Below, piece after piece: positions 1 to 64,000 of a DNA stretch of 64,000 nt (the first letter of the stretch is position 1; each line of letters opens with the position of its first letter). A program made the position numbers and the translations under genes. Source of the stretch: Myceligenerans salitolerans (GTDB lineage Bacteria > Actinomycetota > Actinomycetes > Actinomycetales > Cellulomonadaceae); the NCBI RefSeq assembly GCF_017349295.1, contig NZ_JAFMPK010000047.1:62001-126000 (forward strand), in the 5' to 3' direction. Under the pieces are notes generated by a model, which had not been told where the DNA came from, ran no database searches, and saw only the letters and a list, made by a program, of their open reading frames with translations.

Positions 1-646
1 GCACGGTGTAGGCGAAGTGGTGCAGGCGCGGGCCGCGGCCGTTGGTGAAGACGAGGTCGTGCGTGTTGCCCTTGACCTCCATCCAGGTGCCCCACAGCTC
101 GTCCGTGCCGTCCTTGGCGGTGTACTCGGACAGGCGCATGCCGAGACCCGCCCAGAAGTCGGTGGCGGTCTGCACGTCGTGGGTGGCGACCTGGTAGTGG
201 TCCAGGCGCTGGGGCGCGCCTGCCGTGAACTCGTGGAACGCGGCCATCCTGCGGGGCACCACCTCCATCGAGGAGGTGAGCTCGATGTGCGTGCCCACGC
301 CGTCGCGGAACCGCAGGGTGGGGCCCTGGTGGGGAACCTCGACGCGTTCGTGGTCGATGCCGCGGCCGGCGAAGTACCGCTCGGCGGCGGTGATGTCGTC
401 GTCGGTGCGCACGCGCAGCCCGATACGCAGTGCCCTGGCCTCCTCGGCGCGGTGCAGCACGAGGCTGTGGTGCGCCGACTCCTCGAGGCCGCGCAGGTGG
501 ACGACGTCGTCGGACTCGTCGGTGACGACCAGTCCGATGACGTCGCGGTAGAAGTCGCGGCTGGCCGCGAGGTCCGTGACGGACAGCGCGACGTGGCTGG
601 CGCGCGTGATCGTGAACGGCGGGGCGAAGTTCGTGGTGGGAAGCAT
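1..646 (-). CDS. extradiol (catechol 2,3-type) dioxygenase, 3' end cut by window edge
   Basis: The first 215 residues of a vicinal-oxygen-chelate extradiol dioxygenase are visible, starting at ATG (644-646, complement) with MLPTTNFAPPF. Two VOC modules follow: residues about 12-130, then a catalytic module beginning near RLDHYQVATHDV. The family's first two Fe/Mn ligands are visible as the His in RLDHYQV and the His in RLHHFAYTV. The third ligand (Glu) lies beyond the window. Homoprotocatechuate 2,3-dioxygenases (HpaD/HpcB type) look like this, but other catecholic substrates are possible. The gene is divergent from a LysR regulator, which probably controls it. It is the ring-cleavage step that gives the neighbouring FAH hydrolase and aldehyde dehydrogenase a pathway context. 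Confidence 0.85.
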   Translation of the reverse strand, partial: MLPTTNFAPPFTITRASHVALSVTDLAASRDFYRDVIGLVVTDESDDVVHLRGLEESAHHSLVLHRAEEARALRIGLRVRTDDDITAAERYFAGRGIDHERVEVPHQGPTLRFRDGVGTHIELTSSMEVVPRRMAAFHEFTAGAPQRLDHYQVATHDVQTATDFWAGLGMRLSEYTAKDGTDELWGTWMEVKGNTHDLVFTNGRGPRLHHFAYTV

Positions 647-710
647 CGTCGGCTCCAGGTGCGTGGGTCGTCCGGCGGGCCGGCTGCTGCCGGCGGTGCC
701 GTCAGGTTCG

Positions 711-793
711 CACCGTGGGCATCCTGGCGGAAGAACGGATGTCCACTGGTAGCCATACATGCGGTGTATACCGCTGTCACCGTGGGTATCCTG
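711..793. repeat. 15/16 direct repeat in dioxygenase-lysR intergenic region
   Basis: CACCGTGGGCATCCTG at 711-726 recurs as CACCGTGGGTATCCTG at 778-793. The copies start 67 bp apart and flank the LysR-box-like inverted repeat. The second copy contains TATCCT (787-792), a -10-like hexamer just before the lysR start. This could be a second regulator-binding element or a local duplication. Confidence 0.5.
755..769. promoter_or_regulatory. LysR-type box (T-N11-A inverted repeat)
   Basis: ATACA-N5-TGTAT is a perfect 5-bp inverted repeat with the T-N11-A spacing (T756, A768) typical of LysR-type regulators. It lies in the 152-bp gap between the divergent dioxygenase and lysR genes, close to the lysR start. 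It is therefore placed for regulator binding, autoregulation and activation of the dioxygenase. Binding is inferred, not shown. Confidence 0.6.
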
Positions 794-798
794 AGCGT

Positions 799-1707
799 AT
801 GGAGCTGCGGGAGCTGCGGTACTTCGCGGCGGTGGTCGAGGCCGGGTCGCTCACCGCCGCGGCCGAGCGGCTTCACCTGTCCCAGCCGCCGCTGAGCGTG
901 GCGGTCGCCAAGCTGGAGCGCGAGGTCGGCGTGCCGCTGCTGGTGCGTACGTCGCGCGGCGTCGAACCGACGAGCGCCGGGAGCTTCCTGCGTGACGCCG
1001 CCGCGCGAATCCTCGACGAGGTCGACGACGTGACCGCCGCTCTGCGGCGGTTCGGCGCCGGGGTCGCGGGGACGATCACGCTCGCGGCCGTCCCCGTGCT
1101 CATGTGGCACCGCGTGCCCGGGCTGCTGCGCGAGCATGCCGCCGAGGCGCCGAGCCTGGAGATCCGCCTCGTCGACCCGCCACCCTGGACGGCGATCGAC
1201 CTGCTCGCCCGCCGCCAGGTGGATCTCGCCGGCGTCGTGGTCGCCGACCACCGCCGGTTCGCTGCGCGCCACCGCCCCGCGTTCGACGTCGCCGACTGGG
1301 GCGAGGTCCCGCTCGTCGCGGTGCTGCCGCCGGACGGGTCCGATGCGCCGGACCCCTACCCGTTGCGCGCGTTCGACGGTGAACAGCTCGTCCTGCCGCG
1401 GCGGGCGAGCGCCGTGCCGAGCCTGCCCGAGGAGGTCGAGGCGGCGTTCCGGCGGCACGGGATCACGCCCGGCTCCGTGCGCACCGTGGAGACCATCCAG
1501 GCGGGGCTGCCGCTGATCGAGGCGGGGGTCGCCCGGGGGATCCTCCCGGACCCCGACCGGGCGAGCCTGGCACGGTTCGACGTCGTGGTGCGTCGCCTCG
1601 ATCCCGAGCCACGGCCGCTGCGGGCCCTCGTGCTCTCCCGGGCGGGCAGCGACGACCCCGGCGTACGGCGCGTGCTGGAACGGATCTCTGGGCACAGGGA
1701 CCGGTAA
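799..1707 (+). CDS. LysR-family transcriptional regulator
   Basis: A 302-residue protein of normal LysR length. The N-terminal winged HTH spans residues 1-60 (MELRELRYFAAVVEAGSLT, then the SQPPLSVAVAKLE recognition-helix region), followed by a periplasmic-binding-like effector domain (about 88-300). The ATG at 799 is preferred over in-frame codons upstream because the canonical LysR N-terminus begins there. No Shine-Dalgarno is visible, but TATCCT lies 6 nt upstream, so the mRNA may be leaderless. The gene is divergent from the extradiol dioxygenase and probably senses an aromatic inducer or pathway intermediate. The effector is unknown. Confidence 0.93.
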   Translation: MELRELRYFAAVVEAGSLTAAAERLHLSQPPLSVAVAKLEREVGVPLLVRTSRGVEPTSAGSFLRDAAARILDEVDDVTAALRRFGAGVAGTITLAAVPVLMWHRVPGLLREHAAEAPSLEIRLVDPPPWTAIDLLARRQVDLAGVVVADHRRFAARHRPAFDVADWGEVPLVAVLPPDGSDAPDPYPLRAFDGEQLVLPRRASAVPSLPEEVEAAFRRHGITPGSVRTVETIQAGLPLIEAGVARGILPDPDRASLARFDVVVRRLDPEPRPLRALVLSRAGSDDPGVRRVLERISGHRDR

Positions 1708-1736
1708 TCATGTGCGATCTTCGATAGGATTACCGG
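1701..1736. promoter_or_regulatory. 9-bp inverted repeat and -10 box before gntR gene
   Basis: CCGGTAATC (1701-1709) and GATTACCGG (1728-1736) form a perfect 9-bp inverted repeat with an 18-nt spacer. The left arm overlaps the lysR stop codon. The right arm overlaps TAGGAT (1725-1730), the likely -10 of the following gntR gene. It may be the GntR operator, giving autorepression, or a terminator hairpin for lysR; both are compatible with the sequence. Confidence 0.5.
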
Positions 1737-1791
1737 GACGATCGACGGCGGGCGACGGGGCACCGCCGGATCCGGACAGGAGACGCGAATC

Positions 1792-2460
1792 GTGGGGAAG
1801 AGCAAGGCGGACGAGGCCTACGAGATCCTGCGCAAGGGGATCATGGAAGGCGCCTTCGGGCCCGGCCACCGGCTGGTCATCGACCAGCTGGTGCGCGACT
1901 ACGGGATCAGCTCGGTGCCGTGGCGGGAGTCGTTGCGGCGGCTGGAGGCCGAGGGGTGGGTCGAGATCGTGCGCAACGCCGGGGCGGTCGTGAAGACGTT
2001 CGACACCAACGCCTGGGCGCGCACCATGCAGCTCCTGGCGCGTCTCGAGGGATACGCCACCGCGCTGTCCGCCCCGCATCTGAGCGCCGAGGACCTGGAA
2101 CGGGCGCGGGCGCTGAACAAGGAGATGAGCGAGGCGCTGGGCAGCTTCGACCCGGCGCGGTTCGGCGCGCTGAACCGGGAGTTCCACGAGCTGCTCTGCT
2201 CCGGCTGCGACGACGAGCGCCTGAGCACCCTGGTGGAGGCGGAGTGGACGCGCCTGGAGCTGATCCGCCGCTCCGCGTTCTGGTACGCGCCCGGCCGGGC
2301 GCAGGCCTCGATCGCGGAGCACGAGGGTCTCGTCGACCTCATCGAGGGCGGTGCCGCTCCGGACGTCATCGAGGCGGCGGCGCGTCGCCACGAGCTCAAC
2401 ACGGTCATCGCGATCGCCGCCGAGGAGGCGAGCGCGGCCGACGGGTCCACCGCGGGCTGA
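1792..2460 (+). CDS. GntR-family (FadR/FCD type) transcriptional regulator
   Basis: A 222-residue protein. The N-terminal winged HTH covers about residues 5-70 (EILRKGIMEGAFGPGHRLV, then SSVPWRESLRRLEAEGWV). An all-helical FCD ligand domain follows (about 80-210), with ARFGALNREFHELL and the His in ASIAEHEGLVDLIE as expected metal/ligand-pocket elements. The GTG start follows a good GGAG Shine-Dalgarno (GGACAGGAG). FCD regulators usually sense organic acids or sugar acids and repress adjacent catabolic operons, so this is a candidate repressor of the transporter/catabolic operons next door. An inverted repeat overlaps its own promoter. Confidence 0.92.
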   Translation: MGKSKADEAYEILRKGIMEGAFGPGHRLVIDQLVRDYGISSVPWRESLRRLEAEGWVEIVRNAGAVVKTFDTNAWARTMQLLARLEGYATALSAPHLSAEDLERARALNKEMSEALGSFDPARFGALNREFHELLCSGCDDERLSTLVEAEWTRLELIRRSAFWYAPGRAQASIAEHEGLVDLIEGGAAPDVIEAAARRHELNTVIAIAAEEASAADGSTAG

Positions 2461-2514
2461 CCGGCACCCACCCGGCGCGGCATGCGCCCGGCGGCGGCGC
2501 CACCACGGCGCGAA

Positions 2515-2554
2515 CGACACGGCCGCGGACGGGATCCCGTCCGCGGCCGTGTCG
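2515..2554. terminator. 40-bp perfect palindrome, bidirectional terminator
   Basis: A perfect 20+20 palindrome centred at GGGA|TCCC, with arms reading CGACACGGCCGCGGACGGGA. It sits between the convergent gntR gene and the DUF3500 gene. There is no T-tract, but the stem is very stable, as is common for actinobacterial intrinsic terminators. Confidence 0.8.
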
Positions 2555-2588
2555 GTGACGTGGGTCCGGCCGTCGCCGGCCCGTGCGC

Positions 2589-3920
2589 TCAGCGGTGCGA
2601 GAGGTAGGCCTTGGCGTAGTCGTTGCCGTTCGGGTGGCGGAGCGTCGTGTGCACGTGGAAGCTCGCGGGGAGCTTGTTGGCCAGCCACACGCCCGCGTGG
2701 TGGTCGAGCTCGGCCAGGATCACGGGGCTGTGGACACGCAGGTAGAACGGCTCCGAACCGTCGGTGGCGCCGTACCAGGACAGGTACGTCTCCGCGCGGC
2801 GCGCCGCGAACTCACGCATCGTCCTCTCCCGCTGCGGTGCGGTGAGCAGCAGATGGAAGTCCTCCACGACGGCGCACAACGTGTCCCACTGGTCCGCGTC
2901 GAGCGCGTCCGCCCGCAGGCCCTCGTACGGGACCACCCGGTTGTCGCGGAACGCGCCCGCCACGTGCCGTTCGTCGGCGGGGTGCAACCGGTCCGGTGGC
3001 ATCTTCGGGTCGAGGACGGAGGAGTAGACGACGGCCGCGGCCCGCTGTGCGGCGTCGAGCGACGACGCCAGGCGCAGCGCCAGCGCCTGCCGCTCGGCGA
3101 ACACGGGGGGCCGCGCGCCGTCGGACAGCGCGGGTTCCGCCCCGAGGAAGACGGGCGCGACGACGTGGCGGCCGGCGACCGACACGAAGTTCACCGCGAC
3201 GTGGTGGCCGAACAGCTGCCACCCCCACGCCCCGCCCGGCTCAGGGTCTCCGAACAGGGAGAACCAGTAGCTGCGCGCGTTCATCAGCGCCGGCAGGCCC
3301 ACCAGCTCGCCGAGGAACGCGTTGAGCTCCATGGCCTCGGTGACGCGCGCGTAGCCCTCGGGGCTGAGGGACGCGGACACCACGGCGAGCACGGCACGGG
3401 CCGCGTCCTCCTCCAGGTCCTCCAGCCGCAGCCCGGCCTCGTGGATCACGAACTCGGGGTTGCTCCACGCGCGCCACTGGGGCGCGTGGAGCGGATACCG
3501 GAGCGCGGCGCGTTCGGCGTCCGTGAGCGTGGCGAGCAGCCGACCGGCTGCCTCCGCCGGCGCGGGGTCCGGGTCCGCGACGGGCGCCGGCGCCCACACC
3601 TCGTCGCGCACGACGCCGTCCGTCGTGATGCCGCGGAAGGGCTCCTCGTAGAGCCGCCGCCACTCGCCGAGCAGTTCCCGCACGAAGTCGGGAGAGCGTT
3701 TGCGGGCGGAGAACTCGCGGTATCCCAGTCCGCGCCATTCGGCGAGGATCGGGTCGTCGTGGTCGTACAGGTGCTCGCGGTAGCTCTCGCCGCCGAGCGT
3801 GACCGCCTCGGACCGGCTCGAGACCCGGGCCGTGGAGAAGAACCCGTCGAGGTCGTGGTCGTCGTGCGAGCCCTCGGCCGGGGGAGCGTCTCCCGAGGCG
3901 ACGTCGTCCGCGGTGGTCAT
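2589..3920 (-). CDS. DUF3500 domain-containing protein
   Basis: A 443-residue, probably cytoplasmic protein with no signal peptide. The C-terminal two thirds carry DUF3500 features: WQLFGHHVAVNFV, then VVAPVFLGAEPALS, and a late His-rich stretch (ILAELDHHAGVWL, SFHVHTTLRHPNGNDYAKAYL). The function of DUF3500 is not established; the conserved histidines suggest a metal or catalytic site. The ATG at 3918-3920 is chosen because it follows AGAGGG and starts after the upstream ATPase stop. It is the last gene of the amidohydrolase/ABC-transporter operon, which suggests it acts on the imported substrate. Confidence 0.75.
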   Translation of the reverse strand: MTTADDVASGDAPPAEGSHDDHDLDGFFSTARVSSRSEAVTLGGESYREHLYDHDDPILAEWRGLGYREFSARKRSPDFVRELLGEWRRLYEEPFRGITTDGVVRDEVWAPAPVADPDPAPAEAAGRLLATLTDAERAALRYPLHAPQWRAWSNPEFVIHEAGLRLEDLEEDAARAVLAVVSASLSPEGYARVTEAMELNAFLGELVGLPALMNARSYWFSLFGDPEPGGAWGWQLFGHHVAVNFVSVAGRHVVAPVFLGAEPALSDGARPPVFAERQALALRLASSLDAAQRAAAVVYSSVLDPKMPPDRLHPADERHVAGAFRDNRVVPYEGLRADALDADQWDTLCAVVEDFHLLLTAPQRERTMREFAARRAETYLSWYGATDGSEPFYLRVHSPVILAELDHHAGVWLANKLPASFHVHTTLRHPNGNDYAKAYLSHR

Positions 3921-3943
3921 GCCCGTTGCCCTCTCGTCGTGAC

Positions 3944-4804
3944 TCACGCGGCGACGCCTCCGCGTGCCGCGATCCTGGCGGCCCGGCGGGACTCGCGCCC
4001 GGCCGGGTGCGGCGACAGGCTCGCCGCCAGCAGCTTCTTCGTGTACTCGTGGGAGGGGGCGTCCAGCACTCGCGACGTCGTACCCTGTTCCACCAGCTCG
4101 CCGGCCCGCAGCACGCCGACCTGATGGGCGATGTGCCGCACCACACCGAGATCGTGCGTGATGAAGAGGTAGCTCACCCCGGTCTCCGCCTGCCGGTCGC
4201 GCAGCAGGTCGAGGATCTGCGCCTGCGTCGACAGGTCGAGCGCGCTGACCGCCTCGTCGCACACGACCAGTCGCGGGGACAGCACGAGCGCCCGCGCGAT
4301 CGCGACCCGCTGCAGCTGGCCGCCCGACAGCTCGGAGGGTAGCCGGGTGAGATGCTCGGTACCGAGGCCCACCTGCTCGAACGCGGCCGCGGCACGACGG
4401 CGGCGCTCCGTGCGGTCGGTGACGCCGTGCCGGGCGAGCGCATCCGTGACGGCCTGTCCCACACGGTGGCGCGGGTTCAGCGACCCGACCGGGTCCTGGT
4501 AGACGGCCTGCACGGCCCCGCGGTAGGACAACGGCGCGGTACGCCCGAGGCCGACGATGTCGCTGCCGGCGAACGTGATCGTGCCGGCGGAGACGTCGGC
4601 CAGACGGAGGATCGCCCGTCCCGTGGTGCTCTTGCCCGAGCCGGACTCGCCGACGAGCCCGTAGGTCTCGCCGGGCGCGATCGTGAAGCTGATCCCGCGC
4701 ACGACCCGCAGCGCACGTCGCCGCCAGGCGAGGGCGCCGCCGACGTCGTAGTCCACGCACAGGTCCCGGACCTCCAGGAGAGGCGATGTCGTTGTCGCGT
4801 TCAC
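3944..4804 (-). CDS. peptide/nickel-type ABC transporter ATP-binding protein (DppF/OppF family)
   Basis: A 286-residue cytoplasmic ATPase. Walker A is GESGSGKST, the Q-loop is YQDPVGSLNP, the signature is LSGGQLQRV, Walker B is RLVVCDE and the switch His is in FITHDLGV. The C-terminal DAPSHEYTKKLLAA segment is typical of oligopeptide importer ATPases. The GTG start overlaps the stop of the upstream permease-ATPase gene (GTGA), giving translational coupling. It would pair with the ATPase half of the fused gene to form the heterodimeric NBD of the importer. The in-frame extension upstream to 4978 lies inside the neighbouring gene and was rejected. Confidence 0.92.
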   Translation of the reverse strand: MNATTTSPLLEVRDLCVDYDVGGALAWRRRALRVVRGISFTIAPGETYGLVGESGSGKSTTGRAILRLADVSAGTITFAGSDIVGLGRTAPLSYRGAVQAVYQDPVGSLNPRHRVGQAVTDALARHGVTDRTERRRRAAAAFEQVGLGTEHLTRLPSELSGGQLQRVAIARALVLSPRLVVCDEAVSALDLSTQAQILDLLRDRQAETGVSYLFITHDLGVVRHIAHQVGVLRAGELVEQGTTSRVLDAPSHEYTKKLLAASLSPHPAGRESRRAARIAARGGVAA

Positions 4805-6603
4805 GCGTGCTCCACCTTCCGCTGGTCGTGCGTGCCGAGGCCGGGGGCGTCGTCGTCCACGCCCGGGTGGGCGGCGATGAGCCGGGCCGTGTACTCGTGC
4901 CGGGGGTGGTCGAACACCGTGTGCACGTCGCCGGTCTCGACCACCTCGCCGCGGAGCAGCACGGTGACCCGGTCGCACGTCTCCGCGGCGACACCGAGGT
5001 CGTGGGTGATGTTGACGACCGCCATCCCGAGCCGGTCACGCAGGTCCAGAACCAGGTCGAGCACCTGGGCCTGGGTGGTGACGTCGAGGGCCGACGTCGC
5101 CTCGTCGAGGATGAGCAGATCCGGCTCGCCGACGAGTGCGACGGCGATCGCGACCCGTTGCGCCATCCCGCCCGAGAACTGGTAGGGGTACTGGTCCAGC
5201 CGGCGTTCGGGGTCGTCGACCCCGACCAGGTCGAGCAGGTCGGCGGCCCGGCTGCGGGCCGCCTCCTTCGAGATCGTGGCGTCGTGCGCCCGCACGACGT
5301 CGGTCAGCTGGCGGCCGACCGTGTGCACCGGGGACAGGTTCGCCTGCGGGTTCTGGAACACGACGCCCATGCCGGTACCACGCAGCGCGGCGAGCTGCGC
5401 CGGGGAGCGATCGGTGAGTTCGGTGCCGTTCAGCGTGATCGCGCCACCCGCCAGGCGGACGCCTGCGGGCAGGAGCCCGAGGATCGCCTTGGCCAGCATC
5501 GACTTGCCCGAGCCGGACTCGCCCAGCAGGCCGAGGATCTCGCCCCGCCGCACCGTGAGAGAGGCGTCGTGCACCAGCCGGACGACCCCGCCGTCGGGCC
5601 GGTCCGCGACGATGTCGGCGTGCCGTACGGCGAGCACCGGCTCGCCGGCGGAGTCCTCCACGCTTCCGGTGTCCGGTCCCACCGGTCCGTCGTCGGTGCC
5701 CGCCGAGGCCGGCGGGAGGGCCGCGTCGGCCGACCCGCTGCGCGCGCCGTCGCCGTCCAGGAGCACCCTGCCCAGGATCTTCGTCCGGCGCATCCGCGAA
5801 CCCGACAGCGTGTCGTTGATCGTGTCGCCCAGCAGGCTGAACGCCAGCACCGTCACGCAGATCGCGATGCCGGGCGCGAGGGCCATCTCGGGATGGTCGG
5901 CGGTGTGCTGCGTGGCGAACCCGAGCATGCCGCCCCACGACGGCTGCTCGTCGCCCAGGCCCAGGCCGAGGAACGACAGGGCCGCCTCCACCTTGATCGC
6001 CGAACCGAGGAACACCGCGGCCTGGACCACGAGCGGGCCCGCCAGGTTGGGCAGCACCTGGGAGAACAGGATCCGAGGCGCGTTCAGCCCGGAGACACGG
6101 GCCGACTCGACGTACCCCTTGTTGCGTTCGGTCAGGGTGATCGCTCGCGTCAGGCGCGCGAAGTTCATGCAGAACACGAGCCCGATCGCGAGGATCAGCA
6201 CCGCCATGCCCTGCCCCAGGATCGCGATGACGACGAACCCGATCATGAGGCCGGGCAGCGCGTCGGCGATGTCCAGGCCGCGCGAGCCGATCCGGTCGTA
6301 CCAGCCGCCCCGGTAGCCGAGCACGAGACCGAGGGGCACGCCGATCAGCATCGCGACCACCACCGACCCGACCGCCACGAGCAGTGCCGTGCGTGCCGCG
6401 TGGATCAGCTGGCTGAGCAGGTCCCCGCCCAGGTCGTCGGTGCCGAGCGGGTGTGCCGCCGTCGGACCGGACAGGGGAGCGGTGAAGTCCTTCGCCTCGG
6501 GGGCGTAGGGAGCGATCAGCGGCGCCGCGATCGCCACCACGACGACGACCGTGACGACGACGACGGCGAAGAGCGCCGTGGGCTGTCGGAGGGCGGTTCT
6601 CAC
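4801..6603 (-). CDS. fused ABC permease (DppC-like) and ATP-binding protein (DppD-like)
   Basis: A 600-residue fusion. Residues 1-280 are a DppC/OppC-like permease: TM near 10-30, the PLGTDDLGGDLLSQLIHAAR motif, several TM helices, and the EAA-type loop in YVESARVSGLN. A flexible acidic/Ala-Gly linker (about 285-322) leads to an ATPase: Walker A GESGSGKS at 361-368, signature FSGGM at 476-480, Walker B LLILDE at 496-501, switch His 534. The two activities are usually separate genes; similar fusions occur in Actinobacteria. GTGA overlaps at both ends couple it to the upstream permease and downstream ATPase genes. There is no frameshift, so the reading frame supports a genuine fusion. Confidence 0.92.
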   Translation of the reverse strand: MRTALRQPTALFAVVVVTVVVVVAIAAPLIAPYAPEAKDFTAPLSGPTAAHPLGTDDLGGDLLSQLIHAARTALLVAVGSVVVAMLIGVPLGLVLGYRGGWYDRIGSRGLDIADALPGLMIGFVVIAILGQGMAVLILAIGLVFCMNFARLTRAITLTERNKGYVESARVSGLNAPRILFSQVLPNLAGPLVVQAAVFLGSAIKVEAALSFLGLGLGDEQPSWGGMLGFATQHTADHPEMALAPGIAICVTVLAFSLLGDTINDTLSGSRMRRTKILGRVLLDGDGARSGSADAALPPASAGTDDGPVGPDTGSVEDSAGEPVLAVRHADIVADRPDGGVVRLVHDASLTVRRGEILGLLGESGSGKSMLAKAILGLLPAGVRLAGGAITLNGTELTDRSPAQLAALRGTGMGVVFQNPQANLSPVHTVGRQLTDVVRAHDATISKEAARSRAADLLDLVGVDDPERRLDQYPYQFSGGMAQRVAIAVALVGEPDLLILDEATSALDVTTQAQVLDLVLDLRDRLGMAVVNITHDLGVAAETCDRVTVLLRGEVVETGDVHTVFDHPRHEYTARLIAAHPGVDDDAPGLGTHDQRKVEHA

Positions 6604-7544
6604 TGGGGCCTCGCTTGCGGGTTGATCAGGCCGTAGCAGATGTCGAGGACCAGGTTCACGGCGATGACCAGCACGGCCGTGACCATGACGACGCCCTGCA
6701 CGACGGGGAAGTCCTGCGCGATGACGCTGGAGAGCATGATGGAGCCGAGCCCCGGGAGGGAGAACACCTTCTCCACCACGAAGCTCACCCCGATGAGGAT
6801 GGCGAGCGTGACGCCCGCCGACGCCAGCACGGGCACGAGCGCGTTCTTCACGCCGTAGCGCGCCACGATCGTGGCGCGCGGTACGCCGGCAGCGGTGAGG
6901 GTGTCCGTGTAGGGCGCGGCCAGCGAGGCCACGACGGCGGCACGTGTCTGTCGCGCGATCATCGCCCCGCCCGTCACACCGAGCGTGATCGAGGGCAGCG
7001 CGATCCCGCGCGCCCAGCCGAGCGGGTCGTCCGTCAGCGGCGTCCACGCGACGATCGGGACCCAGCCGAGCTGCACCGCGAACAGCGTGGTCAGCAGCAG
7101 CCCGAGCCAGAACTCCGGGACGGCCAGACCGAGCACGGTGCCGCCGGTGACGACCCGGTCGCCCGGAGTGCCCGGGCGGGTGCCGGTCCACACGCCGGCA
7201 CCCACCCCCAGCACGAGGGCCACGAGCATCCCGCCCGCCACGACCGACAAGGTCGCGGGCACGTGCCGTGCCAGCAGTTCCGCGACCGGCACGCCCGAAC
7301 GGAAGGACGTCCCGAGGTCGCCGGTCAGCAGCCCGCCGATCCACTCCGCGAACCGCTCCGGCGCCGGCCGGTCCAGGCCCATCTGCGCCTCGACCTGCGC
7401 GATGCTCTCGGGCGTGGCCGCCGCGCCGAGCATGGCCGCCGCGGGACTGCCCGGCACCAGATAGGTCAGCGAGAACACCACGACGGCGATGACCAGCAGC
7501 TGCGGCACGGCGAACAGCAGCCGGTAGGCGATGAGCTTGCCCAT
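6600..7544 (-). CDS. peptide/nickel-type ABC transporter permease (DppB/OppB family)
   Basis: A 314-residue inner-membrane permease with about six TM helices. The N-terminal MGKLIAYRLLFAVPQLLVIA helix is typical of DppB. A periplasmic loop (PESIAQVEAQMGLDRPAPER, GDLGTSFRSGVPV) follows, and the EAA loop appears as YTDTLTAAGVPRATIVARYG. The C-terminus ends in the VLDICYGLINPQARP stretch seen in this family. It lies 16 nt after the binding-protein gene and overlaps the next gene by GTGA. With the fused DppC-like domain it forms the transmembrane channel. Confidence 0.93.
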   Translation of the reverse strand: MGKLIAYRLLFAVPQLLVIAVVVFSLTYLVPGSPAAAMLGAAATPESIAQVEAQMGLDRPAPERFAEWIGGLLTGDLGTSFRSGVPVAELLARHVPATLSVVAGGMLVALVLGVGAGVWTGTRPGTPGDRVVTGGTVLGLAVPEFWLGLLLTTLFAVQLGWVPIVAWTPLTDDPLGWARGIALPSITLGVTGGAMIARQTRAAVVASLAAPYTDTLTAAGVPRATIVARYGVKNALVPVLASAGVTLAILIGVSFVVEKVFSLPGLGSIMLSSVIAQDFPVVQGVVMVTAVLVIAVNLVLDICYGLINPQARPQ

Positions 7545-7560
7545 GTGCGGTGGCCTCTCG

Positions 7561-9102
7561 TCAGCTCGCGGGACGCAGCGCGCGGTAGTCGACCGACGTC
7601 GTCTCCCACGGCTCGACGGGCGGGGCCACGCCGGTCACGGTGTCGGTGTTCCAGGCGATCAGCTCTTCACCGGCCACGTGCGCGCAGGTGAGGGCCTCCT
7701 CGGAGATGATCCGCGTGACCTCGGCCCACAAGCCGTCGGCCTCGGGAGACGTGCCCGCGGCGATCGCGGCGTCGGCGGCCGCGGCGAGCTCCTCGCTCTC
7801 CACGCCGGAAGGGTTCCCCGGCGCGTCCGCGGCGAACCACGCCTGGTACCAGTCGTACGGGGTCAGCTCGTCGTTGCCGCCCAGCCCGATCGGGTACCGG
7901 CCGCTCGCCCACTCGGAGAAGAACTGCGGCGGCGGCGCCGTCTGCACGGTGATGTTCATGCCGATCTCGCCCACCTGCTCGGCGTACACCTGCATCTGCC
8001 GCTCGTTGAAGAACGTCGCGAGCATCTCCACGTCGACCGCCGGGTTCCCGGCCTCGTCGTACAGCCGCTGCGCCTCGGCCAGGTCGTGCGGGTACCCGGT
8101 GATGTCCGGGTTGTAGCCCTGCTCGCCCTCGGCGAAGTGCTGCGTGCGCACCTCCCAGTCCGTCTCCACGGACGCGAGGGTCTCGGTGTCGATCGCCAGG
8201 CAGGCCGCCCGGCGCACGTCGACGTCCTCGAACACTCCGCCCGGGCCCCGGTCGAAGAAGATCGGGTTGTTGCGGATCGCCGGGTACGACAGGTGGTCGG
8301 TGTTGCCGGCCGACTCCAGCGTCGTGAACTCCGTGGACTCGGTGTCGGTGAGGTCGATCTCCCCGCTCACCAGCGCGGCGGTCGCGGCGGTGTCCTCCTC
8401 GATGGCCACGATCTGGATGCTCTCGAAGCCCGGCGCCTCACCCCAGTAGTCCGTGTTCGGTCCGAACACCATGCGCGTGCCGGTGACCGAGGCCTCCTCG
8501 TCGTAGGCCCAGGGGCCGGTGCCGACCGGCGCGGAGGTCACCGTTCCCGCCGCGATCGCGGCGGGGCTGGCCATCGGGGCGGCCCGGGTGGACAGCGTGG
8601 TCAGCAGCGACGGCGTCGGCTCGGACAGATTGAAGGTCACCGTGTGCTCGTCCGTCACGTCGATCGAGTCGATCACCTGGAACGGTCCGGCGTACGGACC
8701 GGGCGTGTCCTTGACCGTCTCGATGTTCGTCCTGACGGCCTCGGCGTCGAACGGCGTGCCGTCATGGAAGGTGACGCCCTCGCGCAGGGTCAGGGTCAGG
8801 GCCTCGTCGGTGAGCTCCCAGTCGGTGGCGAGCACCGGCTGGATCTCGCCGTCGACGAGCGCCACCAGGTTCTCGTAGGGAACCCGCATGCTGCCGGCCT
8901 CCATGTCGGCGCCCGGGGCCCAGCTCTCCGGGAAGCCGCCCCAGTTGACCCGCAGAACGGAGCCGGGCACGGTGCCCGAGCCGGTGTCACCCGTGGCGGC
9001 GGTGCCGCCTCCGTCGTCGGTGCTGTCGGCCGAGCAGGCGCTCAGGGCGAGGGCCAGGGTCGCCGCGACGGCGAGTGGCGTGAGAGGTGTTGTCTTCGTC
9101 AT
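7561..9102 (-). CDS. ABC transporter substrate-binding lipoprotein (SBP family 5)
   Basis: A 513-residue extracytoplasmic lipoprotein. The signal peptide MTKTTPLTPLAVAATLALA ends in the lipobox LSAC (Cys near residue 23), followed by an Asp/Gly-rich linker. The family-5 binding-protein body includes YENLVALVDGEIQPVLATDWEL, TLREGVTFHDGTPFDAEAV and RNNPIFFDRGPG. Family 5 carries peptides, but also nickel, opines, sugars and aromatic conjugates, so the substrate cannot be read from sequence. AAGGAGG precedes the ATG. The gene sits between the amidohydrolase gene and the permease genes, in one operon. Confidence 0.93.
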   Translation of the reverse strand: MTKTTPLTPLAVAATLALALSACSADSTDDGGGTAATGDTGSGTVPGSVLRVNWGGFPESWAPGADMEAGSMRVPYENLVALVDGEIQPVLATDWELTDEALTLTLREGVTFHDGTPFDAEAVRTNIETVKDTPGPYAGPFQVIDSIDVTDEHTVTFNLSEPTPSLLTTLSTRAAPMASPAAIAAGTVTSAPVGTGPWAYDEEASVTGTRMVFGPNTDYWGEAPGFESIQIVAIEEDTAATAALVSGEIDLTDTESTEFTTLESAGNTDHLSYPAIRNNPIFFDRGPGGVFEDVDVRRAACLAIDTETLASVETDWEVRTQHFAEGEQGYNPDITGYPHDLAEAQRLYDEAGNPAVDVEMLATFFNERQMQVYAEQVGEIGMNITVQTAPPPQFFSEWASGRYPIGLGGNDELTPYDWYQAWFAADAPGNPSGVESEELAAAADAAIAAGTSPEADGLWAEVTRIISEEALTCAHVAGEELIAWNTDTVTGVAPPVEPWETTSVDYRALRPAS

Positions 9103-9198
9103 GGGATCAGCGCCTCCTTGCGCTGGGTGTCCTTCGTGGACGGGGTCGCGGGTGGCCGCCCGGTCGGGGGACGGTCGGCCACCGGTTCGTGGGGAGCC

Positions 9199-10248
9199 TC
9201 AGACGGGGAGGTTGAACAGGCGCTTGGCGTTGCCCGACAGCACCGCCGCGCGGTCCGCGTCGCTGATCTCCAGGTCGTTCGTCACGAAGTCGACGCCCTG
9301 GCTCATCCAGCCGCGGAAGACGGGGAACGAGGAGCCGAACAGGTAGTGGTCGGCGCCGCTGATCTTCAGGGCGGCCTCGACCTGGTGCTTGCCCCAGGAG
9401 TGCGGGTGGGTGAGGTCGAAGAAGATGTTGTTCTCGAGGTAGCCGCGGATCTTGTCGCCGCCGGTGGCGTCAAGACGGTTCAGCGACTCCTTCCTGGTCG
9501 ACGCGTGCGGGGTCAGCAGGTCGGCGTTGGCGAACCAGTTCCCGCCGAGCATCGTGTGGATGAAGCGCAGGTCCGCGAACTCGTCGAACATGCCGCTGAA
9601 CAGCTCGCGGCCCACCGCCGTGGCCTGGTCGACGATGCGGCCGAACTCGCGGCGCAGGTTGGTGTAGTCGATGATCGAGCGCCACTCCACGGGCAGCGGG
9701 GTGTGGTGCACGATGACGGGTAGGCCCTTGTCGTTGAGCACCTTGAGGTACGGCTTGAAGACGTCGTCGTCGAGGTAGAGCTGGCCGTAGTGGCACGCGA
9801 GCTGCACGCCGACGACGCCGAGCTCGTCGATGCAGCGCTCGAGCTCGTAGATGTTCTCCTTGCCGCCCCACGGCGGCACGCACGCGGTCGAGAAGAGCCT
9901 TCCACCGGACTTCTTCACGATCTCGGCGGCGTTGTCGTTCACGGCCCTGCAGGTCTCCAGGTCCAGCCACTCCTGCCAGACGGGTACGCGCATGATGCCG
10001 TAGTCGACGCCGGCGTCGTCCATCGCGGCGAGCTTGGCCTCGCACGAGTAGTCGCCGTCGACGTAGTTGAGGTTCTGGTAGCCCTTCGGCTTCTCGAGGA
10101 TGAGCTGCGGCTTGCCGTCGTCGGCCGTGCCGACCGAGGCGATCTCGCCGAAGCCGCGCGGAGCGCTGTTCAGGAAGCCGTTCAGGATCTTCTCGTTCGA
10201 GAACAGGTCCTCGGGCAGGTGATGGATGTTGATGTCGACGACGGTCAT
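9199..10248 (-). CDS. amidohydrolase-2 (ACMSD-like) family protein with altered metal site
   Basis: A 349-residue TIM-barrel protein of the amidohydrolase_2 group, which includes ACMSD-type decarboxylases and hydrolases. Conserved elements are the N-terminal strand VVDINIHHLP, IVHHTPLP (H181/H182), FIHTMLGGNWF (H231) and the C-terminal LFGSSFPV. Active relatives usually have HxH (or ExH) at the first position and GTD/GSD at the last. Here those positions are N7-x-H9 and S307, so two usual metal ligands are missing. It may bind metal differently or act as a non-catalytic or specialised protein. It is the first gene of the minus-strand importer operon and divergent from the dienelactone hydrolase operon. 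Confidence 0.8.
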   Translation of the reverse strand: MTVVDINIHHLPEDLFSNEKILNGFLNSAPRGFGEIASVGTADDGKPQLILEKPKGYQNLNYVDGDYSCEAKLAAMDDAGVDYGIMRVPVWQEWLDLETCRAVNDNAAEIVKKSGGRLFSTACVPPWGGKENIYELERCIDELGVVGVQLACHYGQLYLDDDVFKPYLKVLNDKGLPVIVHHTPLPVEWRSIIDYTNLRREFGRIVDQATAVGRELFSGMFDEFADLRFIHTMLGGNWFANADLLTPHASTRKESLNRLDATGGDKIRGYLENNIFFDLTHPHSWGKHQVEAALKISGADHYLFGSSFPVFRGWMSQGVDFVTNDLEISDADRAAVLSGNAKRLFNLPV

Positions 10249-10449
10249 GGTCGCGTCTTGCTCCCTTGCACCTCGGTGTGCTGTCCGGCGGGCGACGCCG
10301 GATCGTGTCGGAAATCATATGCAGATCGCCGCGCGGCTCGCAACTATCCAGACAGGATCCTCGGTGAAGTCAGGCGAGCTCTCCGAGGAAATACGGCGTG
10401 AAATAGCCGTTTGTGACGGGTCGAACGGGCTGTGGCCCTCGGTTCACAC

Positions 10450-10479
10450 TTGAAATCGTGTAGAAAATGCTTCTACGAT
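10450..10479 (+). promoter_or_regulatory. promoter with internal inverted repeat before DLH operon
   Basis: TTGAAA (10450-10455) and TACGAT (10474-10479) are spaced 18 bp and make a plausible sigma-70-type promoter. Between them sits the perfect inverted repeat TAGAA-AATGC-TTCTA (10461-10475), extending imperfectly with TCG/CGA on each side. A repressor bound there would block the plus operon. The rest of the 268-bp gap to the divergent amidohydrolase gene is AT-richer than the surrounding genes and presumably holds that gene's promoter too. Confidence 0.55.
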
Positions 10480-10516
10480 GCCGCCACGACATCGGCGTCG
10501 GACGGAAGGTTCACCG

Positions 10517-11278
10517 ATGAACAAGCTGCTCACCTCCGCGGAGCACGACGTGCGAGTGCGCGACGTCGAGTACACGCACGACGGCACACGCATGCGGGGT
10601 GCTGTCGTCGCGGCTCCCGGTACCCGGGGCGCGCCGGGCGTCCTCCTGGTGCACGACGCGTTCGGTCCGGGCGAGGACATGCTGGCGATCGCGCGCAGGC
10701 TCGCGGCGCTCGGACGGCCCGTGTTCTGCGCCGACATCTGGGGCGCGCGCACCCGGCCGCGAACCATGGCCGAGATCGGGCCTCTGATCGGTGGCATGGT
10801 CGCGGACCGTGCCCGCTGGATCGCCCGCGTGTCGGCCGCCCACGAGGCCGCCGGCGCGCAGCCGGAGCTCGACGGCGGGTGCCTCGTCGCGCTCGGCTAC
10901 TGCTTCGGCGGTTCCTCGGCGCTGGAGTACCTGCGTGGCGGAGGCCGGCTGGCCGGCGTCGTCGGCGTCCACGCCGGGCTGGACCTGCTGGACCCCGGCG
11001 CGGACTGGAGTGCCGCTCACCCCGGCGCGAGCGTGCTGCTGTGCACGGGCGCGGACGACCCCATGGCCACCGCCGCCCAGCGCGACGCGCTGCAGAACGC
11101 GCTGACGGGCGCCGGCATCGACTGGGAGACCGACGTCTACGGCGGCACGGTGCACGCCTTCACGAGCCCCCGGGCGCGGAACTCGCCGGATCCCCGCGTG
11201 ATCGCCCACCACCCGCGCAGCGCCGCACGTGCGTGGGACGCCACGACCCGGTTCCTGCGCGAGACGCTGCCCGCCTGA
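10517..11278 (+). CDS. dienelactone hydrolase family protein
   Basis: A 253-residue alpha/beta hydrolase. The nucleophile elbow is GYCFGGS (Cys nucleophile, as in dienelactone hydrolases). The acid is in CTGADDPMAT and the catalytic His in YGGTVHAFTSP. The ATG at 10517 is chosen because GGAAGG (10504-10509) sits 7 nt before it. Dienelactone hydrolases open enol-lactones in aromatic catabolism; the true substrate here is unknown. It is the first gene of the seven-gene plus-strand operon and has an operator-like promoter. Confidence 0.88.
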   Translation: MNKLLTSAEHDVRVRDVEYTHDGTRMRGAVVAAPGTRGAPGVLLVHDAFGPGEDMLAIARRLAALGRPVFCADIWGARTRPRTMAEIGPLIGGMVADRARWIARVSAAHEAAGAQPELDGGCLVALGYCFGGSSALEYLRGGGRLAGVVGVHAGLDLLDPGADWSAAHPGASVLLCTGADDPMATAAQRDALQNALTGAGIDWETDVYGGTVHAFTSPRARNSPDPRVIAHHPRSAARAWDATTRFLRETLPA

Positions 11279-11327
11279 CCGGCCGGCGACGGCCCGCCCG
11301 ACCCCCACGAGAAGGACGAGGAAGACC

Positions 11328-12605
11328 ATGCTCGACATCGCCATCGCCGGAGCAGGCCCCGGAGGCCTGCTCACCGCTCTCCGCCTGCATCAGGCGGGCT
11401 TCCGGCCGACGATCTACGAGACCGTCGCCGAGCTGAGACCGCTCGGCGTCGGCGTGGACATCAAGACCGTCGGAACCGCCGAGCTCGACGAGCTCGGTCT
11501 CCTGGAGCAGTTCCGGGAGATCTCCGTGGAGGCCGAGGACTCCGTCTTCTACAACCATCACGGCCAGGAGATCTACGCGGAGAAGTGCGGTGTCCACATG
11601 GGCTACCTGCACGAACAGCGGTTCGTGCACCGGGGCGTCCTGCAGATGATGCTGTACCGCACCGTCCTGGACCGGCTGGGGTCCGGCGCGGTGCGGCTGG
11701 GCGTCCGGGTCACCGGTTACGCCCAGGACGCGGACCACGTCACGCTCGACCTGGAGCACACGGACGGTCGCACCGAGCAGGTGCGGCACGAGGCCCTGAT
11801 CGCGGCCGACGGCATCAAGTCGGCCGTGCGGCGGCAGATGCACCCCGCGCTGACCGAGCCCGAGTTCTCCGGGATCACCATGTGGCGCGGGACCACGCTG
11901 CGCGAGCCGTTCCGCGGCGGGCACACGATCCTGCACCTCGGCAACCCGCACGTCGCCTCGATGATCGTGTACCCCATCGCGGAGAACTTCGAGAACAGCG
12001 GGCTCGACCTCATCAACTGGGTCGTCGAGACCAACGGCGAGGAGACGATCGAGGACTGGAACCAGGTCGCCGACCCGGAGGACGTCGTCGGCCTCTTCGA
12101 CACGCTCAAACTGCCGTTCCTCGACGTGCAGGAGCTGATCCGGGACGCCCGGGAGGTGTACCTCTTCCCGCTGGTCCGGCACTTCCCCCTGGACACCTGG
12201 GTGGACGGGCGTGTCGCCCTGCTCGGTGACGCGGCCCACGCCATGTACCCGCGTGGCGGCAACGGCATCACGCAGGCGATGCTCGACGCGCGCGCGATCA
12301 CGGCGCGGCTGGCCGAGCACGGCTCCGACGCGGCGGCAGCCCTCGCCGCCTACGACAAGGACCGCCGCGAGATCGTCAACCGCATCGTGGACAGCATGCG
12401 CGGCGAAGGGTACGAGGTGATCCGCCGGATGGTCGCCGACCGCACGGGCGGGGAACCGTTCGACGACATCGAGAAGGTTCTGCCGCTGGCCGAGGCCGAC
12501 GAGATCTTCAGCGGCTACCACGCGCTGGTCGGCGCTCCGCGCCCCGGTCACGCCGCCGGTGACGCGACCGGCTTCCGCACGTGGGAGCAGGAGGCGGGCG
12601 CATGA
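11328..12605 (+). CDS. FAD-dependent aromatic-type monooxygenase
   Basis: A 425-residue group A flavoprotein monooxygenase. It has the N-terminal Rossmann fingerprint IAGAGPGG, the DG motif in LIAADGIKSAVR and the GD motif in LLGDAAHAMYPRGGNGITQAM, in the usual order and spacing. Relatives hydroxylate phenolic acids such as salicylate or 3-hydroxybenzoate, so this is a candidate ring-hydroxylating or hydroxylating step. It starts 49 nt after the DLH-like gene, with a GAGGAA Shine-Dalgarno. Its stop overlaps a short 26-codon ORF. The substrate is not predictable from sequence. Confidence 0.9.
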   Translation: MLDIAIAGAGPGGLLTALRLHQAGFRPTIYETVAELRPLGVGVDIKTVGTAELDELGLLEQFREISVEAEDSVFYNHHGQEIYAEKCGVHMGYLHEQRFVHRGVLQMMLYRTVLDRLGSGAVRLGVRVTGYAQDADHVTLDLEHTDGRTEQVRHEALIAADGIKSAVRRQMHPALTEPEFSGITMWRGTTLREPFRGGHTILHLGNPHVASMIVYPIAENFENSGLDLINWVVETNGEETIEDWNQVADPEDVVGLFDTLKLPFLDVQELIRDAREVYLFPLVRHFPLDTWVDGRVALLGDAAHAMYPRGGNGITQAMLDARAITARLAEHGSDAAAALAAYDKDRREIVNRIVDSMRGEGYEVIRRMVADRTGGEPFDDIEKVLPLAEADEIFSGYHALVGAPRPGHAAGDATGFRTWEQEAGA

Positions 12606-12682
12606 GCACGACGAGCGCCGTCCGGCGCGCACGTGGCACCCGCGCGCCCGTCCGGGACCAGGCACGGGGAGACCTCGCATGA
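12602..12682 (+). CDS. 26-residue ORF bridging monooxygenase and SnoaL genes
   Basis: An ATG at 12602 overlaps the monooxygenase stop (ATGA), and the ORF's own TGA (12680-12682) overlaps the ATG of the SnoaL-like gene (ATGA). A consensus AGGAGG (12589-12594) lies 7 nt before the start. The product would be MSTTSAVRRARGTRAPVRDQ plus six residues, arginine-rich, with no recognisable domain. Its perfect fit between two stop/start overlaps suggests that ribosomes run across the gap and that it couples translation. It might be a translational bridge rather than a functional peptide. Confidence 0.5.
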   Translation: MSTTSAVRRARGTRAPVRDQARGDLA

Positions 12683-13143
12683 GCGCGGTCGCCGGTGCGG
12701 ACGAGACCGTCCGTGCAGAGATCCTCGCGGTCGAGGCCGAGCGTCACCGCGCCCTGGTCGACGTCGACGTCGCCGCGCTCGACGCGATCCTCGACGACTC
12801 GCTCGTGCACGTGCACGCCCCCGGCCTGGTGCACACCAAGGCGCAGTTCCTGGAGCACGTCGAGACCCGTCGCGCGTTCCTGCGGATCGAGCGCGGCGAG
12901 CTGAACATCCGCGTGGTGGACGACGTCGCCGTCGTGGTCGGGCCGATCACGAACCACATGCGCACGCCGGACGGCGGGGAGCGCACCCAGGAGGGCGTCG
13001 TCACGCAGGTCCTCGTCCGGTCCGGCAGGTCCGGCGACGTCCCCGGCTGGCGGTTCATCAGCTTCCAGCTGACCCCGTACGGCGAACAGATCTGGGGGAA
13101 GCTGCCCTCCGAACAGCCCGAGGAGAAGGAACAGGCACGATGA
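12679..13143 (+). CDS. SnoaL-like / nuclear transport factor 2-like protein (DUF4440 type)
   Basis: A 154-residue protein predicted to form the cone-shaped alpha+beta NTF2 fold. The long N-terminal helix includes EILAVEAERHRALVDVDVAAL. It continues with LDDSLVHVHAPGLVHTKAQFLEHV and the later strands VVVGPITNHM and GWRFISFQLTPYG. Family members act as isomerases, cyclases, hydratases or small binding proteins; no catalytic set can be assigned with confidence. The ATG at 12679 follows GGGGAGA and sits in ATGA overlaps with the short upstream ORF and with the FAH gene downstream. Confidence 0.78.
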   Translation: MSAVAGADETVRAEILAVEAERHRALVDVDVAALDAILDDSLVHVHAPGLVHTKAQFLEHVETRRAFLRIERGELNIRVVDDVAVVVGPITNHMRTPDGGERTQEGVVTQVLVRSGRSGDVPGWRFISFQLTPYGEQIWGKLPSEQPEEKEQAR

Positions 13144-13994
13144 AGATCGCACGATTCCGCGTGGGCGACGGGCCGGTACGGCTCGGCAGGGTCGACGGCG
13201 AGACCGTCACCGACATCAGTGAGGCGGCCGGGACGACGTCGGCCCGCGTGCTGCTGCCGCGCCTCGGCGAGCTGAACGTCGCACTGGCCGCCGCCACGGG
13301 CCCCGGCCACCCGCTGAGCGACGTGACGCTCCTGGCACCGGTCGACTACCCGCAGAAGTATCTCGGCATCGGGATGAACTACGCCGCACACGCCGAGGAG
13401 GCCCGCAGAGCCGGCATCCCGATCCCGGACAACCAGATGTGGTTCAACAAGCAGACGTCCTGCATCGTCGGCCCCTACGACGACGTCGTGAAGCCGGCGA
13501 TCTCGGACGAGCTGGACTACGAGATCGAGCTCGCCGTCGTCATCGGGACCGAGTGCAAGCACGTGTCCCGCGCGGACGCACGGTCCGTCATCGCCGGTTA
13601 CATGGTGGCCGACGACGTGTCGGTACGGGACTGGCTCGCCAAGCGTTCGCCCACGTTCACGCTCGGCAAGTCGTTCGACACGCACGGGCCGCTCGGTCCC
13701 TGGCTCACGACCGACGACGAGATCGAGGACCCGCACGACCTGCGCATGACCCTCACCGTGAACGGCGAGGTGCGCCAGGACTGGCGCACCGACGACATGA
13801 TCCACGACATCTACGACCAGATCGCGTACCTCACCCAGGTCATGACCCTCGTCCCGGGAGACATCCTCGCCACCGGCACGCCGTCGGGCATCGGGGCGCC
13901 GACCGGGAACTTCCTGAAGGCGGGCGACGTGGTGCGCGCGCAGATCGGACCGCTCGGCGCGATCGAGAACCGGATCGTCGAGGAGCGCCGGTGA
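13140..13994 (+). CDS. fumarylacetoacetate hydrolase (FAH) family protein
   Basis: A 284-residue protein with a short N-terminal domain (about 1-70) and the FAH catalytic fold. KYLGIGMNYAAHAEEA opens the core. Metal ligands are visible in LDYEIELAVVIG (Glu pair) and in the VADDVSVRD region (Asp). The family ends in QVMTLVPGDILATGTPSGIG. FAH enzymes in meta-cleavage pathways isomerise or decarboxylate 2-hydroxyhepta-2,4-diene-1,7-dioate-type intermediates, consistent with the extradiol dioxygenase at the window's left end. It overlaps its neighbours by ATGA and GTGA. Confidence 0.92.
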   Translation: MKIARFRVGDGPVRLGRVDGETVTDISEAAGTTSARVLLPRLGELNVALAAATGPGHPLSDVTLLAPVDYPQKYLGIGMNYAAHAEEARRAGIPIPDNQMWFNKQTSCIVGPYDDVVKPAISDELDYEIELAVVIGTECKHVSRADARSVIAGYMVADDVSVRDWLAKRSPTFTLGKSFDTHGPLGPWLTTDDEIEDPHDLRMTLTVNGEVRQDWRTDDMIHDIYDQIAYLTQVMTLVPGDILATGTPSGIGAPTGNFLKAGDVVRAQIGPLGAIENRIVEERR

Positions 13995-14461
13995 GCGGCG
14001 ACCGACAAGATCGGCGGACCTCCGTCGAGATCCGCGGGTTCGCGCACCGGAACCCCGTGCCGGCAGGCAGCCGCATCGGCCCTTTTCTCGCCTCGGGAAC
14101 GCTGACCGGGCGAGACCCGGCCACCGGTGAGATCCCCGAGACCCTCGACGAGCAGGCCGCCAACATGTTCGGCCACGTCCGCGAACTGCTCTTGGCCGCG
14201 GGAGGCGGTACCGACGATATCCTGACCATGACGGTCCGCCTTGCCGGATACCGTGACCGCGCCGCCCTCAACGCGCAGTGGGAGAAGATGTTCCCCGACC
14301 CGCGGACCCGCCCCGCGCGCCACGTCGTGACCGCCTCCCTCGACCGCGGTCAGCTGATCCAGTGCGACCTCCTGGCCGTGCTGCCTCCCGACGACGCCAC
14401 GCCCGTGGACGGCGGGCCCGGTCCGCACACCCGCGAGACGAAGGAGTCCGAGCAACCATGA
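13991..14461 (+). CDS. RidA/YjgF/YER057c/UK114 family protein
   Basis: A 156-residue protein. The chorismate-mutase-like trimeric RidA fold is suggested by SRIGPFLASGTLTGRDPATGE, EQAANMFGHVRELLLAAGG and DILTMTVRLAGYRDRAALNAQW. The C-terminal core TRPARHVVTASLDRGQLIQC contains the usual active-site Arg position. RidA proteins hydrolyse reactive enamine/imine intermediates, while pathway-specific members can be deaminases or hydrolases. The GTG start overlaps the FAH stop, and its stop overlaps the dehydrogenase ATG. The roughly 20-residue C-terminal tail is extra compared with short RidA proteins. Confidence 0.88.
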   Translation: MSGDRQDRRTSVEIRGFAHRNPVPAGSRIGPFLASGTLTGRDPATGEIPETLDEQAANMFGHVRELLLAAGGGTDDILTMTVRLAGYRDRAALNAQWEKMFPDPRTRPARHVVTASLDRGQLIQCDLLAVLPPDDATPVDGGPGPHTRETKESEQP

Positions 14462-15930
14462 CCGACCCCCGCGAGACCCAGCTCCTGGCCGCCGTCCCCG
14501 ACGGTCTCTTCATCGGCGGCGCCTGGCGCCCGGCCCGTGACGGCGCCACCTTCGCCGTCCACGACCCCGCCACCGGCGACGTGATCAAGGAGATCGCCTC
14601 CGCCGGCGTCGACGACGGCGCCGCCGCGATCGACGCCGCGGTCGCCGCCGCCGACGACTGGGCCGCCACCCCCGCGCGCGCCCGCGGCGAGATCCTGCGC
14701 CGCGCGTTCGACCTGCTCATGGAACGCAAGGAGGACGTCGCGCTCCTCATGACCCTCGAGATGGGCAAGCCGCTGGCCGAGTCCCGCGGCGAGGTCGCCT
14801 ACGGCGGCGAGTTCCTCCGCTGGTTCTCCGAGGAGGCACCGCGCATCGCCGGCCGCTACGGCGCCAACCCCGAGGGCACCGGGCGCATGATCGTGACCCA
14901 GCACCCCGTGGGGCCGTGCTTCCTCATCACCCCGTGGAACTTCCCGCTGGCCATGGCCACCCGCAAGATCGCGCCGGCGCTCGCGGCCGGCTGCACCGTG
15001 GTGATCAAGCCGGCCGCACTCACCCCGCTGACCACGGTGTTCTTCGCGAAGATCCTGGAGGACGCGGGTCTGCCCGCGGGCGTCGTGAACGTGGTGACCA
15101 CGACCAACACCGGCCCGGTCTCCGAGCGGATCATCCGCGACCCGCGCCTGCGGAAGCTGTCGTTCACCGGCTCCACCCCGGTCGGGCGGAAACTGCTGGA
15201 GCAGGCCGCCGGGGGAGTGCTGCGCACCTCGATGGAACTGGGCGGCAACGCACCGTTCGTCGTGTTCGACGACGCCGACCTGGACAAGGCGGTCGAGGGC
15301 GCGCTCGCGGCGAAGTTCCGCAACATCGGCCAGGCGTGCACGGCGGCCAACCGGTTCCTCGTGCACCGGTCGGTCGCGGACGAGTTCGCCGAGCGGGTGA
15401 CCGAGCGGGTCGCGGAGTTCCGGATGGGGCGCGGCACCGAGGACGGCGTGACCATCGGGCCGCTCATCGACGACGACGCGGTCGCGAAGTCGTCGTCCCT
15501 GGTGCGGGACGCGGTGGACCGGGGTGCGACACTGCGGCTGGGCGGTTCGCCCGCGGAGGGCACGGGGTCGTTCTTCCCCGCGACGGTGGTGACCGACGTG
15601 CGGCCCGGCAGCGAGATCCTGCGTGAGGAGATCTTCGGCCCGGTGCTCGCCGTCGTCCCGTTCGACACCGAGGACGACGCCGTGCGCCTGGCCAACGACA
15701 CGGAGTACGGGCTGGTCTCCTACGTGTACACGCGGGACCTGGCACGCGGCCAGCGCATGATCGAGCGGCTGGCCACGGGGATGATGGGGCTGAACATGGG
15801 CGTCATCTCCAACGCGGCGGCACCGTTCGGCGGCTGGAAGGCGAGCGGGCTGGGCCGCGAGGGCGGTGCGGAGGGGATCCACGAGTACCTCCAGACGAAG
15901 TACACGCTGACGCCGGACCCGTTCGCCTGA
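14458..15930 (+). CDS. NAD(P)-dependent aldehyde dehydrogenase, succinate-semialdehyde type
   Basis: A 490-residue ALDH of full family length. It has the oxyanion Asn in ITPWNFPLAM, the general-base Glu in MELGGNAPFVVF and the catalytic Cys in NIGQACTAANRF, plus the C-terminal PFGGWKASGLGREGG. The motif pattern is closest to succinate-semialdehyde dehydrogenases (GabD-like). Succinate semialdehyde is the end product of homoprotocatechuate-type meta cleavage, so it could complete such a pathway; a carboxymethyl-hydroxymuconic semialdehyde dehydrogenase is the alternative. It is the last gene of the plus operon and is followed by a strong hairpin. Confidence 0.92.
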   Translation: MTDPRETQLLAAVPDGLFIGGAWRPARDGATFAVHDPATGDVIKEIASAGVDDGAAAIDAAVAAADDWAATPARARGEILRRAFDLLMERKEDVALLMTLEMGKPLAESRGEVAYGGEFLRWFSEEAPRIAGRYGANPEGTGRMIVTQHPVGPCFLITPWNFPLAMATRKIAPALAAGCTVVIKPAALTPLTTVFFAKILEDAGLPAGVVNVVTTTNTGPVSERIIRDPRLRKLSFTGSTPVGRKLLEQAAGGVLRTSMELGGNAPFVVFDDADLDKAVEGALAAKFRNIGQACTAANRFLVHRSVADEFAERVTERVAEFRMGRGTEDGVTIGPLIDDDAVAKSSSLVRDAVDRGATLRLGGSPAEGTGSFFPATVVTDVRPGSEILREEIFGPVLAVVPFDTEDDAVRLANDTEYGLVSYVYTRDLARGQRMIERLATGMMGLNMGVISNAAAPFGGWKASGLGREGGAEGIHEYLQTKYTLTPDPFA

Positions 15931-15941
15931 GGCGGCCACGG

Positions 15942-15999
15942 CCGCCGCTCGCGGCCGGGGACCCGGACCGGTGTCCGGGCCCCCGGCCGCGAGCGGCGG
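15942..15999 (+). terminator. long GC hairpin after aldehyde dehydrogenase gene
   Basis: CCGCCGCTCGCGGCCGGGG (15942-15960) pairs with its exact complement at 15981-15999. An inner CCCGGAC/GTCCGGG stem (15962-15968, 15973-15979) closes a 4-nt loop. No T-tract follows. It ends the seven-gene catabolic operon and also faces the convergent aldo/keto reductase gene. Confidence 0.8.
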
Positions 16000-16051
16000 G
16001 CACGCCGAACGCCTGACGCCGCGGCTGAACGCTCGACGCCGGGCGGGGGCG

Positions 16052-16990
16052 TCAGGCAGCGGTGGCGACCGCGTCGAGCCGGGCGAGGTCGTCGCCGGTG
16101 AGCCGCAGCGACCCGGCCGCGATGTTCTCCTCCAGATGGGCGCGGTCCCCGGTGCCGGGGATGGCCAGGACGTGCTCGCCGCGGTGCAGGGTCCAGGCGA
16201 GCCGGACCTGCGCCGGGGTGACCTCGTGGGCCGCGGCGACGGCGGCGACCGCCGACTCGTCGCTCGCGACGGTGCCGCCCGGCACCGCACCGGGCACACC
16301 GGCGCCCACAGAGAAGAAGGGCACGAACGCGATGCCGTGCTCGCCGGTCAGCGCGACCAGGTCGTCGTCGCCGCGCTCGGTGAGTCCGTACCGGTTCTGC
16401 ACCTCGGCGACGGGGGTGATCGCCATCGCCTCGGTGAGCTGCGCCGCGTCGACGTTGGAGACCCCGATGTGGGCCAGGAGCCCCGCGTCGCGCAGTTCGG
16501 TGAGCGCGCCGACGTGCTCGGCCACGGAGCCGGACTCCTTGCCCATGCCGGAGCCCCAGCGCAGGTTGACGACGTCGAGGTGGTCGACGCCGAGCTGACG
16601 GACGTTCTCCTCCACCTGGGCGCGCAGCTCCTCGGGCCGCGCATACGGAGCGAAGGCGAGCCCCTCCCCCTTCCCCCGGACGGGGCCGACCTTGGTGGCG
16701 ATCACCAGGTCGTCCCGGTAGGGGTGAAGGGCGGTGCTGATGAGCTCGTTGGCGGAGCGGGTCGGCAGGAAGTAGAACGCGGCCGTGTCGATGTGGTTCA
16801 CGCCGAGCTCGACCGCACGGCGCAGGACGGCGATCGCCGTGTCCCGGTCACGGGGCTTCTCGTCCCAGGGCATGCCGGTCAGGCGCATCGCGCCGAAGCC
16901 GATGCGGTTGACCTCGCGGTCCCCGAGGCGCCAGGTGCCGGCGGAGGCGGCGGGAGAGGGTGCGGTGGTCGTGATGCTGTCACTCGTCAT
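16052..16990 (-). CDS. aldo/keto reductase
   Basis: A 312-residue (alpha/beta)8 AKR. It shows the N-terminal NRIGFGAMRLTG strand, GVNHIDTAAFYF (Asp and Tyr of the catalytic tetrad), VIATKVG (Lys), and cofactor-binding elements HIGVSNVDAAQL and LAIPGTGDRAHLEENI. The usual His position after DVVNL is occupied by RWGSGM, as in several bacterial oxidoreductase-type AKRs. The ATG (16988-16990) gives the expected N-terminus. It is divergent from an HTH regulator, with a palindromic operator between them; the substrate is unknown. Confidence 0.9.
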   Translation of the reverse strand: MTSDSITTTAPSPAASAGTWRLGDREVNRIGFGAMRLTGMPWDEKPRDRDTAIAVLRRAVELGVNHIDTAAFYFLPTRSANELISTALHPYRDDLVIATKVGPVRGKGEGLAFAPYARPEELRAQVEENVRQLGVDHLDVVNLRWGSGMGKESGSVAEHVGALTELRDAGLLAHIGVSNVDAAQLTEAMAITPVAEVQNRYGLTERGDDDLVALTGEHGIAFVPFFSVGAGVPGAVPGGTVASDESAVAAVAAAHEVTPAQVRLAWTLHRGEHVLAIPGTGDRAHLEENIAAGSLRLTGDDLARLDAVATAA

Positions 16991-17028
16991 GCCGACCAGC
17001 GTGCGGCGCCGCCCGGCGGAATCGCCGA

Positions 17029-17050
17029 CCGTGGCAGGTTGTTGCCACGG
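17029..17050. promoter_or_regulatory. operator candidate between AKR and regulator genes
   Basis: CCGTGGCA (17029-17036) and TGCCACGG (17043-17050) form a perfect 8-bp inverted repeat with a 6-nt spacer. It lies in the 96-bp gap between the divergent aldo/keto reductase and regulator genes, the classic position for a site bound by the regulator next door. Confidence 0.6.
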
Positions 17051-17086
17051 CTGGACGTGCGTACGGGCGCGCGGGAGGGTGAAGAC

Positions 17087-17776
17087 ATGTCGAGCACAGC
17101 CAGGACCAGCGACGGCGGCGTCACCGTCGTGCGCGGCGAGGAGGAGGTGTTCCGGCGCACGGCACACCTGTTCGCGAACGCGACCACCATCACCTGCGCC
17201 GCGAACACGCTCGCGTCGTGGGGCTGGACCCATGGGCCCCAGGGGGTCGCGACCGGCTCACCGGGCCGCCCTGCCGTCCGTCCCGGGCGCCGCGACGCCC
17301 GCGTCCGCAAGGTCTACCGCTCGGGCATGCTCCTCGACCCGGCCTGGCCGCACCGGATGGCGACCGTGCTCGAGCATCCGGGTGTCGAGGTCCGGGTCGC
17401 GACCGAGGAGGTCAACGAGACGATCCTGCTCGACGAGCGCATCGCGATCCTCGCCGGCGACATGCGCACCGGTGAGCGGACGTACAGCCTCATCACGCAG
17501 CCGGAGACGGTCCGAGGGGTCAGCTCACTGTTCGAGGCGGCGTGGCGGTCGGCCACGGACCTGGACGTGTACGACACCGGAGCCGCGGAGATCCGTCTGC
17601 TCGCGCCCCAGGTGCTCGACCTGCTCGGCCGAGGGGTCAAGGACGAGACCGCCGCCCGTGAGCTCGGCCTGAGCGTGCGCACGTACCGGCGCCGGGTCGC
17701 GGAGCTCATGGCGGCGCTCGGCGCGGACTCGCGGTTCCAGGCGGGCGTGCGGGCACGCGAGCTCGGCCTGGTCTAG
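17087..17776 (+). CDS. HTH (LuxR/TrmB-like) transcriptional regulator
   Basis: A 229-residue protein. The N-terminal region (about 15-165) resembles the sensor/phospholipase-D-like domain of TrmB-type regulators (RRTAHLFANATTITCAANTL, KVYRSGMLLDP, RIAILAGDMRTGERTYSLI). The C-terminal 65 residues form a LuxR-type HTH (LLGRGVKDETAARELGLSVRTYRRRVAELMAALGADSRFQ). GGGAGGG precedes the ATG. It probably controls the divergent aldo/keto reductase through the CCGTGGCA palindrome. Codons 40-60 are Arg/Gly/Pro-rich and may be a flexible loop. Confidence 0.85.
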   Translation: MSSTARTSDGGVTVVRGEEEVFRRTAHLFANATTITCAANTLASWGWTHGPQGVATGSPGRPAVRPGRRDARVRKVYRSGMLLDPAWPHRMATVLEHPGVEVRVATEEVNETILLDERIAILAGDMRTGERTYSLITQPETVRGVSSLFEAAWRSATDLDVYDTGAAEIRLLAPQVLDLLGRGVKDETAARELGLSVRTYRRRVAELMAALGADSRFQAGVRARELGLV

Positions 17777-17783
17777 GGATCCG

Positions 17784-19217
17784 TCAGGCCGGCCGCCACA
17801 CCGCGGCCAGGCGGCCCACCGCCTCCCGGAGCCGGTCCGGGCCCGCGGCCGCGTACCCGATGACGAGCCCGGGCGGTCCGGTGCCCCGGCGGTGGGACGA
17901 CAAGGGATGCACCGTGACACCGGACCGTTCCGCGCGGGCGGCGAGCGCGGCGTCGTCCACGCCGCCGGGCAGCGTGACCAGCAGGTGCAGCCCCGCGGCG
18001 ACGCCGTGCACGGCCGCCTCCGGCAGCTGCGCGGCCAGCGCCGCCAGCAGTGCGTCGCGGCGGGCGCGGTGCCGCCGCCGCACCTGCCGCAGGTGCCTCT
18101 CGAACGCGCCCGACGTGATGAAGTGCGCCAGCGCGAGCTGCGGCAGGGCGGGGCTCGCCAGATCGGTCCAGTAGCGCGCCTCGACGAGTTCCTGGTGCAT
18201 CGGGGCGGGTGCGAGCATCCATCCCAGCCGGATCCCGGGCGCCAGCGACTTGGACACGCTACCCAGATGCACCACGTGCTCCGGTGCGAGGGAGCGCAGG
18301 GCGGCGACCGGTGGCCGGTCGTAGCGGTGCTCGGCGTCGTAGTCGTCCTCGACCACCAGGCGCCGGGGCGACCGGCCGGGCGCGCGGTGCGCCGTGTCCG
18401 CACGGGCCCACGCGACCAGCGCGCGGCGCCGCTCGGGTGCGAGTGCCACCCCGGTGGGGAACTGGTGCGCGGGTGTGACCAGCACGGTGTCGAGGCCGGA
18501 CCTCTCGAGCGCGCCGACGTCGAGGCCGCCGTCGTCCACCGGGAGCGGGACCGGCTCCAGGCCCCACCTGCTCAGGTGCTCCCGCGCCCCGCGCGAGCCC
18601 GGGTCCTCGAACCCGATCCGGGTGGTCCCGTGCCCGCCGAGCACCGTCGCGAGCAGGACGAGCCCCTGCGACACGCCGTTCACGACGAGGATCTCGTCCG
18701 GGTGGGCGCGCAGCCCGCGGGTGCGCGAGAGCCACCCGGCGAGAGCCTCCCGGAGAGCGGGCAGCCCGCGCGGATCGCCGTAGCCGAGGTCCCGGGACGC
18801 GAGGCCGGTGATCGCCGCGCGCTCCGCACGCGCCCAGGCTGCCCGCGGGAACGCGGACAGGTCCGGCAGCCCCGGCGAGAGGTCGATCCGCTGCGGGTGG
18901 GGCACCGCCGGTGCCGGCGTGGCCGGGCGCGCCGGAGCGGGGTCCGACGTCGCCCGCAGCAGGTCGGTGCGCACCGTCGTCCCCGCTCCGCGACGGCCGG
19001 ACAGGAGGCCCTCGTCCGTGAGCCGCCGGTAGGCGTCGACGACGACGCCACGCGAGCAGCCGAGCTGGTCGGCCAGCACCCGGGTGGCGGGCAGGCGGTC
19101 ACCCGCGGTGAGGCGGCCGTCGCGGACCGCGCCGCGCACCTCGTCGGTGAGCCACACGGTGAGCCCGCCGCCCGGTGCCTGCGCGGGGTCGAGCTGGAGG
19201 AAGTCGGATCCAGACAT
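17784..19217 (-). CDS. MocR/PdxR-type GntR regulator with aminotransferase-like domain
   Basis: A 477-residue fusion typical of MocR regulators. The GntR HTH is residues about 15-80 (LTDEVRGAVRDGRLTAGDRLP, CSRGVVVDAYRRLTDEGLL). An Ala/Pro-rich linker leads to a fold-type I aminotransferase domain. That domain has LGYGDPRGLPALREALAGWL, VEDDYDAEHRYD and the PLP-lysine motif GSVSKSLAPGIRLGW. It binds PLP as effector and usually controls the divergent gene, here an EamA transporter. The long in-frame extension upstream to 20624 is an antisense shadow and was rejected; the ATG (19215-19217) gives the canonical N-terminus. Confidence 0.92.
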   Translation of the reverse strand: MSGSDFLQLDPAQAPGGGLTVWLTDEVRGAVRDGRLTAGDRLPATRVLADQLGCSRGVVVDAYRRLTDEGLLSGRRGAGTTVRTDLLRATSDPAPARPATPAPAVPHPQRIDLSPGLPDLSAFPRAAWARAERAAITGLASRDLGYGDPRGLPALREALAGWLSRTRGLRAHPDEILVVNGVSQGLVLLATVLGGHGTTRIGFEDPGSRGAREHLSRWGLEPVPLPVDDGGLDVGALERSGLDTVLVTPAHQFPTGVALAPERRRALVAWARADTAHRAPGRSPRRLVVEDDYDAEHRYDRPPVAALRSLAPEHVVHLGSVSKSLAPGIRLGWMLAPAPMHQELVEARYWTDLASPALPQLALAHFITSGAFERHLRQVRRRHRARRDALLAALAAQLPEAAVHGVAAGLHLLVTLPGGVDDAALAARAERSGVTVHPLSSHRRGTGPPGLVIGYAAAGPDRLREAVGRLAAVWRPA

Positions 19218-19218
19218 C

Positions 19219-19264
19219 TTGGTCCTCTCGATCAGGTCTGGATTGGCACTGTTCGCCGGACCAA
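19219..19264. promoter_or_regulatory. MocR-type operator candidate (TTGGTCC ... GGACCAA)
   Basis: TTGGTCC (19219-19225) and GGACCAA (19258-19264) are inverted 7-bp copies at the two ends of the gap between the divergent mocR and EamA genes. A third half-site, ATTGG (19243-19247), is inverted relative to CCAAT (19261-19265). TGGACCA-like boxes are common for MocR regulators of EamA transporters. The third half-site suggests a dimer plus an extra contact. Confidence 0.55.
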
Positions 19265-19284
19265 TGGTCGCAGAGGCTGCCCGC

Positions 19285-20262
19285 ATGACAGGAACGAGCG
19301 ACAGCGGACCGGCGGTGGGCGCCACGCCGTCCGCGGAGGCGGTGGCGGCCGGGACGGCAGCCGGCAGCGGTGCCGTCGAAGGACGAGCAGGCCGCGGTGG
19401 CACGCACGGCGGCGGCGCGCTGTACGCCGTGATCGGGATGTCGCTGGTGGGCAGTCTGGTCGCGGTGTCGGGCACGCTCGACGGGGCGCCGCTCCTCGCC
19501 GTCCAGGCGCTGCGGTACACGCTGGCCGCCGTGATCCTCGTGCTGGTCCTGCGGACGACGGGCCGTGCCGCCCCACGCCCGCGCGGTCGCGAGTGGGCGT
19601 GGCTCGCGGGCGTCGCGCTGAGCGGCCTGGTGCTGTTCAACGTCGCCGTCGTGCGGGGCGTCGAACACGCCGAGCCGGCGGTGATCGGCGTGGCCGTGGC
19701 CGCCGTGCCGATCCTCCTCGCGCTCGTCGGCCCCCTGGCGGCCCGCTCGCGGCCCGCGCCCGCCGTCGTGGCCGGGGCGGTGGTCGTCACCGCCGGCGCC
19801 GTCCTGGTGACCGGGGGCGGGCGCACCGACGCGGCGGGAGTGGGATACGCCCTGCTGACCCTCGGGTGCGAGGCCGGGTTCACCCTGCTGGCCGTGCCCG
19901 TGCTACGCCGCCTCGGGCCCGACGGCGTCACCCTGCACGCCACGTGGATCGCGGCCGCCGGGTTCGTCGTGCTGAGCCTGGCGACCGAGGGGCCGGCGGC
20001 CGTCCTGACCCTGGGGCCGGGCCATCTGCTGGCGACGCTGCATCTGGCGGTGTTCGTCACCGTCGTGGCGTTCCTTCTCTGGTACACGGCCGTGGGACGC
20101 CTGGGACCGGGCCGCGCCGGGCTGTTCACCGGCGTCGTGCCGGTCACCTCCGCCGTGGGCGGCGTGCTCCTCGGCGAGCCGGTCCCCGGCCCGGTGGTGT
20201 GGTGCGGGGTCGCGGTCGTGGCGGCCGGCGTGGGGCTCGGGATGCGGGCGGGCCGCTCGTGA
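19285..20262 (+). CDS. EamA/DMT-family transporter
   Basis: A 325-residue inner-membrane protein with ten predicted TM helices, in two EamA repeats. The first is around ALYAVIGMSLVGSLVAVSG to VLVTGG; the second is from GVGYALLTLGCEAGFTLLAV to VAAGVGLGM. The Gly-rich N-terminal 40 residues are cytoplasmic. The ATG at 19285 is preferred because AGAGG lies 8 nt upstream. The in-frame ATG at 19264 falls inside the operator half-site. Drug/metabolite transporters export or import amino acids, sugars or other metabolites; the substrate is unknown. It is probably controlled by the divergent MocR regulator. Confidence 0.9.
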   Translation: MTGTSDSGPAVGATPSAEAVAAGTAAGSGAVEGRAGRGGTHGGGALYAVIGMSLVGSLVAVSGTLDGAPLLAVQALRYTLAAVILVLVLRTTGRAAPRPRGREWAWLAGVALSGLVLFNVAVVRGVEHAEPAVIGVAVAAVPILLALVGPLAARSRPAPAVVAGAVVVTAGAVLVTGGGRTDAAGVGYALLTLGCEAGFTLLAVPVLRRLGPDGVTLHATWIAAAGFVVLSLATEGPAAVLTLGPGHLLATLHLAVFVTVVAFLLWYTAVGRLGPGRAGLFTGVVPVTSAVGGVLLGEPVPGPVVWCGVAVVAAGVGLGMRAGRS

Positions 20263-20291
20263 CCGGTGGGCCGGCTCGTGACCGGTGGGCC
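20255..20291 (+). repeat. tandem 18-bp duplication at EamA gene 3' end
   Basis: GCTCGTGACCGGTGGGCC occurs exactly at 20255-20272 and again at 20274-20291; the first copy contains the EamA stop codon. Looser GTGACCGG and CGACCGG echoes continue to about 20345, next to the rarA 3' end. This looks like local slippage duplication between converging genes. Confidence 0.7.
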
Positions 20292-20355
20292 TGCTCCGGG
20301 TCGGCGGGCGCTGCGTGACCGGCGCGCGGTGTGCGACCGGCGGACCGGCGGCCGT

Positions 20356-21813
20356 CTACTCGTCGGACCGCAGGATGCCCCGCACGCGCGCGAGCCTCTC
20401 GGAGACCTGGCGCTCGAACCCCCGGTCGCTGGGGGAGTAGTACTCCGTTCCCGCGAGCGAGTCGGGCAGGTACTGCTGCGGCGCCACCGCGTGCGGCCAG
20501 TCGTGGGCGTACCGGTAGTCCTTGCCGTGCCCGACGCCCTCGGCCCCGGCGTAGTGCGCGTCGCGCAGGTGCATCGGGACGGTGCCGGCCCGGCCGGCCC
20601 GCACGTCGGCCAGCGCCGCGTCACCCGCCAGGTACGCCGCGTTGGACTTTGGCGCGGTCGCCAGGTGGACCACCGCCTCCGCCAGCACGATGCGCCCCTC
20701 CGGCATGCCGATCATCTGCACGGCCTGCGCGGCCGCGACCGCCGTCTGGAGGGCGGACGGGTCGGCGACGCCGACGTCCTCCGCCGCGGAGATGATGAGC
20801 CGCCGCGCGATGAACCGCGGGTCCTCCCCGGCCGCGACCATGCGCGCGAGGTAGTGCAGAGCGGCGTCGACGTCGGATCCGCGGATCGACTTGATGAAAG
20901 CGCTGATCACGTCGTAGTGCTGATCCCCGGCGCGGTCGTAGCGCACGGCGGCGACGTCGACGGCGCGCTCGACGTCGGCCAGGGTGACGCGGGGCGGGTC
21001 GGCCTGCGGGGAGGCGCTCGCGGCGGGCTCGGGGCCGGGCTCGTCGTCGGGCTCGCGGCCGGGCTCGTCGTCGGGCTCGGGGTCGTCGCCCCGGCCGCCG
21101 TCGGACAGCACGGCCCCCGCTGCGGCCTCGAGGATGGTGAGCGCCTTGCGGGCGTCACCACCGGCGAGACGCACGAGGTGCTCGGCGGCGTCGTCGGCGA
21201 GCATGACGGAGCCGGCGAGTCCGCGCGGATCGGCGACGGCGCGCTCGACCAGATCGCGGACGTGCGCCGAGCTGAGCGGCCTGAGAGTGAGCAGCAGCGA
21301 GCGGGACAGCAGCGGCGAGTTCACCGAGAAGGACGGGTTCTCGGTGGTCGCGGCCACGAGCGTGACCCAGCGGTTCTCGACGGACGGCAGCAGCGCGTCC
21401 TGCTGGGTCTTGGAGAAGCGGTGCACCTCGTCGACGAACAGCACGGTCTCCGAGCCGCCCGTGGCCAGGCGGCGGCGCGCGTCCTCGACGACCTGGCGCA
21501 CGTCCTTGACCCCGGCCGTGACCGCCGACAGTTCCACGAAGCGGCGGCCGGACACCGTGGCGACCAGGTAGGCGAGCGTCGTCTTTCCCGTGCCGGGCGG
21601 CCCCCACAGGATGACCGACGACGGCGCGGAACGGGAGCTCGCCGTGTCCGCGGGCTCGATGAGCCTCCGCAGCGGGGACCCTGGCTCGAGCAGGTGGTCC
21701 TGCCCGGCGATCTCCGCGACGGACGCCGGACGCATCCGCACGGCGAGCGGGGCGGCGTCGCCCACCTCGGGCGTGCCGCGCTCGGTGGTGGTCACCGCGG
21801 AGAACAGGTCCAT
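20356..21813 (-). CDS. rarA: replication-associated recombination protein A (RarA/MgsA AAA+ ATPase)
   Basis: A 485-residue AAA+ protein that processes stalled forks. [17 protein letters not shown] leads into Walker [10 protein letters not shown] (71-79) and Walker [21 protein letters not shown]. It continues with sensor [19 protein letters not shown] and the C-terminal tetramerisation/SSB-contact region [22 protein letters not shown]. An acidic tandem-repeat linker ([16 protein letters not shown]) is inserted after the lid domain. The mRNA is probably leaderless: TAGGGT ends 6 nt before the ATG, with no Shine-Dalgarno. Confidence 0.96.
21025..21087 (-). repeat. coding minisatellite in rarA
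   Basis: A 24-bp unit (21025-21048) is repeated with one base change at 21049-21072, and a partial copy follows to about 21087. In rarA it encodes the acidic DDEPG(R/P)EP repeats of a linker. The in-frame length suggests variation by slippage without frame loss. Confidence 0.75.
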
Positions 21814-22124
21814 GCGGCAACCCTATGCGGGGAGTCCGACACGAAGGGGCCCGGACAGCACCCCGAGGACGGGTGGCCGCACCACTGCGGCCGCCGCGGT
21901 CGGCCACCTCGCTCGCACCACCGGAACGTGCGTGGGATAAGATGTTGCGGTTGCCTGACGGGCCCTGGTCCGGACGGTGACTCCCTGGGACCTCGGCCCC
22001 GTGACGTGCGTGCGGTTCGCCCGTGCGCCGCGTCCGTCGGCTGGTCCCGCACCCGGCCGGCACCGTCGTGGACGGCGTCGGCTCGCGGGTGTGACCTATC
22101 AACCACGAAGGACAGGAACATCAC
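21814..22124 (+). other. 311-bp gap: rarA upstream and rpsD promoter/leader
   Basis: The left end holds the minus-strand rarA -10 (TAGGGT). A plus-strand TAAGAT at 21938-21943 is the best -10 for rpsD, implying a leader of roughly 175 nt. No recognised S4 leader motif or riboswitch is evident, and no ORF of interest is seen. Confidence 0.5.
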
Positions 22125-22751
22125 GTGACCTCTGTCACCCGTTCGCGGCGTCAGGTTCGCCTGAGCCGCAAGCTCGGTCTTCCGCTCACGCCGAAGGCCG
22201 TCAAGCACTTCGAGAAGCGCCCGTACCCGCCCGGTGAGCACGGCCGCGCCCGTCGCCGCACCGAGTCGGACTACGCGGTGCGTCTGCGCGAGAAGCAGCG
22301 CCTGCGGGCGCAGTACGCCCTGCGGGAGAAGCAGCTCCTCAAGGTGTACGAGAACTCCCGCAAGCAGCCCGGCCTGACCGGTGAGGTCATGGTCGAGGAC
22401 CTCGAGACCCGTCTCGACTCCCTCGTGCTGCGCGCCGGCTTCGGCCGCACCATCCTGCAGGCCCGCCAGATCGTGACCCACCGTCACATCCTGGTGGACG
22501 GCAAGATCGTGGACCGTCCTTCCTTCCGCGTGAAGGAGGGCCAGACCATCCAGGTGAAGCCGAAGAGCCAGGCCACCACGCCGTTCCAGGTCGCCGCCGC
22601 CGGCGCGCACCGTGACGTGCTGCCGGCCGTGCCCGGTTACCTCGACGTGCAGCTGGAGAAGCTGTCCGCGACGCTGACCCGTCGTCCGAAGCGTGCCGAG
22701 GTCCCCGTGACCTGCGACGTGCAGATGGTCGTCGAGTACTACGCCCGCTGA
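22125..22751 (+). CDS. rpsD: 30S ribosomal protein S4
   Basis: A 208-residue primary 16S rRNA-binding protein. It has the N-terminal [39 protein letters not shown], and the S4 RNA-binding domain [35 protein letters not shown]. The zinc-binding cysteines seen in some S4 proteins are absent (C- type). The GTG start follows an AGGACAGGA Shine-Dalgarno. It stands alone rather than in the alpha operon, as is usual in many actinobacteria. Confidence 0.97.
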
Positions 22752-22768
22752 CATCCGTTCAGCCCGAC

Positions 22769-22803
22769 ACGCCCCGTCCGAGCCTCGTGCCCGGGCGGGG
22801 CGT
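22769..22803 (+). terminator. rpsD terminator hairpin
   Basis: ACGCCCCG (22769-22776) pairs with CGGGGCGT (22796-22803), with a further G/C-rich inner pairing. It begins 18 nt after the rpsD stop and lies before the next start. Confidence 0.7.
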
Positions 22804-22829
22804 CGTCGTCCCGCGTTAGGGTTGCGGCC

Positions 22830-23264
22830 ATGACTTTCTCCCTCGGTGACGTGGCGGGACTGCTCGCGGCGATCGCGTTCCTGCTGCTCGTGGGTTTCCT
22901 TGCCTATCCGCTGATCAAGCTCGGCCGGGTGCTGGAGGAGGCGCGGGCCGGTCTGCGTGAGGTGACCGAGCACTCCGTGCCCATCCTGGACGAGACCGCG
23001 ACGGCTGTGGCCAGCGCCAACACGCAGCTGGAGAAGGTGGACGTCGTCACGACGAGCGCGGCGTCCGTCAGCGAGAACGTGAGCGCCCTGACCGGTCTGT
23101 ACGCCGCCACCCTCGGCGGCCCGCTGGTGAAGGTGGCCGCGTTCTCCTACGGCGTGCGCCGGGCGTTCGCCAGGGCCACCGGCCGGGAGGACGCCGGCAC
23201 CGCCGGTCAGGGCGCCTCCGGCGCCGGCCGCCACGCCGCCGCGCCCGAGGGCGGCGCGCGGTGA
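22830..23264 (+). CDS. DUF948-type membrane-anchored protein
   Basis: A 144-residue protein with one N-terminal TM helix (about 8-30, VAGLLAAIAFLLLVGFLAYPLI). A long helical/coiled region follows (LEEARAGLREVTEHSVPILDETA), then a short C-terminal Gly/Ala tail. DUF948 proteins are small membrane proteins of unknown function, often found before alaS in Actinobacteria. TAGGGT (22817-22822) ends 7 nt before the ATG, and no Shine-Dalgarno is present, so a leaderless mRNA is likely. The stop overlaps the next start (GTGA). Confidence 0.8.
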   Translation: MTFSLGDVAGLLAAIAFLLLVGFLAYPLIKLGRVLEEARAGLREVTEHSVPILDETATAVASANTQLEKVDVVTTSAASVSENVSALTGLYAATLGGPLVKVAAFSYGVRRAFARATGREDAGTAGQGASGAGRHAAAPEGGAR

Positions 23265-23560
23265 GGGCCCGGCTGTTCTGGATCGGTGTCGGCGTCGTGG
23301 TGACCGTGGTGGTGGTCCGGCGCGGGCAGCGGCTCGCGGCGCGGTACACGCCGGCGAACATGGCGGCGGCGGCCGGCGCGCGGGCGGTCGACGCGGCCGA
23401 CGCGGGCGCCGTGCGGCTGATCCAGGGTGCGAGAGGATTCGCCGGCGATTTCCGCGCGGCCCGCGCCGAGCGGGAGGCCGAGCTGATGGCCTCCCTCCTC
23501 GCGGACGGCGCGGGTGGCACGCACGACCTGGACGAGCTGCGCCGTCGCACCGGCCGCTGA
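23261..23560 (+). CDS. small membrane-associated protein, possibly DUF6167 family
   Basis: A 99-residue protein with an N-terminal TM segment (LFWIGVGVVVTVVVVRRGQ) and a mostly helical Ala/Arg-rich body (RAARAEREAELMASLLAD). I do not recognise a function. Position between DUF948 and alaS suggests the conserved actinobacterial DUF6167 gene, but I base this mainly on context. The GTG start overlaps the DUF948 stop, so the two are translationally coupled. Confidence 0.7.
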   Translation: MRARLFWIGVGVVVTVVVVRRGQRLAARYTPANMAAAAGARAVDAADAGAVRLIQGARGFAGDFRAARAEREAELMASLLADGAGGTHDLDELRRRTGR

Positions 23561-23581
23561 GCGTTCCCACCGGCCTGCCGC

Positions 23582-23640
23582 CGCGGTGGCCGCCCGGCCG
23601 GTGGACAGGGCTACGGCCGGGCGGTCCGCCGACCACCGCG
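23582..23640 (+). terminator. two-part GC hairpin before alaS
   Basis: Outer arms CGCGGTGG (23582-23589) and CCACCGCG (23633-23640) enclose inner arms CCGCCCGGCCG (23590-23600) and CGGCCGGGCGG (23614-23624), all perfectly complementary. It ends the DUF948 pair. The rest of the 250-bp gap holds TAGGAC (about 23742), a likely alaS -10. Confidence 0.7.
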
Positions 23641-23810
23641 CACCCTGCGGACGGCACGGAACCCGGGATTCCTGCGCGACGCCGCGGCGTTGTCCACAGC
23701 GCACCACATTCAGTTTCGTCTTTCGCCTCCTGGCGCGGGAGACTAGGACCACACGAACCGACTCCCGGCGTGCGAGCGCGCGCCGGCTCACGAGACAAGG
23801 ACCGCAATAG

Positions 23811-26507
23811 ATGCGCACCGCCGAGATCCGCAAGCGTTGGCTCGACTTCTTCGAGGCAAGGGCTCACGCGGTGGTGCCGTCTGCGTCGCTGATCAGCCCG
23901 GACCCGTCCACGCTGTTCACGATCGCGGGCATGGTGCCGTTCATCCCGTACATGACGGGCCAGCAGACCCCGCCGTGGAAGCGGGCCACGAGCGTGCAGA
24001 AGTGCGTGCGCACCCTCGATATCGACGAGGTCGGCAAGACCACCCGGCACGGCACGTTCTTCCAGATGAACGGCAACTTCTCCTTCGGGGACTACTTCAA
24101 GGAGGACGCGATCCGGTACGCGTGGGAGTTCCTCACGGGCTCCCGCGAGGACGGCAACCTCGGCATCGACCCGGACCGCCTGTGGGCCACGGTGTACGAG
24201 GAGGACGACGAGGCGCGCGAACTCTGGAAGAAGGTCACCGACCTGCCGGAGAGCCGGATCCAGACCCGGGGCAAGAAGGACAACTACTGGCACACGGGCC
24301 AGCCCGGCCCGGGCGGCCCCTGCTCCGAGATCTTCTACGACCGCGGCCCGCAGTACGGTGCCGAGGGCGGTCCGGAGGCCGACGAGGACCGCTACATCGA
24401 GATCTGGAACCTCGTGTTCATGCAGTACGCCCTGGACGACGTGAAGGCCAAGGACGACTTCAAGGTCGTGGGCGACCTCACGGCGAAGAACATCGACACC
24501 GGCATGGGCCTCGAGCGCGTCGCGTTCCTGCTCCAGGGCGTGGACAACATGTACGAGATCGACGAGGTGCGCCCCGTCATCGACGCCGCCGAGAAGCTGT
24601 CGGGCAAGAGGTACGGCGCCGACCACGACGACGACGTCCGGATGCGTGTCGTGGCCGACCACGTCCGCAGCGCCCTGATGATCATCGGCGACGGCGTGCG
24701 CCCCTCCAACGAGGGCCGCGGCTACGTGCTGCGCCGCCTGCTGCGCCGCTCCGTGCGCGCGATGCGCCTGCTCGGCGTGGAGGACGTCGCCCTGCCGTCG
24801 CTGCTGCCCGTCTCCAAGGACGCGATGAAGGCCTCCTACCCCGAGCTGGAGACGAACTTCGAGGAGATCTCCCGGGTGGCCTACGCCGAGGAGGAGGCCT
24901 TCCGCCGTACCCTCGCCGCGGGCACCACGATCCTGGACACCGCCGTGTCGAAGCTGAAGGCCCAGACCCCCGCCGGCACCGGTTCGCTCGTGCTCGGCGG
25001 CGACGCCGCGTTCCAGCTGCACGACACGTACGGCTTCCCCATCGACCTCACCCTCGAGATGGCCGCCGAACAGGGCGTCCGCGTCGACGAGCAGGCGTTC
25101 CGCACGCTCATGCAGGAGCAGCGCGCCCGCGCCCGCGCGGACGCACTGGCCAAGCGGCACGGCAACGTCGACGTCGCCGCCTACGAGTCGATCGCCCAGG
25201 AGCTGACCCGGCCGGTCGAGTTCCTCGGCTACACCCAGCACGACGCCACGGTGCGGGTCGTCGGCCTCCTGTCCGACGGCGTGCCCACGCCGGCCGCCAC
25301 CGCTCCGGCCGACGTGGAGGTGGTTTTGGACCGCACCCCGTTCTACGCGGAGGCCGGGGGACAGCTCGCCGACCAGGGCACGATCGTGCTCGACGGCGGC
25401 GCCACCATCGAGGTCGACGACGTGCAGCGGCCGGTCAAGGGTCTGAACGTGCACCGCGGTCGCCTCACCGAGGGCACGGTGGCGCTCGGCGACCCCGGAA
25501 CGGCCACGATCGACCGGGCGCGCCGTACCGCGATCAGCAAGGCCCACTCGGCCACCCACATGATCCACAAGGCCCTGCACGAACTGGTCGGGCCCGACCG
25601 CACGCAGGCAGGCTCGGAGAACGCGCCGAGCCGGATCCGGTTCGACTTCCGCTCACCGCAGGCCGTGCCCGCCACCGCGCTCGGCGAGATCGAGGAGCGC
25701 GTCAACACGCTGCTCACCGAGAACCTCGAGGTCACCGACCAGCAGATGCCGCTGACGGAGGCCAGGGAACTGGGCGCCATGGCGCTGTTCGGCGAGAAGT
25801 ACGGCGACGTGGTGCGCGTCGTGTCCATCGGTGGCGACTGGTCCCGTGAGCTGTGCGGCGGCACGCACGTGAAGCTGACCGGCGAGCTCGGCCGTGTGAC
25901 GCTGCTGGGCGAGTCGTCCATCGGCTCGGGCGTGCGCCGCGTCGATGCCCTCGTCGGCGAGGGCGCCTACGGCTTCCAGGCCACCGAGCACGCCCTGGTG
26001 GGCCAGCTCACCGGAATGCTGAACGTGCGCCACGACCAGCTCGCGGACCGTGTCGGCTCGCTCCTGACCCGGTTGAAGGACGCCGAGAAGGAACTCGCCA
26101 CGGTGCGTCAGGCGCGGCTGCTGGAGGCAGCCGGGAAGCTGGCCGCCGAGGCGCCGCGGGTGGGCGACGTCCGCGTCGTGACGCACGACGCCGGTGAGGC
26201 CGGTGCCGACGGGCTGCGCGCCCTCGTACTGGACGTGCGTGCTCGCCTCGGTGAGGCCGAGCCCGTCGTCGTCGCCGCGGGCGGCACCTCCGAAGGACGT
26301 CCCGTCGTGGTGGTCGCGACGAACGAGGCCGCCCGCGCGGCGGGCCACAGGGCGGGCGACCTGGTGCGCGCCGCGGCCAGGACGCTCGGCGGCGGAGGCG
26401 GCGGCAAGCCGGATCTCGCCCAGGGCGGAGGCCAGGACGCGGCACGGCTCGGCGAGGCGCTCGCCGGTGTCGCCGAGAACGTGCGGCTCGCCGCGGTCGG
26501 CGCGTGA
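23811..26507 (+). CDS. alaS: alanyl-tRNA synthetase
   Basis: An 898-residue class II synthetase. The catalytic domain begins [20 protein letters not shown] and includes [27 protein letters not shown]-type motif 2 (here [19 protein letters not shown]) and [11 protein letters not shown] motif 3. The editing domain has zinc ligands HSATHMIH and CGGTHV. The C-terminal DHHA1-like domain ends the protein. It charges tRNA-Ala in the cytoplasm. It is followed with a 4-base overlap by ruvX, the usual actinobacterial arrangement. Confidence 0.98.
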
Positions 26508-27022
26508 GCACGTCGCAGCAGCCCGCGGACTCCCTCGGACGGGCGCCCCTACCCCGGGGCGCCCGCCTCGCGATCGACGTGGGCAAGGCGCGCGTCGGTC
26601 TCGCGGCGAGCGACCCGGACGGGCTCGTGGCCACACCCGTGGAGACCGTGCCGCGCACCCCTGAGCCGGCCGCGCTGCGGCGCATCGCGCAGGAGGCCGC
26701 CGAGCGGTCCGCGGCCGTCGTCTACGTCGGCCTGCCGAGACATCTCAACGGGCGGGAGGGCGCCTCCAGCGCGGATGCCCGGCGCTTCGCCGACGGGCTC
26801 GCGCGCGCCCTGGCCGACGTCGGGCAGAGCGGGACGGAGCTGCGGTTCGTCGACGAGCGGATGACCACGGTCACCGCCACGCAGGCCCTCCACGCCGCGG
26901 GACGAAACACCAGGAAGCACCGGTCTGTGATCGATCAGGCCGCTGCCGTTATCATTCTGCAATCCGCACTCGACGCCGAGCGGGCGACAGGGGCTCGTGC
27001 CGGCAGCGGCGTCGAGGTGTAG
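26504..27022 (+). CDS. ruvX: Holliday junction resolvase-like RuvX/YqgF
   Basis: A 172-residue RNase H-fold protein. [19 protein letters not shown] carries the first catalytic Asp, [14 protein letters not shown] follows, and [20 protein letters not shown] supplies the later acidic residues. YqgF/RuvX proteins process pre-16S rRNA and/or branched DNA. The GTG start overlaps the alaS stop (GTGA). It is about 30 residues longer than E. coli YqgF, owing to the N-terminal extension and C-terminal tail. Confidence 0.93.
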
Positions 27023-27081
27023 ACCGTGCACGACACGCACGCCTCCCCAGCACGTTTTCCCGGAAGTGAAGGATCGACGAG

Positions 27082-28236
27082 GTGACGGACCTGTTCACGG
27101 CGCCCCCTGACGCTCACGAGGGCGCGCCCGCCAACACCGTGCATCCGGGGAGCCGGACCCCGCGCGACCACCGTTCTCGACGCCTGCGTCGCCGTCGCCG
27201 TCGTGGACGGTCGATCGTCGTCCTGCTCGTGACCTTCGGTCTCGTGGCCGGGGCCGGCTATCTGGTGTGGGAGCAGAAGGACATGCTGCTGTCCTTCGAG
27301 AACCCGATCGAGGCGAAGGACTACCCGGGTCCGGGCAACGAGGACGTGACCGTCGAGATCCCCGAGGGCGCCACCGGGTTCGACATGGCCGAGCTGCTGT
27401 ACGACGCCGGCGTGGTGGCGAGCAAGGACGCCTTCGTCAAGGCGTTCGGCGAGAACCCGGACGCCGGCGGGATCCGGCCCGGCACGCGGGACATGCTCAC
27501 GGAGATGAAGGCCTCGGACGCCGTCGCGTTGCTGGCCAAGAACGAGATGGCGCATCTCGCGGTGACGATCCCGGAGGGTTTCACCGTCGCGCAGACCGTC
27601 GAACGGTTCGCGTCCGTGACCGGGATCCCGGCAGCGGACTTCACCAAGGCGCTCGACCGGCCCCGTTCGTTCGGGCTGCCCAAGCAGGCGGGCGGCAACG
27701 CCGAGGGCTGGCTGTACCCGCAGACCTACCCGGTGAACCCGGAGGAGGAGACGGCGGCGGACGTGCTGGCACGCATGGTGCGCAACACGGTCGAGCAGCT
27801 CGACGACCGGGGCATCCCGCCGAGGGATCGCCAGGACGTGCTCATCAAGGCGTCCCTGGTGGAGCGTGAGGGAATGATCGCGGAGGACCGGCCGAAGATC
27901 GCTCGCGCGATCGAGAACCGGCTCGAGGACGACATGAAGCTCCAGATCGACGCGTCGCTCGCGTACGGGCTGGACAAGCCCGGCATCGAGCTGACGACCG
28001 CGGACAAGGCTGCGGACACGCCGTTCAACCTGGAACGACACGTGGGCCTGCCACCCACCCCGATCGCGAACCCGAGCGCCGAGTCGATCGACGCGGTGCT
28101 GTCCCCGGCCGAGGGGGCGTGGAAGTTCTGGGTCACGGTGAACCTGGACACGGGCGAGACCAAGTTCTCCGAGACCTACGCGGAGCATCAGCGGTACGTG
28201 GCCGAACTGCGCGAGTGGCAGGCGCGACAGGGCTGA
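27082..28236 (+). CDS. mltG: endolytic murein transglycosylase MltG (copy 1)
   Basis: A 384-residue protein with an Arg-rich cytoplasmic N-terminus, one TM helix (about 53-75, SIVVLLVTFGLVAGAGYLVW), a LysM-like domain and a YceG catalytic domain. The catalytic Glu lies in IKASLVEREGMIAEDRPKIA. The later DASLAYGL and GLPPTPIANPS motifs are conserved. MltG cleaves nascent glycan strands to set their length at the membrane. It starts 59 nt after ruvX. A second, divergent copy follows directly. Confidence 0.95.
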   Translation: MTDLFTAPPDAHEGAPANTVHPGSRTPRDHRSRRLRRRRRRGRSIVVLLVTFGLVAGAGYLVWEQKDMLLSFENPIEAKDYPGPGNEDVTVEIPEGATGFDMAELLYDAGVVASKDAFVKAFGENPDAGGIRPGTRDMLTEMKASDAVALLAKNEMAHLAVTIPEGFTVAQTVERFASVTGIPAADFTKALDRPRSFGLPKQAGGNAEGWLYPQTYPVNPEEETAADVLARMVRNTVEQLDDRGIPPRDRQDVLIKASLVEREGMIAEDRPKIARAIENRLEDDMKLQIDASLAYGLDKPGIELTTADKAADTPFNLERHVGLPPTPIANPSAESIDAVLSPAEGAWKFWVTVNLDTGETKFSETYAEHQRYVAELREWQARQG

Positions 28237-28280
28237 TGCGCACGGTGGGCCGCCCGTCGTGACCGGGTACGCCGACCTGA

Positions 28281-28286
28281 TATAAC
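28281..28286 (+). promoter_or_regulatory. -10 box before second mltG
   Basis: TATAAC (28281-28286) lies in the 106-bp gap after the first mltG, about 57 nt before the second copy's start. A weak GTGACC -35 is visible about 17 bp upstream. It suggests that the second copy can be transcribed separately. Confidence 0.4.
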
Positions 28287-28342
28287 CGTCTCGCCGTGGC
28301 ACGGACCCGTGTCGCGGCGAGGCAGACGAGCACGAGAGACGG

Positions 28343-29521
28343 GTGAACCGCGCGCCGATGGCCGACGTGTCGAACCAAGGACCGCCACGCCACTGGGCAG
28401 GGAAGGGCAACCGCCACCGGGGTACCCGGGGCACGGGCCGCGCGAGCCGGGGGGACCGCCGCCGTTCCCGCGGTGGCCGGCGCGTGCTGGGCGTCGTCGT
28501 CGTGGCGGTCCTGGTCCTCGTCGCCGGGCTGGGCGCGTGGACGTGGCGGAACGACGGTTACCTCTTCGGCATCGAGACGCCTCTCGCCGCCGAGGACTAC
28601 GACGGCCCGGGTGGCGAGGAGATCCAGGTCGACATCCCGGAGGGTGCCAACGGCGCGGTCATCGGCGAGGTGCTCGTGCAGCACGACGTCGTCGCCTCCT
28701 ACGGCGCCTTCAAGCGGGCGTTCGACCAGAACCCCGCCGCACCCGGCATCCAGCCCGGCACCCACACCGTCCTGACGCGCATGCCGGCTGCCGACGCGGT
28801 CGCCATGCTCGCGGAGAACGACGTCGACCGGGGCGGGCTGACCGTGCCCGAAGGCCTCACGGTGGCGCAGATCCGCGAGCGGATGATCGCGACGGGCTGG
28901 CCGGAGAAGAAGACGAACCAGGCGTTCGAGAACATCGGGCAGCACCTGCCGCAGCAGGCGGGCGGCAATCCGGAGGGCTGGCTGTTCCCGCAGACGTACG
29001 ACGTCGACCCGGAGCGCACCCCGCCGGCCGACGTCGTGCGGATGATGGTGGAGATGACGGTCTCCCAGCTCGAGGACGCGGGCGCGCCGCAGGAACGCTG
29101 GGAGGACGTCCTCATCCGCGCGTCGCTCATCGAGCGCGAGGCGGCACGTCCCGAGGACCGGCCCCGGATGTCGGGGGTCATCCAGCGCCGCCTCGACCAG
29201 GACTGGACACTGGGCATCGACGCCGCCGTCCTGTACGGAACGGGACGCACCAGCGGCGCCCTGACGCGGGCGGAGCTCGACGACGCGTCCAACGAGTACA
29301 ACCTGCGCATCCACAAGGGCCTGCCGCCCACCCCGATCTCCAACCCGGGCAGGGCGTCCATCGACGCCGCGCTGAACCCTGCCGACGGCACGGAGATGTA
29401 CTGGGTGACGGTGAACCACGAGACCGGCGAGACGAAGTTCGCCACCAGCAACGAGGAGTTCGAGGCCCTGGTCGCCGAGCTGCGGCAGTGGGAGGCCGAC
29501 AACCCGGACTGGCACGAGTGA
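28343..29521 (+). CDS. endolytic murein transglycosylase MltG (copy 2)
   Basis: A 392-residue paralogue with the same layout: basic N-terminus, TM helix (VLGVVVVAVLVLVAGLGAW), an AEDYDGPGGEEIQVDIPEG domain, then YceG. The catalytic Glu is in IRASLIEREAARPEDRPRMS; GIDAAVLYG and KGLPPTPISNPG are retained, so it looks active. It shares its architecture with copy 1 but differs throughout, which argues for an old duplication. The GTG start at 28343 is shown; ATG 28358 is an alternative. Two consecutive mltG genes are unusual in this otherwise standard gene order. Confidence 0.92.
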   Translation: MNRAPMADVSNQGPPRHWAGKGNRHRGTRGTGRASRGDRRRSRGGRRVLGVVVVAVLVLVAGLGAWTWRNDGYLFGIETPLAAEDYDGPGGEEIQVDIPEGANGAVIGEVLVQHDVVASYGAFKRAFDQNPAAPGIQPGTHTVLTRMPAADAVAMLAENDVDRGGLTVPEGLTVAQIRERMIATGWPEKKTNQAFENIGQHLPQQAGGNPEGWLFPQTYDVDPERTPPADVVRMMVEMTVSQLEDAGAPQERWEDVLIRASLIEREAARPEDRPRMSGVIQRRLDQDWTLGIDAAVLYGTGRTSGALTRAELDDASNEYNLRIHKGLPPTPISNPGRASIDAALNPADGTEMYWVTVNHETGETKFATSNEEFEALVAELRQWEADNPDWHE

Positions 29522-29594
29522 CGGCCGGCCGGCGGGTGGTCCGCCAGCCGGTTCGGAGCGGAGCGGCGAGCCCGCGTGACGTAGCCTTTCCGCC

Positions 29595-30425
29595 GTGGAA
29601 CTGATTCGCCAGGGCAAGGTACGTGAGGTGTACGCGGACGGACAGGACGTGATCCTGGTCGCCTCCGACCGGGTGTCGGTGTACGACGTCGTGCTGCCGA
29701 CACCGGTCCCGGACAAGGGCGCGATCCTCACCCAGCTGTCCCTGTGGTGGTTCCGGCAGTTCGCCGACCTCGTGCCCAACCACGTCCTCAGCGAGGACGT
29801 GCCCGGCGAGTGGAAGGGGCGGGCCATCCGCTGCCGCAGGCTCGACATCCTGCCGGTCGAGTGCATCGCGCGCGGATACCTGGCCGGCCTCGGTCTGCGC
29901 TCCTACCAGGAGTCGGGCTCCGTCTCGGGTGTCGCGCTCCCGCCCGGGCTCGTCGAGGCCGACCGGCTGCCCCGGCCCGTGTTCACGCCGTCGACCAAGG
30001 CGGACGAGGGACACGACGAGTACATCCCCTTCGAGACGGTCGCCGACCAGGTCGGCACGGCCACGGCCGAGCGGCTGCGCGACCTGACCCTGGACATCTA
30101 CGCCCGCGGCGCCGAGATCGCCCGGGAGCGCGGCGTCCTCATCGCCGACACCAAGCTCGAGTTCGGGCTGGACGCGGACGGCGTCCTCACCCTGGCCGAC
30201 GAGGTGCTCACGCCGGACTCCTCGCGCTTCTGGAAAGCGTCCGAGTACGAGCCCGGCCGTCCCCAGTGGTCCTACGACAAGCAGTACGTGCGCGACTGGT
30301 CCGCCACGCTCACCGACTGGGACCGCACCGACCCGGGCCCCGAGATCCCCGCCGACGTCGTGGCCGAGACCCGCGCCCGCTACGTGGAGATCTACGAGAC
30401 CCTTACCGGCGAGGCGTGGACGTGA
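29595..30425 (+). CDS. purC: phosphoribosylaminoimidazole-succinocarboxamide synthase (SAICAR synthetase)
   Basis: A 276-residue purine-biosynthesis ligase that joins CAIR and aspartate using ATP. It has the N-terminal LIRQGKVREVYADGQDVIL, LVASDRVSVYDVVLPTPVPDKG, RRLDILPVECIARGYL and the late ADTKLEFGL / LADEVLTPDSSRFW motifs. TAGCCT ends 7 nt before the GTG and no Shine-Dalgarno is present, so it is probably leaderless. Its stop overlaps the aroE start (GTGA), coupling purine and shikimate genes. Confidence 0.97.
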   Translation: MELIRQGKVREVYADGQDVILVASDRVSVYDVVLPTPVPDKGAILTQLSLWWFRQFADLVPNHVLSEDVPGEWKGRAIRCRRLDILPVECIARGYLAGLGLRSYQESGSVSGVALPPGLVEADRLPRPVFTPSTKADEGHDEYIPFETVADQVGTATAERLRDLTLDIYARGAEIARERGVLIADTKLEFGLDADGVLTLADEVLTPDSSRFWKASEYEPGRPQWSYDKQYVRDWSATLTDWDRTDPGPEIPADVVAETRARYVEIYETLTGEAWT

Positions 30426-31504
30426 GGGCTGCCGTCCTCGGGCACCCCGTCGCCCACTCGCTGTCCCCGGCCCTGCACACCGCCGCCTACCGCGCGCTCG
30501 GCCTCGACGACTGGGAGTACGGCCGCCACGACGTGGACGAGCACGAGCTCGAGACGTTCCTGGCCGGTGTCGACCGCGGTTGGGCGGGCCTGTCCCTGAC
30601 CATGCCGCTCAAGCACCGCGCCCTGGCACTGGTCGACCACGTCGAGCCGCTGGCCGCCGCCGTCGGCGCGGTGAACACCGTCCTCGTCGCGCCCGCCGGC
30701 CCGCCGGGTGCCACCTCCGGCGGGGTGACGCTGACCGGCACCAACACCGACGTGTACGGGCTCGTGCAGGCGCTGCGCGAAGGACTACTCGCGTCGCGGC
30801 CGGCAACGGGGGCGGGCACCGGCCCGGCGGCTGCCACGACGGCCGGCCCCGACGACGGCACCGGTGTCAGCGCGCCCGCACCCGCCTCCGGGCACTCCGC
30901 CGCCACCGGGTCCGAGGTCACGCACGCCCTCGTCCTCGGCGGGGGAGCGACCGCCGCGTCCACGCTCGCCGCCCTGGCCGAGCTGGGCTGCACGTCCGCC
31001 CGCGTCCTGGTCCGCTCCCTGGACCGGGCCGGGGAGCTGCGCGCCGCGATCGCCCGCATGGGCGTCACGCCCGAACTCGTCGAGGCGGACCTCACCGGCA
31101 CCGACGGCCACGTCCTCCGGGAACTGGCCGCGGCCGACGTCGTCGTCTCCACCCTCCCGCCGCGCGCGGCGGACCCGCTGGCCGCCGCCGTCGGCCGACT
31201 CACGGGAGACGACGCCCCGTCGCACGACGCCCTTCCCGGTGCCGCTCTCCCCGGTGCCGCCGGAACGCCGGACGACGCACGCCCCGCCCCACCCCGCGGC
31301 GTACTGCTCGACGTGGCCTACGATCCCCGCCCCACCGCACTGCACACCGCCTGGGCCGGCGCCGGCGGCGTCGCCGTGAGCGGCGAACGCATGCTGCTGC
31401 ACCAGGCCGTCGCCCAGGTGCGCCTCATGACCGGCCGCACCGGCCCGGTCGGCGACGTGCTCGCCGCGATGGACGCGGCGCTCGCGGCTGCGCTCGACGT
31501 GTAA
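30422..31504 (+). CDS. aroE: shikimate dehydrogenase with long insertions
   Basis: A 360-residue protein, about 80 residues longer than a typical AroE. Substrate domain: [20 protein letters not shown], with catalytic Lys in [12 protein letters not shown] and the Asn/Asp pair in [13 protein letters not shown] domain: [20 protein letters not shown]. The extra length is two low-complexity Ala/Gly/Pro/Thr-rich segments: one between the domains (about 30795-30915) and one near the end of the NADP domain (about 31205-31295). It reduces 3-dehydroshikimate. It starts inside the purC stop and lies 10 nt before aroC. Confidence 0.93.
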
Positions 31505-31514
31505 GGATTGCCGC

Positions 31515-32747
31515 ATGCTTCGCTGGTTGACCTCGGGAGAGTCACACGGTCCTGCCCTGGTGGGGGTGATGGAGGGGCTGCCGGCAGGCGTCGCTCTCAC
31601 CACCGACGACATCCGGGCGGCGCTCGCCCGGCGCCGTCTCGGCTACGGGCGCGGCTCACGGCAGAAGTTCGAGCAGGACGAGCTGCGCGTGCTCGGCGGC
31701 CTGCGGCACGGAGTCACGCAGGGTGGGCCGCTGGCCATCGAGATCGGCAACAGCGAGTGGCCCAAATGGACCGAGGTCATGGCCGCCGACCCCGTGCCGC
31801 GCGAGGCGCTCCTCAAGGACGCCGGAACCGGTGACGAGCGTGAGATCGCCCGCAACCGGCCCCTCACCCGCCCGCGGCCCGGCCACGCCGACCTGGTCGG
31901 CATGCGCAAGTACGGGTTCGACGACGCCCGGCCCGTCCTGGAGCGGGCCAGCGCCCGCGAGACCGCGATGCGTGTCGCCCTGGGAACGGCCGCCGCGAAG
32001 TTCCTGGAGCAGGCACTGGGCGTGCGGCTCGTCTCCCACGTCGTGGCGATCGGCCCCGTCGAGGTGCCCGACGACGCGCCCGTGCCCGGTCCCGACGACG
32101 TCGCCGCGCTCGACGCCGACCCCGTGCGCTGCCACCACCCCGCCACGTCGAAGCTGATGGTCGAGGAGATCGATCTGGCCAAGGCCGACGGCGACACGCT
32201 CGGCGGCGTCGTGGAGGTCGTCGCCCACGGCGTCCCGTCGGGGCTCGGCACCTACGTCCAGGGTGACCGCCGCCTCGACGCACGGCTGGCCGCCGCCCTC
32301 ATGGGTATCCAGGCGATCAAGGGGGTCGAGGTCGGTGACGGCTTCCGCACCGCCCGCCGCCGTGGCACGGCGGCGCACGACGCGATCCTGCCGGGTTCCG
32401 GGGCCGGGGAGGACGGGGCCCGGCTGTCGCGCGGCACCAACCGCGCCGGCGGCATCGAGGGCGGCATGTCCAACGGCGAGGCGGTGCGGGTGCGCGCCGC
32501 GATGAAGCCGATCTCCACCGTGCCGCGTGCCCTGCCGACGGTGGACGTCGCCACCGGTGAGGCCGTGACCGCTCACCACCAGCGCTCGGACGTGTGTGCC
32601 GTGCCGCCGGCGGCCGTGGTCGCCGAGGCGATGGTGGCGCTGGTGCTCGCCGAGGCCGCGATCGAGAAGTTCGGCGGGGACTCGCTCCCCGAGACCCGGC
32701 GCAACGCCGAGGCGTACCTCGCCGCGATCCCGGAGACGCTGCGATGA
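31515..32747 (+). CDS. aroC: chorismate synthase
   Basis: A 410-residue enzyme that converts EPSP to chorismate using reduced FMN. It has the N-terminal [56 protein letters not shown], and the C-terminal [20 protein letters not shown] and [17 protein letters not shown] signatures. Length and motifs are complete. Its stop overlaps the aroK start (ATGA), so translation is coupled. Confidence 0.98.
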
Positions 32748-33484
32748 GCCACGACGCGAACCCCGGCACGACGGCCGGCGCGACCGGCGCGACCGGCGCA
32801 CCCGGCATCCACGCCGCGGCCCCGGCGGCGCCCACCGGCCCGCCTCCGGACACCTCCGGCCCGCTCGTCGTCCTGGTCGGACCGCCCGGCTCGGGCAAGT
32901 CGAAGGTCGGCCGCGTGCTGGCCCACGGCCTCGGCGTGAGCGTCCGCGACACCGACCACGACATCGAGGAGCGCGCGGGCAAACCCGTCGCCGACATCTT
33001 CGTCGACGACGGCGAGCCCGCCTTCCGCGCCATGGAACGCGAGGCCGTCGCGGCGGCGCTCGCCGAGCACGACGGGATCCTGGCGCTGGGCGGGGGAGCC
33101 GTCATGGACGCCGCGACGGCGCAGGCCCTGACCTCCTACGCGGCGCGGGGCGGCGACGTCGTCTTCCTCGACGTGACGCTCGCCGTCGCGGCACCGCGTG
33201 TCGGCATGAACCAGGCGCGGCCGCTGCTGCTGGGCAACCCGCGCCAGCGGTGGCAGGCGCTCATGGACGAGCGCCGTCCCACGTACGAACGGCTCGCGAC
33301 CCTGCGCATCCACTCCACGGAACGTCCCGCCGAGGAGGCGGCGGCCGAGATCGCGGGTGCGCTCGGCCTGCGCCCCGTGGCGGAGTTCGCCGATCCGAGG
33401 CACCTGGACGACGGGGACGAGCACCCCGCCGGCAAGGCCCCCGCGGCACGCGCCGTCACGAACGAGCAGGGAGACGAGCAGTGA
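32744..33484 (+). CDS. aroK: shikimate kinase with N-terminal extension
   Basis: A 246-residue protein. The kinase core (about 39-210) has Walker [13 protein letters not shown], the shikimate-binding Asp in [11 protein letters not shown], the Arg near [19 protein letters not shown] and the lid [16 protein letters not shown]. The first 38 residues are a Gly/Ala/Thr/Pro-rich extension, and the last 35 residues are an acidic tail; both are unusual for AroK. ATGA and GTGA overlaps place it between aroC and aroB. The ATG overlapping the aroC stop is the only well-placed start. Confidence 0.93.
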
Positions 33485-34620
33485 GCACCACCCGTGTCAC
33501 CGTGGCGGGAGAACGGCCGTACGACGTCGTCATCGGGCGGCACCTGCTCGGTGAGCTCGCGACGATGATCGGCCGCGACGCGCGGCGGGTCCTCGTCATG
33601 CACCCGGCCTCCCTGCAGGCCACCGGCGAGGCGGTGCGTGAGGACCTCAAGGAGCAGGGCTACGAGGCGTTCGCCGTCGAGCTGCCCGACGCCGAGGAGC
33701 AGAAGACCGCGCAGGTCGCCGCCTTCTGCTGGCAGGTTCTCGGGCAGGCGGACTTCACGCGCTCCGACGCGATCGTGTCGGTCGGCGGCGGCGCGACGAC
33801 GGACCTGGCCGGCTTCGTGGCGGCGACGTGGCTGCGCGGCATCCGTGTCGTGCACCTGCCCACCACGCTGCTCGCGATGGTCGACGCCGCCGTGGGCGGC
33901 AAGACCGGCATCAACACCGCCGAGGGCAAGAACCTGGTGGGCGCCTTCCACCCGCCCGCCGGGGTGCTGTGCGACCTGGCCGCCCTGGAGTCCCTGGACC
34001 GCTGGGACCTGGTGGCCGGCCTCGCCGAGGTCGTCAAGACCGGCTTCATCGCCGACGAGGAGATCCTGCGCCTCGTGACCGCCCACGCCGCCGACCTCAA
34101 GGGCTGGCAGGGCCGCGACGCGGCGCCCGCCACCTGGGACGTGCTCGCCGAGCTGGTCACCCGCTCCGTGCGGGTCAAGGCGCGGGTCGTGGGGGAGGAC
34201 CTCAAGGAGTCCGGGCTGCGCGAGATCCTCAACTACGGCCACACCTTCGGCCACGCCGTCGAACTGGCCGAACGCTACCAGTGGCGGCACGGCGCGGCCG
34301 TGGCCGTCGGGATGGTGTTCGCCGCCGAGCTGGCGCGGCTGGCCGGCAAGCTCGACGACGCCGTCGTCGACCGTCATCGTGACATCCTCACCGCGCTCGG
34401 CCTGCCGACGTCGTACCGCGGCGACCGGTGGGACGAACTGCTCGGCGCGATGCGCCGGGACAAGAAGTCCCGCGGCGACCTGCTGCGGTTCGTCGTGCTG
34501 GACGACGTCGCGAAGCCGGTCCGCCTGGAGGGCCCGGACCCGACGATCCTGGCGGCCGCCTACGCGGAGGTGTCGAAGGAGCCCCCGGCGGGCCGGGAGA
34601 CACAGGTGACGCTCGGCTGA
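33481..34620 (+). CDS. aroB: 3-dehydroquinate synthase
   Basis: A 379-residue NAD- and Zn-dependent enzyme that forms dehydroquinate from DAHP. It has [21 protein letters not shown], the [19 protein letters not shown] substrate loop and the metal ligand Glu in [10 protein letters not shown]. The His ligands are in [13 protein letters not shown] and [13 protein letters not shown]. The GTG start overlaps the aroK stop. The third shikimate-pathway enzyme, aroQ, is not next door but about 10 kb downstream. Confidence 0.98.
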
Positions 34621-34639
34621 CCACGGCCGACGCCGACGG

Positions 34640-34660
34640 GCCGGCCACCGCACGGCCGGC
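34640..34660. terminator. hairpin between aroB and phosphodiesterase genes
   Basis: GCCGGCC (34640-34646) and GGCCGGC (34654-34660) form a perfect 7-bp stem with a 7-nt loop in the 62-bp convergent gap. It is likely a bidirectional terminator. Confidence 0.55.
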
Positions 34661-34682
34661 GGCGCCGGAGACCGGGACGCGC

Positions 34683-35516
34683 TCAGCCCCACATCCCGCG
34701 GGCGACCAGCACGTCCCTGAGCACGTCGGCGCGGTCGGTCACCAGGCCGTCCACGCCGAGGTCGATGAGGCGCCGCATCTCCGCGGCGTCGTCGACCGTC
34801 CACACGTGCACCTGCTTGCCCGCGCGGTGGGCGGCACGCACGGTGACGGCGTCGACCACCGTGAGCCGTCCGGCGACCGGCACCCGCTCGGTCACCGGGA
34901 CCTGAAGAGCTCCGACGTCACGCAGGGCGTGCCGCGCGAGCGGTGCCAGACCGGTCCGTGCCCCGGCGAGGAAACGCGCGACCTCCCCCCTCCCGGCCGA
35001 CGTGGCCACGGGGCGTGACAGGTGCGCCAGCGTCGCGCGGCGGCGCGCGGGGGAGAACGAGGTGACGCAGACACGGTCGTGGGAGCGGGTGCGCTCGACG
35101 GCCTCGGCCACGGGCAGCACGCCCGAATCGGCCTTGACGTCGATGTTCACCCGCAGGGCGGGCCACGTGCCCAGCAGGTCGTCGAGCCGGGGGACCGGCT
35201 CGCTGCCGCCGATGCGCGCGGCACGGACCGTGTTCCACGGCAGCTCGGCGACCAGCCCGGAGGAATCGGTGGTGCGGTCCAGCGACTCGTCGTGCAGCGC
35301 GACCGCGACGCCGTCGCGCGTGCCGTGCGCGTCGGTCTCGACGTAGGAGTAACCGAGGTCGACCGCCGCGGCGAACGCGGCGAGCGAGTTCTCCAGCCCG
35401 TCGTCCACCCCGCCCGGGCGTGCGAAGCCCCGGTGCGCGAGCGCGGCGAAACCGTGCGGGGCGTCGAAGTAGCCGCTCCCGGCCGGCCGGTCACCCCTCT
35501 CGTGGCGCGCGGTCAC
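34683..35516 (-). CDS. glycerophosphodiester phosphodiesterase
   Basis: A 277-residue GDPD TIM-barrel enzyme that hydrolyses glycerophosphodiesters. The catalytic pattern is visible as LAHRGFARPGGVDDGLENSL (His, Arg, Glu-Asn) and VETDAHGTRDGVAVALHDESL (Glu, Asp, His). The C-terminal QVHVWTVDDAAEMRRLIDLG and DGLVTDRADVL are family-typical. There is no signal peptide, so it is cytoplasmic. The GTG start overlaps the stop of the upstream alpha/beta hydrolase (GTGA); the pair may act together on lipid-derived esters. Confidence 0.93.
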   Translation of the reverse strand: MTARHERGDRPAGSGYFDAPHGFAALAHRGFARPGGVDDGLENSLAAFAAAVDLGYSYVETDAHGTRDGVAVALHDESLDRTTDSSGLVAELPWNTVRAARIGGSEPVPRLDDLLGTWPALRVNIDVKADSGVLPVAEAVERTRSHDRVCVTSFSPARRRATLAHLSRPVATSAGRGEVARFLAGARTGLAPLARHALRDVGALQVPVTERVPVAGRLTVVDAVTVRAAHRAGKQVHVWTVDDAAEMRRLIDLGVDGLVTDRADVLRDVLVARGMWG

Positions 35517-36529
35517 AGCCGTTCCTCCAGCCACGCGAACATCTTGCCCAGGTACTCGGTGCGCGGCTCGTCCGCCGACAGCGACAGGTCGTGCACCGCA
35601 CCCGGGACGACGAGCTGGGTGACGTCGTCGCCCAGGCGGCGGGCGCGCCGGGCGATCTGGTCGACGTCGAGCACGGTGTCCTGCGCGTCCAGCAGCGGGT
35701 TGTCGGCACGGTCCGGCCCGGACGAGTCGGACCGCGCCACGAGCACAGGGGCCGAGATGCGCAGGCCCCGGGCCACCTGCATCTGCACCCGCCGTACGGC
35801 ACGCATCCACAGGGCCAGGGCGGGCTGCCCCTGCGGCTTCTTGAGACGCGTGTCGAACTCCCACCGGCCGCCGTTCGCGGCCAGCAGATGCGTGGCGTAC
35901 TCGCTGCGCCCCTCGGTCACGACCCGGTGCGGGCTCGCGGGCGCGGCGATGCGCAGGATCCAGGTGCCCACCGTGCGCTCGAACAGCGTGCCCGGCAGGT
36001 CGAGGAACGGACTGTTCAGCACCAGCAGGTCAGGACCCTGGTAGGAGCCGTCGGGCAGCGTGCCGCGGCGGGCGTGCGCCCACAGCGCCGCGGTGAGCCC
36101 GCCGGTGGAGTGGGCGTGCACGACGACCGGCAGACCCGGATGCAGCCCCCGCACGGCACGCACGGCCTCGTCGATGTCGGCGGCCTGCTCGCGCAGGTCG
36201 CCGACATAGTGGGGCACCTGCCCCTCACGCAGGGAACGGCCCGCGGCACGCAGGTCGACGGCGTGGAACGCGTAACCGGCGCGCGTGAAGGCCCGCGCCA
36301 GGTGCTCGTGGAAGAAGTAGTCGTTGTACCCGTGCACGTGCACGACGGCGGCGTGCGGCGGCAGGACACCACCCGGTGCGGGCGGCCGCGGCCCGAGCGC
36401 CGCCCCGGCCGGCACGTGACGCACCAGGGTCGCGGGACCGAGCTTGCTCTGCTCGAACGGCTCGCCCAACAGCGTGTCGGGCTGCCAGCGCAGCGGGACC
36501 CGCGACGACGGCGGCAGAGGTTCGGGCAC
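35513..36529 (-). CDS. alpha/beta hydrolase (lysophospholipase-like)
   Basis: A 338-residue serine hydrolase. AAVVHVHGYNDYFFHEHLARA forms the oxyanion-loop region, the nucleophile elbow is VVHAHSTGGLTAA, and LDAQDTVLDVDQI and VPGAVHDLSLS supply the acid/His region. The fold resembles bacterial monoglyceride lipase/lysophospholipase proteins. A GTG at 36527-36529 is chosen because TACCAT lies 6 nt upstream, consistent with a leaderless mRNA; an in-frame start 22 codons earlier is less likely. It is co-transcribed with the phosphodiesterase. Confidence 0.88.
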   Translation of the reverse strand: MPEPLPPSSRVPLRWQPDTLLGEPFEQSKLGPATLVRHVPAGAALGPRPPAPGGVLPPHAAVVHVHGYNDYFFHEHLARAFTRAGYAFHAVDLRAAGRSLREGQVPHYVGDLREQAADIDEAVRAVRGLHPGLPVVVHAHSTGGLTAALWAHARRGTLPDGSYQGPDLLVLNSPFLDLPGTLFERTVGTWILRIAAPASPHRVVTEGRSEYATHLLAANGGRWEFDTRLKKPQGQPALALWMRAVRRVQMQVARGLRISAPVLVARSDSSGPDRADNPLLDAQDTVLDVDQIARRARRLGDDVTQLVVPGAVHDLSLSADEPRTEYLGKMFAWLEERL

Positions 36530-36649
36530 GGATGGATGGTAGCCCGGGATCCGGCGGACGGTCAGCCGGCCAGGCCGGCCCGACCCGTCGCCCACCGCGC
36601 GCCGCGGCGCCCGGCGCCCACCGGGACCTCCGCCTACCGGGACCTCCGC

Positions 36650-37522
36650 CTACCGCACGTCGCACTGCTCCCGCGTGTACCCCGCATCCCCCGGACCCAC
36701 CAGGTCCCGGTCCCGCAGGACCGTCGACGGCGCACGGTCCGGGTCCGCGCACAGCCGCGCGAACGACACCGGCAGGTTGTCCGTGTACTCCACCTGCAGC
36801 ACCCGCTCCCCGTACACCTCGCGGTACGCCCCGCACTCCGCATACGCCCCGCACTCCTCGACCACCGCGAAGTCGAACCCCAGGTCGCGCCCGGCACGCG
36901 CGGCCCCGGCCGCGTTCTTCTGCCCGACGGCGAGCCCGGCAGCATGCGCGAGCTCCACGTACGCGCGCGCCAGCGCCAGCGCGTCCGCCCGCTTCACCAG
37001 ACCGGTGGCACGATCGTCGAACCGCGTCCACGTGTCGAGGTTGTCGATCTCCACGGCGTCGAACCCGTCCGCCGCACACCCGGCGATCACCGGCCCCACC
37101 ACCGCCACGATCCGCTCCCGCCGCGACGCCGTCGACGGGTCCAGGACGAACTCGTCCGGCCAGTGCGGATCCACCACGAGCCGGCCGTCCGCGTCACGCA
37201 GCAGCAGCTCCTCGTTCTCACCCGCCCACAGACCCTCCTCGCCCGGCTGCGTCTGGAACCCGTTGACATAGCAGACCGAGTACGCACCCCGCACAGGATC
37301 CGCCGACGCGTCCCGCACCACCACGTCCAACCCCGCCTCCACCCCGTACGCGGCGCCCAGCTGGTAGTCGAACCGTCCGCCCGCCGGAGGCAGGGCCACG
37401 GCGCTCGCGGTCGCGGACGCCGCCCCGGTGGCCTCGGGCGGGGTGGAGCCGGCGTCGGGACCGGCGCAGGAGCTCAGCGAGAGCGTGACGAGGAGCAGCA
37501 CGGCTGCGGGTGTGCGCGACAT
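36650..37522 (-). CDS. GH114-type (endo alpha-1,4-polygalactosaminidase-like) lipoprotein
   Basis: A 290-residue secreted lipoprotein. The signal peptide has lipobox LSSC (Cys near 19), followed by an Ala/Ser/Thr linker and a TIM-barrel domain of the GH114/TM1410 type. YSVCYVNGFQTQPGE begins the barrel, DGFDAVEIDNLDTW carries likely catalytic acids, and GLAVGQKNAAG, FDFAVVEECGAYAEC and VLQVEYTD follow. GH114 enzymes cleave galactosaminoglycans. TACGGT lies 6 nt before the ATG, another leaderless candidate. It is divergent from the D,D-carboxypeptidase gene, so both may act on the cell surface. Confidence 0.85.
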   Translation of the reverse strand: MSRTPAAVLLLVTLSLSSCAGPDAGSTPPEATGAASATASAVALPPAGGRFDYQLGAAYGVEAGLDVVVRDASADPVRGAYSVCYVNGFQTQPGEEGLWAGENEELLLRDADGRLVVDPHWPDEFVLDPSTASRRERIVAVVGPVIAGCAADGFDAVEIDNLDTWTRFDDRATGLVKRADALALARAYVELAHAAGLAVGQKNAAGAARAGRDLGFDFAVVEECGAYAECGAYREVYGERVLQVEYTDNLPVSFARLCADPDRAPSTVLRDRDLVGPGDAGYTREQCDVR

Positions 37523-37603
37523 GGCCCCACCGTAGGCCGCCGCCACGAAATCACCCCGCCGCGATTGTCCACGTCACCGAGTCGTGCCGTAGGTTCTGAC
37601 GCT

Positions 37604-38731
37604 GTGACCCAGACGGCCTTCCCGCCCCCTGCCGCCGAGCCCTCCCCGTTCCCGGAGCCGGCTCCCGCGAAGAAGCCCGGAAAGCGCCACCGCGGCCGCA
37701 CCAACACCGTCATCGTCTCCGTCCTCGCCTTCCTCCTGGCCGTCACCGTCGGTGCCGCCTACTGGTTCCTGGAACGCGAGTCCGGCGACCTGGCGCGACA
37801 GGCCGCGTCCGCCGAGACCCTTCTCGCGCAGTCCGAGGGCCGCGTGGCCGACCCCGCCGTACGGGAGGCCCTGGAGGCACGGCTGACAGCGGCCGACGAC
37901 GTGCTCAACGGGACGGCGTTCGTCGACCGGCTCCCCGGCCAGGCCACCGAGGCCACCGAGAACCTCATCGCCGCCTCCGACCGTGTGTGGGCCTCCATGG
38001 TGCAGCGCGCCAGGACCGACATCGCCACGGGCCGCGACCAGCTCGAGGACACCATGGACCGCGCGGAGAAGGTCTACACCGTCACGGCGTCCCTCGACGG
38101 TGACGACCTGACCCGCTCCGCGCTGCGCTCGGCCCTCGACTCCGCCGAGGTCACCCACACCCGCACCCGTGAGGACCGCCTGGCCGACGCCGAGCTCACC
38201 CAGCTCGAGCAGGCGGTCGGCGACCTCACCGCACGTCGTGCGGAACTCGGCTCCACCACCGGCACCATGGTCGCCGCGCAGGACGCCGCCACCTGCCCGG
38301 CGCCCGACCAGCTGTGGACGCCCGACAGCGGCCGCATTCCCGAACAGCGCCTCGCCCCCATCCCGTGGGACACCGGGTACCGCGTCCGCGCCGACGTCCT
38401 CGACTCCCTCATCTCCCTGAACGACGCCTACCGCGCCCACTTCGGCACCGACCTCACCATCAACTCCGCCTACCGCAGCCTCCAGGACCAGACGGGCCTC
38501 TACGACCCGAGCTCGCCCATCGCCGCCGCACCCGGCTGCTCCACCCACGGCCTCGGCCTCGCGGTCGATCTCGGCGGCGGCGTCCAGACCTTCGGCACCC
38601 CCCAGCACGAGTGGATGCAGGCCAACGCACCCGCCCACGGCTGGCTCCACCCGCGGTGGGCCGCACCCAACGGCCGTGTCCCCGAAGCCTGGCACTGGCA
38701 GCACGAGAAGTCCCCGGCCGAGACCCTCTGA
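37604..38731 (+). CDS. M15-family D-alanyl-D-alanine carboxypeptidase (VanY-like), membrane-anchored
   Basis: A 375-residue protein: a proline-rich cytoplasmic N-terminus, one TM helix (TNTVIVSVLAFLLAVTVGAAYW), an extended helical/coiled extracellular stalk (about 60-230) and a C-terminal zinc peptidase. The metal motif is CSTHGLGLAVDLGG (His and Asp) with the ExWHW motif in PEAWHWQ. It trims peptidoglycan stem peptides outside the membrane. TAGGTT (37590-37595) ends 8 nt before the GTG, so translation is probably leaderless. Third positions turn strongly to C in the latter half. Confidence 0.9.
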   Translation: MTQTAFPPPAAEPSPFPEPAPAKKPGKRHRGRTNTVIVSVLAFLLAVTVGAAYWFLERESGDLARQAASAETLLAQSEGRVADPAVREALEARLTAADDVLNGTAFVDRLPGQATEATENLIAASDRVWASMVQRARTDIATGRDQLEDTMDRAEKVYTVTASLDGDDLTRSALRSALDSAEVTHTRTREDRLADAELTQLEQAVGDLTARRAELGSTTGTMVAAQDAATCPAPDQLWTPDSGRIPEQRLAPIPWDTGYRVRADVLDSLISLNDAYRAHFGTDLTINSAYRSLQDQTGLYDPSSPIAAAPGCSTHGLGLAVDLGGGVQTFGTPQHEWMQANAPAHGWLHPRWAAPNGRVPEAWHWQHEKSPAETL

Positions 38732-38761
38732 CCCCACCCGCAGGCAGGAACCCTCGCAGCG

Positions 38762-40051
38762 ATGAACGCCATCTCCCGGACAGTGCAGTCCGCCATCTAC
38801 ACCGCGGGTGCCTACGGTCACCGCCCCGTCGTACCCACCTCACCCGACCGGCTCGAAGCCGCGGCCCGCGCCACGATGACGACGCGCGCCCGCGCGTACG
38901 TCGCCGACGGCGCCGGCGACCAGCGCACCGCCGCCGCCAACCTGGCCGCCTTCACCCGCCACCGCATCCTGCCCCGCCAGCTCACCGGCACCCACCGGCG
39001 TGACCTCACCACCACCCTCCTCGGCCGCACCCTGCCCGCACCCCTGCTGTACGCCCCCATCGGCGCGCTCGAGCTCGCCGTCCAGCACAAGCGCGGCACC
39101 GCCGGGACGCCCCGGGGCGCCGAGCCCGAGCTCGCCCGCGCCGCCACCCGCACCGGGGTGCCCGTCATCATCTCCTCCCAGGCCTCCACCCCCATGGAGG
39201 ACACCGCCGCCCTCCTGGGCGACACCCCCCGCTGGTACCAGCTCTACTGGCCCCGCTCCGCCGAGCTCACCCGCTCCCTCGTGCGCCGCGCCGAGGACAT
39301 CGGCGCCGAAGCGATCGTCCTCACCACCGACACCAGCACGCTCGGCTGGCGCACCCGCGACCTCGACCTCGGCAGCCTGCCCTTCGTCCGCGGCGAAGGG
39401 CTCGCCCAATACCTCTCCGACCCCGAGTTCCAGCAGCTCGCCGCCACCCGCGCCACCCAGCCCGCGCCACCCGCGCCCGCCCCCGCACCCCGGCCCACTC
39501 TCCGCGCCCTCGCCACGCTCGCCTCCCTGCGCCGCCACCACGCCACCCGCGCCCACGTCGACACCTTCCTCGACACCTTCTCCGACCCCACCCTCACCTG
39601 GCCCGACCTCGCCCGCCTCCGAGACCTCACCGACCTGCCCATCCTCGTCAAAGGCGTCCAGACGCCCGAGGACGCCACCGCGGCCCTCGACCACGGAGCC
39701 GCCGGCATCATCGTCTCCAACCACGGCGGACGACAGATCGACAACGCCATCGCCTCCCTCGACGCCCTCCCCGCCGTCGCCCACGCCGCCCGCGCCCACA
39801 CGCCGCACACACCCGTCCTCTTCGACTCCGGCATCCGCACCGGCGCCGACACCTTCGTCGCCCTCGCGCTCGGCGCCGACGCCGTCCTCCTCGGCCGCCC
39901 CTGGGTCTACGGCCTGGCCCTGGCCGGCGCCGACGGCGTCCACGCCGTCACCCAGCACGTGCTGGCCGAGCTCGACATCACCATGGCCCTCGCCGGCGCC
40001 GCCACCCTCGCCGACATCGGACCCCACACGCTCGCCCGACACGAACCGTGA
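38762..40051 (+). CDS. FMN-dependent alpha-hydroxy-acid oxidase/dehydrogenase (lactate 2-monooxygenase-like)
   Basis: A 429-residue TIM-barrel flavoprotein. The N-terminal helix region [38 protein letters not shown] and [10 protein letters not shown] define the FMN site. The catalytic His is in [14 protein letters not shown], and [27 protein letters not shown] ends the FMN pocket. Length and insertions (about 215-260, proline-rich) fit lactate monooxygenase-like enzymes, but the substrate could be another 2-hydroxy acid. Codons are strongly C-ended. A transporter gene follows 65 bp later. Confidence 0.9.
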
Positions 40052-40115
40052 GAGCCGCCGCCACCTCCCGCCCGCGCTACCTTTCGTTCACCCGCATCGA
40101 GGAGAGTCCGGTCCC

Positions 40116-41480
40116 ATGAGCGAGAACACCGCCCCCGCGACGGGGCTCGACCTTCAGGCCGACGCCGACATACCACGCAAGCGCGTCCTGGCCTGGGCGC
40201 TGTGGGACTGGGGCACCCAACCGCTGAACACGGTACTGATCACCTTCGTCTTCGCCGCCTCCTACCTCACCGGCGCCGACTTCATCGACCCCGCCCTGGC
40301 TGAACTGGGACCCGACCACCCCGACCACGCCCGCGCGCTCGCCGAACTCGCCGCGAACTACGGCTACGCCGGCTTCGTCGCCGGCATCGCCGTCCTCCTC
40401 CTCGCACCCGTCATCGGACAACGCGCCGACGTCACCGGCCGGCGCAAGAAATGGCTCGCCGGCACCACTCTCGCGCTCGTCCTCCTGCAGTTCGGGCTGT
40501 TCTTCGTCTACGCCGACCCCACCTACTTCTGGCTCGGCGCCATCCTGATCGGCCTCATGCAGGTCGTCCAGGACGTCGCAGGCGTCAACTACAACGCCAT
40601 GCTCGTCAGCGTCTCCACACCACGCACCGTCGGCAAGGTCTCCGGCCTCGGGTGGGCCATGGGCTACGTCGGAGGCATCGTCGCCCTCGGCGCGGTCGTC
40701 GTCGCCAACACCGTCGACTTCTGGGGCATGCCCACCGACAACGGGCTCGGCTACCGCGTCATCGCCGTGTTCTGCGCCGTCTGGACCGTGATCTTCACCC
40801 TCCCGCTCTTCCTCCACGTCCCCGAGACCCCGCCCGCCGCCGGCCGCGCCCCCGCCGGCTTCCTCCGCAGCTACGCCGTCGTCGCCAAGGACATCGCCGG
40901 CCTCTGGCGCGACGCACGACCCACCTTCTGGTTCCTCGTCGCCTCCGCGATCTACCGCGACGGACTCACCGGAGTCTTCACCTACGGCGCCATCATCGCC
41001 GCCCAGGCCTTCCACTTCCCCGAAGCCTCCGTCCAGGCCTTCGGCCTCGCCGCACTCTTCGTCGCCGGCGCCGCCGCCTTCGTCGCCGGCTTCCTCGACG
41101 ACCGCTTCGGCAGCCGCGCCGTCGTCGTCGTCTCCCTCGTCGGCATGGTGCTCTCCGGCCTCGCCATCGTCGCCCTCCACCCCCTCGGAGCCACCGTCTT
41201 CTGGGCAGCCGGCCTCTTCCTCTGCCTCTTCGTCGGCCCCGCACAAGCCTCCTCGAGATCCTTCCTGGCACGTCTCACCCCCGCCGGCCGCGAATCCGAG
41301 GTCTTCGGCCTGTACGCCACCACAGGCCGCGCCGCGTCCTTCCTCACCCCGCTCCTGTGGGGACTCGTCATCCACCTCACCGGCGCCATCATCTGGGGCA
41401 CCCTCGCCGTCCTGCTCGTCGTCCTCGTCGGCCTCCTCATGCTCGCCCTCGTCCGACAGCCCTCACGCACCACCCCCTGA
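40116..41480 (+). CDS. MFS transporter, UMF1/Atg22-like family
   Basis: A 454-residue membrane protein with about 12 TM helices. The N-terminus carries AWALWDWGTQPLNTVLITFVF, a signature of the UMF1 (Atg22-like) MFS group. The loop PVIGQRADVTGRRKKWLAGT and the C-terminal FLDDRFGSRAVVVVSLVG are MFS-like. Substrate unknown; the adjacent hydroxy-acid oxidase suggests a small organic acid or amino acid, though this is only context. The ATG at 40116 follows GAGGAGAG. The coding strand is extremely C-rich at third positions. Confidence 0.9.
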   Translation: MSENTAPATGLDLQADADIPRKRVLAWALWDWGTQPLNTVLITFVFAASYLTGADFIDPALAELGPDHPDHARALAELAANYGYAGFVAGIAVLLLAPVIGQRADVTGRRKKWLAGTTLALVLLQFGLFFVYADPTYFWLGAILIGLMQVVQDVAGVNYNAMLVSVSTPRTVGKVSGLGWAMGYVGGIVALGAVVVANTVDFWGMPTDNGLGYRVIAVFCAVWTVIFTLPLFLHVPETPPAAGRAPAGFLRSYAVVAKDIAGLWRDARPTFWFLVASAIYRDGLTGVFTYGAIIAAQAFHFPEASVQAFGLAALFVAGAAAFVAGFLDDRFGSRAVVVVSLVGMVLSGLAIVALHPLGATVFWAAGLFLCLFVGPAQASSRSFLARLTPAGRESEVFGLYATTGRAASFLTPLLWGLVIHLTGAIIWGTLAVLLVVLVGLLMLALVRQPSRTTP

Positions 41481-41629
41481 CCACGCCCGACATCCCGCCA
41501 CCCCCTCCTCGCCAACACCCCACGGATTCGCCCTCCTGCAAGCGACCCCAGTAGCATCAACCGCGCACGACGGCCGGGCCCGCCCCGCCACGCACCAGCA
41601 CCACCCACCACCCGCGTGCCGGCGACACA

Positions 41630-41651
41630 ACGACCGATGAACGACCGATGA
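41630..41651 (+). repeat. 11-bp tandem duplication before kinase gene
   Basis: ACGACCGATGA occurs at 41630-41640 and directly again at 41641-41651, upstream of the kinase start. Each copy contains an ATG/TGA combination, so it may reflect slippage in the leader. No function is evident. Confidence 0.6.
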
Positions 41652-41674
41652 GACCTGTGAGGGGGGATCACAGC

Positions 41675-43318
41675 GTGTCGATCGAGACGAGCCCCGGTAC
41701 GCCCGGAGCCACCGGCGCAGCCGTGCCACTACGCCCCGAGGACCCACGCCACCTCGGACCGTACCGGCTCCTCGGCATCCTCGGCTCCGGCGGCATGGGA
41801 ACCGTCTACCTCGGACGCACCCCCGAAGGCGAGAAGGTCGCCGTCAAGGTCGTCCGCCTCGACCTCACCGGCGAACAAGAATTCCGCGAACGCTTCGCCC
41901 GCGAGGTCGACGCCGCCCGCCGCGTCTCCGGCAGCCACACCGCGAGCCTCGTCTACGCCGACCCCCACGCCCGCCAACCCTGGATGGCCACCACCTTCGT
42001 CCTCGGCCCCTCACTACGCGAGACGATCGGCGAAACCGGACCCCTCGACCTCACCACCCTCCGCGCACTCGGCCTCGGACTCGCCGAAGGCCTCACCACC
42101 ATCCACGGCGCCGGACTCGTCCACCGCGACCTCAAACCCGGGAACGTCCTCCTCACCACCGGCGGCCCCCGCATCATCGACTTCGGCATCGCCCGCGCCC
42201 TCGAAGCCACCGCACTGACCTCCGTCAGCCAGGTCCTCGGCACCGCCTCCTACATGTCGCCCGAACAGGTACGCGGACACGAGGCAGGCCCCGCCTCCGA
42301 CATCTTCTCCCTCGGCTGCCTCCTCGCCTACGCCGCCACCGGAACCTCACCCTTCGGCAGCGGCCCCGCCGAATCCGTCGCCTACCGCGTCGTCCACACC
42401 GAACCCGACCTCGACGGCATCCCCCCGGAACTGCGGCTCCTCGTCCACGACTGCCTCGCCAAGGACCCCACCACCCGCCCCACCCCCCAACAGATCGTCC
42501 AACGCCTCACCCACCGCACCACCCGACCCGTCACCTGGCAGACCACCCCCGCGCTCAACACCATGATCGCCGCACGCGCCAAAGCCGTCCGAGCACTGGA
42601 GGCGCGCAGCGACGCCGAGGAGACCGAAGAACTCACCCCGCTCGCCGAACCCGGCACCCGCACCCGGCCCGCACGGCCCCGCACCACCCGGAGCGCCACC
42701 CTCAAGGTCGTCACCGCGGCGCTCGCGGGTCTGCTGCTGCCCGTGGGCGTGTGGACGTTGTACGACCGTCTCGCGAACCCGCCCGGGACGAGCGTCGCGC
42801 CCGACGGCTGGTACACGATCGAGGGGGAGCGGATCGCGGCCGATCCGCGGCCCGACCACTTCGTGGAGATCGTCATCACGACCGCGACACCGGGGGAGCA
42901 GGTCCTGGTCGGGTATGCCGCGACGGTGGTGCGGGAGGGCGAGGCCGTGGTGCCGAGCCCGCGTCCGTCCGAGCCCGGTGGTGCGCCGGGCGTGGACACG
43001 GTCCAGGTGGGGAACGAGGACGGCTTCCTCGTCGAGACGCCGTGGCGCGGCAGGATCCCGGTCGACGAGCGCGTCCTCGCGGTCGGCGCCACGGGGAGCG
43101 GCGCGGAGGGGGAGATCACCTGCAGCATCTCCGTGGGCGACGAGCTGGTGGCGAGCGCGACGTCGCCGTCGACGTCGTCGTGCGTCACGCCCTTCGAGGG
43201 CAAGGAGCTGCTGAGCGGTCGCGAGCGGGGGAGCGACGAGCTCTCGGGCACGTCGCCGGAGGACTCGACCGCTCCGACCAAAAAAAGTGTGCCAAGCGGC
43301 GAAGGTGACGGGCCGTGA
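41675..43318 (+). CDS. membrane-anchored serine/threonine protein kinase (PknB-like, no PASTA)
   Basis: A 547-residue eukaryotic-type kinase. The Gly loop is [11 protein letters not shown] (37-47), the ATP Lys is K58 in VAVKVV, the catalytic loop is HRDLKPGNV (150-158), DFG is at 169-171 and SPE replaces APE. A single TM helix (about 343-362) leads to an extracytoplasmic domain of about 180 residues with no PASTA repeats; its ligand is unknown. The GTG start follows GAGGGGGGAT with 7-nt spacing; an ATG nine codons upstream is the alternative. The stop overlaps soxR (GTGA). Codon third bases change from C to G at the TM region. Confidence 0.92.
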
Positions 43319-43845
43319 CCGACGGGGAGTCCTCGGCAGCGGCCGGACCTCCGCCGGACCGCACGGAACTCACGGTGGGGGAGGTGGCCCGGCGTTCGGG
43401 CGTCGCCGTCTCCGCCCTGCACTTCTACGAGCGCCAGGGTCTGATCACGAGCCGGCGCACCCGCGGCAACCAGCGGCGCTACCGCCGGGACGTGCTGCGC
43501 CGCGTGGCGTTCATCCGCACGTCGCGGCGGGTGGGCATCCCGCTCGTGCGGATCGGTGCGGCGCTCGCCACGCTGCCCGAGGACCGCGCGCCCAGCCGGA
43601 CGGACTGGGCGCGGCTGTCGCGCGCGTGGCGCGAGGACCTCGATGCGCGGATCGAGCAGCTGGAGCGGCTGCGGGACACTCTCACCGACTGCATCGGCTG
43701 TGGCTGTCTGTCGCTCCGGACCTGCGCCCTGAACAACCCGCACGACGAGCTCGCGGACACGGGTACCGGTCCGTGCAGGCTGCTGGTGGACGGTGTCGAG
43801 GACGACGACGGCACCGGGCGTACTGCCGCTGGCGCCTCCCGCTGA
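43315..43845 (+). CDS. soxR: redox-sensitive MerR-family activator SoxR
   Basis: A 176-residue protein. The MerR HTH is in [28 protein letters not shown], with [20 protein letters not shown], a dimerisation helix, and the [2Fe-2S] motif [12 protein letters not shown] that defines SoxR. Oxidation of the cluster by redox-cycling compounds activates target promoters. The GTG start overlaps the kinase stop, an unusual translational coupling. The stop is 1 nt from the convergent phosphatase stop. The acidic C-terminal tail is longer than in E. coli SoxR. Confidence 0.96.
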
Positions 43846-43846
43846 G

Positions 43847-44329
43847 TCAGGCCGCGATGCCGGTGCGCACGTGCAGGACGATGCCGTCGGCGGCGGCCTC
43901 GATCTGGTCGAGACACTCCTCGAAGTCCGCGGGCCCGCCGTACCAGGGGTCGGCGATGTCGAGCATCCGGGACGGGAGGGTGGCGGCCGCGGGGTCGAAC
44001 GACCGGTAGAGCCGCACGTCGACGTCCGGGCGAAGGGCGCGCAGGCGGCGTGCGTGCTCACCGGTCATGGCGAGCACGAGGTCCCGGGAGCCGACGTCGG
44101 GCCCGGTGGCCTGCCGTGCGACGTGGCCCTCCCCGGCGGGATAGCCGCGAGCGACGAGGGCGGCGCGGGCACGGTGGTCGATCGGGTTGCCGCGCTCCTC
44201 GTCGCTCACCCCGGTCGAGTCGACGACGACGTCGAGGCCGGCGGCCTCGAACCTGTCCCGGAGCACGATCTCGGCCATGGGGGAGCGGCAGATGTTGCCG
44301 GTGCAGACGGTCATCACGCGATAGGTCAC
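43847..44329 (-). CDS. low-molecular-weight protein tyrosine phosphatase
   Basis: A 160-residue phosphatase. The P-loop CTGNICRSP lies near the N-terminus, and the general acid Asp is in DIADPWYGGP. The LVLAMTGEHARRLRAL segment is family-typical. It dephosphorylates tyrosine in proteins, possibly including targets of the nearby kinase. The GTG start (44327-44329) is chosen over the longer in-frame start at 44443 because it puts the P-loop at the usual position; GACAAT 6 nt upstream makes a weak leaderless promoter possible. Confidence 0.93.
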   Translation of the reverse strand: MTYRVMTVCTGNICRSPMAEIVLRDRFEAAGLDVVVDSTGVSDEERGNPIDHRARAALVARGYPAGEGHVARQATGPDVGSRDLVLAMTGEHARRLRALRPDVDVRLYRSFDPAAATLPSRMLDIADPWYGGPADFEECLDQIEAAADGIVLHVRTGIAA

Positions 44330-44473
44330 GGGACCATTGTCCGGGACGGACGAGTTCGCCCCGTCCGCCCGGGGCGAGCGCGAACCACCGACGGCGTGCC
44401 CTCCGGGCAAAAAAGTGTGCCAAGCTAGGAACTCCCACACCACCCACCCGTGCGGTCACCTAACCTCATGTCC

Positions 44474-44929
44474 ATGACACGAGTGCTCATCCTCAACGGA
44501 CCCAATCTCGGCCGGCTCGGTGTCCGTGAGCCCGAGATCTACGGACATGCCACGCCGGCCGATCTCGAGGCGGCCGCGGGGAAGTGGGCGAGCGAGCTCG
44601 GTCTCGACGTCGAGGTCCGGCAGACCGACGACGAAGGGACGCTCCTGGGCTGGCTGCACGAGGCCGTGGACGGGCGCGCGCACGTCGTCCTCAATCCGGC
44701 GGCGTTCACGCACTACAGCTACGGCATGCGGGACGCGGCGGCTCAGGTGACCGGGTCAGGTCTCACCCTGGTGGAGGTTCACCTGTCGAACCCGGCGACC
44801 CGCGAGTCGTTCCGCCATCTCTCGGTGGTCGCGGGGGTGGCCACGGGGACGATCGCAGGTTTCGGCTTCGAGAGCTACCACCTCGCCCTCAGGGCGGTGG
44901 CGTCACGGGTGTCCGAGGCAGCAGGGTAA
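44474..44929 (+). CDS. aroQ: type II 3-dehydroquinate dehydratase
   Basis: A 151-residue dodecamer-forming enzyme that removes water from dehydroquinate. The flexible lid LNGPNLGRLGVREPEIYG carries the catalytic Arg and Tyr. LNPAAFTHYS and the active-site His in VEVHLSNPATRESFRHLS are present. TAACCT (44461-44466) ends 7 nt before the ATG at 44474, with no Shine-Dalgarno, so it is probably leaderless. It completes the shikimate genes aroE-C-K-B, from which it is separated by about 10 kb of unrelated genes. Confidence 0.94.
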   Translation: MTRVLILNGPNLGRLGVREPEIYGHATPADLEAAAGKWASELGLDVEVRQTDDEGTLLGWLHEAVDGRAHVVLNPAAFTHYSYGMRDAAAQVTGSGLTLVEVHLSNPATRESFRHLSVVAGVATGTIAGFGFESYHLALRAVASRVSEAAG

Positions 44930-44978
44930 AGCTCACGACTGAATTCTGCTCCACTTAAGCACTAAGCGAAAGTGCGGC

Positions 44979-45740
44979 TCAAGGCATGCCGATGCCTGCG
45001 GCCGCGCTGTCGAGCCCGACGACGGCCAACCCGGCGACTGCTACCAGCCAGCTCGCGAAGCTTCCGATGAGGAAGTACTCCGAGACCGGGTTCGGCCGGA
45101 CCCCGGTGGCCGCCGATTTGTGGTCGGCCTTGACGTCGGGGTAGCGCAGCAAACCCTTCGCGGCGACGACGGCGGCCGCTGCGGTGAATGCTCCGGTCAT
45201 GCCGAGTCCGAGGATGAACAGACGCTCCATGGATCCCAGTACCCGGCCGCTCTTGAGCCGTTGCTCCCCGGGTGTCGTCGGCACGCCGACGGTCTCAAGG
45301 GTGAGGCGGACGATGACATTTGCCGTGGCCAGCTGCGCCAGGGCGACGCCGAGGACCAGAACGGCGCGGTTGTACGGGATGGCGGTCAGCGGACCGGAGA
45401 ACACCGCGGGCCATTGCCCGTCGTTGCCATCCGCCAGCAGGAGACTGATGGCGACGCCGAAACCCAGGCCCGTGAAGGCCACGAGGCGCGAGCTCCGGCG
45501 TGTCCTGGTCGCGAGGGCGTCAGCCGACCCGAGCGTCCAGGCGGTCAGTGCGAGCGCGAGCGGGATGGTCAGGAGCCAGTCCAGACCCGTCGTTCCCCCG
45601 GCCGCTAGAAGGAGCGCGAGGACGACGAGCCCGACGGCGAGGACGGTGATCCGTCGCCGTGCCGAGGTGTCGTCGTCGGACGCGCGGAGCAGGTCGCTCA
45701 CGCCAAGTGCGCCCAGGAATGCTCCCAGTACTGCCATCAT
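44979..45740 (-). CDS. multi-pass membrane protein, SatD partner (DUF3307-like C-terminus)
   Basis: A 253-residue protein with about seven hydrophobic segments. I do not recognise a named family with certainty. The C-terminal part (GRVLGSMERLFILGLGM, AAKGLLRYPDVKADHKSA, SEYFLIGSFASWL) resembles the C-terminal part of DUF3307 proteins, which are often found next to satD. The first half differs. The ATG overlaps the satD stop (ATGA), so the two are co-translated. It is probably a cytoplasmic-membrane partner or effector of SatD; the molecular role is unknown. Confidence 0.7.
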   Translation of the reverse strand: MMAVLGAFLGALGVSDLLRASDDDTSARRRITVLAVGLVVLALLLAAGGTTGLDWLLTIPLALALTAWTLGSADALATRTRRSSRLVAFTGLGFGVAISLLLADGNDGQWPAVFSGPLTAIPYNRAVLVLGVALAQLATANVIVRLTLETVGVPTTPGEQRLKSGRVLGSMERLFILGLGMTGAFTAAAAVVAAKGLLRYPDVKADHKSAATGVRPNPVSEYFLIGSFASWLVAVAGLAVVGLDSAAAGIGMP

Positions 45741-46345
45741 CCTGCCTCTCCGAAGGTGACCTGCGCGTCGTGTGCCGCCCGGACGCCACGGGCGAAGGCC
45801 TGACTCACCGCCGACTCGGTGATGCCCTCGACCTCCGCGATCGCCCGTTGCGACTCGCCCCGCAACGCCAGGAGGAGCATGCGGTGCTGGCGGTCGTTGA
45901 GTGTCGCGACGAGTGCGTCCCGGGCGAGCAGGAACGCGTTGACGAACGAGGGGTGGGGTGCGTTCTCGTCGTCGTCGGGGCCCACGTAGCAGGTCCCGTG
46001 CTTGCCCTTGAGCTTGTCGATGGCTTCGCGCGCCGCCCACCACCCCGGACCGTCCTGCAGCAGCGGGCGTCGATCGTCGTCGTGGACGGTGACGTCGCCG
46101 TATCCGAGTCCGAAACGCATGTCGACCTCCGGTGCCAGCTGGAGCCGGACGAGAAGTGTCGCCAGCGTGGCGTCACCGATCGTGCGGAACCCGCCCTGGA
46201 CCTCGTCGCCGACCGTCGGCTCCATGAGCTGAGCCGTGTCGATGGTGTCGTTCACCCGGCCGAGGACCTCGCCGATCCTTCGCTGGACCGCCGCACGGTC
46301 AGGGACCTCACGAGATCCGATGAGGTCACCGATGAGCGTGAACAT
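45737..46345 (-). CDS. SatD-family protein with C-terminal HTH
   Basis: A 202-residue protein. The N-terminal 110 residues match the SatD family: LIGDLIGSREVPDR (D7), PTVGDEVQGGF (D47), MRFGLGYGDV (76-85), DGPGWWAAREAI (98-109). These align in order with the metal-Asp, second metal-Asp, RxGIHxG and xxN-x-x-x-R elements of class III nucleotide cyclases. The catalytic Asn position (R106 minus 4) is Trp. Residues about 150-190 form an HTH (LNDRQHRMLLLALRG, AIAEVEGITESAVSQAFARG). The biochemical activity of SatD is unestablished. A perfect inverted repeat lies upstream and may be its operator. Confidence 0.8.
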   Translation of the reverse strand: MFTLIGDLIGSREVPDRAAVQRRIGEVLGRVNDTIDTAQLMEPTVGDEVQGGFRTIGDATLATLLVRLQLAPEVDMRFGLGYGDVTVHDDDRRPLLQDGPGWWAAREAIDKLKGKHGTCYVGPDDDENAPHPSFVNAFLLARDALVATLNDRQHRMLLLALRGESQRAIAEVEGITESAVSQAFARGVRAAHDAQVTFGEAG

Positions 46346-46392
46346 GGTCGAGGGCCGTCCTCTGAAGACGTCGAGACTTAAGCGCTGAGCTG

Positions 46393-46414
46393 ACTGTTGC
46401 GTATCCGCAACAGT
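46393..46414. promoter_or_regulatory. 9-bp perfect inverted repeat upstream of satD
   Basis: ACTGTTGCG (46393-46401), TATC spacer, CGCAACAGT (46406-46414). It lies 48-69 nt before the satD ATG and about 165 nt before the divergent membrane-protein gene. Since SatD itself has an HTH, autoregulation is plausible. Confidence 0.6.
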
Positions 46415-46448
46415 ACAGGTGAAGAGGCGATGTCGGAGCTAGTCGTGC

Positions 46449-46472
46449 GACCGTGATCGGTCCGAATAGGAT
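46449..46472 (+). promoter_or_regulatory. promoter of PycTM-like gene with GACCG/CGGTC palindrome
   Basis: TAGGAT (46467-46472) is a good -10. GACCG-TGAT-CGGTC (46449-46462) is an inverted repeat covering the -35 area, so a repressor there would block the promoter. The remaining leader to the start codon is about 100 nt. No other ORF is visible in this 233-bp gap. Confidence 0.45.
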
Positions 46473-46578
46473 CCTCGGGGCACGGCCCGGGGCGGTCGGT
46501 CGCCACGCCTCGCAGTCGTCACGCCGGAAGCCTCCGGCCATGCGCTGGCCGGTGAACGGGGAGCAGGGAGGGAAACGG

Positions 46579-47157
46579 GTGAGCTGGTGGGGTGCAGGCC
46601 GCGTGCAGCGCGACGCGCGCCGGCTGACGGGCCGGCCCGGTCAGCGCCGGCCTGCCGAGGGGGCGGTGAGTTCCGATGCGCAGTTCGTCCAGTCGATGCT
46701 GCAGCTGACCATCACGAACGCTGACGTCAAGACCAGCGTCCTGGTCGCGGCGATCGCTCTGACCTTTGGCGTCGGGACTCCCGCGATCCCGTTCGAGCAG
46801 GCGATCGTGCCCGGTTCCTGGCTCGCCGTGGTCGCCGCCTTCCTCGGACTCGTCGCGATCGTGCTCTGCGGTGCTGCCGGCCTGCACCTCGTCCTGTCGC
46901 TGCGACCCCGGATGAAGAAACGAGAGTTCTCCCGCTACTCACTCCCGGACATCGTGGGCGCGTCCGTCGACGAGCTGGCGGCTACCGGCGCGGCTGGCGA
47001 CCGCCGTGAAGCCTGGGTCCAGGTCAAGAACCTGGCAGACATCTCGGCGCAGAAGCATGCTCACATCCGCAGAGCCCTCATCTACTATCCGGCGTCGGTC
47101 GTGCTGATGGTCGTATCGGCGGCGATCGGCATCGTCGTACGCGCCGCGCCGATGTGA
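46579..47157 (+). CDS. three-TM membrane protein resembling Pycsar TM effectors (DUF5706-like)
   Basis: A 192-residue protein. After an Arg-rich start, LQLTITNADVKTSVLVAAIAL (N48-A49-D50-x-K52, then TM1) matches the conserved ADxK-plus-helix opening of PycTM/DUF5706 effectors. TM2 (about 81-107) ends in SLRPR. A cytoplasmic helix (EAWVQVKNLADISAQKHAHIRRA) precedes TM3 (167-187). PycTM proteins disrupt membranes on cyclic-pyrimidine signals; here that role is only inferred. The GTG start follows AGGGAGGG with 6-nt spacing; ATG 46540 and GTG 46453 are alternatives. It is divergent from satD. Confidence 0.6.
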   Translation: MSWWGAGRVQRDARRLTGRPGQRRPAEGAVSSDAQFVQSMLQLTITNADVKTSVLVAAIALTFGVGTPAIPFEQAIVPGSWLAVVAAFLGLVAIVLCGAAGLHLVLSLRPRMKKREFSRYSLPDIVGASVDELAATGAAGDRREAWVQVKNLADISAQKHAHIRRALIYYPASVVLMVVSAAIGIVVRAAPM

Positions 47158-47263
47158 GCGGGCCGCGCCGTCCCCGTTAGACTGAGGCGCTACTCCCGAA
47201 CCTCCCCGGTCACGCCGTGCGTCGTCGTGCCCGGCACATCATCCGAACTACAGGAAGACGAAC

Positions 47264-47827
47264 GTGGCAACCTCGAACGACATCAAGAACGGCACCGTGC
47301 TCCGCATCGACGGTCAGCTCTGGACGATCCTCGAGTTCCAGCACGTCAAGCCGGGCAAGGGTGGCGCGTTCGTCCGTACCAAGATGAAGAACGTGCTGTC
47401 CGGCAAGGTCGTGGACAAGACGTTCAACGCGGGTATCAAGGTCGAGACCGCGAACGTGGACCGTCGCGACTACCAGTACCTGTACATGGACGGTACGGAC
47501 TACGTGTTCATGGACAACGACACGTACGACCAGATCACGATCAGCCCGGCGACGGTGGGTGACGCGAAGGACTTCATGATCGAGGGTATGCAGGTGATGG
47601 TCGCCACGAACGACGGCCAGCCGCTGTACCTCGAGCTGCCGCAGTCGGTGACGATGGAGATCACCTACACGGAGCCGGGCCTGCAGGGTGACCGGTCCAC
47701 CGGCGGCACGAAGCCGGCGACGCTGCAGACCGGTGCGGAGATCCAGGTTCCCCTCTTCCTGGAGCAGGGCACGAAGGTCAAGGTCGACACCCGCACGCGC
47801 GACTACCTGGGACGCGTCAACGACTGA
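47264..47827 (+). CDS. efp: elongation factor P
   Basis: A 187-residue three-domain beta-barrel protein that rescues ribosomes stalled at polyproline. [12 protein letters not shown] carries the loop Lys that contacts the peptidyl-tRNA; the conserved [20 protein letters not shown] and C-terminal [14 protein letters not shown] are present. TAGACT (47178-47183) is a likely -10 with a 74-nt leader. The GTG start is 36 nt after a good AGGAAGACGA region. It is followed by nusB, as usual in Actinobacteria. Confidence 0.97.
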
Positions 47828-47908
47828 TCCTCGGTGCACCGCGGGCAGGAGTGCCGAGACACCCTTCCCGCGGAGCCGAACGGATCAGTCGTCACAGAAA
47901 GGAACCTG

Positions 47909-48325
47909 ATGGGCGCCCGCACCAAGGCGCGCAAGCGCGCCGCCGACATCCTCTTCGAGGCCGAGCAGCGGGACATCGATCCGGCGAAGCTTCTCGCCGA
48001 CCGGGTCGCGACCCCGTACACCGAGGCGCCCGTGCCGCAGTACACGGTCGAGATCGTCGAGGGGGTGCTGGCGCGGCTGGACCGCATCGACGAGGCCCTC
48101 GAGACGTACTCGCACGGCTGGACGCTGCGGCGTATGCCGGCGGTGGACCGCGCCCTGTTGCGTATCGGAACGTGGGAGCTGCTGTTCAACGACGACGTCC
48201 CCGACGCCGTCGCCGTCGACGAGGCGGTGGAGCTCGCCGCCGGGCTGTCCACCGACGAGTCGCCGGCTTTCGTGAACGGGCTCCTCGGCCGGATCAAGGA
48301 CATGAAGCCCAGCCTGCTCGCGTGA
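47909..48325 (+). CDS. nusB: transcription antitermination protein NusB
   Basis: A 138-residue all-helical protein that acts with NusE/S10 in rRNA antitermination. The N-terminal RTKARKRAADILFEAEQRDID, then WTLRRMPAVDRALLRIGTWELLF and ELAAGLSTDESPAFVNGLLGRI, are diagnostic. AGAAAGGAA precedes the ATG by 4 nt. A strong hairpin follows the gene. Confidence 0.95.
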   Translation: MGARTKARKRAADILFEAEQRDIDPAKLLADRVATPYTEAPVPQYTVEIVEGVLARLDRIDEALETYSHGWTLRRMPAVDRALLRIGTWELLFNDDVPDAVAVDEAVELAAGLSTDESPAFVNGLLGRIKDMKPSLLA

Positions 48326-48372
48326 CCCGCTCCGAGGGTCTCGGCGCCGGTGGACGATGCCAGGGCCCGTGA

Positions 48373-50122
<1,750 letters not shown>

Positions 50123-50126
<4 letters not shown>

Positions 50127-51553
50127 CCACCACGTACATCCTGCGCGGCGTGCGCCCGCTCGGCGGCGAGCCCGCCGACGTCGTCCTGTCCGGCGGGCAG
50201 ATCGCGTACGTCGGCGCGCCGGGCACCGCGCCCCGCCCGGCGACGGCTTCGCCGTCCGGGGATCCTTCCGTGGCCGGCACCGCCGGCCCGGGCTCGTCGT
50301 CGGACACGGGCACGGACGTCGTCGAGATCGATGGCGGGAACCGCCTCGTCCTCCTGCCGGGCCTGGTCGACCTGCACACGCACCTGCGCGAACCAGGCCG
50401 GGAGGACGCCGAGACGGTGTACTCCGGCACCCGCGCGGCCGCCGCGGGCGGCTTCACCGCGGTGCACGCGATGGCGAACACGACCCCCACCCAGGACACC
50501 GCCGGTGTCGTCGAGCAGGTGTGGCGGCTCGGGCGTGACGCCGGCTGGGTCGACGTGCGTCCCGTGGGCGCTGTCACCGTGGGCCTCGGCGGCGAGCGCC
50601 TGGCGGAGCTGGGTGCGATGGCGGATTCGGCGGCTGCGGTGCGGGTGTTCTCGGACGACGGGAAGTGTGTGCACGATCCGGTGCTGATGCGGCGGGCGCT
50701 GGAGTACGTGAAGGCGTTCGACGGCGTGGTGGCGCAGCATGCGCAGGAGCCTCGGCTGACCGAGGGTGCGCAGATGAACGAGGGTGTGGTGTCGGCGGAG
50801 GTGGGGCTGGCGGGGTGGCCGGCGGTGGCGGAGGAGTCGATCATCGCGCGGGATGTGCTGCTGGCGGAGCACGTGGGGTCGCGGTTGCACGTGTGTCATC
50901 TGTCGACGGCGCGGTCGGTGGAGATCGTGCGGTGGGCGAAGTCGCGGGGGGTGGAGGTGACGGCGGAGGTGACGCCGCATCATCTGCTGCTGACGGATGA
51001 GCGGGCGCGGTCGTACGACGCGCGGTTCAAGGTGAATCCGCCGTTGCGGACGCGGGCTGATGTGGAGGCGGTGCGTGAGGGGCTGGCGGACGGCACGATC
51101 GATGTCGTGGCGACGGACCATGCGCCGCATCCGGTGGAGGACAAGGACTGCGAGTGGGCGGCGGCGGCGTTCGGGATGACGGGGCTGGAGACGGCCTTGT
51201 CGGTGGTGCAGGCGACGATGGTGGACACGGGGAGGATGTCGTGGGCGGACGTGGCGCGGGTGTTGTCGCAGGCGCCGGCTCGGATCGGGCGGATCGACGG
51301 GGGTGTGCAGGGGCATGGTCGTCCGTTGGAGGTGGGTGAGCCGGCGAACGTGACGTTGGTGGATCCGTCGCGGTCGCGCACGGTGCGTGGTGTGGAGCAG
51401 GTGACGGCGAGTGCGAACACGCCGTTGGAGGGGATGGAGCTGCCGGGTGTGGTGGTGGCGACGTTCCTGCGGGGCCGGGCGACGGTGCTCGGTGGTGTGC
51501 CGGTGGGCGGCGAGCTCGGCCGGGTGGGCGAGACGGAGGGAGTGCTGCTGTGA
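50123..51553 (+). CDS. pyrC: dihydroorotase (class I)
   Basis: A 476-residue zinc amidohydrolase of pyrimidine synthesis. Metal ligands are visible in [40 protein letters not shown] and the catalytic [12 protein letters not shown]. An insertion of about 30 Ser/Ala/Gly/Thr residues sits near 38-66, before GNRLVLLPG. Codon third bases shift from C- to G-ended inside the gene (about 50600). The GTG start overlaps the pyrB stop; the stop overlaps the PH-protein start. Confidence 0.96.
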
Positions 51554-52209
51554 ATCTTCCGATGCCGGTGGCGGTGGCGGTCTGGGTCGTGGTCGGGCTC
51601 GCGCTGCTGTATCTGGTGCTGACGGGGCGGCGTCGGCTGGCGTCGCGGACGAGGGCGGTGGTTCCTGTGCCGCCTCCGGTTCCGGCTGAGGTGGCGGCGT
51701 CGTTGGCCGGTGCGTTGACCGGGGGGCCGGTGCCGGTGTTCGGGCCGGTCGAGGCGACGTACGTGTCGAGCACGCTGCATGGTGACTGGTTGGCGCGCGT
51801 GGGTGCGCATCAGCTGGGTGACCGGGCGCTGGCGCGGGTGAGTGTGCTGGACTCGGGTGTGCTCGTGGAGCGTGAGGGGACGCGGGACGTGTGGATCCCG
51901 GTCGGCGCGATCCGGTCGGCGCAGTTGGCGCCGGGGATGGCGGGGAAGTATGTGGGGGCGGACGGGCTGGTCGTGGTGTCGTGGGCGGTGTCCGGTGACG
52001 ATGCCGGTGAGGGTTCCGTCCTGCTCGACACCGGGCTGCGCACCCGGCACGCCACGGGTCGTGGTGGGCTGGTGGATGCCGTCCGCCATCTGGTCGCGGC
52101 GGGCAGGGCCGGCGCCGCGACGTACGACAGCAGTGAACTTCAGCAGGACGTCCGGCAGTACCAGGCACCCAGCACGACCGGGGGAACACACGATGACGAC
52201 GACATCTGA
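51550..52209 (+). CDS. membrane-anchored PH-like domain protein between pyrC and carA
   Basis: A 219-residue protein with an N-terminal TM helix ([20 protein letters not shown]) and a C-terminal beta-rich region with PH-like strands ([43 protein letters not shown]). The tail is acidic (HDDDDI). It is a conserved actinobacterial neighbour of the pyr genes, with no established function. The GTG start overlaps the pyrC stop. The last 17 nt overlap carA, so it is fully embedded in the operon. Confidence 0.8.
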
Positions 52210-53557
52210 TCCGATCACCGACATGACGACGAGTTCGACGCGCGCCGCGCTCGTCCTGGAGGACGGCAGCACGTTCGCGGGCCGCGCCTATGGCGCGACG
52301 GGTTCGACGTTCGGGGAGCTGGTGTTCTCCACGGGTATGACGGGCTACCAGGAGACGTTGACGGATCCGTCCTACCACCGGCAGATCGTGGTGATGACGG
52401 CTCCGCACGTGGGCAACACGGGTGTGAACGACGACGACCCGGAGTCGGGGCGGATCTGGGTGTCCGGGTACGTGGTGCGGGATCCCGCGCGGCGTGTGTC
52501 GAGCTGGCGGGCGCGGCGTTCCCTGGACGAGGAGCTGGCGGCGCAGGGTGTGGTCGGGGTGAGTGGTCTGGACACGCGGGCGCTGACGCGGCGGCTGCGT
52601 GAGGAGGGTGTGATGCGCGCCGGGATCTTCTCCGGTGAGGCGCTGTTCGAGGAGGGGCCCGGTGGGCGGGTGCGCGAGCGCCCGGTGTCGGACCTGGTGG
52701 CGCAGGTGCGGTCGGCGCCGCAGATGGCGGGGGCGAACCTGGCGCCGGAGGTGTCCACGCGGGAGTCGTACGTGGTGGAGCCGTCGGGGGAGTTCGCGGG
52801 GCGGGCGCCGGTGGCGACGGTGGTCGCGGTGGATCTGGGGATCAAGGCGATGACGCCGGTGCGGCTGGCGGAGCGTGGTGTGCGGGTCGTGGTGGTTCCG
52901 CAGAGTTCCACGATCGAGGACGTGCTGGAGGTGTTCGCTCAGGCGCCGGAGGGTGCGCCGCGGGGGGTGTTCTTCTCGAACGGTCCGGGGGATCCGGATG
53001 CGGCCGAGCACGAGGTGGGGTTGTTGCGTGAGGTGCTGGACCGGGGGATTCCGTTCTTCGGGATCTGTTTCGGGAACCAGATCCTGGGGCGGGCGCTGGG
53101 GTACGGCACGTTCAAGCTGGGGTACGGGCACCGGGGGATCAATCAGCCGGTGCTGGATCGCACGACGGGGAAGGTGGAGGTGACGGCGCACAACCACGGG
53201 TTCGCCGTGGACGCGCCGGTGTCGGACGGGTCGGGGGGTGCGGTGGCCTCGACGGCTCCGCACGCCGGCGGCCGGTACGGGCGCGTCGTCGTCTCCCATG
53301 TGGGGTTGAACGACCAGGTGGTGGAGGGGTTGACGTGTCTGGACCTGCCGGCTTTCTCGGTGCAGTACCACCCGGAGGCGGCGGCGGGTCCGCATGACGC
53401 GGCGTACCTGTTCGATCGGTTCGTCGGGTTGCTGACGGATCCGGGGGCGTGGCCGCCACGGCTGGCCTCGCCCGGCGGGCCGGTGCCGGACGGTGGGGCC
53501 GTGCCGGTTGCCGCCGCTGATGAGACTGCTGCTGTCGAGACTGAGGAGAAGCACTGA
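52193..53557 (+). CDS. carA: carbamoyl-phosphate synthase small subunit
   Basis: A 454-residue glutamine amidotransferase subunit. It has the N-terminal [51 protein letters not shown], the catalytic Cys in [12 protein letters not shown] and the His/Glu in [17 protein letters not shown]. The C-terminal 40 residues are a low-complexity Ala/Pro/Glu extension. ATG 52193 follows GGGGGA and overlaps the PH-protein stop; ATG 52223 is also possible. Codons are strongly G-ended. The stop shares one base with the carB start (TGATG). Confidence 0.96.
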
Positions 53558-56500
53558 TGGCCCGCCGGAACGACATCTCTTCGGTCCTGGTGATCGGGTC
53601 GGGCCCGATCGTGATCGGTCAGGCGTGCGAGTTCGACTACTCGGGTACCCAGGCGTGCCGGGTGCTGAAGGAGGAGGGCCTGCGGGTCGTCCTGGTGAAC
53701 TCGAACCCGGCCACGATCATGACGGACCCCGAGTTCGCGGACGCGACGTACGTGGAGCCGATCACGACGGAGGTACTGACCTCGATCATCGCGAAGGAGC
53801 GTCCCGACGCGCTGCTGCCGACGCTGGGCGGTCAGACGGCGCTGAACGCGGCCATCGCGCTCGACGAGGCCGGGGTGCTGGCGGAGTACGGCGTGGAGCT
53901 GATCGGCGCGAACATCGCCGCGATCCAGAAGGGTGAGGATCGGGAGCAGTTCAAGCGGGTCGTGGAGCGGTGCGGGGGTGAGTCCGCGCGCAGCGAGATC
54001 GTGCACTCGGTCGAGGAGGCGCTGCGGGCGGCCGACACGCTCGGGTACCCGATGGTGGTGCGTCCTTCGTTCACGATGGGTGGCCTGGGTTCCGGGCTGG
54101 CGTACGACGAGGAGGACCTGCGCCGGATCGTCGGGCAGGGGCTGCACTACTCGCCGACCACGGAGGTGCTCCTGGAGGAGTCGATCCTCGGGTGGAAGGA
54201 GTACGAGCTGGAGCTGATGCGCGACAAGGACGACAACGTCGTGGTGGTCTGCTCGATCGAGAACGTCGACGCCGTGGGTGTGCACACGGGTGACTCGGTG
54301 ACGGTGGCGCCGGCGATGACGCTGACCGACCGGGAGTACCAGAAGCTGCGGGACATCGGTATCGCGGTGATCCGGGAGGTGGGGGTCGACACCGGCGGCT
54401 GCAACATCCAGTACGCCGTGGACCCGGCCACGGGGCGCGTGATCGTCATCGAGATGAACCCGCGCGTGTCGCGGTCCAGTGCGCTGGCGTCGAAGGCGAC
54501 GGGGTTCCCGATCGCGAAGATCGCCGCGAAGCTCGCGGTGGGGTACACGCTGGACGAGATCCCGAACGACATCACGCGGGTCACGCCCGCGTCGTTCGAG
54601 CCGACGCTCGACTACGTGGTGGTCAAGGTGCCGCGGTTCGCGTTCGAGAAGTTCCCCGCCGCCGACGACACGCTGACCACGACCATGAAGTCGGTGGGCG
54701 AGGCGATGGCGCTGGGCCGCAACTTCACCGAGGCCCTCGGCAAGGCGTTGCGGTCGATCGACAAGGGCGGGGTGACGTTCCACTGGGACGGCGCCGCGCC
54801 GTCGGGCGCGCGGTTGGAGGCGCTGCTGAAGGAGATCGAGCGGCCCACGGAGTCGCGGCTCGTGCAGGTGCAGCAGGTGCTGCGCGCGGCGGCGGAGCCG
54901 GGCGGGACCGCGGCGGGTGACCTGATCGACCGGGTGCATGCCGCCAGCGGCATCGACCCCTGGTTCCTGGACCAGATCCTCCTGGTCAACGAGCAGGCCG
55001 CGGCCGTGGCCGCGAGCGCCACGCTGACGGCGGACGTGGTGCGGGAGGCGAAGCGGCACGGGTTGTCGGATGCCCAGATCGCGCGGCTGCGGAACATGGG
55101 GCCGGCTGGTGAGGCGACGGTGCGGGAGGTGCGGCACGCGCTGGGGGTGCGGCCGGTGTACAAGACGGTGGACACGTGCGCGGCGGAGTTCGCGGCGGCG
55201 ACGCCGTACCACTACTCGTCCTACGACCAGGAGTCGGAGGTGGCGCCGCGGGAGCGGGAGGCGGTCATCATCCTGGGGTCGGGTCCGAACCGGATCGGGC
55301 AGGGGATCGAGTTCGACTACTCGTGCGTGCACGCGACGTTGGCGCTGGCCGAGGCGGGGTACGAGACGGTGATGGTGAACTGCAACCCGGAGACGGTGTC
55401 GACGGACTACGACACGTCGGACCGGTTGTACTTCGAGCCGCTGACGTTCGAGGACGTGCTGGAGGTGTATCAGGCGGAGGCCGCGGCGGGTCCGGTCAAG
55501 GGGATCATCGTGCAGCTGGGCGGGCAGACGCCGCTGGGTCTGGCGCAGCGGCTGGCCGATGCGGGGCTGCCGATCCTGGGTACGAGCCCGGAGGCGATCG
55601 ACGCGGCCGAGGATCGTGGTGTGTTCGGGCAGGTGCTGCACGATGCGGGTCTGCCGGCACCGGCGTTCGGTACGGCGCGCACGCTGGGGCAGGCGCGGGA
55701 GGTCGCCGACCGGATCGGTTATCCGGTGCTCGTGCGTCCTTCCTACGTGCTGGGTGGGCGGGGCATGGAGATCGTGTACTCCGACGGTCAGCTGACCGAG
55801 TACGTGGAACGCGCGTTGGTGGAGGCGACCCGGGTGGGTGTGCCCGGTACGTTGCCGGCGCCGTTGCTGATCGACCGGTTCCTGGACGATGCGATGGAGA
55901 TCGACGTCGACGCGCTGTACGACGGTGAGGAGTTGTTCCTCGGCGGGGTGATGGAGCACATCGAGGAGGCCGGGATCCATTCGGGTGACTCGGCGTGCGT
56001 GCTGCCGCCGGTGTCGCTGTCGGAGGTGGAGATCGAGCGGATCCGTCGTTCGACCGAGGCGATCGCCCGGGGTGTGGGCGTGCGCGGGCTGTTGAACGTG
56101 CAGTATGCGCTGGTGTCGGATGTGCTGTACGTGCTGGAGGCCAATCCGCGGGCGTCGCGCACGGTGCCGTTCGTGTCCAAGGCGACGGGTACCGCGCTGG
56201 CGAAGGCGGCCGCGCGGGTGATGGTGGGGGAGAGCATCGCGGGGCTGCGCGCGCAGGGGCTGCTGCCGGCCGAGGGCGATGGTGGCACGCTGGACCTGGA
56301 GGCGCCGCTGGCGGTGAAGGAGGCGGTGCTGCCGTTCAAGCGGTTCCGTACCGGTGCGGGGATCGTGGTGGACACGGTGCTGGGTCCGGAGATGCGTTCC
56401 ACCGGTGAGGTGATGGGTTTCGACAAGGACTTCCCGCACGCGTTCGCGAAGTCCCAGGCGGCTGCCTACGGGGGGTTGCCGACGTCGGGCACCGTGTTCG

Positions 56501-57003
56501 TGTCGGTGGCCGACCGGGACAAGCGGCACGTGGTGTTCCCGGTCAAGAGGTTGGCCGAGATCGGGTTCACGGTGCTGGCCACGGCGGGTACCGCGACGGT
56601 GCTGCGGCGTAACGGTATCGAGGCGCAGGTGGTGCGCAAGTACTCGGCGGGGAAGGGGCCGCAGGGGGAGCCGACGATCGTGGACCTCATTCTCGACGGG
56701 CAGGTCGACCTGGTGGTCAACTCACCGTCCGGGCAGGGTGCGCGCGCGGACGGCTACGAGATCCGTGCGGCCACGACGGCGGCCGACCGGCCCATCGTCA
56801 CGACGGTGGACCAGCTGGCCGCGGCGGTCCAGGGCATCGAGGCGGTGCGTGGTGGCCCGTTCGCGGTCGGCAGCCTGCAGGAGCACACCGCCGCGACGCT
56901 CGCCCGGCGGGCGCGTGCCGGCTCGGGCGGTGCGGACGGTTCGGGCGATCCCGTCGGCTCGGGTGAGCCGGGTGGTGGTGCGGTGCGGGAGGTGCTGGTA
57001 TGA
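53557..57003 (+). CDS. carB: carbamoyl-phosphate synthase large subunit
   Basis: A 1148-residue enzyme with two homologous ATP-grasp halves. The first opens [22 protein letters not shown], and the second repeats as [32 protein letters not shown] and [12 protein letters not shown] mark the carbamate/carboxyphosphate sites. The C-terminal MGS-like allosteric domain follows ([26 protein letters not shown]). It is a little longer than E. coli CarB because of the Gly/Ser-rich C-terminus. It forms carbamoyl phosphate with CarA. Its stop overlaps pyrF (ATGA). Confidence 0.98.
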
Positions 57004-57935
57004 GCCCGGTCCCGCCGGGCGCGCCGTCGTCGGGCCCTGCCGTGCGGGGTGGGCGGGACGGCGCGGCGACGGTGCCGTTCGGTGCACGGCTGGCCGGGGC
57101 GATGGACGAGCACGGGCCGTTGTGCGTGGGCATCGACCCGCACGGGACGCTGCTGGACGGGTGGGGGCTGGCGGACACCGCCTCCGGTGTGCGGGACTTC
57201 TCGCTGCGGGTGGTGGAGGCGCTGGCCGGGCAGGTGGCGGTGGTCAAGCCGCAAGCCGCGTTCTACGAGCGGCACGGGTCGGCGGGGCTGGCGGCGCTGG
57301 AGGAGACTCTCGCCGCCGCCCGCGCGGCCGGGCTGCTGACGATCGTGGACGCGAAGCGTGGGGACATCGGCTCCACGATGTCGGCGTACGCCGACGCGTT
57401 CCTGCGGGACGGCTCGCCGCTGGCCGGTGACGCCCTGACCGTCTCGCCCTACCTCGGTTTCGGTTCTCTCCGCCCCGCGGTGGACCTGGCCGCCGCTACC
57501 GGCCGCGGGCTGTTCGTGCTGTGCCTGACCTCGAACCCCGAGGGCCCTCAGGTGCAGCACGCCCGCTCGAACGCGGGTCCGGGCGGCACCGGGCCGGGGC
57601 CTTCCGTGGCCGCGCTCATGGCAGCGCACGCGGCCGCGCTCAACGCCGGGGCCGCGCCGATGGGGTCGGTGGGCCTGGTCGTGGGTGCGACCATCGGTGA
57701 CGCCGTCGTGGCCACCGGCGTCGACCTCGCGGCGGTGAACGGGCCCCTGCTCGCCCCGGGTGTGGGAGCGCAGGGCGCGGGGGAGAAGGAGCTCGCGACG
57801 ACGTTCGGGGCCGCGCGCGGGCAGGTGCTCGCGTCCTCCTCCCGCGCCATCCTGCGGGCGGGCCCCGCGCCGGGGGACCTGCGGGCGGCGGCCCGGCGTG
57901 CCGCCGGGGAGGCGACCCGCGCGCTGCGCGGCTGA
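57000..57935 (+). CDS. pyrF: orotidine 5'-phosphate decarboxylase (actinobacterial long form)
   Basis: A 311-residue OMP decarboxylase of the group 3 (PyrF type 2) kind. It has [31 protein letters not shown], the catalytic [22 protein letters not shown], and [10 protein letters not shown] and [15 protein letters not shown] for phosphate binding. The first 30 residues are a Pro/Gly-rich extension. It is the last gene of the pyrimidine operon; hairpins follow. Confidence 0.95.
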
Positions 57936-57993
57936 CGCACCGCTCCGGCGGCTCGGCGGGGCGAGGAACCGTCGCGCCGCCGGGCCCGGATCG

Positions 57994-58013
57994 GGGAGCT
58001 GATCAGCGCTCCC
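57994..58013 (+). terminator. pyr operon terminator candidate
   Basis: GGGAGC (57994-57999) and GCTCCC (58008-58013) form a 6-bp stem with an 8-nt loop, about 60 nt after the pyrF stop. It is short but is the best hairpin in the gap. Confidence 0.5.
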
Positions 58014-58044
58014 GCGATCCCACGGTGCGGGAGAACCCGTAGTG

Positions 58045-58060
58045 CGTGACGGACGTCACA
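58045..58060. promoter_or_regulatory. CRP/GlxR-like site upstream of mihF
   Basis: CGTGA-CGGACG-TCACA has the TGTGA-N6-TCACA architecture of CRP-family sites, with one mismatch (T to C in the left half). It includes the perfect inverted repeat GTGAC-GGAC-GTCAC (58046-58059). It sits upstream of the mihF promoter region and could link mihF to cAMP signalling. Confidence 0.45.
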
Positions 58061-58229
58061 CTGTTCTCCGTGCCTGAGGGTTGACACGGCGTCGACCAGG
58101 ACTTTTGGCGCATTCTGCATACCCTTTACGGTGAAATGCTCTTGATGGGATGTCCGGCAGACGTGAAGGGTTGCGGAAATGTGCGCCACGCGGGGGGTTC
58201 TGGATTGCCGACCAGGGAAGTCATGACTA

Positions 58230-58253
58230 CTTTCGAGGCAGCAGTCTCGAAAG
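58230..58253 (+). promoter_or_regulatory. 8-bp inverted repeat in mihF leader
   Basis: CTTTCGAG (58230-58237) and CTCGAAAG (58246-58253) are perfectly complementary with an 8-nt loop. They lie about 46 nt before the mihF start, so this may be an mRNA hairpin or a DNA operator. Confidence 0.4.
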
Positions 58254-58298
58254 ACCCACGGACGGGCCAACCGTCCACAACCTGAGTAGGTGACTTGC

Positions 58299-58610
58299 GT
58301 GGCACTCCCTCCCCTCACCCCTGAGCAGCGTGCAGCCGCACTCGAGAAGGCGGCCGAAGCCCGTCGCGTGCGCGCCGAGATCAAGAACAAGCTGAAGTAC
58401 TCACAGGGCTCCCTCAAGGAGGTCATCGAGAAGGGGCGCACGGACGACGTCGTCGGCAAGCTCAAGGTCGTCTCCCTGCTGGAGTCCATGCCCGGAGTGG
58501 GTAAGGTGAAGGCGAAGGCGATCATGGAGGAGATCGGGATCGCCGAGACGCGCCGCGTGCGCGGCCTGGGGCCGCACCAGTCCGCGGCCCTGATCGAGAG
58601 GTTCGGCTGA
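58299..58610 (+). CDS. mihF: integration host factor, actinobacterial type (mIHF)
   Basis: A 103-residue nucleoid-associated DNA-binding protein. It has the N-terminal [25 protein letters not shown] helix, [25 protein letters not shown] and the helix-two-turn-helix [28 protein letters not shown]. The GTG at 58299 is supported by AGTAGG 8 nt upstream. It bends DNA and supports chromosome organisation and phage integration. It is followed after 1 nt by gmk, the standard actinobacterial pair. Confidence 0.96.
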
Positions 58611-58611
58611 A

Positions 58612-59283
58612 ATTTCCACCACAACCCCCGCCCGGCTGACTGTCCTGGCCGGGCCGACGGCAGTCGGCAAGGGGACCGTGTCCGCGGACGTGCGCGAACG
58701 GTACCCGCAGGTGTGGCTCTCGGTGTCGGCGACCACGCGGCCGCCGCGCCCCGGAGAAGTGGACGGGGTCCACTACCGGTTCGTGAGCCACGAGGAGTTC
58801 GACCGCCTGGTCGAGGCCGGCGAGATGCTCGAATGGGCCGTCGTCCACGGCAGGAACCGGTACGGCACACCACGCGGACCCGTCGAGGAGAAGCTCAGGG
58901 CAGGTGTGCCGGTGCTCCTGGAGATCGACCTCCAGGGCGCCCGGCAGGTGCGCGAGGCCGTCCGGACGATGGACGGCCTCGACGCATGCTTCGTGTTCCT
59001 CGCCCCGCCCAGCTTCGCCGAACTCGAGCGCAGGCTCGTCGGGCGCGGCACCGAGGACGCCGAGGAACGTGCGCGCCGGCTGCGCACCGCGCACGTCGAA
59101 CTCGCCGCCGAGCGCGAGTTCGACGTCACGATCGTCAACGACGAGGTGCATCGCGCCACCGACGAGCTCATGTCCGTGGTCTCCGCGCACTGCACGCCCG
59201 GGCAGGAGCACGATCCGCCGGCCGCCGGCGCCGTTCGCCCCCGGCACGCCGTCGCCGGCCGGCCCGCCGCGAGCGAACGGTGA
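58612..59283 (+). CDS. gmk: guanylate kinase with apparent ATT start codon
   Basis: A 223-residue kinase phosphorylating GMP. The P-loop [16 protein letters not shown] begins only 13 codons after the first base of the ORF. GMP-binding [29 protein letters not shown]-like MLEWAVVHG, and [13 protein letters not shown] are present. Going back from the P-loop, the frame is open only to the TGA at 58591-58593, with no ATG, GTG or TTG. The ATT at 58612 follows GAGAGG (58596-58601) by 10 nt. The first available GTG (58678) would remove the P-loop. Confidence 0.9.
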
Positions 59284-59477
59284 ACCCTCTCGTACGTCGC
59301 GCCGCCGGCGGACCGGCGCCGCGACCCGTGCCCGGGGCCGCCGCGCACCGGGCACGAGCCCGGGAGCTGTGCCGGTATCACCGCTGAGGCGGCCCCGGCC
59401 CGTCCGGCCGCCCCGCGGGCAGGTAGACTGTCCTGCGGACTTTTCCCGCAACCCCCGACTTCTTTTGGAGCTGCATC

Positions 59478-59807
59478 ATGGCTGGATCCGTCGCACGGCC
59501 CGAGGGCATCACCGACCCGCCGATCGACGAGCTGCTCGCCCACACCGAGTCGAAGTACGGCCTCGTGCTGTACGCCTCGAAGCGGGCGCGCCAGATCAAC
59601 GCGTACTACTCCCAGCTCAACGAGGGCCTGCTGGAGAACGTCGGCCCCCTCGTGGAGGCCCGCAACCAGGAGAAGCCCCTGTCGATCGCCATGCGTGAGA
59701 TCAACCAGGGCCTGCTGACCATCGAGGAGATCGACCCGGCCGAGGTGGAGGCGCGCAAGCAGGCCGAGGCCGAGGCCGCCCAGGCCCTGCCCGAGTTCCC
59801 CGGCTGA
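59478..59807 (+). CDS. rpoZ: DNA-directed RNA polymerase subunit omega
   Basis: A 109-residue subunit that aids RNA polymerase assembly. It has [32 protein letters not shown] and [20 protein letters not shown], typical of actinobacterial omega. TAGACT (59424-59429) is a likely -10, and GGAG lies about 8 nt before the ATG. It sits between gmk and coaBC as usual. Confidence 0.97.
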
Positions 59808-59860
59808 GGCCGGCGGCAGGCCACCCACCCCATACGCTGCCCGACCACCCGAGGCCACCC

Positions 59861-61147
59861 ATGCGGATCCTGCTCGGCGTCAGCGGCGGCATCGCCGCCT
59901 ACAAGGCCGTCCTCCTGCTGCGCCTGCTGCGCGAACAAGGGCACGCGGTCCGCGTGATCCCCACCGAGGCGGCGCTACGGTTCGTCGGCGCCCCGACCTT
60001 CGAGGCGTTGTCCGGCGAGCCCGTGACCACCGAGGTGTTCGACGACGTCCCCGGCGTGCAGCACGTCGCCCTCGGGCAGGGTGCCGACCTGGTCGTCGTC
60101 GCACCCGCCACCGCCGACCTGCTCTCACGGGCCGCGGCCGGCCGCGCCGACGACCTGCTCACCACCACCCTGCTCGCCGCCCGCTGCCCCGTGGTCATGG
60201 CACCGGCCATGCACACCGAGATGTGGGAGCACCCCGCCACCCGCGCCAACGTCGCCGTCCTGCGCGAACGCGGCGTGCACGTGATCGAGCCCGCCAGCGG
60301 GCGCCTCACCGGCAAGGACACCGGGCCCGGACGGCTGCCCGAACCCGAGGACATCGCGCGCGAGGCCCTGGCCGTCGCCGTCGCCGCGCCACCGGGCGAG
60401 CCTGCGGGGCCGGGCGACCTGAGCGGCAAGCACGTCGTCGTCTCCGCCGGGGGCACGCGCGAGCCCATCGACCCCGTACGGTTCATCGGCAACCGGTCCA
60501 GCGGCAGACAGGGCGTGGCACTGGCCGCCGCGGCCGCGGACCGCGGCGCGCACGTCACCCTCGTGGCAGCCAACGTCGAGGACTCGGTCCTGGACGCGGC
60601 CGGAGCCGGACCCGGCGGCGGCCGGGACGCGGCGAGCGCGGCCGGTCCCGGCCGCGCGGGAGGCGTCACCGTCGTGCACGTGGGCTCCACGGCGGAACTG
60701 GCCGACGCCGTGCACGCGGCCGCCGCCACGGCCGACGTCGTGGTGATGGCCGCCGCCGTCGCCGACTTCCGGCCCGAGAACACCCCGGACGCGAAGATCA
60801 AGAAGGTGCCGGGCGAGGCACCCGCGCCGATCCGGCTCGTCGAGAACCCCGACATCCTCGCGGGCCTGGCCCGCGAGCGCCGCCGGGCGGGGCAGGTCGT
60901 GGTCGGCTTCGCGGCGGAGACCGGTGATGCGGCCGGGGGCGTGCTGGAGCACGGCCGGCAGAAGGCGCGGCGCAAGGGCGCGGATCTCCTGGCGGTGAAC
61001 GCGGTGGGTGCGGGGCTGGGGTTCGGTACGGCGTCGAACGAGGTGACCGTGCTGGACGGGGCGGGTGAGGTGGTGGCGCGGGCCGCTGGGTCGAAGCGTG
61101 CGGTGGCCGATGCCGTGTGGGACGCGGTGGTGAAGGTGTGGTCGTGA
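59861..61147 (+). CDS. coaBC: bifunctional phosphopantothenoylcysteine decarboxylase/synthetase
   Basis: A 428-residue CoA-biosynthesis enzyme. The CoaC half (1-180) has GVSGGIAAYKAVLLLRLLRE, the active-site His in GVQHVALGQGADL, PAMHTEMWEHPA and GRLTGKDTGPGRLPEP. The CoaB half has VVSAGGTREPIDPVRFIGNRSSGRQG, MAAAVADFRPE and the Lys in DAKIKKVPGE. A Gly/Ala-rich insertion (about 245-270) lies within CoaB. It joins cysteine to 4'-phosphopantothenate and decarboxylates the product. Confidence 0.97.
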   Translation: MRILLGVSGGIAAYKAVLLLRLLREQGHAVRVIPTEAALRFVGAPTFEALSGEPVTTEVFDDVPGVQHVALGQGADLVVVAPATADLLSRAAAGRADDLLTTTLLAARCPVVMAPAMHTEMWEHPATRANVAVLRERGVHVIEPASGRLTGKDTGPGRLPEPEDIAREALAVAVAAPPGEPAGPGDLSGKHVVVSAGGTREPIDPVRFIGNRSSGRQGVALAAAAADRGAHVTLVAANVEDSVLDAAGAGPGGGRDAASAAGPGRAGGVTVVHVGSTAELADAVHAAAATADVVVMAAAVADFRPENTPDAKIKKVPGEAPAPIRLVENPDILAGLARERRRAGQVVVGFAAETGDAAGGVLEHGRQKARRKGADLLAVNAVGAGLGFGTASNEVTVLDGAGEVVARAAGSKRAVADAVWDAVVKVWS

Positions 61148-61268
61148 GGTGCGGCGGGGTGGACCGTGCCGGTGGGTGCGGGGTTCACGCAGCCGGTGGG
61201 TCGTGGGTGAGCGGCGTCTCAGCTGGCGGATGTCGGCATTCGCGGGTTGAGACCGTAGTCTGGTGTCC

Positions 61269-62483
61269 ATGAGTGATCTGCGTCTGTTCACCTCGGAGTC
61301 CGTGACCGAGGGGCATCCGGACAAGGTGTGCGATCAGATCTCCGACGCCATCCTGGACGCCATGCTCGAGCAGGACCCGGCATCCCGGGTCGCGGTGGAG
61401 ACGATGGTGACGACCGGGCTGGTGCACGTGGCGGGTGAGGTGACCACGGAGGCGTACGTGGAGATCCCGCAGATCGTGCGGGACGTGGTCCGGGGTATCG
61501 GGTACACGTCCAGTGCGATCGGGTTCGACGCGGACTCGTGCGGCGTGTCGGTGTCGATCGGTCAGCAGAGTCCGGACATCGCGCAGGGTGTGGACAAGTC
61601 GCTGGAGGGCCGTGACGACGCCTCGGTCGCGGGAGGCGCGGGTGACCCCCTGGACGCGCAGGGCGCGGGGGACCAGGGGCTGATGTTCGGTTACGCGTCC
61701 GACGAGACGCCGTCGCTGATGCCGTTGCCCGTGTGGCTGGCGCATCGGCTCTCGGAACGGCTGGCGGCGGTGCGCAAGTCGGGTGAGCTGCTGGGGTTGC
61801 GACCCGACGGCAAGACGCAGGTGACGATCGGGTACGACGGCGACCGTGCGGTGGCGGTGGACACGGTGGTCCTGTCGACGCAGCACGATCCGGACGTGGT
61901 CCAGGAGAAGCTCACGCGTGAGGTCGCGGAGCAGGTGATCGGTCCGGTGCTGTCGCACGCGGCCGAGGAGTCCGGTCTGGTGGTGGCCGACGCGCGTCTG
62001 ATCGTGAATCCGACGGGTAAGTTCGTCGTGGGTGGTCCCCAGGGTGACGCGGGGCTGACGGGGCGCAAGATCATCGTGGACACGTACGGCGGCATGGCGC
62101 GGCACGGGGGCGGGGCGTTCTCGGGCAAGGACCCGTCGAAGGTGGACCGTTCGGCGGCCTACGCGATGCGCTGGGTGGCGAAGAACGTGGTCGCCGCGGG
62201 GCTGGCGCGACGGTGCGAGGTGCAGGTGGCGTACGCGATCGGCAAGGCGCACCCGGTGGGGCTGTACGTGGAGACGTTCGGTACCGAGACGGTGCCTCCG
62301 GCGCGGATCGAGGCGGCGATCCGGGAGGTGTTCGACCTGCGGCCGGCCGCGATCACGCGGGACCTGGACCTGTTGCGTCCTGTCTACCGTCGTACCGCGG
62401 CCTACGGGCACTTCGGCCGTGACCTGCCGGGCTTCACGTGGGAGCGGACCGACCGGGTGGAGGCGCTGCGCGCGGCGGTGTGA
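61269..62483 (+). CDS. metK: S-adenosylmethionine synthetase
   Basis: A 404-residue enzyme that makes SAM from methionine and ATP. It has [21 protein letters not shown], the methionine loop [22 protein letters not shown]-type [25 protein letters not shown] and the P-loop-like [25 protein letters not shown] (61256-61261) ends 7 nt before the ATG with no Shine-Dalgarno, so it is probably leaderless. No SAM riboswitch is visible in the 121-bp gap upstream. Confidence 0.98.
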
Positions 62484-62589
62484 CCGGGGTCGTCGTCCGG
62501 CGGTGCCGTCCGGGGTGGGGCGCGTTCCGGTTCCGTTCGCGCCGTCGGGGTTGTCGTCCGTGTCGGTCAGTCGTGGTGGGATAGCACTC

Positions 62590-64000
62590 GTGGATCAGGA
62601 CGTGCTTCCCGGGCTCGACGGGGCCGCGGTGCCGGGCGCGGGCGCGCGGTCCGGCGGGAAGGCTTCGGGAGCGAAGGCGTCGGGTGGGCGAGCGGCCGGG
62701 ACGGGCGCGGGGGAGACCGGCGGGGTGCCGGTCGCGCGGACGCTGCCGGTGGCGCGAGTGGCCCTGGACCTGCAGCCCGCACATCTCGACCAGCCGTACG
62801 ACTACCTCGTCCCGGCGTCGATGGACGACGACGCGCAGCCGGGTGTGCGCGTCAAGGTGCGGTTCGGGCGTCAGGAGGTGGGCGGGTTCGTCCTGTCCCG
62901 TCTCGCCGAGAGCGACCACGAGGGGCGGCTCGTGCCCCTGAAGCGTGTCGTGTCCGCCGAGCGGGTGCTGACGGCGCAGGTGCTGGAGCTGTGCCGGGCG
63001 GTGGCGGCCCGGTACGGCGGGACGCTCGCCGATGTGCTACGGCTGGCCGTGCCACCCCGGCACGCCCGTGTGGAGCAGGAGACGGTGCCGCCGCCGGGGC
63101 GTGCCGGGGAGGACGGCGGCGAGGGGGCGGACGGGCCGGCGGGGGACTGGTCGACCGACCCCGGTGGCACGGGCACCTCCGCGTGGGCTCCCTACCAGGG
63201 TGGGCAGGCGTTCCTGCGGCGTGTGCTGGGTGGTGACGCGCCGCGTGCCGTGTGGTCCGCGCTGCCCGGCGTCGACGACACCCGTCCCGCCGGGGCGGGC
63301 ACCGCCGAGACGGCGGGCACGCCCGTTCCGCGCTGGGCGACGGCGGTCGGGGCCGCCGTCGCCGCGTGCGTCGCCGGCGGCAGGGGGGCTCTTGTCGTCG
63401 TGCCCGACGCGCGCGACGTCGTCCGGGTCCGCGCGGCCCTGGACGCGGCCGGGATCCCGGCCGGGCCGGGCGGGCACGTGCGCCTGATCGCCGACGACGG
63501 CCCGGCGCCGCGCTATCGCGCCTATCTCGCCGTGCTGCGCGGCCACGCACCCGTGGTGGTCGGCACCCGGGCGGCCATGTTCGCGCCGGTGCGGGATCTC
63601 GGGCTGGTGGTGCTGTGGGGCGACGGCGAGGAGACGCTCGCCGAGCCGCACGCGCCCTACCCGCACGCGCGGGACGTGCTCGCGCTCCGTGCCGCGCAGG
63701 CAGGCGCCGCGTTCCTGCTCGGCGCACCCGGCCGCACCGTCCAGGCGCAGGCGCTGCTGGCGTCCGGCTGGGCACGCGAGCTCGCTCCCGCCCGCGACAC
63801 GCTGCGCGCCCGGACGCCCCGCGTGCGGGCACTGACCTCGGTCGAGCTGGCCCGCGAGGGTGCCGCTGCCGCCGCCCGCCTGCCGTCCGTGGCCTGGCGC
63901 GCCGCACGTGAGGCGCTCGGGCACGGCCCGGTGCTCGTCCAGGTTCCTCGCGGTGGCTACCTGCCCGTGGTGGCGTGCGCCCGGTGCCGTACCGCGGCCC
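62590..64000 (+). CDS. priA: primosomal protein N' (PriA), helicase-degenerate, 3' end beyond window
   Basis: The first 470 residues. A Gly/Ala-rich N-terminus leads to the 3'-DNA-binding domain (VALDLQPAHLDQPYDYLVPASM, RVKVRFGRQEVGGFVLSRL). A winged-helix-like part follows (VLELCRAVAARYGGTLADVLRLAVPP), then a helicase-like region. The usual Walker A (GxTGSGKT) is missing: the expected place reads AVAACVAGGRGALVVVPDAR. The DEEH box is replaced by LGLVVLWGDGEETLAEPH. Zinc-binding cysteines begin at VVACARCRTAA near the end. Actinobacterial PriA proteins often lack ATPase motifs. The GTG start has no clear Shine-Dalgarno and is uncertain. Confidence 0.9.
   Translation, partial: MDQDVLPGLDGAAVPGAGARSGGKASGAKASGGRAAGTGAGETGGVPVARTLPVARVALDLQPAHLDQPYDYLVPASMDDDAQPGVRVKVRFGRQEVGGFVLSRLAESDHEGRLVPLKRVVSAERVLTAQVLELCRAVAARYGGTLADVLRLAVPPRHARVEQETVPPPGRAGEDGGEGADGPAGDWSTDPGGTGTSAWAPYQGGQAFLRRVLGGDAPRAVWSALPGVDDTRPAGAGTAETAGTPVPRWATAVGAAVAACVAGGRGALVVVPDARDVVRVRAALDAAGIPAGPGGHVRLIADDGPAPRYRAYLAVLRGHAPVVVGTRAAMFAPVRDLGLVVLWGDGEETLAEPHAPYPHARDVLALRAAQAGAAFLLGAPGRTVQAQALLASGWARELAPARDTLRARTPRVRALTSVELAREGAAAAARLPSVAWRAAREALGHGPVLVQVPRGGYLPVVACARCRTAA

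Follow-up and report, generated by a model that had tools for sequence, protein, structure and literature searches.

The 64,000-nucleotide stretch of DNA analyzed here (the window) carries a gene for a protein of the PF04909 (Amidohydro_2) family, which is located upstream of the genes for an oligopeptide/nickel-type ABC transporter and a DUF3500 protein and has the same orientation as these genes (Table 1). Divergent from the PF04909 gene are genes for a dienelactone hydrolase, an FAD-dependent monooxygenase, a DUF4440 protein, a fumarylacetoacetate hydrolase (FAH) family protein, a RidA-family protein, and an aldehyde dehydrogenase. The only solved relative of the DUF3500 protein by sequence is 9x86 ("Amc20"), and a literature search on the name Amc20 returned unrelated papers only. 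To the left of the window (G000:C42; L139:10022-12761) are the rest of the extradiol dioxygenase gene and genes for an RraA-like aldolase and an MhpD/HpaH-like hydratase, the latter two having been recognized by eye and by their similarity to conserved neighbor clusters. Because these genes lie beyond the left edge, the catabolic cluster exceeds the window and has two possible ring-cleaving proteins.

Table 1. Genes of the catabolic cluster within the window and functionally relevant codons of the PF04909 gene.
Feature	Position	Strand	Basis
HpaD-like extradiol dioxygenase gene, part (cut by left edge of window)	1..625	-	
LysR-type regulator	715..1707	+	sequence reading
GntR-type regulator, conserved neighbor	1792..2460	+	sequence reading
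DUF3500 protein, start approximate	2589..3914	-	PF12006, 293.9 bits
Oligopeptide/nickel-type ABC transporter genes	3944..9102	-	Pfam and ORF list
ABC permease	6600-7544	-	within 3944..9102
ABC solute-binding protein	7561-9102	-	within 3944..9102
Further permease and ATPases of ABC transporter	within 3944..9102	-	ORF list
Non-canonical ACMSD-like PF04909 protein, 349 aa	9199..10248	-	ORF, Pfam, and structure model
Codon 307, Ser replacing metal-binding, proton-donating Asp	9328..9330	-	alignment
Codon 244, Leu at conserved Arg position	9517..9519	-	alignment
Codons 231-233, His-Thr-Met	9550..9558	-	alignment
Codons 181-182, His-His	9703..9708	-	alignment and conservation
Codons 7-9, Asn7-Ile8-His9, beta-1 motif NxH replacing HxH/ExH	10222..10230	-	alignment
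Dienelactone hydrolase family protein	10478..11278	+	Pfam
FAD-dependent aromatic monooxygenase (PF01494)	11328..12605	+	best PDB relatives 2rgj/3c96
DUF4440/SnoaL-like protein	12679..13143	+	Pfam
FAH family protein	13143..13994	+	domain search
RidA-family protein, start approximate	13940..14461	+	Pfam
Aldehyde dehydrogenase	14458..15930	+	domain searches

The PF04909 gene is an intact open reading frame, and its translation reads MTVVDINIHHLPED...VIVHHTPLP...LRFIHTMLGGNW...LFGSSFPV. The protein scores 92.2 bits against PF04909 (gathering cutoff 26.4), and an NCBIfam search matched no model and thus gave no name. Its best sequence relatives in the PDB are the 5-carboxyvanillate decarboxylases LigW2 and LigW and gamma-resorcylate (2,6-dihydroxybenzoate) decarboxylase, with E values of about 1e-11 for a single-sequence query and of 1e-20 to 1e-26 for a profile. 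An AlphaFold (AF2) model (pLDDT 87.6) predicts that the PF04909 barrel fold is kept. This model matches family structures with Z scores of 31-33, the top match being isoorotate (uracil-5-carboxylate) decarboxylase (Z 32.7), and LigW and ACMSD (Z about 32) are also among the matches. The C-C hydrolase LigY and the hydratase LigJ resemble the model as well (Z about 28), and so the PF04909 fold supports C-C hydrolysis and hydration, but these two proteins are more distant than the ACMSD-type relatives and were compared by fold. The closest characterized relatives are mostly decarboxylases, not hydrolases, and LigW, LigW2, and gamma-resorcylate decarboxylase share with the window protein both the fold and a phenolic pathway context.

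ACMSD is 2-amino-3-carboxymuconate-6-semialdehyde decarboxylase. It uses H9, H11, H177, D294, H228, and R239 of its partner subunit, and it needs both H228 and R239 (PMC11650718). In o-benzoate decarboxylases, the Asp binds the metal and also acts as the proton donor (PMC7894528). The corresponding positions of the window protein were decided by an alignment of 13 members of its clade with LigW, LigW2, gamma-resorcylate decarboxylase, and approximately 28 canonical PF04909 proteins. N7 occupies the place of the first metal-binding residue of the beta-1 HxH/ExH (DxHxH) motif, which is His in ACMSD, His12 in isoorotate decarboxylase, and Glu in gamma-resorcylate decarboxylase, LigW, and LigW2. 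S307 occupies the position of the Asp of the GSD/GTD motif (D294 in ACMSD, Asp323 in isoorotate decarboxylase). A sequence-only reading of this DNA had proposed precisely these two replacements, and both are borne out by the alignment and by their presence in 74 of 74 sequences in the conservation set described below. In likeness to ACMSD, the second beta-1 His (H9) and the canonical beta-5 metal His (H181) are kept.

The same reading regarded H181, H182, and H231 as retained family residues, and for H181 this is correct. In contrast, H182 is a clade-specific addition that is not conserved in the wider family and is found in every clade member examined, and H231 is located two residues before the beta-6 His position, where relatives are mostly hydrophobic. 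The canonical beta-6 catalytic His (ACMSD H228; the His of the GHMGE and AHxG motifs) aligns with Met233. L127, the closest canonical relative, shows no gaps in this region of the alignment (LVMPHLGGAFF in L127 versus FIHTMLGGNWF), and this settles the beta-6 register. Furthermore, LigW, LigW2, gamma-resorcylate decarboxylase, and L127 share an Arg located 11 residues beyond the beta-6 His. The clade has Leu (58 sequences) or Met (16 sequences) at this position, 244, which was matched to ACMSD R239 on the basis of the spacing between H228 and R239. As judged from the alignment, the clade has fixed replacements at four functional positions, which are those of the first His/Glu ligand, the beta-6 catalytic His, the metal-binding Asp, and the Arg that binds the carboxylate. 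The metal site therefore appears even more strongly altered than had originally been claimed.

The conservation set includes the window protein and 73 homologs, down to ~46% identity, from Actinomycetota, Clostridia, Enterobacterales, Alphaproteobacteria, and Dehalococcoidia. N7, H9, H181, H182, H231, and S307 are invariant in all 74 sequences, and the 72 loci for which codons were read all have M233. By comparison, H10, which had been put forward as a possible shifted ligand, is Trp in 16 of the 74 sequences (and Phe in one further relative) and is therefore unlikely to be a replacement ligand. S307 is encoded by TCN as well as AGC codons among the homologs. More than 70 residues are invariant, many of them polar, and synonymous codon differences exceed nonsynonymous ones. 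Given these invariant residues and the mostly synonymous drift, it is reasonable to propose that the protein is an active enzyme. Two other explanations for the residue changes were rejected: chance or sequencing error, because the same changes occur in independent genomes, and a decaying gene, because of the same invariant residues and synonymous excess.

One of the six patterns used to collect homologs spans N7, which is a possible source of bias. Searches conducted without N7-spanning patterns gave the same overall picture and added divergent members. In a maximum-likelihood tree, the non-canonical proteins form one clade (UFBoot 100, stem length 0.60), whose sister is the canonical protein L127 (support 99). 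The clade is rare and patchy, being found in 7 of 396 genomes at E <= 1e-20 (five of these with >= 59% identity), and wider profile searches of two other phyla matched just 1 genome out of 398 in one phylum and 3 out of 251 in the other, with L127 among the latter three. A literature search found no publication on this clade and no biochemical data for any member. Among the divergent members, H9 is replaced by Tyr, Met, or Asp and H181 by Arg. For example, the Enterococcus raffinosus member has Tyr at position 9, a member from genome G977 has M9, Y231, H233, and C307, and the paralogs of genome G397 include one with C7, D9, R181, and L233. Across this wider clade no canonical ligand position is universal, whereas H182 is always kept.

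These patterns bear on whether a metal site might have been rebuilt from other residues. In such a site, a divalent metal would be held by H9, H181, and the displaced H231, possibly with the help of H182 or N7, and the protein would catalyze a decarboxylation or C-C hydrolysis of a familiar kind within the same pathway. The invariance of H9, H181, H182, and H231 in the 74-sequence set is consistent with this arrangement, and the nearest characterized relatives are metal-dependent decarboxylases. Moreover, three protein ligands alone suffice in LigW, salicylate decarboxylase, and 2,3-DHB decarboxylase (PMC7894528). However, the divergent members have lost H9 or H181, the proton-donor Asp of all listed relatives is Ser in the window protein, and the carboxylate-binding Arg is gone. 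We consider a rebuilt metal site somewhat unlikely.

The loss of several catalytic positions could also be understood if the protein were a non-catalytic binding or partner subunit, forming one half of an amidohydrolase heterodimer, and the heteromeric amidohydrolase-fold enzyme AibH1H2 is among the fold matches of the model. However, the window protein is the only PF04909 protein in its own genome at E <= 1e-15, and it therefore has no obvious paralogous partner. In addition, the newly acquired polar residues are invariant across phyla and the gene is nearly alone in some anaerobes, and a role of this kind seems very improbable.

Gene linkage was counted over 66 long loci, of which 52 are actinobacterial and 12 are proteobacterial. 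DUF3500 is linked in 61 of the 66 (51/52 actinobacterial and 10/12 proteobacterial), which is an association that the sequence-only reading had suggested seeking among homologs that carry N7 and S307. The FAD monooxygenase is linked in 49/52 actinobacterial and 12/12 proteobacterial loci, FAH in 44/52 and 12/12, and the extradiol dioxygenase in 22/52 and 11/12. Because just 24 of the 148 genomes from the class contain DUF3500, its linkage is far from chance, with the reservation that loci from the same genus are not independent.

In Aspergillus, a DUF3500 protein is the proposed opener of the 1,2,3,5-tetrahydroxybenzene ring (PMC12388069), and this proposed function has been put forward in fungi only. 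A 2026 publication describes the pathway as one that seems to be confined to fungi (PMC13094099). As in the fungal pathway, whose DUF3500 ring opener is AN10530, the DUF3500, FAD monooxygenase, and dienelactone hydrolase genes occur together here. The clusters described herein differ in that they are bacterial and also carry the PF04909 amidohydrolase and often an extradiol dioxygenase. Another fungal enzyme for comparison is the decarboxylating gallate 1-monooxygenase PhyA; the linked PF01494 monooxygenase is known by its best PDB match, 2rgj/3c96. Bacterial DUF3500 proteins in aromatic clusters may represent the bacterial side of the supposedly fungal-only 1,2,3,5-tetrahydroxybenzene pathway.

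In anaerobes, the neighbors are Mo enzymes that resemble pyrogallol-phloroglucinol transhydroxylase. At locus L072, the clade gene precedes genes for homologs of the large (872 bits) and small (206 bits) subunits of pyrogallol hydroxytransferase. Related large subunits are present at L062 and L130 (417 and 380 bits), L055 has a partial match, and a Mo oxidoreductase adjoins the gene at L083. The Chloroflexota operon at L130 (L130:532-9935) encodes pyrogallol hydroxytransferase-like subunits, a thiolase, a CoA-transferase, an Amidohydro_1 protein, and the clade member, and its thiolase and CoA-transferase genes are reminiscent of the Clostridium scatologenes phloroglucinol cluster (PMC10470551). 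The clade member of this operon retains the canonical beta-6 His, and it is possibly an evolutionary intermediate.

Clade members thus adjoin homologs of genes from the anaerobic tannin/phloroglucinol route, which involves pyrogallol hydroxytransferase and phloretin/DAPG hydrolase. Indeed, one G397 paralog (L128:7949-9879) overlaps by 4 bases with a gene for a PhlG/DAPG-hydrolase domain. This divergent paralog has lost N7, H9, and H181, and its genome, from a Lachnospiraceae species, carries three paralogs of the clade. We know of no step in the anaerobic tannin/phloroglucinol route that has been assigned to a PF04909 protein, and the ring opener of the phloroglucinol route, DPGC, belongs to the "cyclase" family.

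We tentatively favor the explanation that the window protein is an active, non-canonical PF04909 enzyme of the ACMSD/benzoate-decarboxylase branch, which participates in polyhydroxybenzene catabolism by using His-based acid-base chemistry without a classical divalent metal. In place of the classical site, with its mononuclear metal and proton donor, the enzyme would have N7, H9, H181, H182, H231, and S307, together with M233 and L244, and the textbook metal/Asp mechanism is probably unable to operate in such a site. The substrate likely belongs to the phloroglucinol, pyrogallol, or 1,2,3,5-tetrahydroxybenzene type, and it might react as the readily formed keto tautomer of the polyhydroxylated ring. 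Acid-base catalysis by His could then cleave the C-C bond between the ring and a substituent, releasing an acyl or carboxyl group, or could tautomerize the ring, and any statement on the exact reaction is a guess. It had been suggested earlier that hydrolysis was lost in favor of another role in the operon, and the protein probably does have another role of this kind.

One specific alternative is that the protein decarboxylates 2,4,6-trihydroxybenzoate (phloroglucinol carboxylate) or gallate, in which case the resulting phloroglucinol or pyrogallol would enter the monooxygenase/DUF3500 route in aerobes and the transhydroxylase route in anaerobes. Strongly activated rings lose a carboxyl group easily, and gamma-resorcylate decarboxylase, which is among the best relatives, acts on a substrate that is one hydroxyl group removed from 2,4,6-trihydroxybenzoate. 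Furthermore, the gene of the anaerobe locus L049 forms a two-gene unit with a MarR-like regulator, which fits a one-step conversion. However, the protein lacks both the Asp that donates the proton and the Arg that binds the carboxylate, and we judge a decarboxylase of this type to be quite unlikely.

If the metal-free explanation is extended to the entire clade, then an ACMSD-fold lineage without the amidohydrolase metal site might catalyze a metal-free step on phloroglucinol/tetrahydroxybenzene-type rings that is common to aerobes and anaerobes. In aerobes this step would be coupled with the DUF3500 ring opener in a bacterial counterpart of the supposedly fungal pathway, and in anaerobes with pyrogallol transhydroxylase. 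We offer this extension with considerable doubt. Among enzymes of this fold, the metal-dependent decarboxylases have been studied in depth and serve as biocatalysts, and their Asp holds the metal and donates the proton. The existence of an intact clade across distant bacteria without the usual site makes it directly testable how the fold works in its absence. The clusters appear to break down plant polyphenols, and thus unfamiliar chemistry is suggested for this fixed, ancient active-site loss. Likewise, the gene linkage provides an experimental handle on the bacterial degradation of plant polyphenols of the phloroglucinol/pyrogallol type, including a possible bacterial tetrahydroxybenzene route.

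Some clade members are found in other contexts. At L084, the adjoining gene is HpaB/4-hydroxybutyryl-CoA dehydratase-like. On Enterococcus raffinosus megaplasmids (L081:15049-17474), the clade member with Tyr in place of H9 is followed by genes for two ceramidase-like proteins and a beta-glucoside PTS gene. Because these contexts differ, the clade as a whole may not act on a single substrate class. Transport genes also vary among loci L002-L074, with an oligopeptide-type ABC transporter (as in the window), a ribose-type ABC transporter, or an MFS transporter accompanying a constant set of catabolic genes. The Enterobacterales loci within this group carry an MFS transporter and an outer-membrane porin-like protein.
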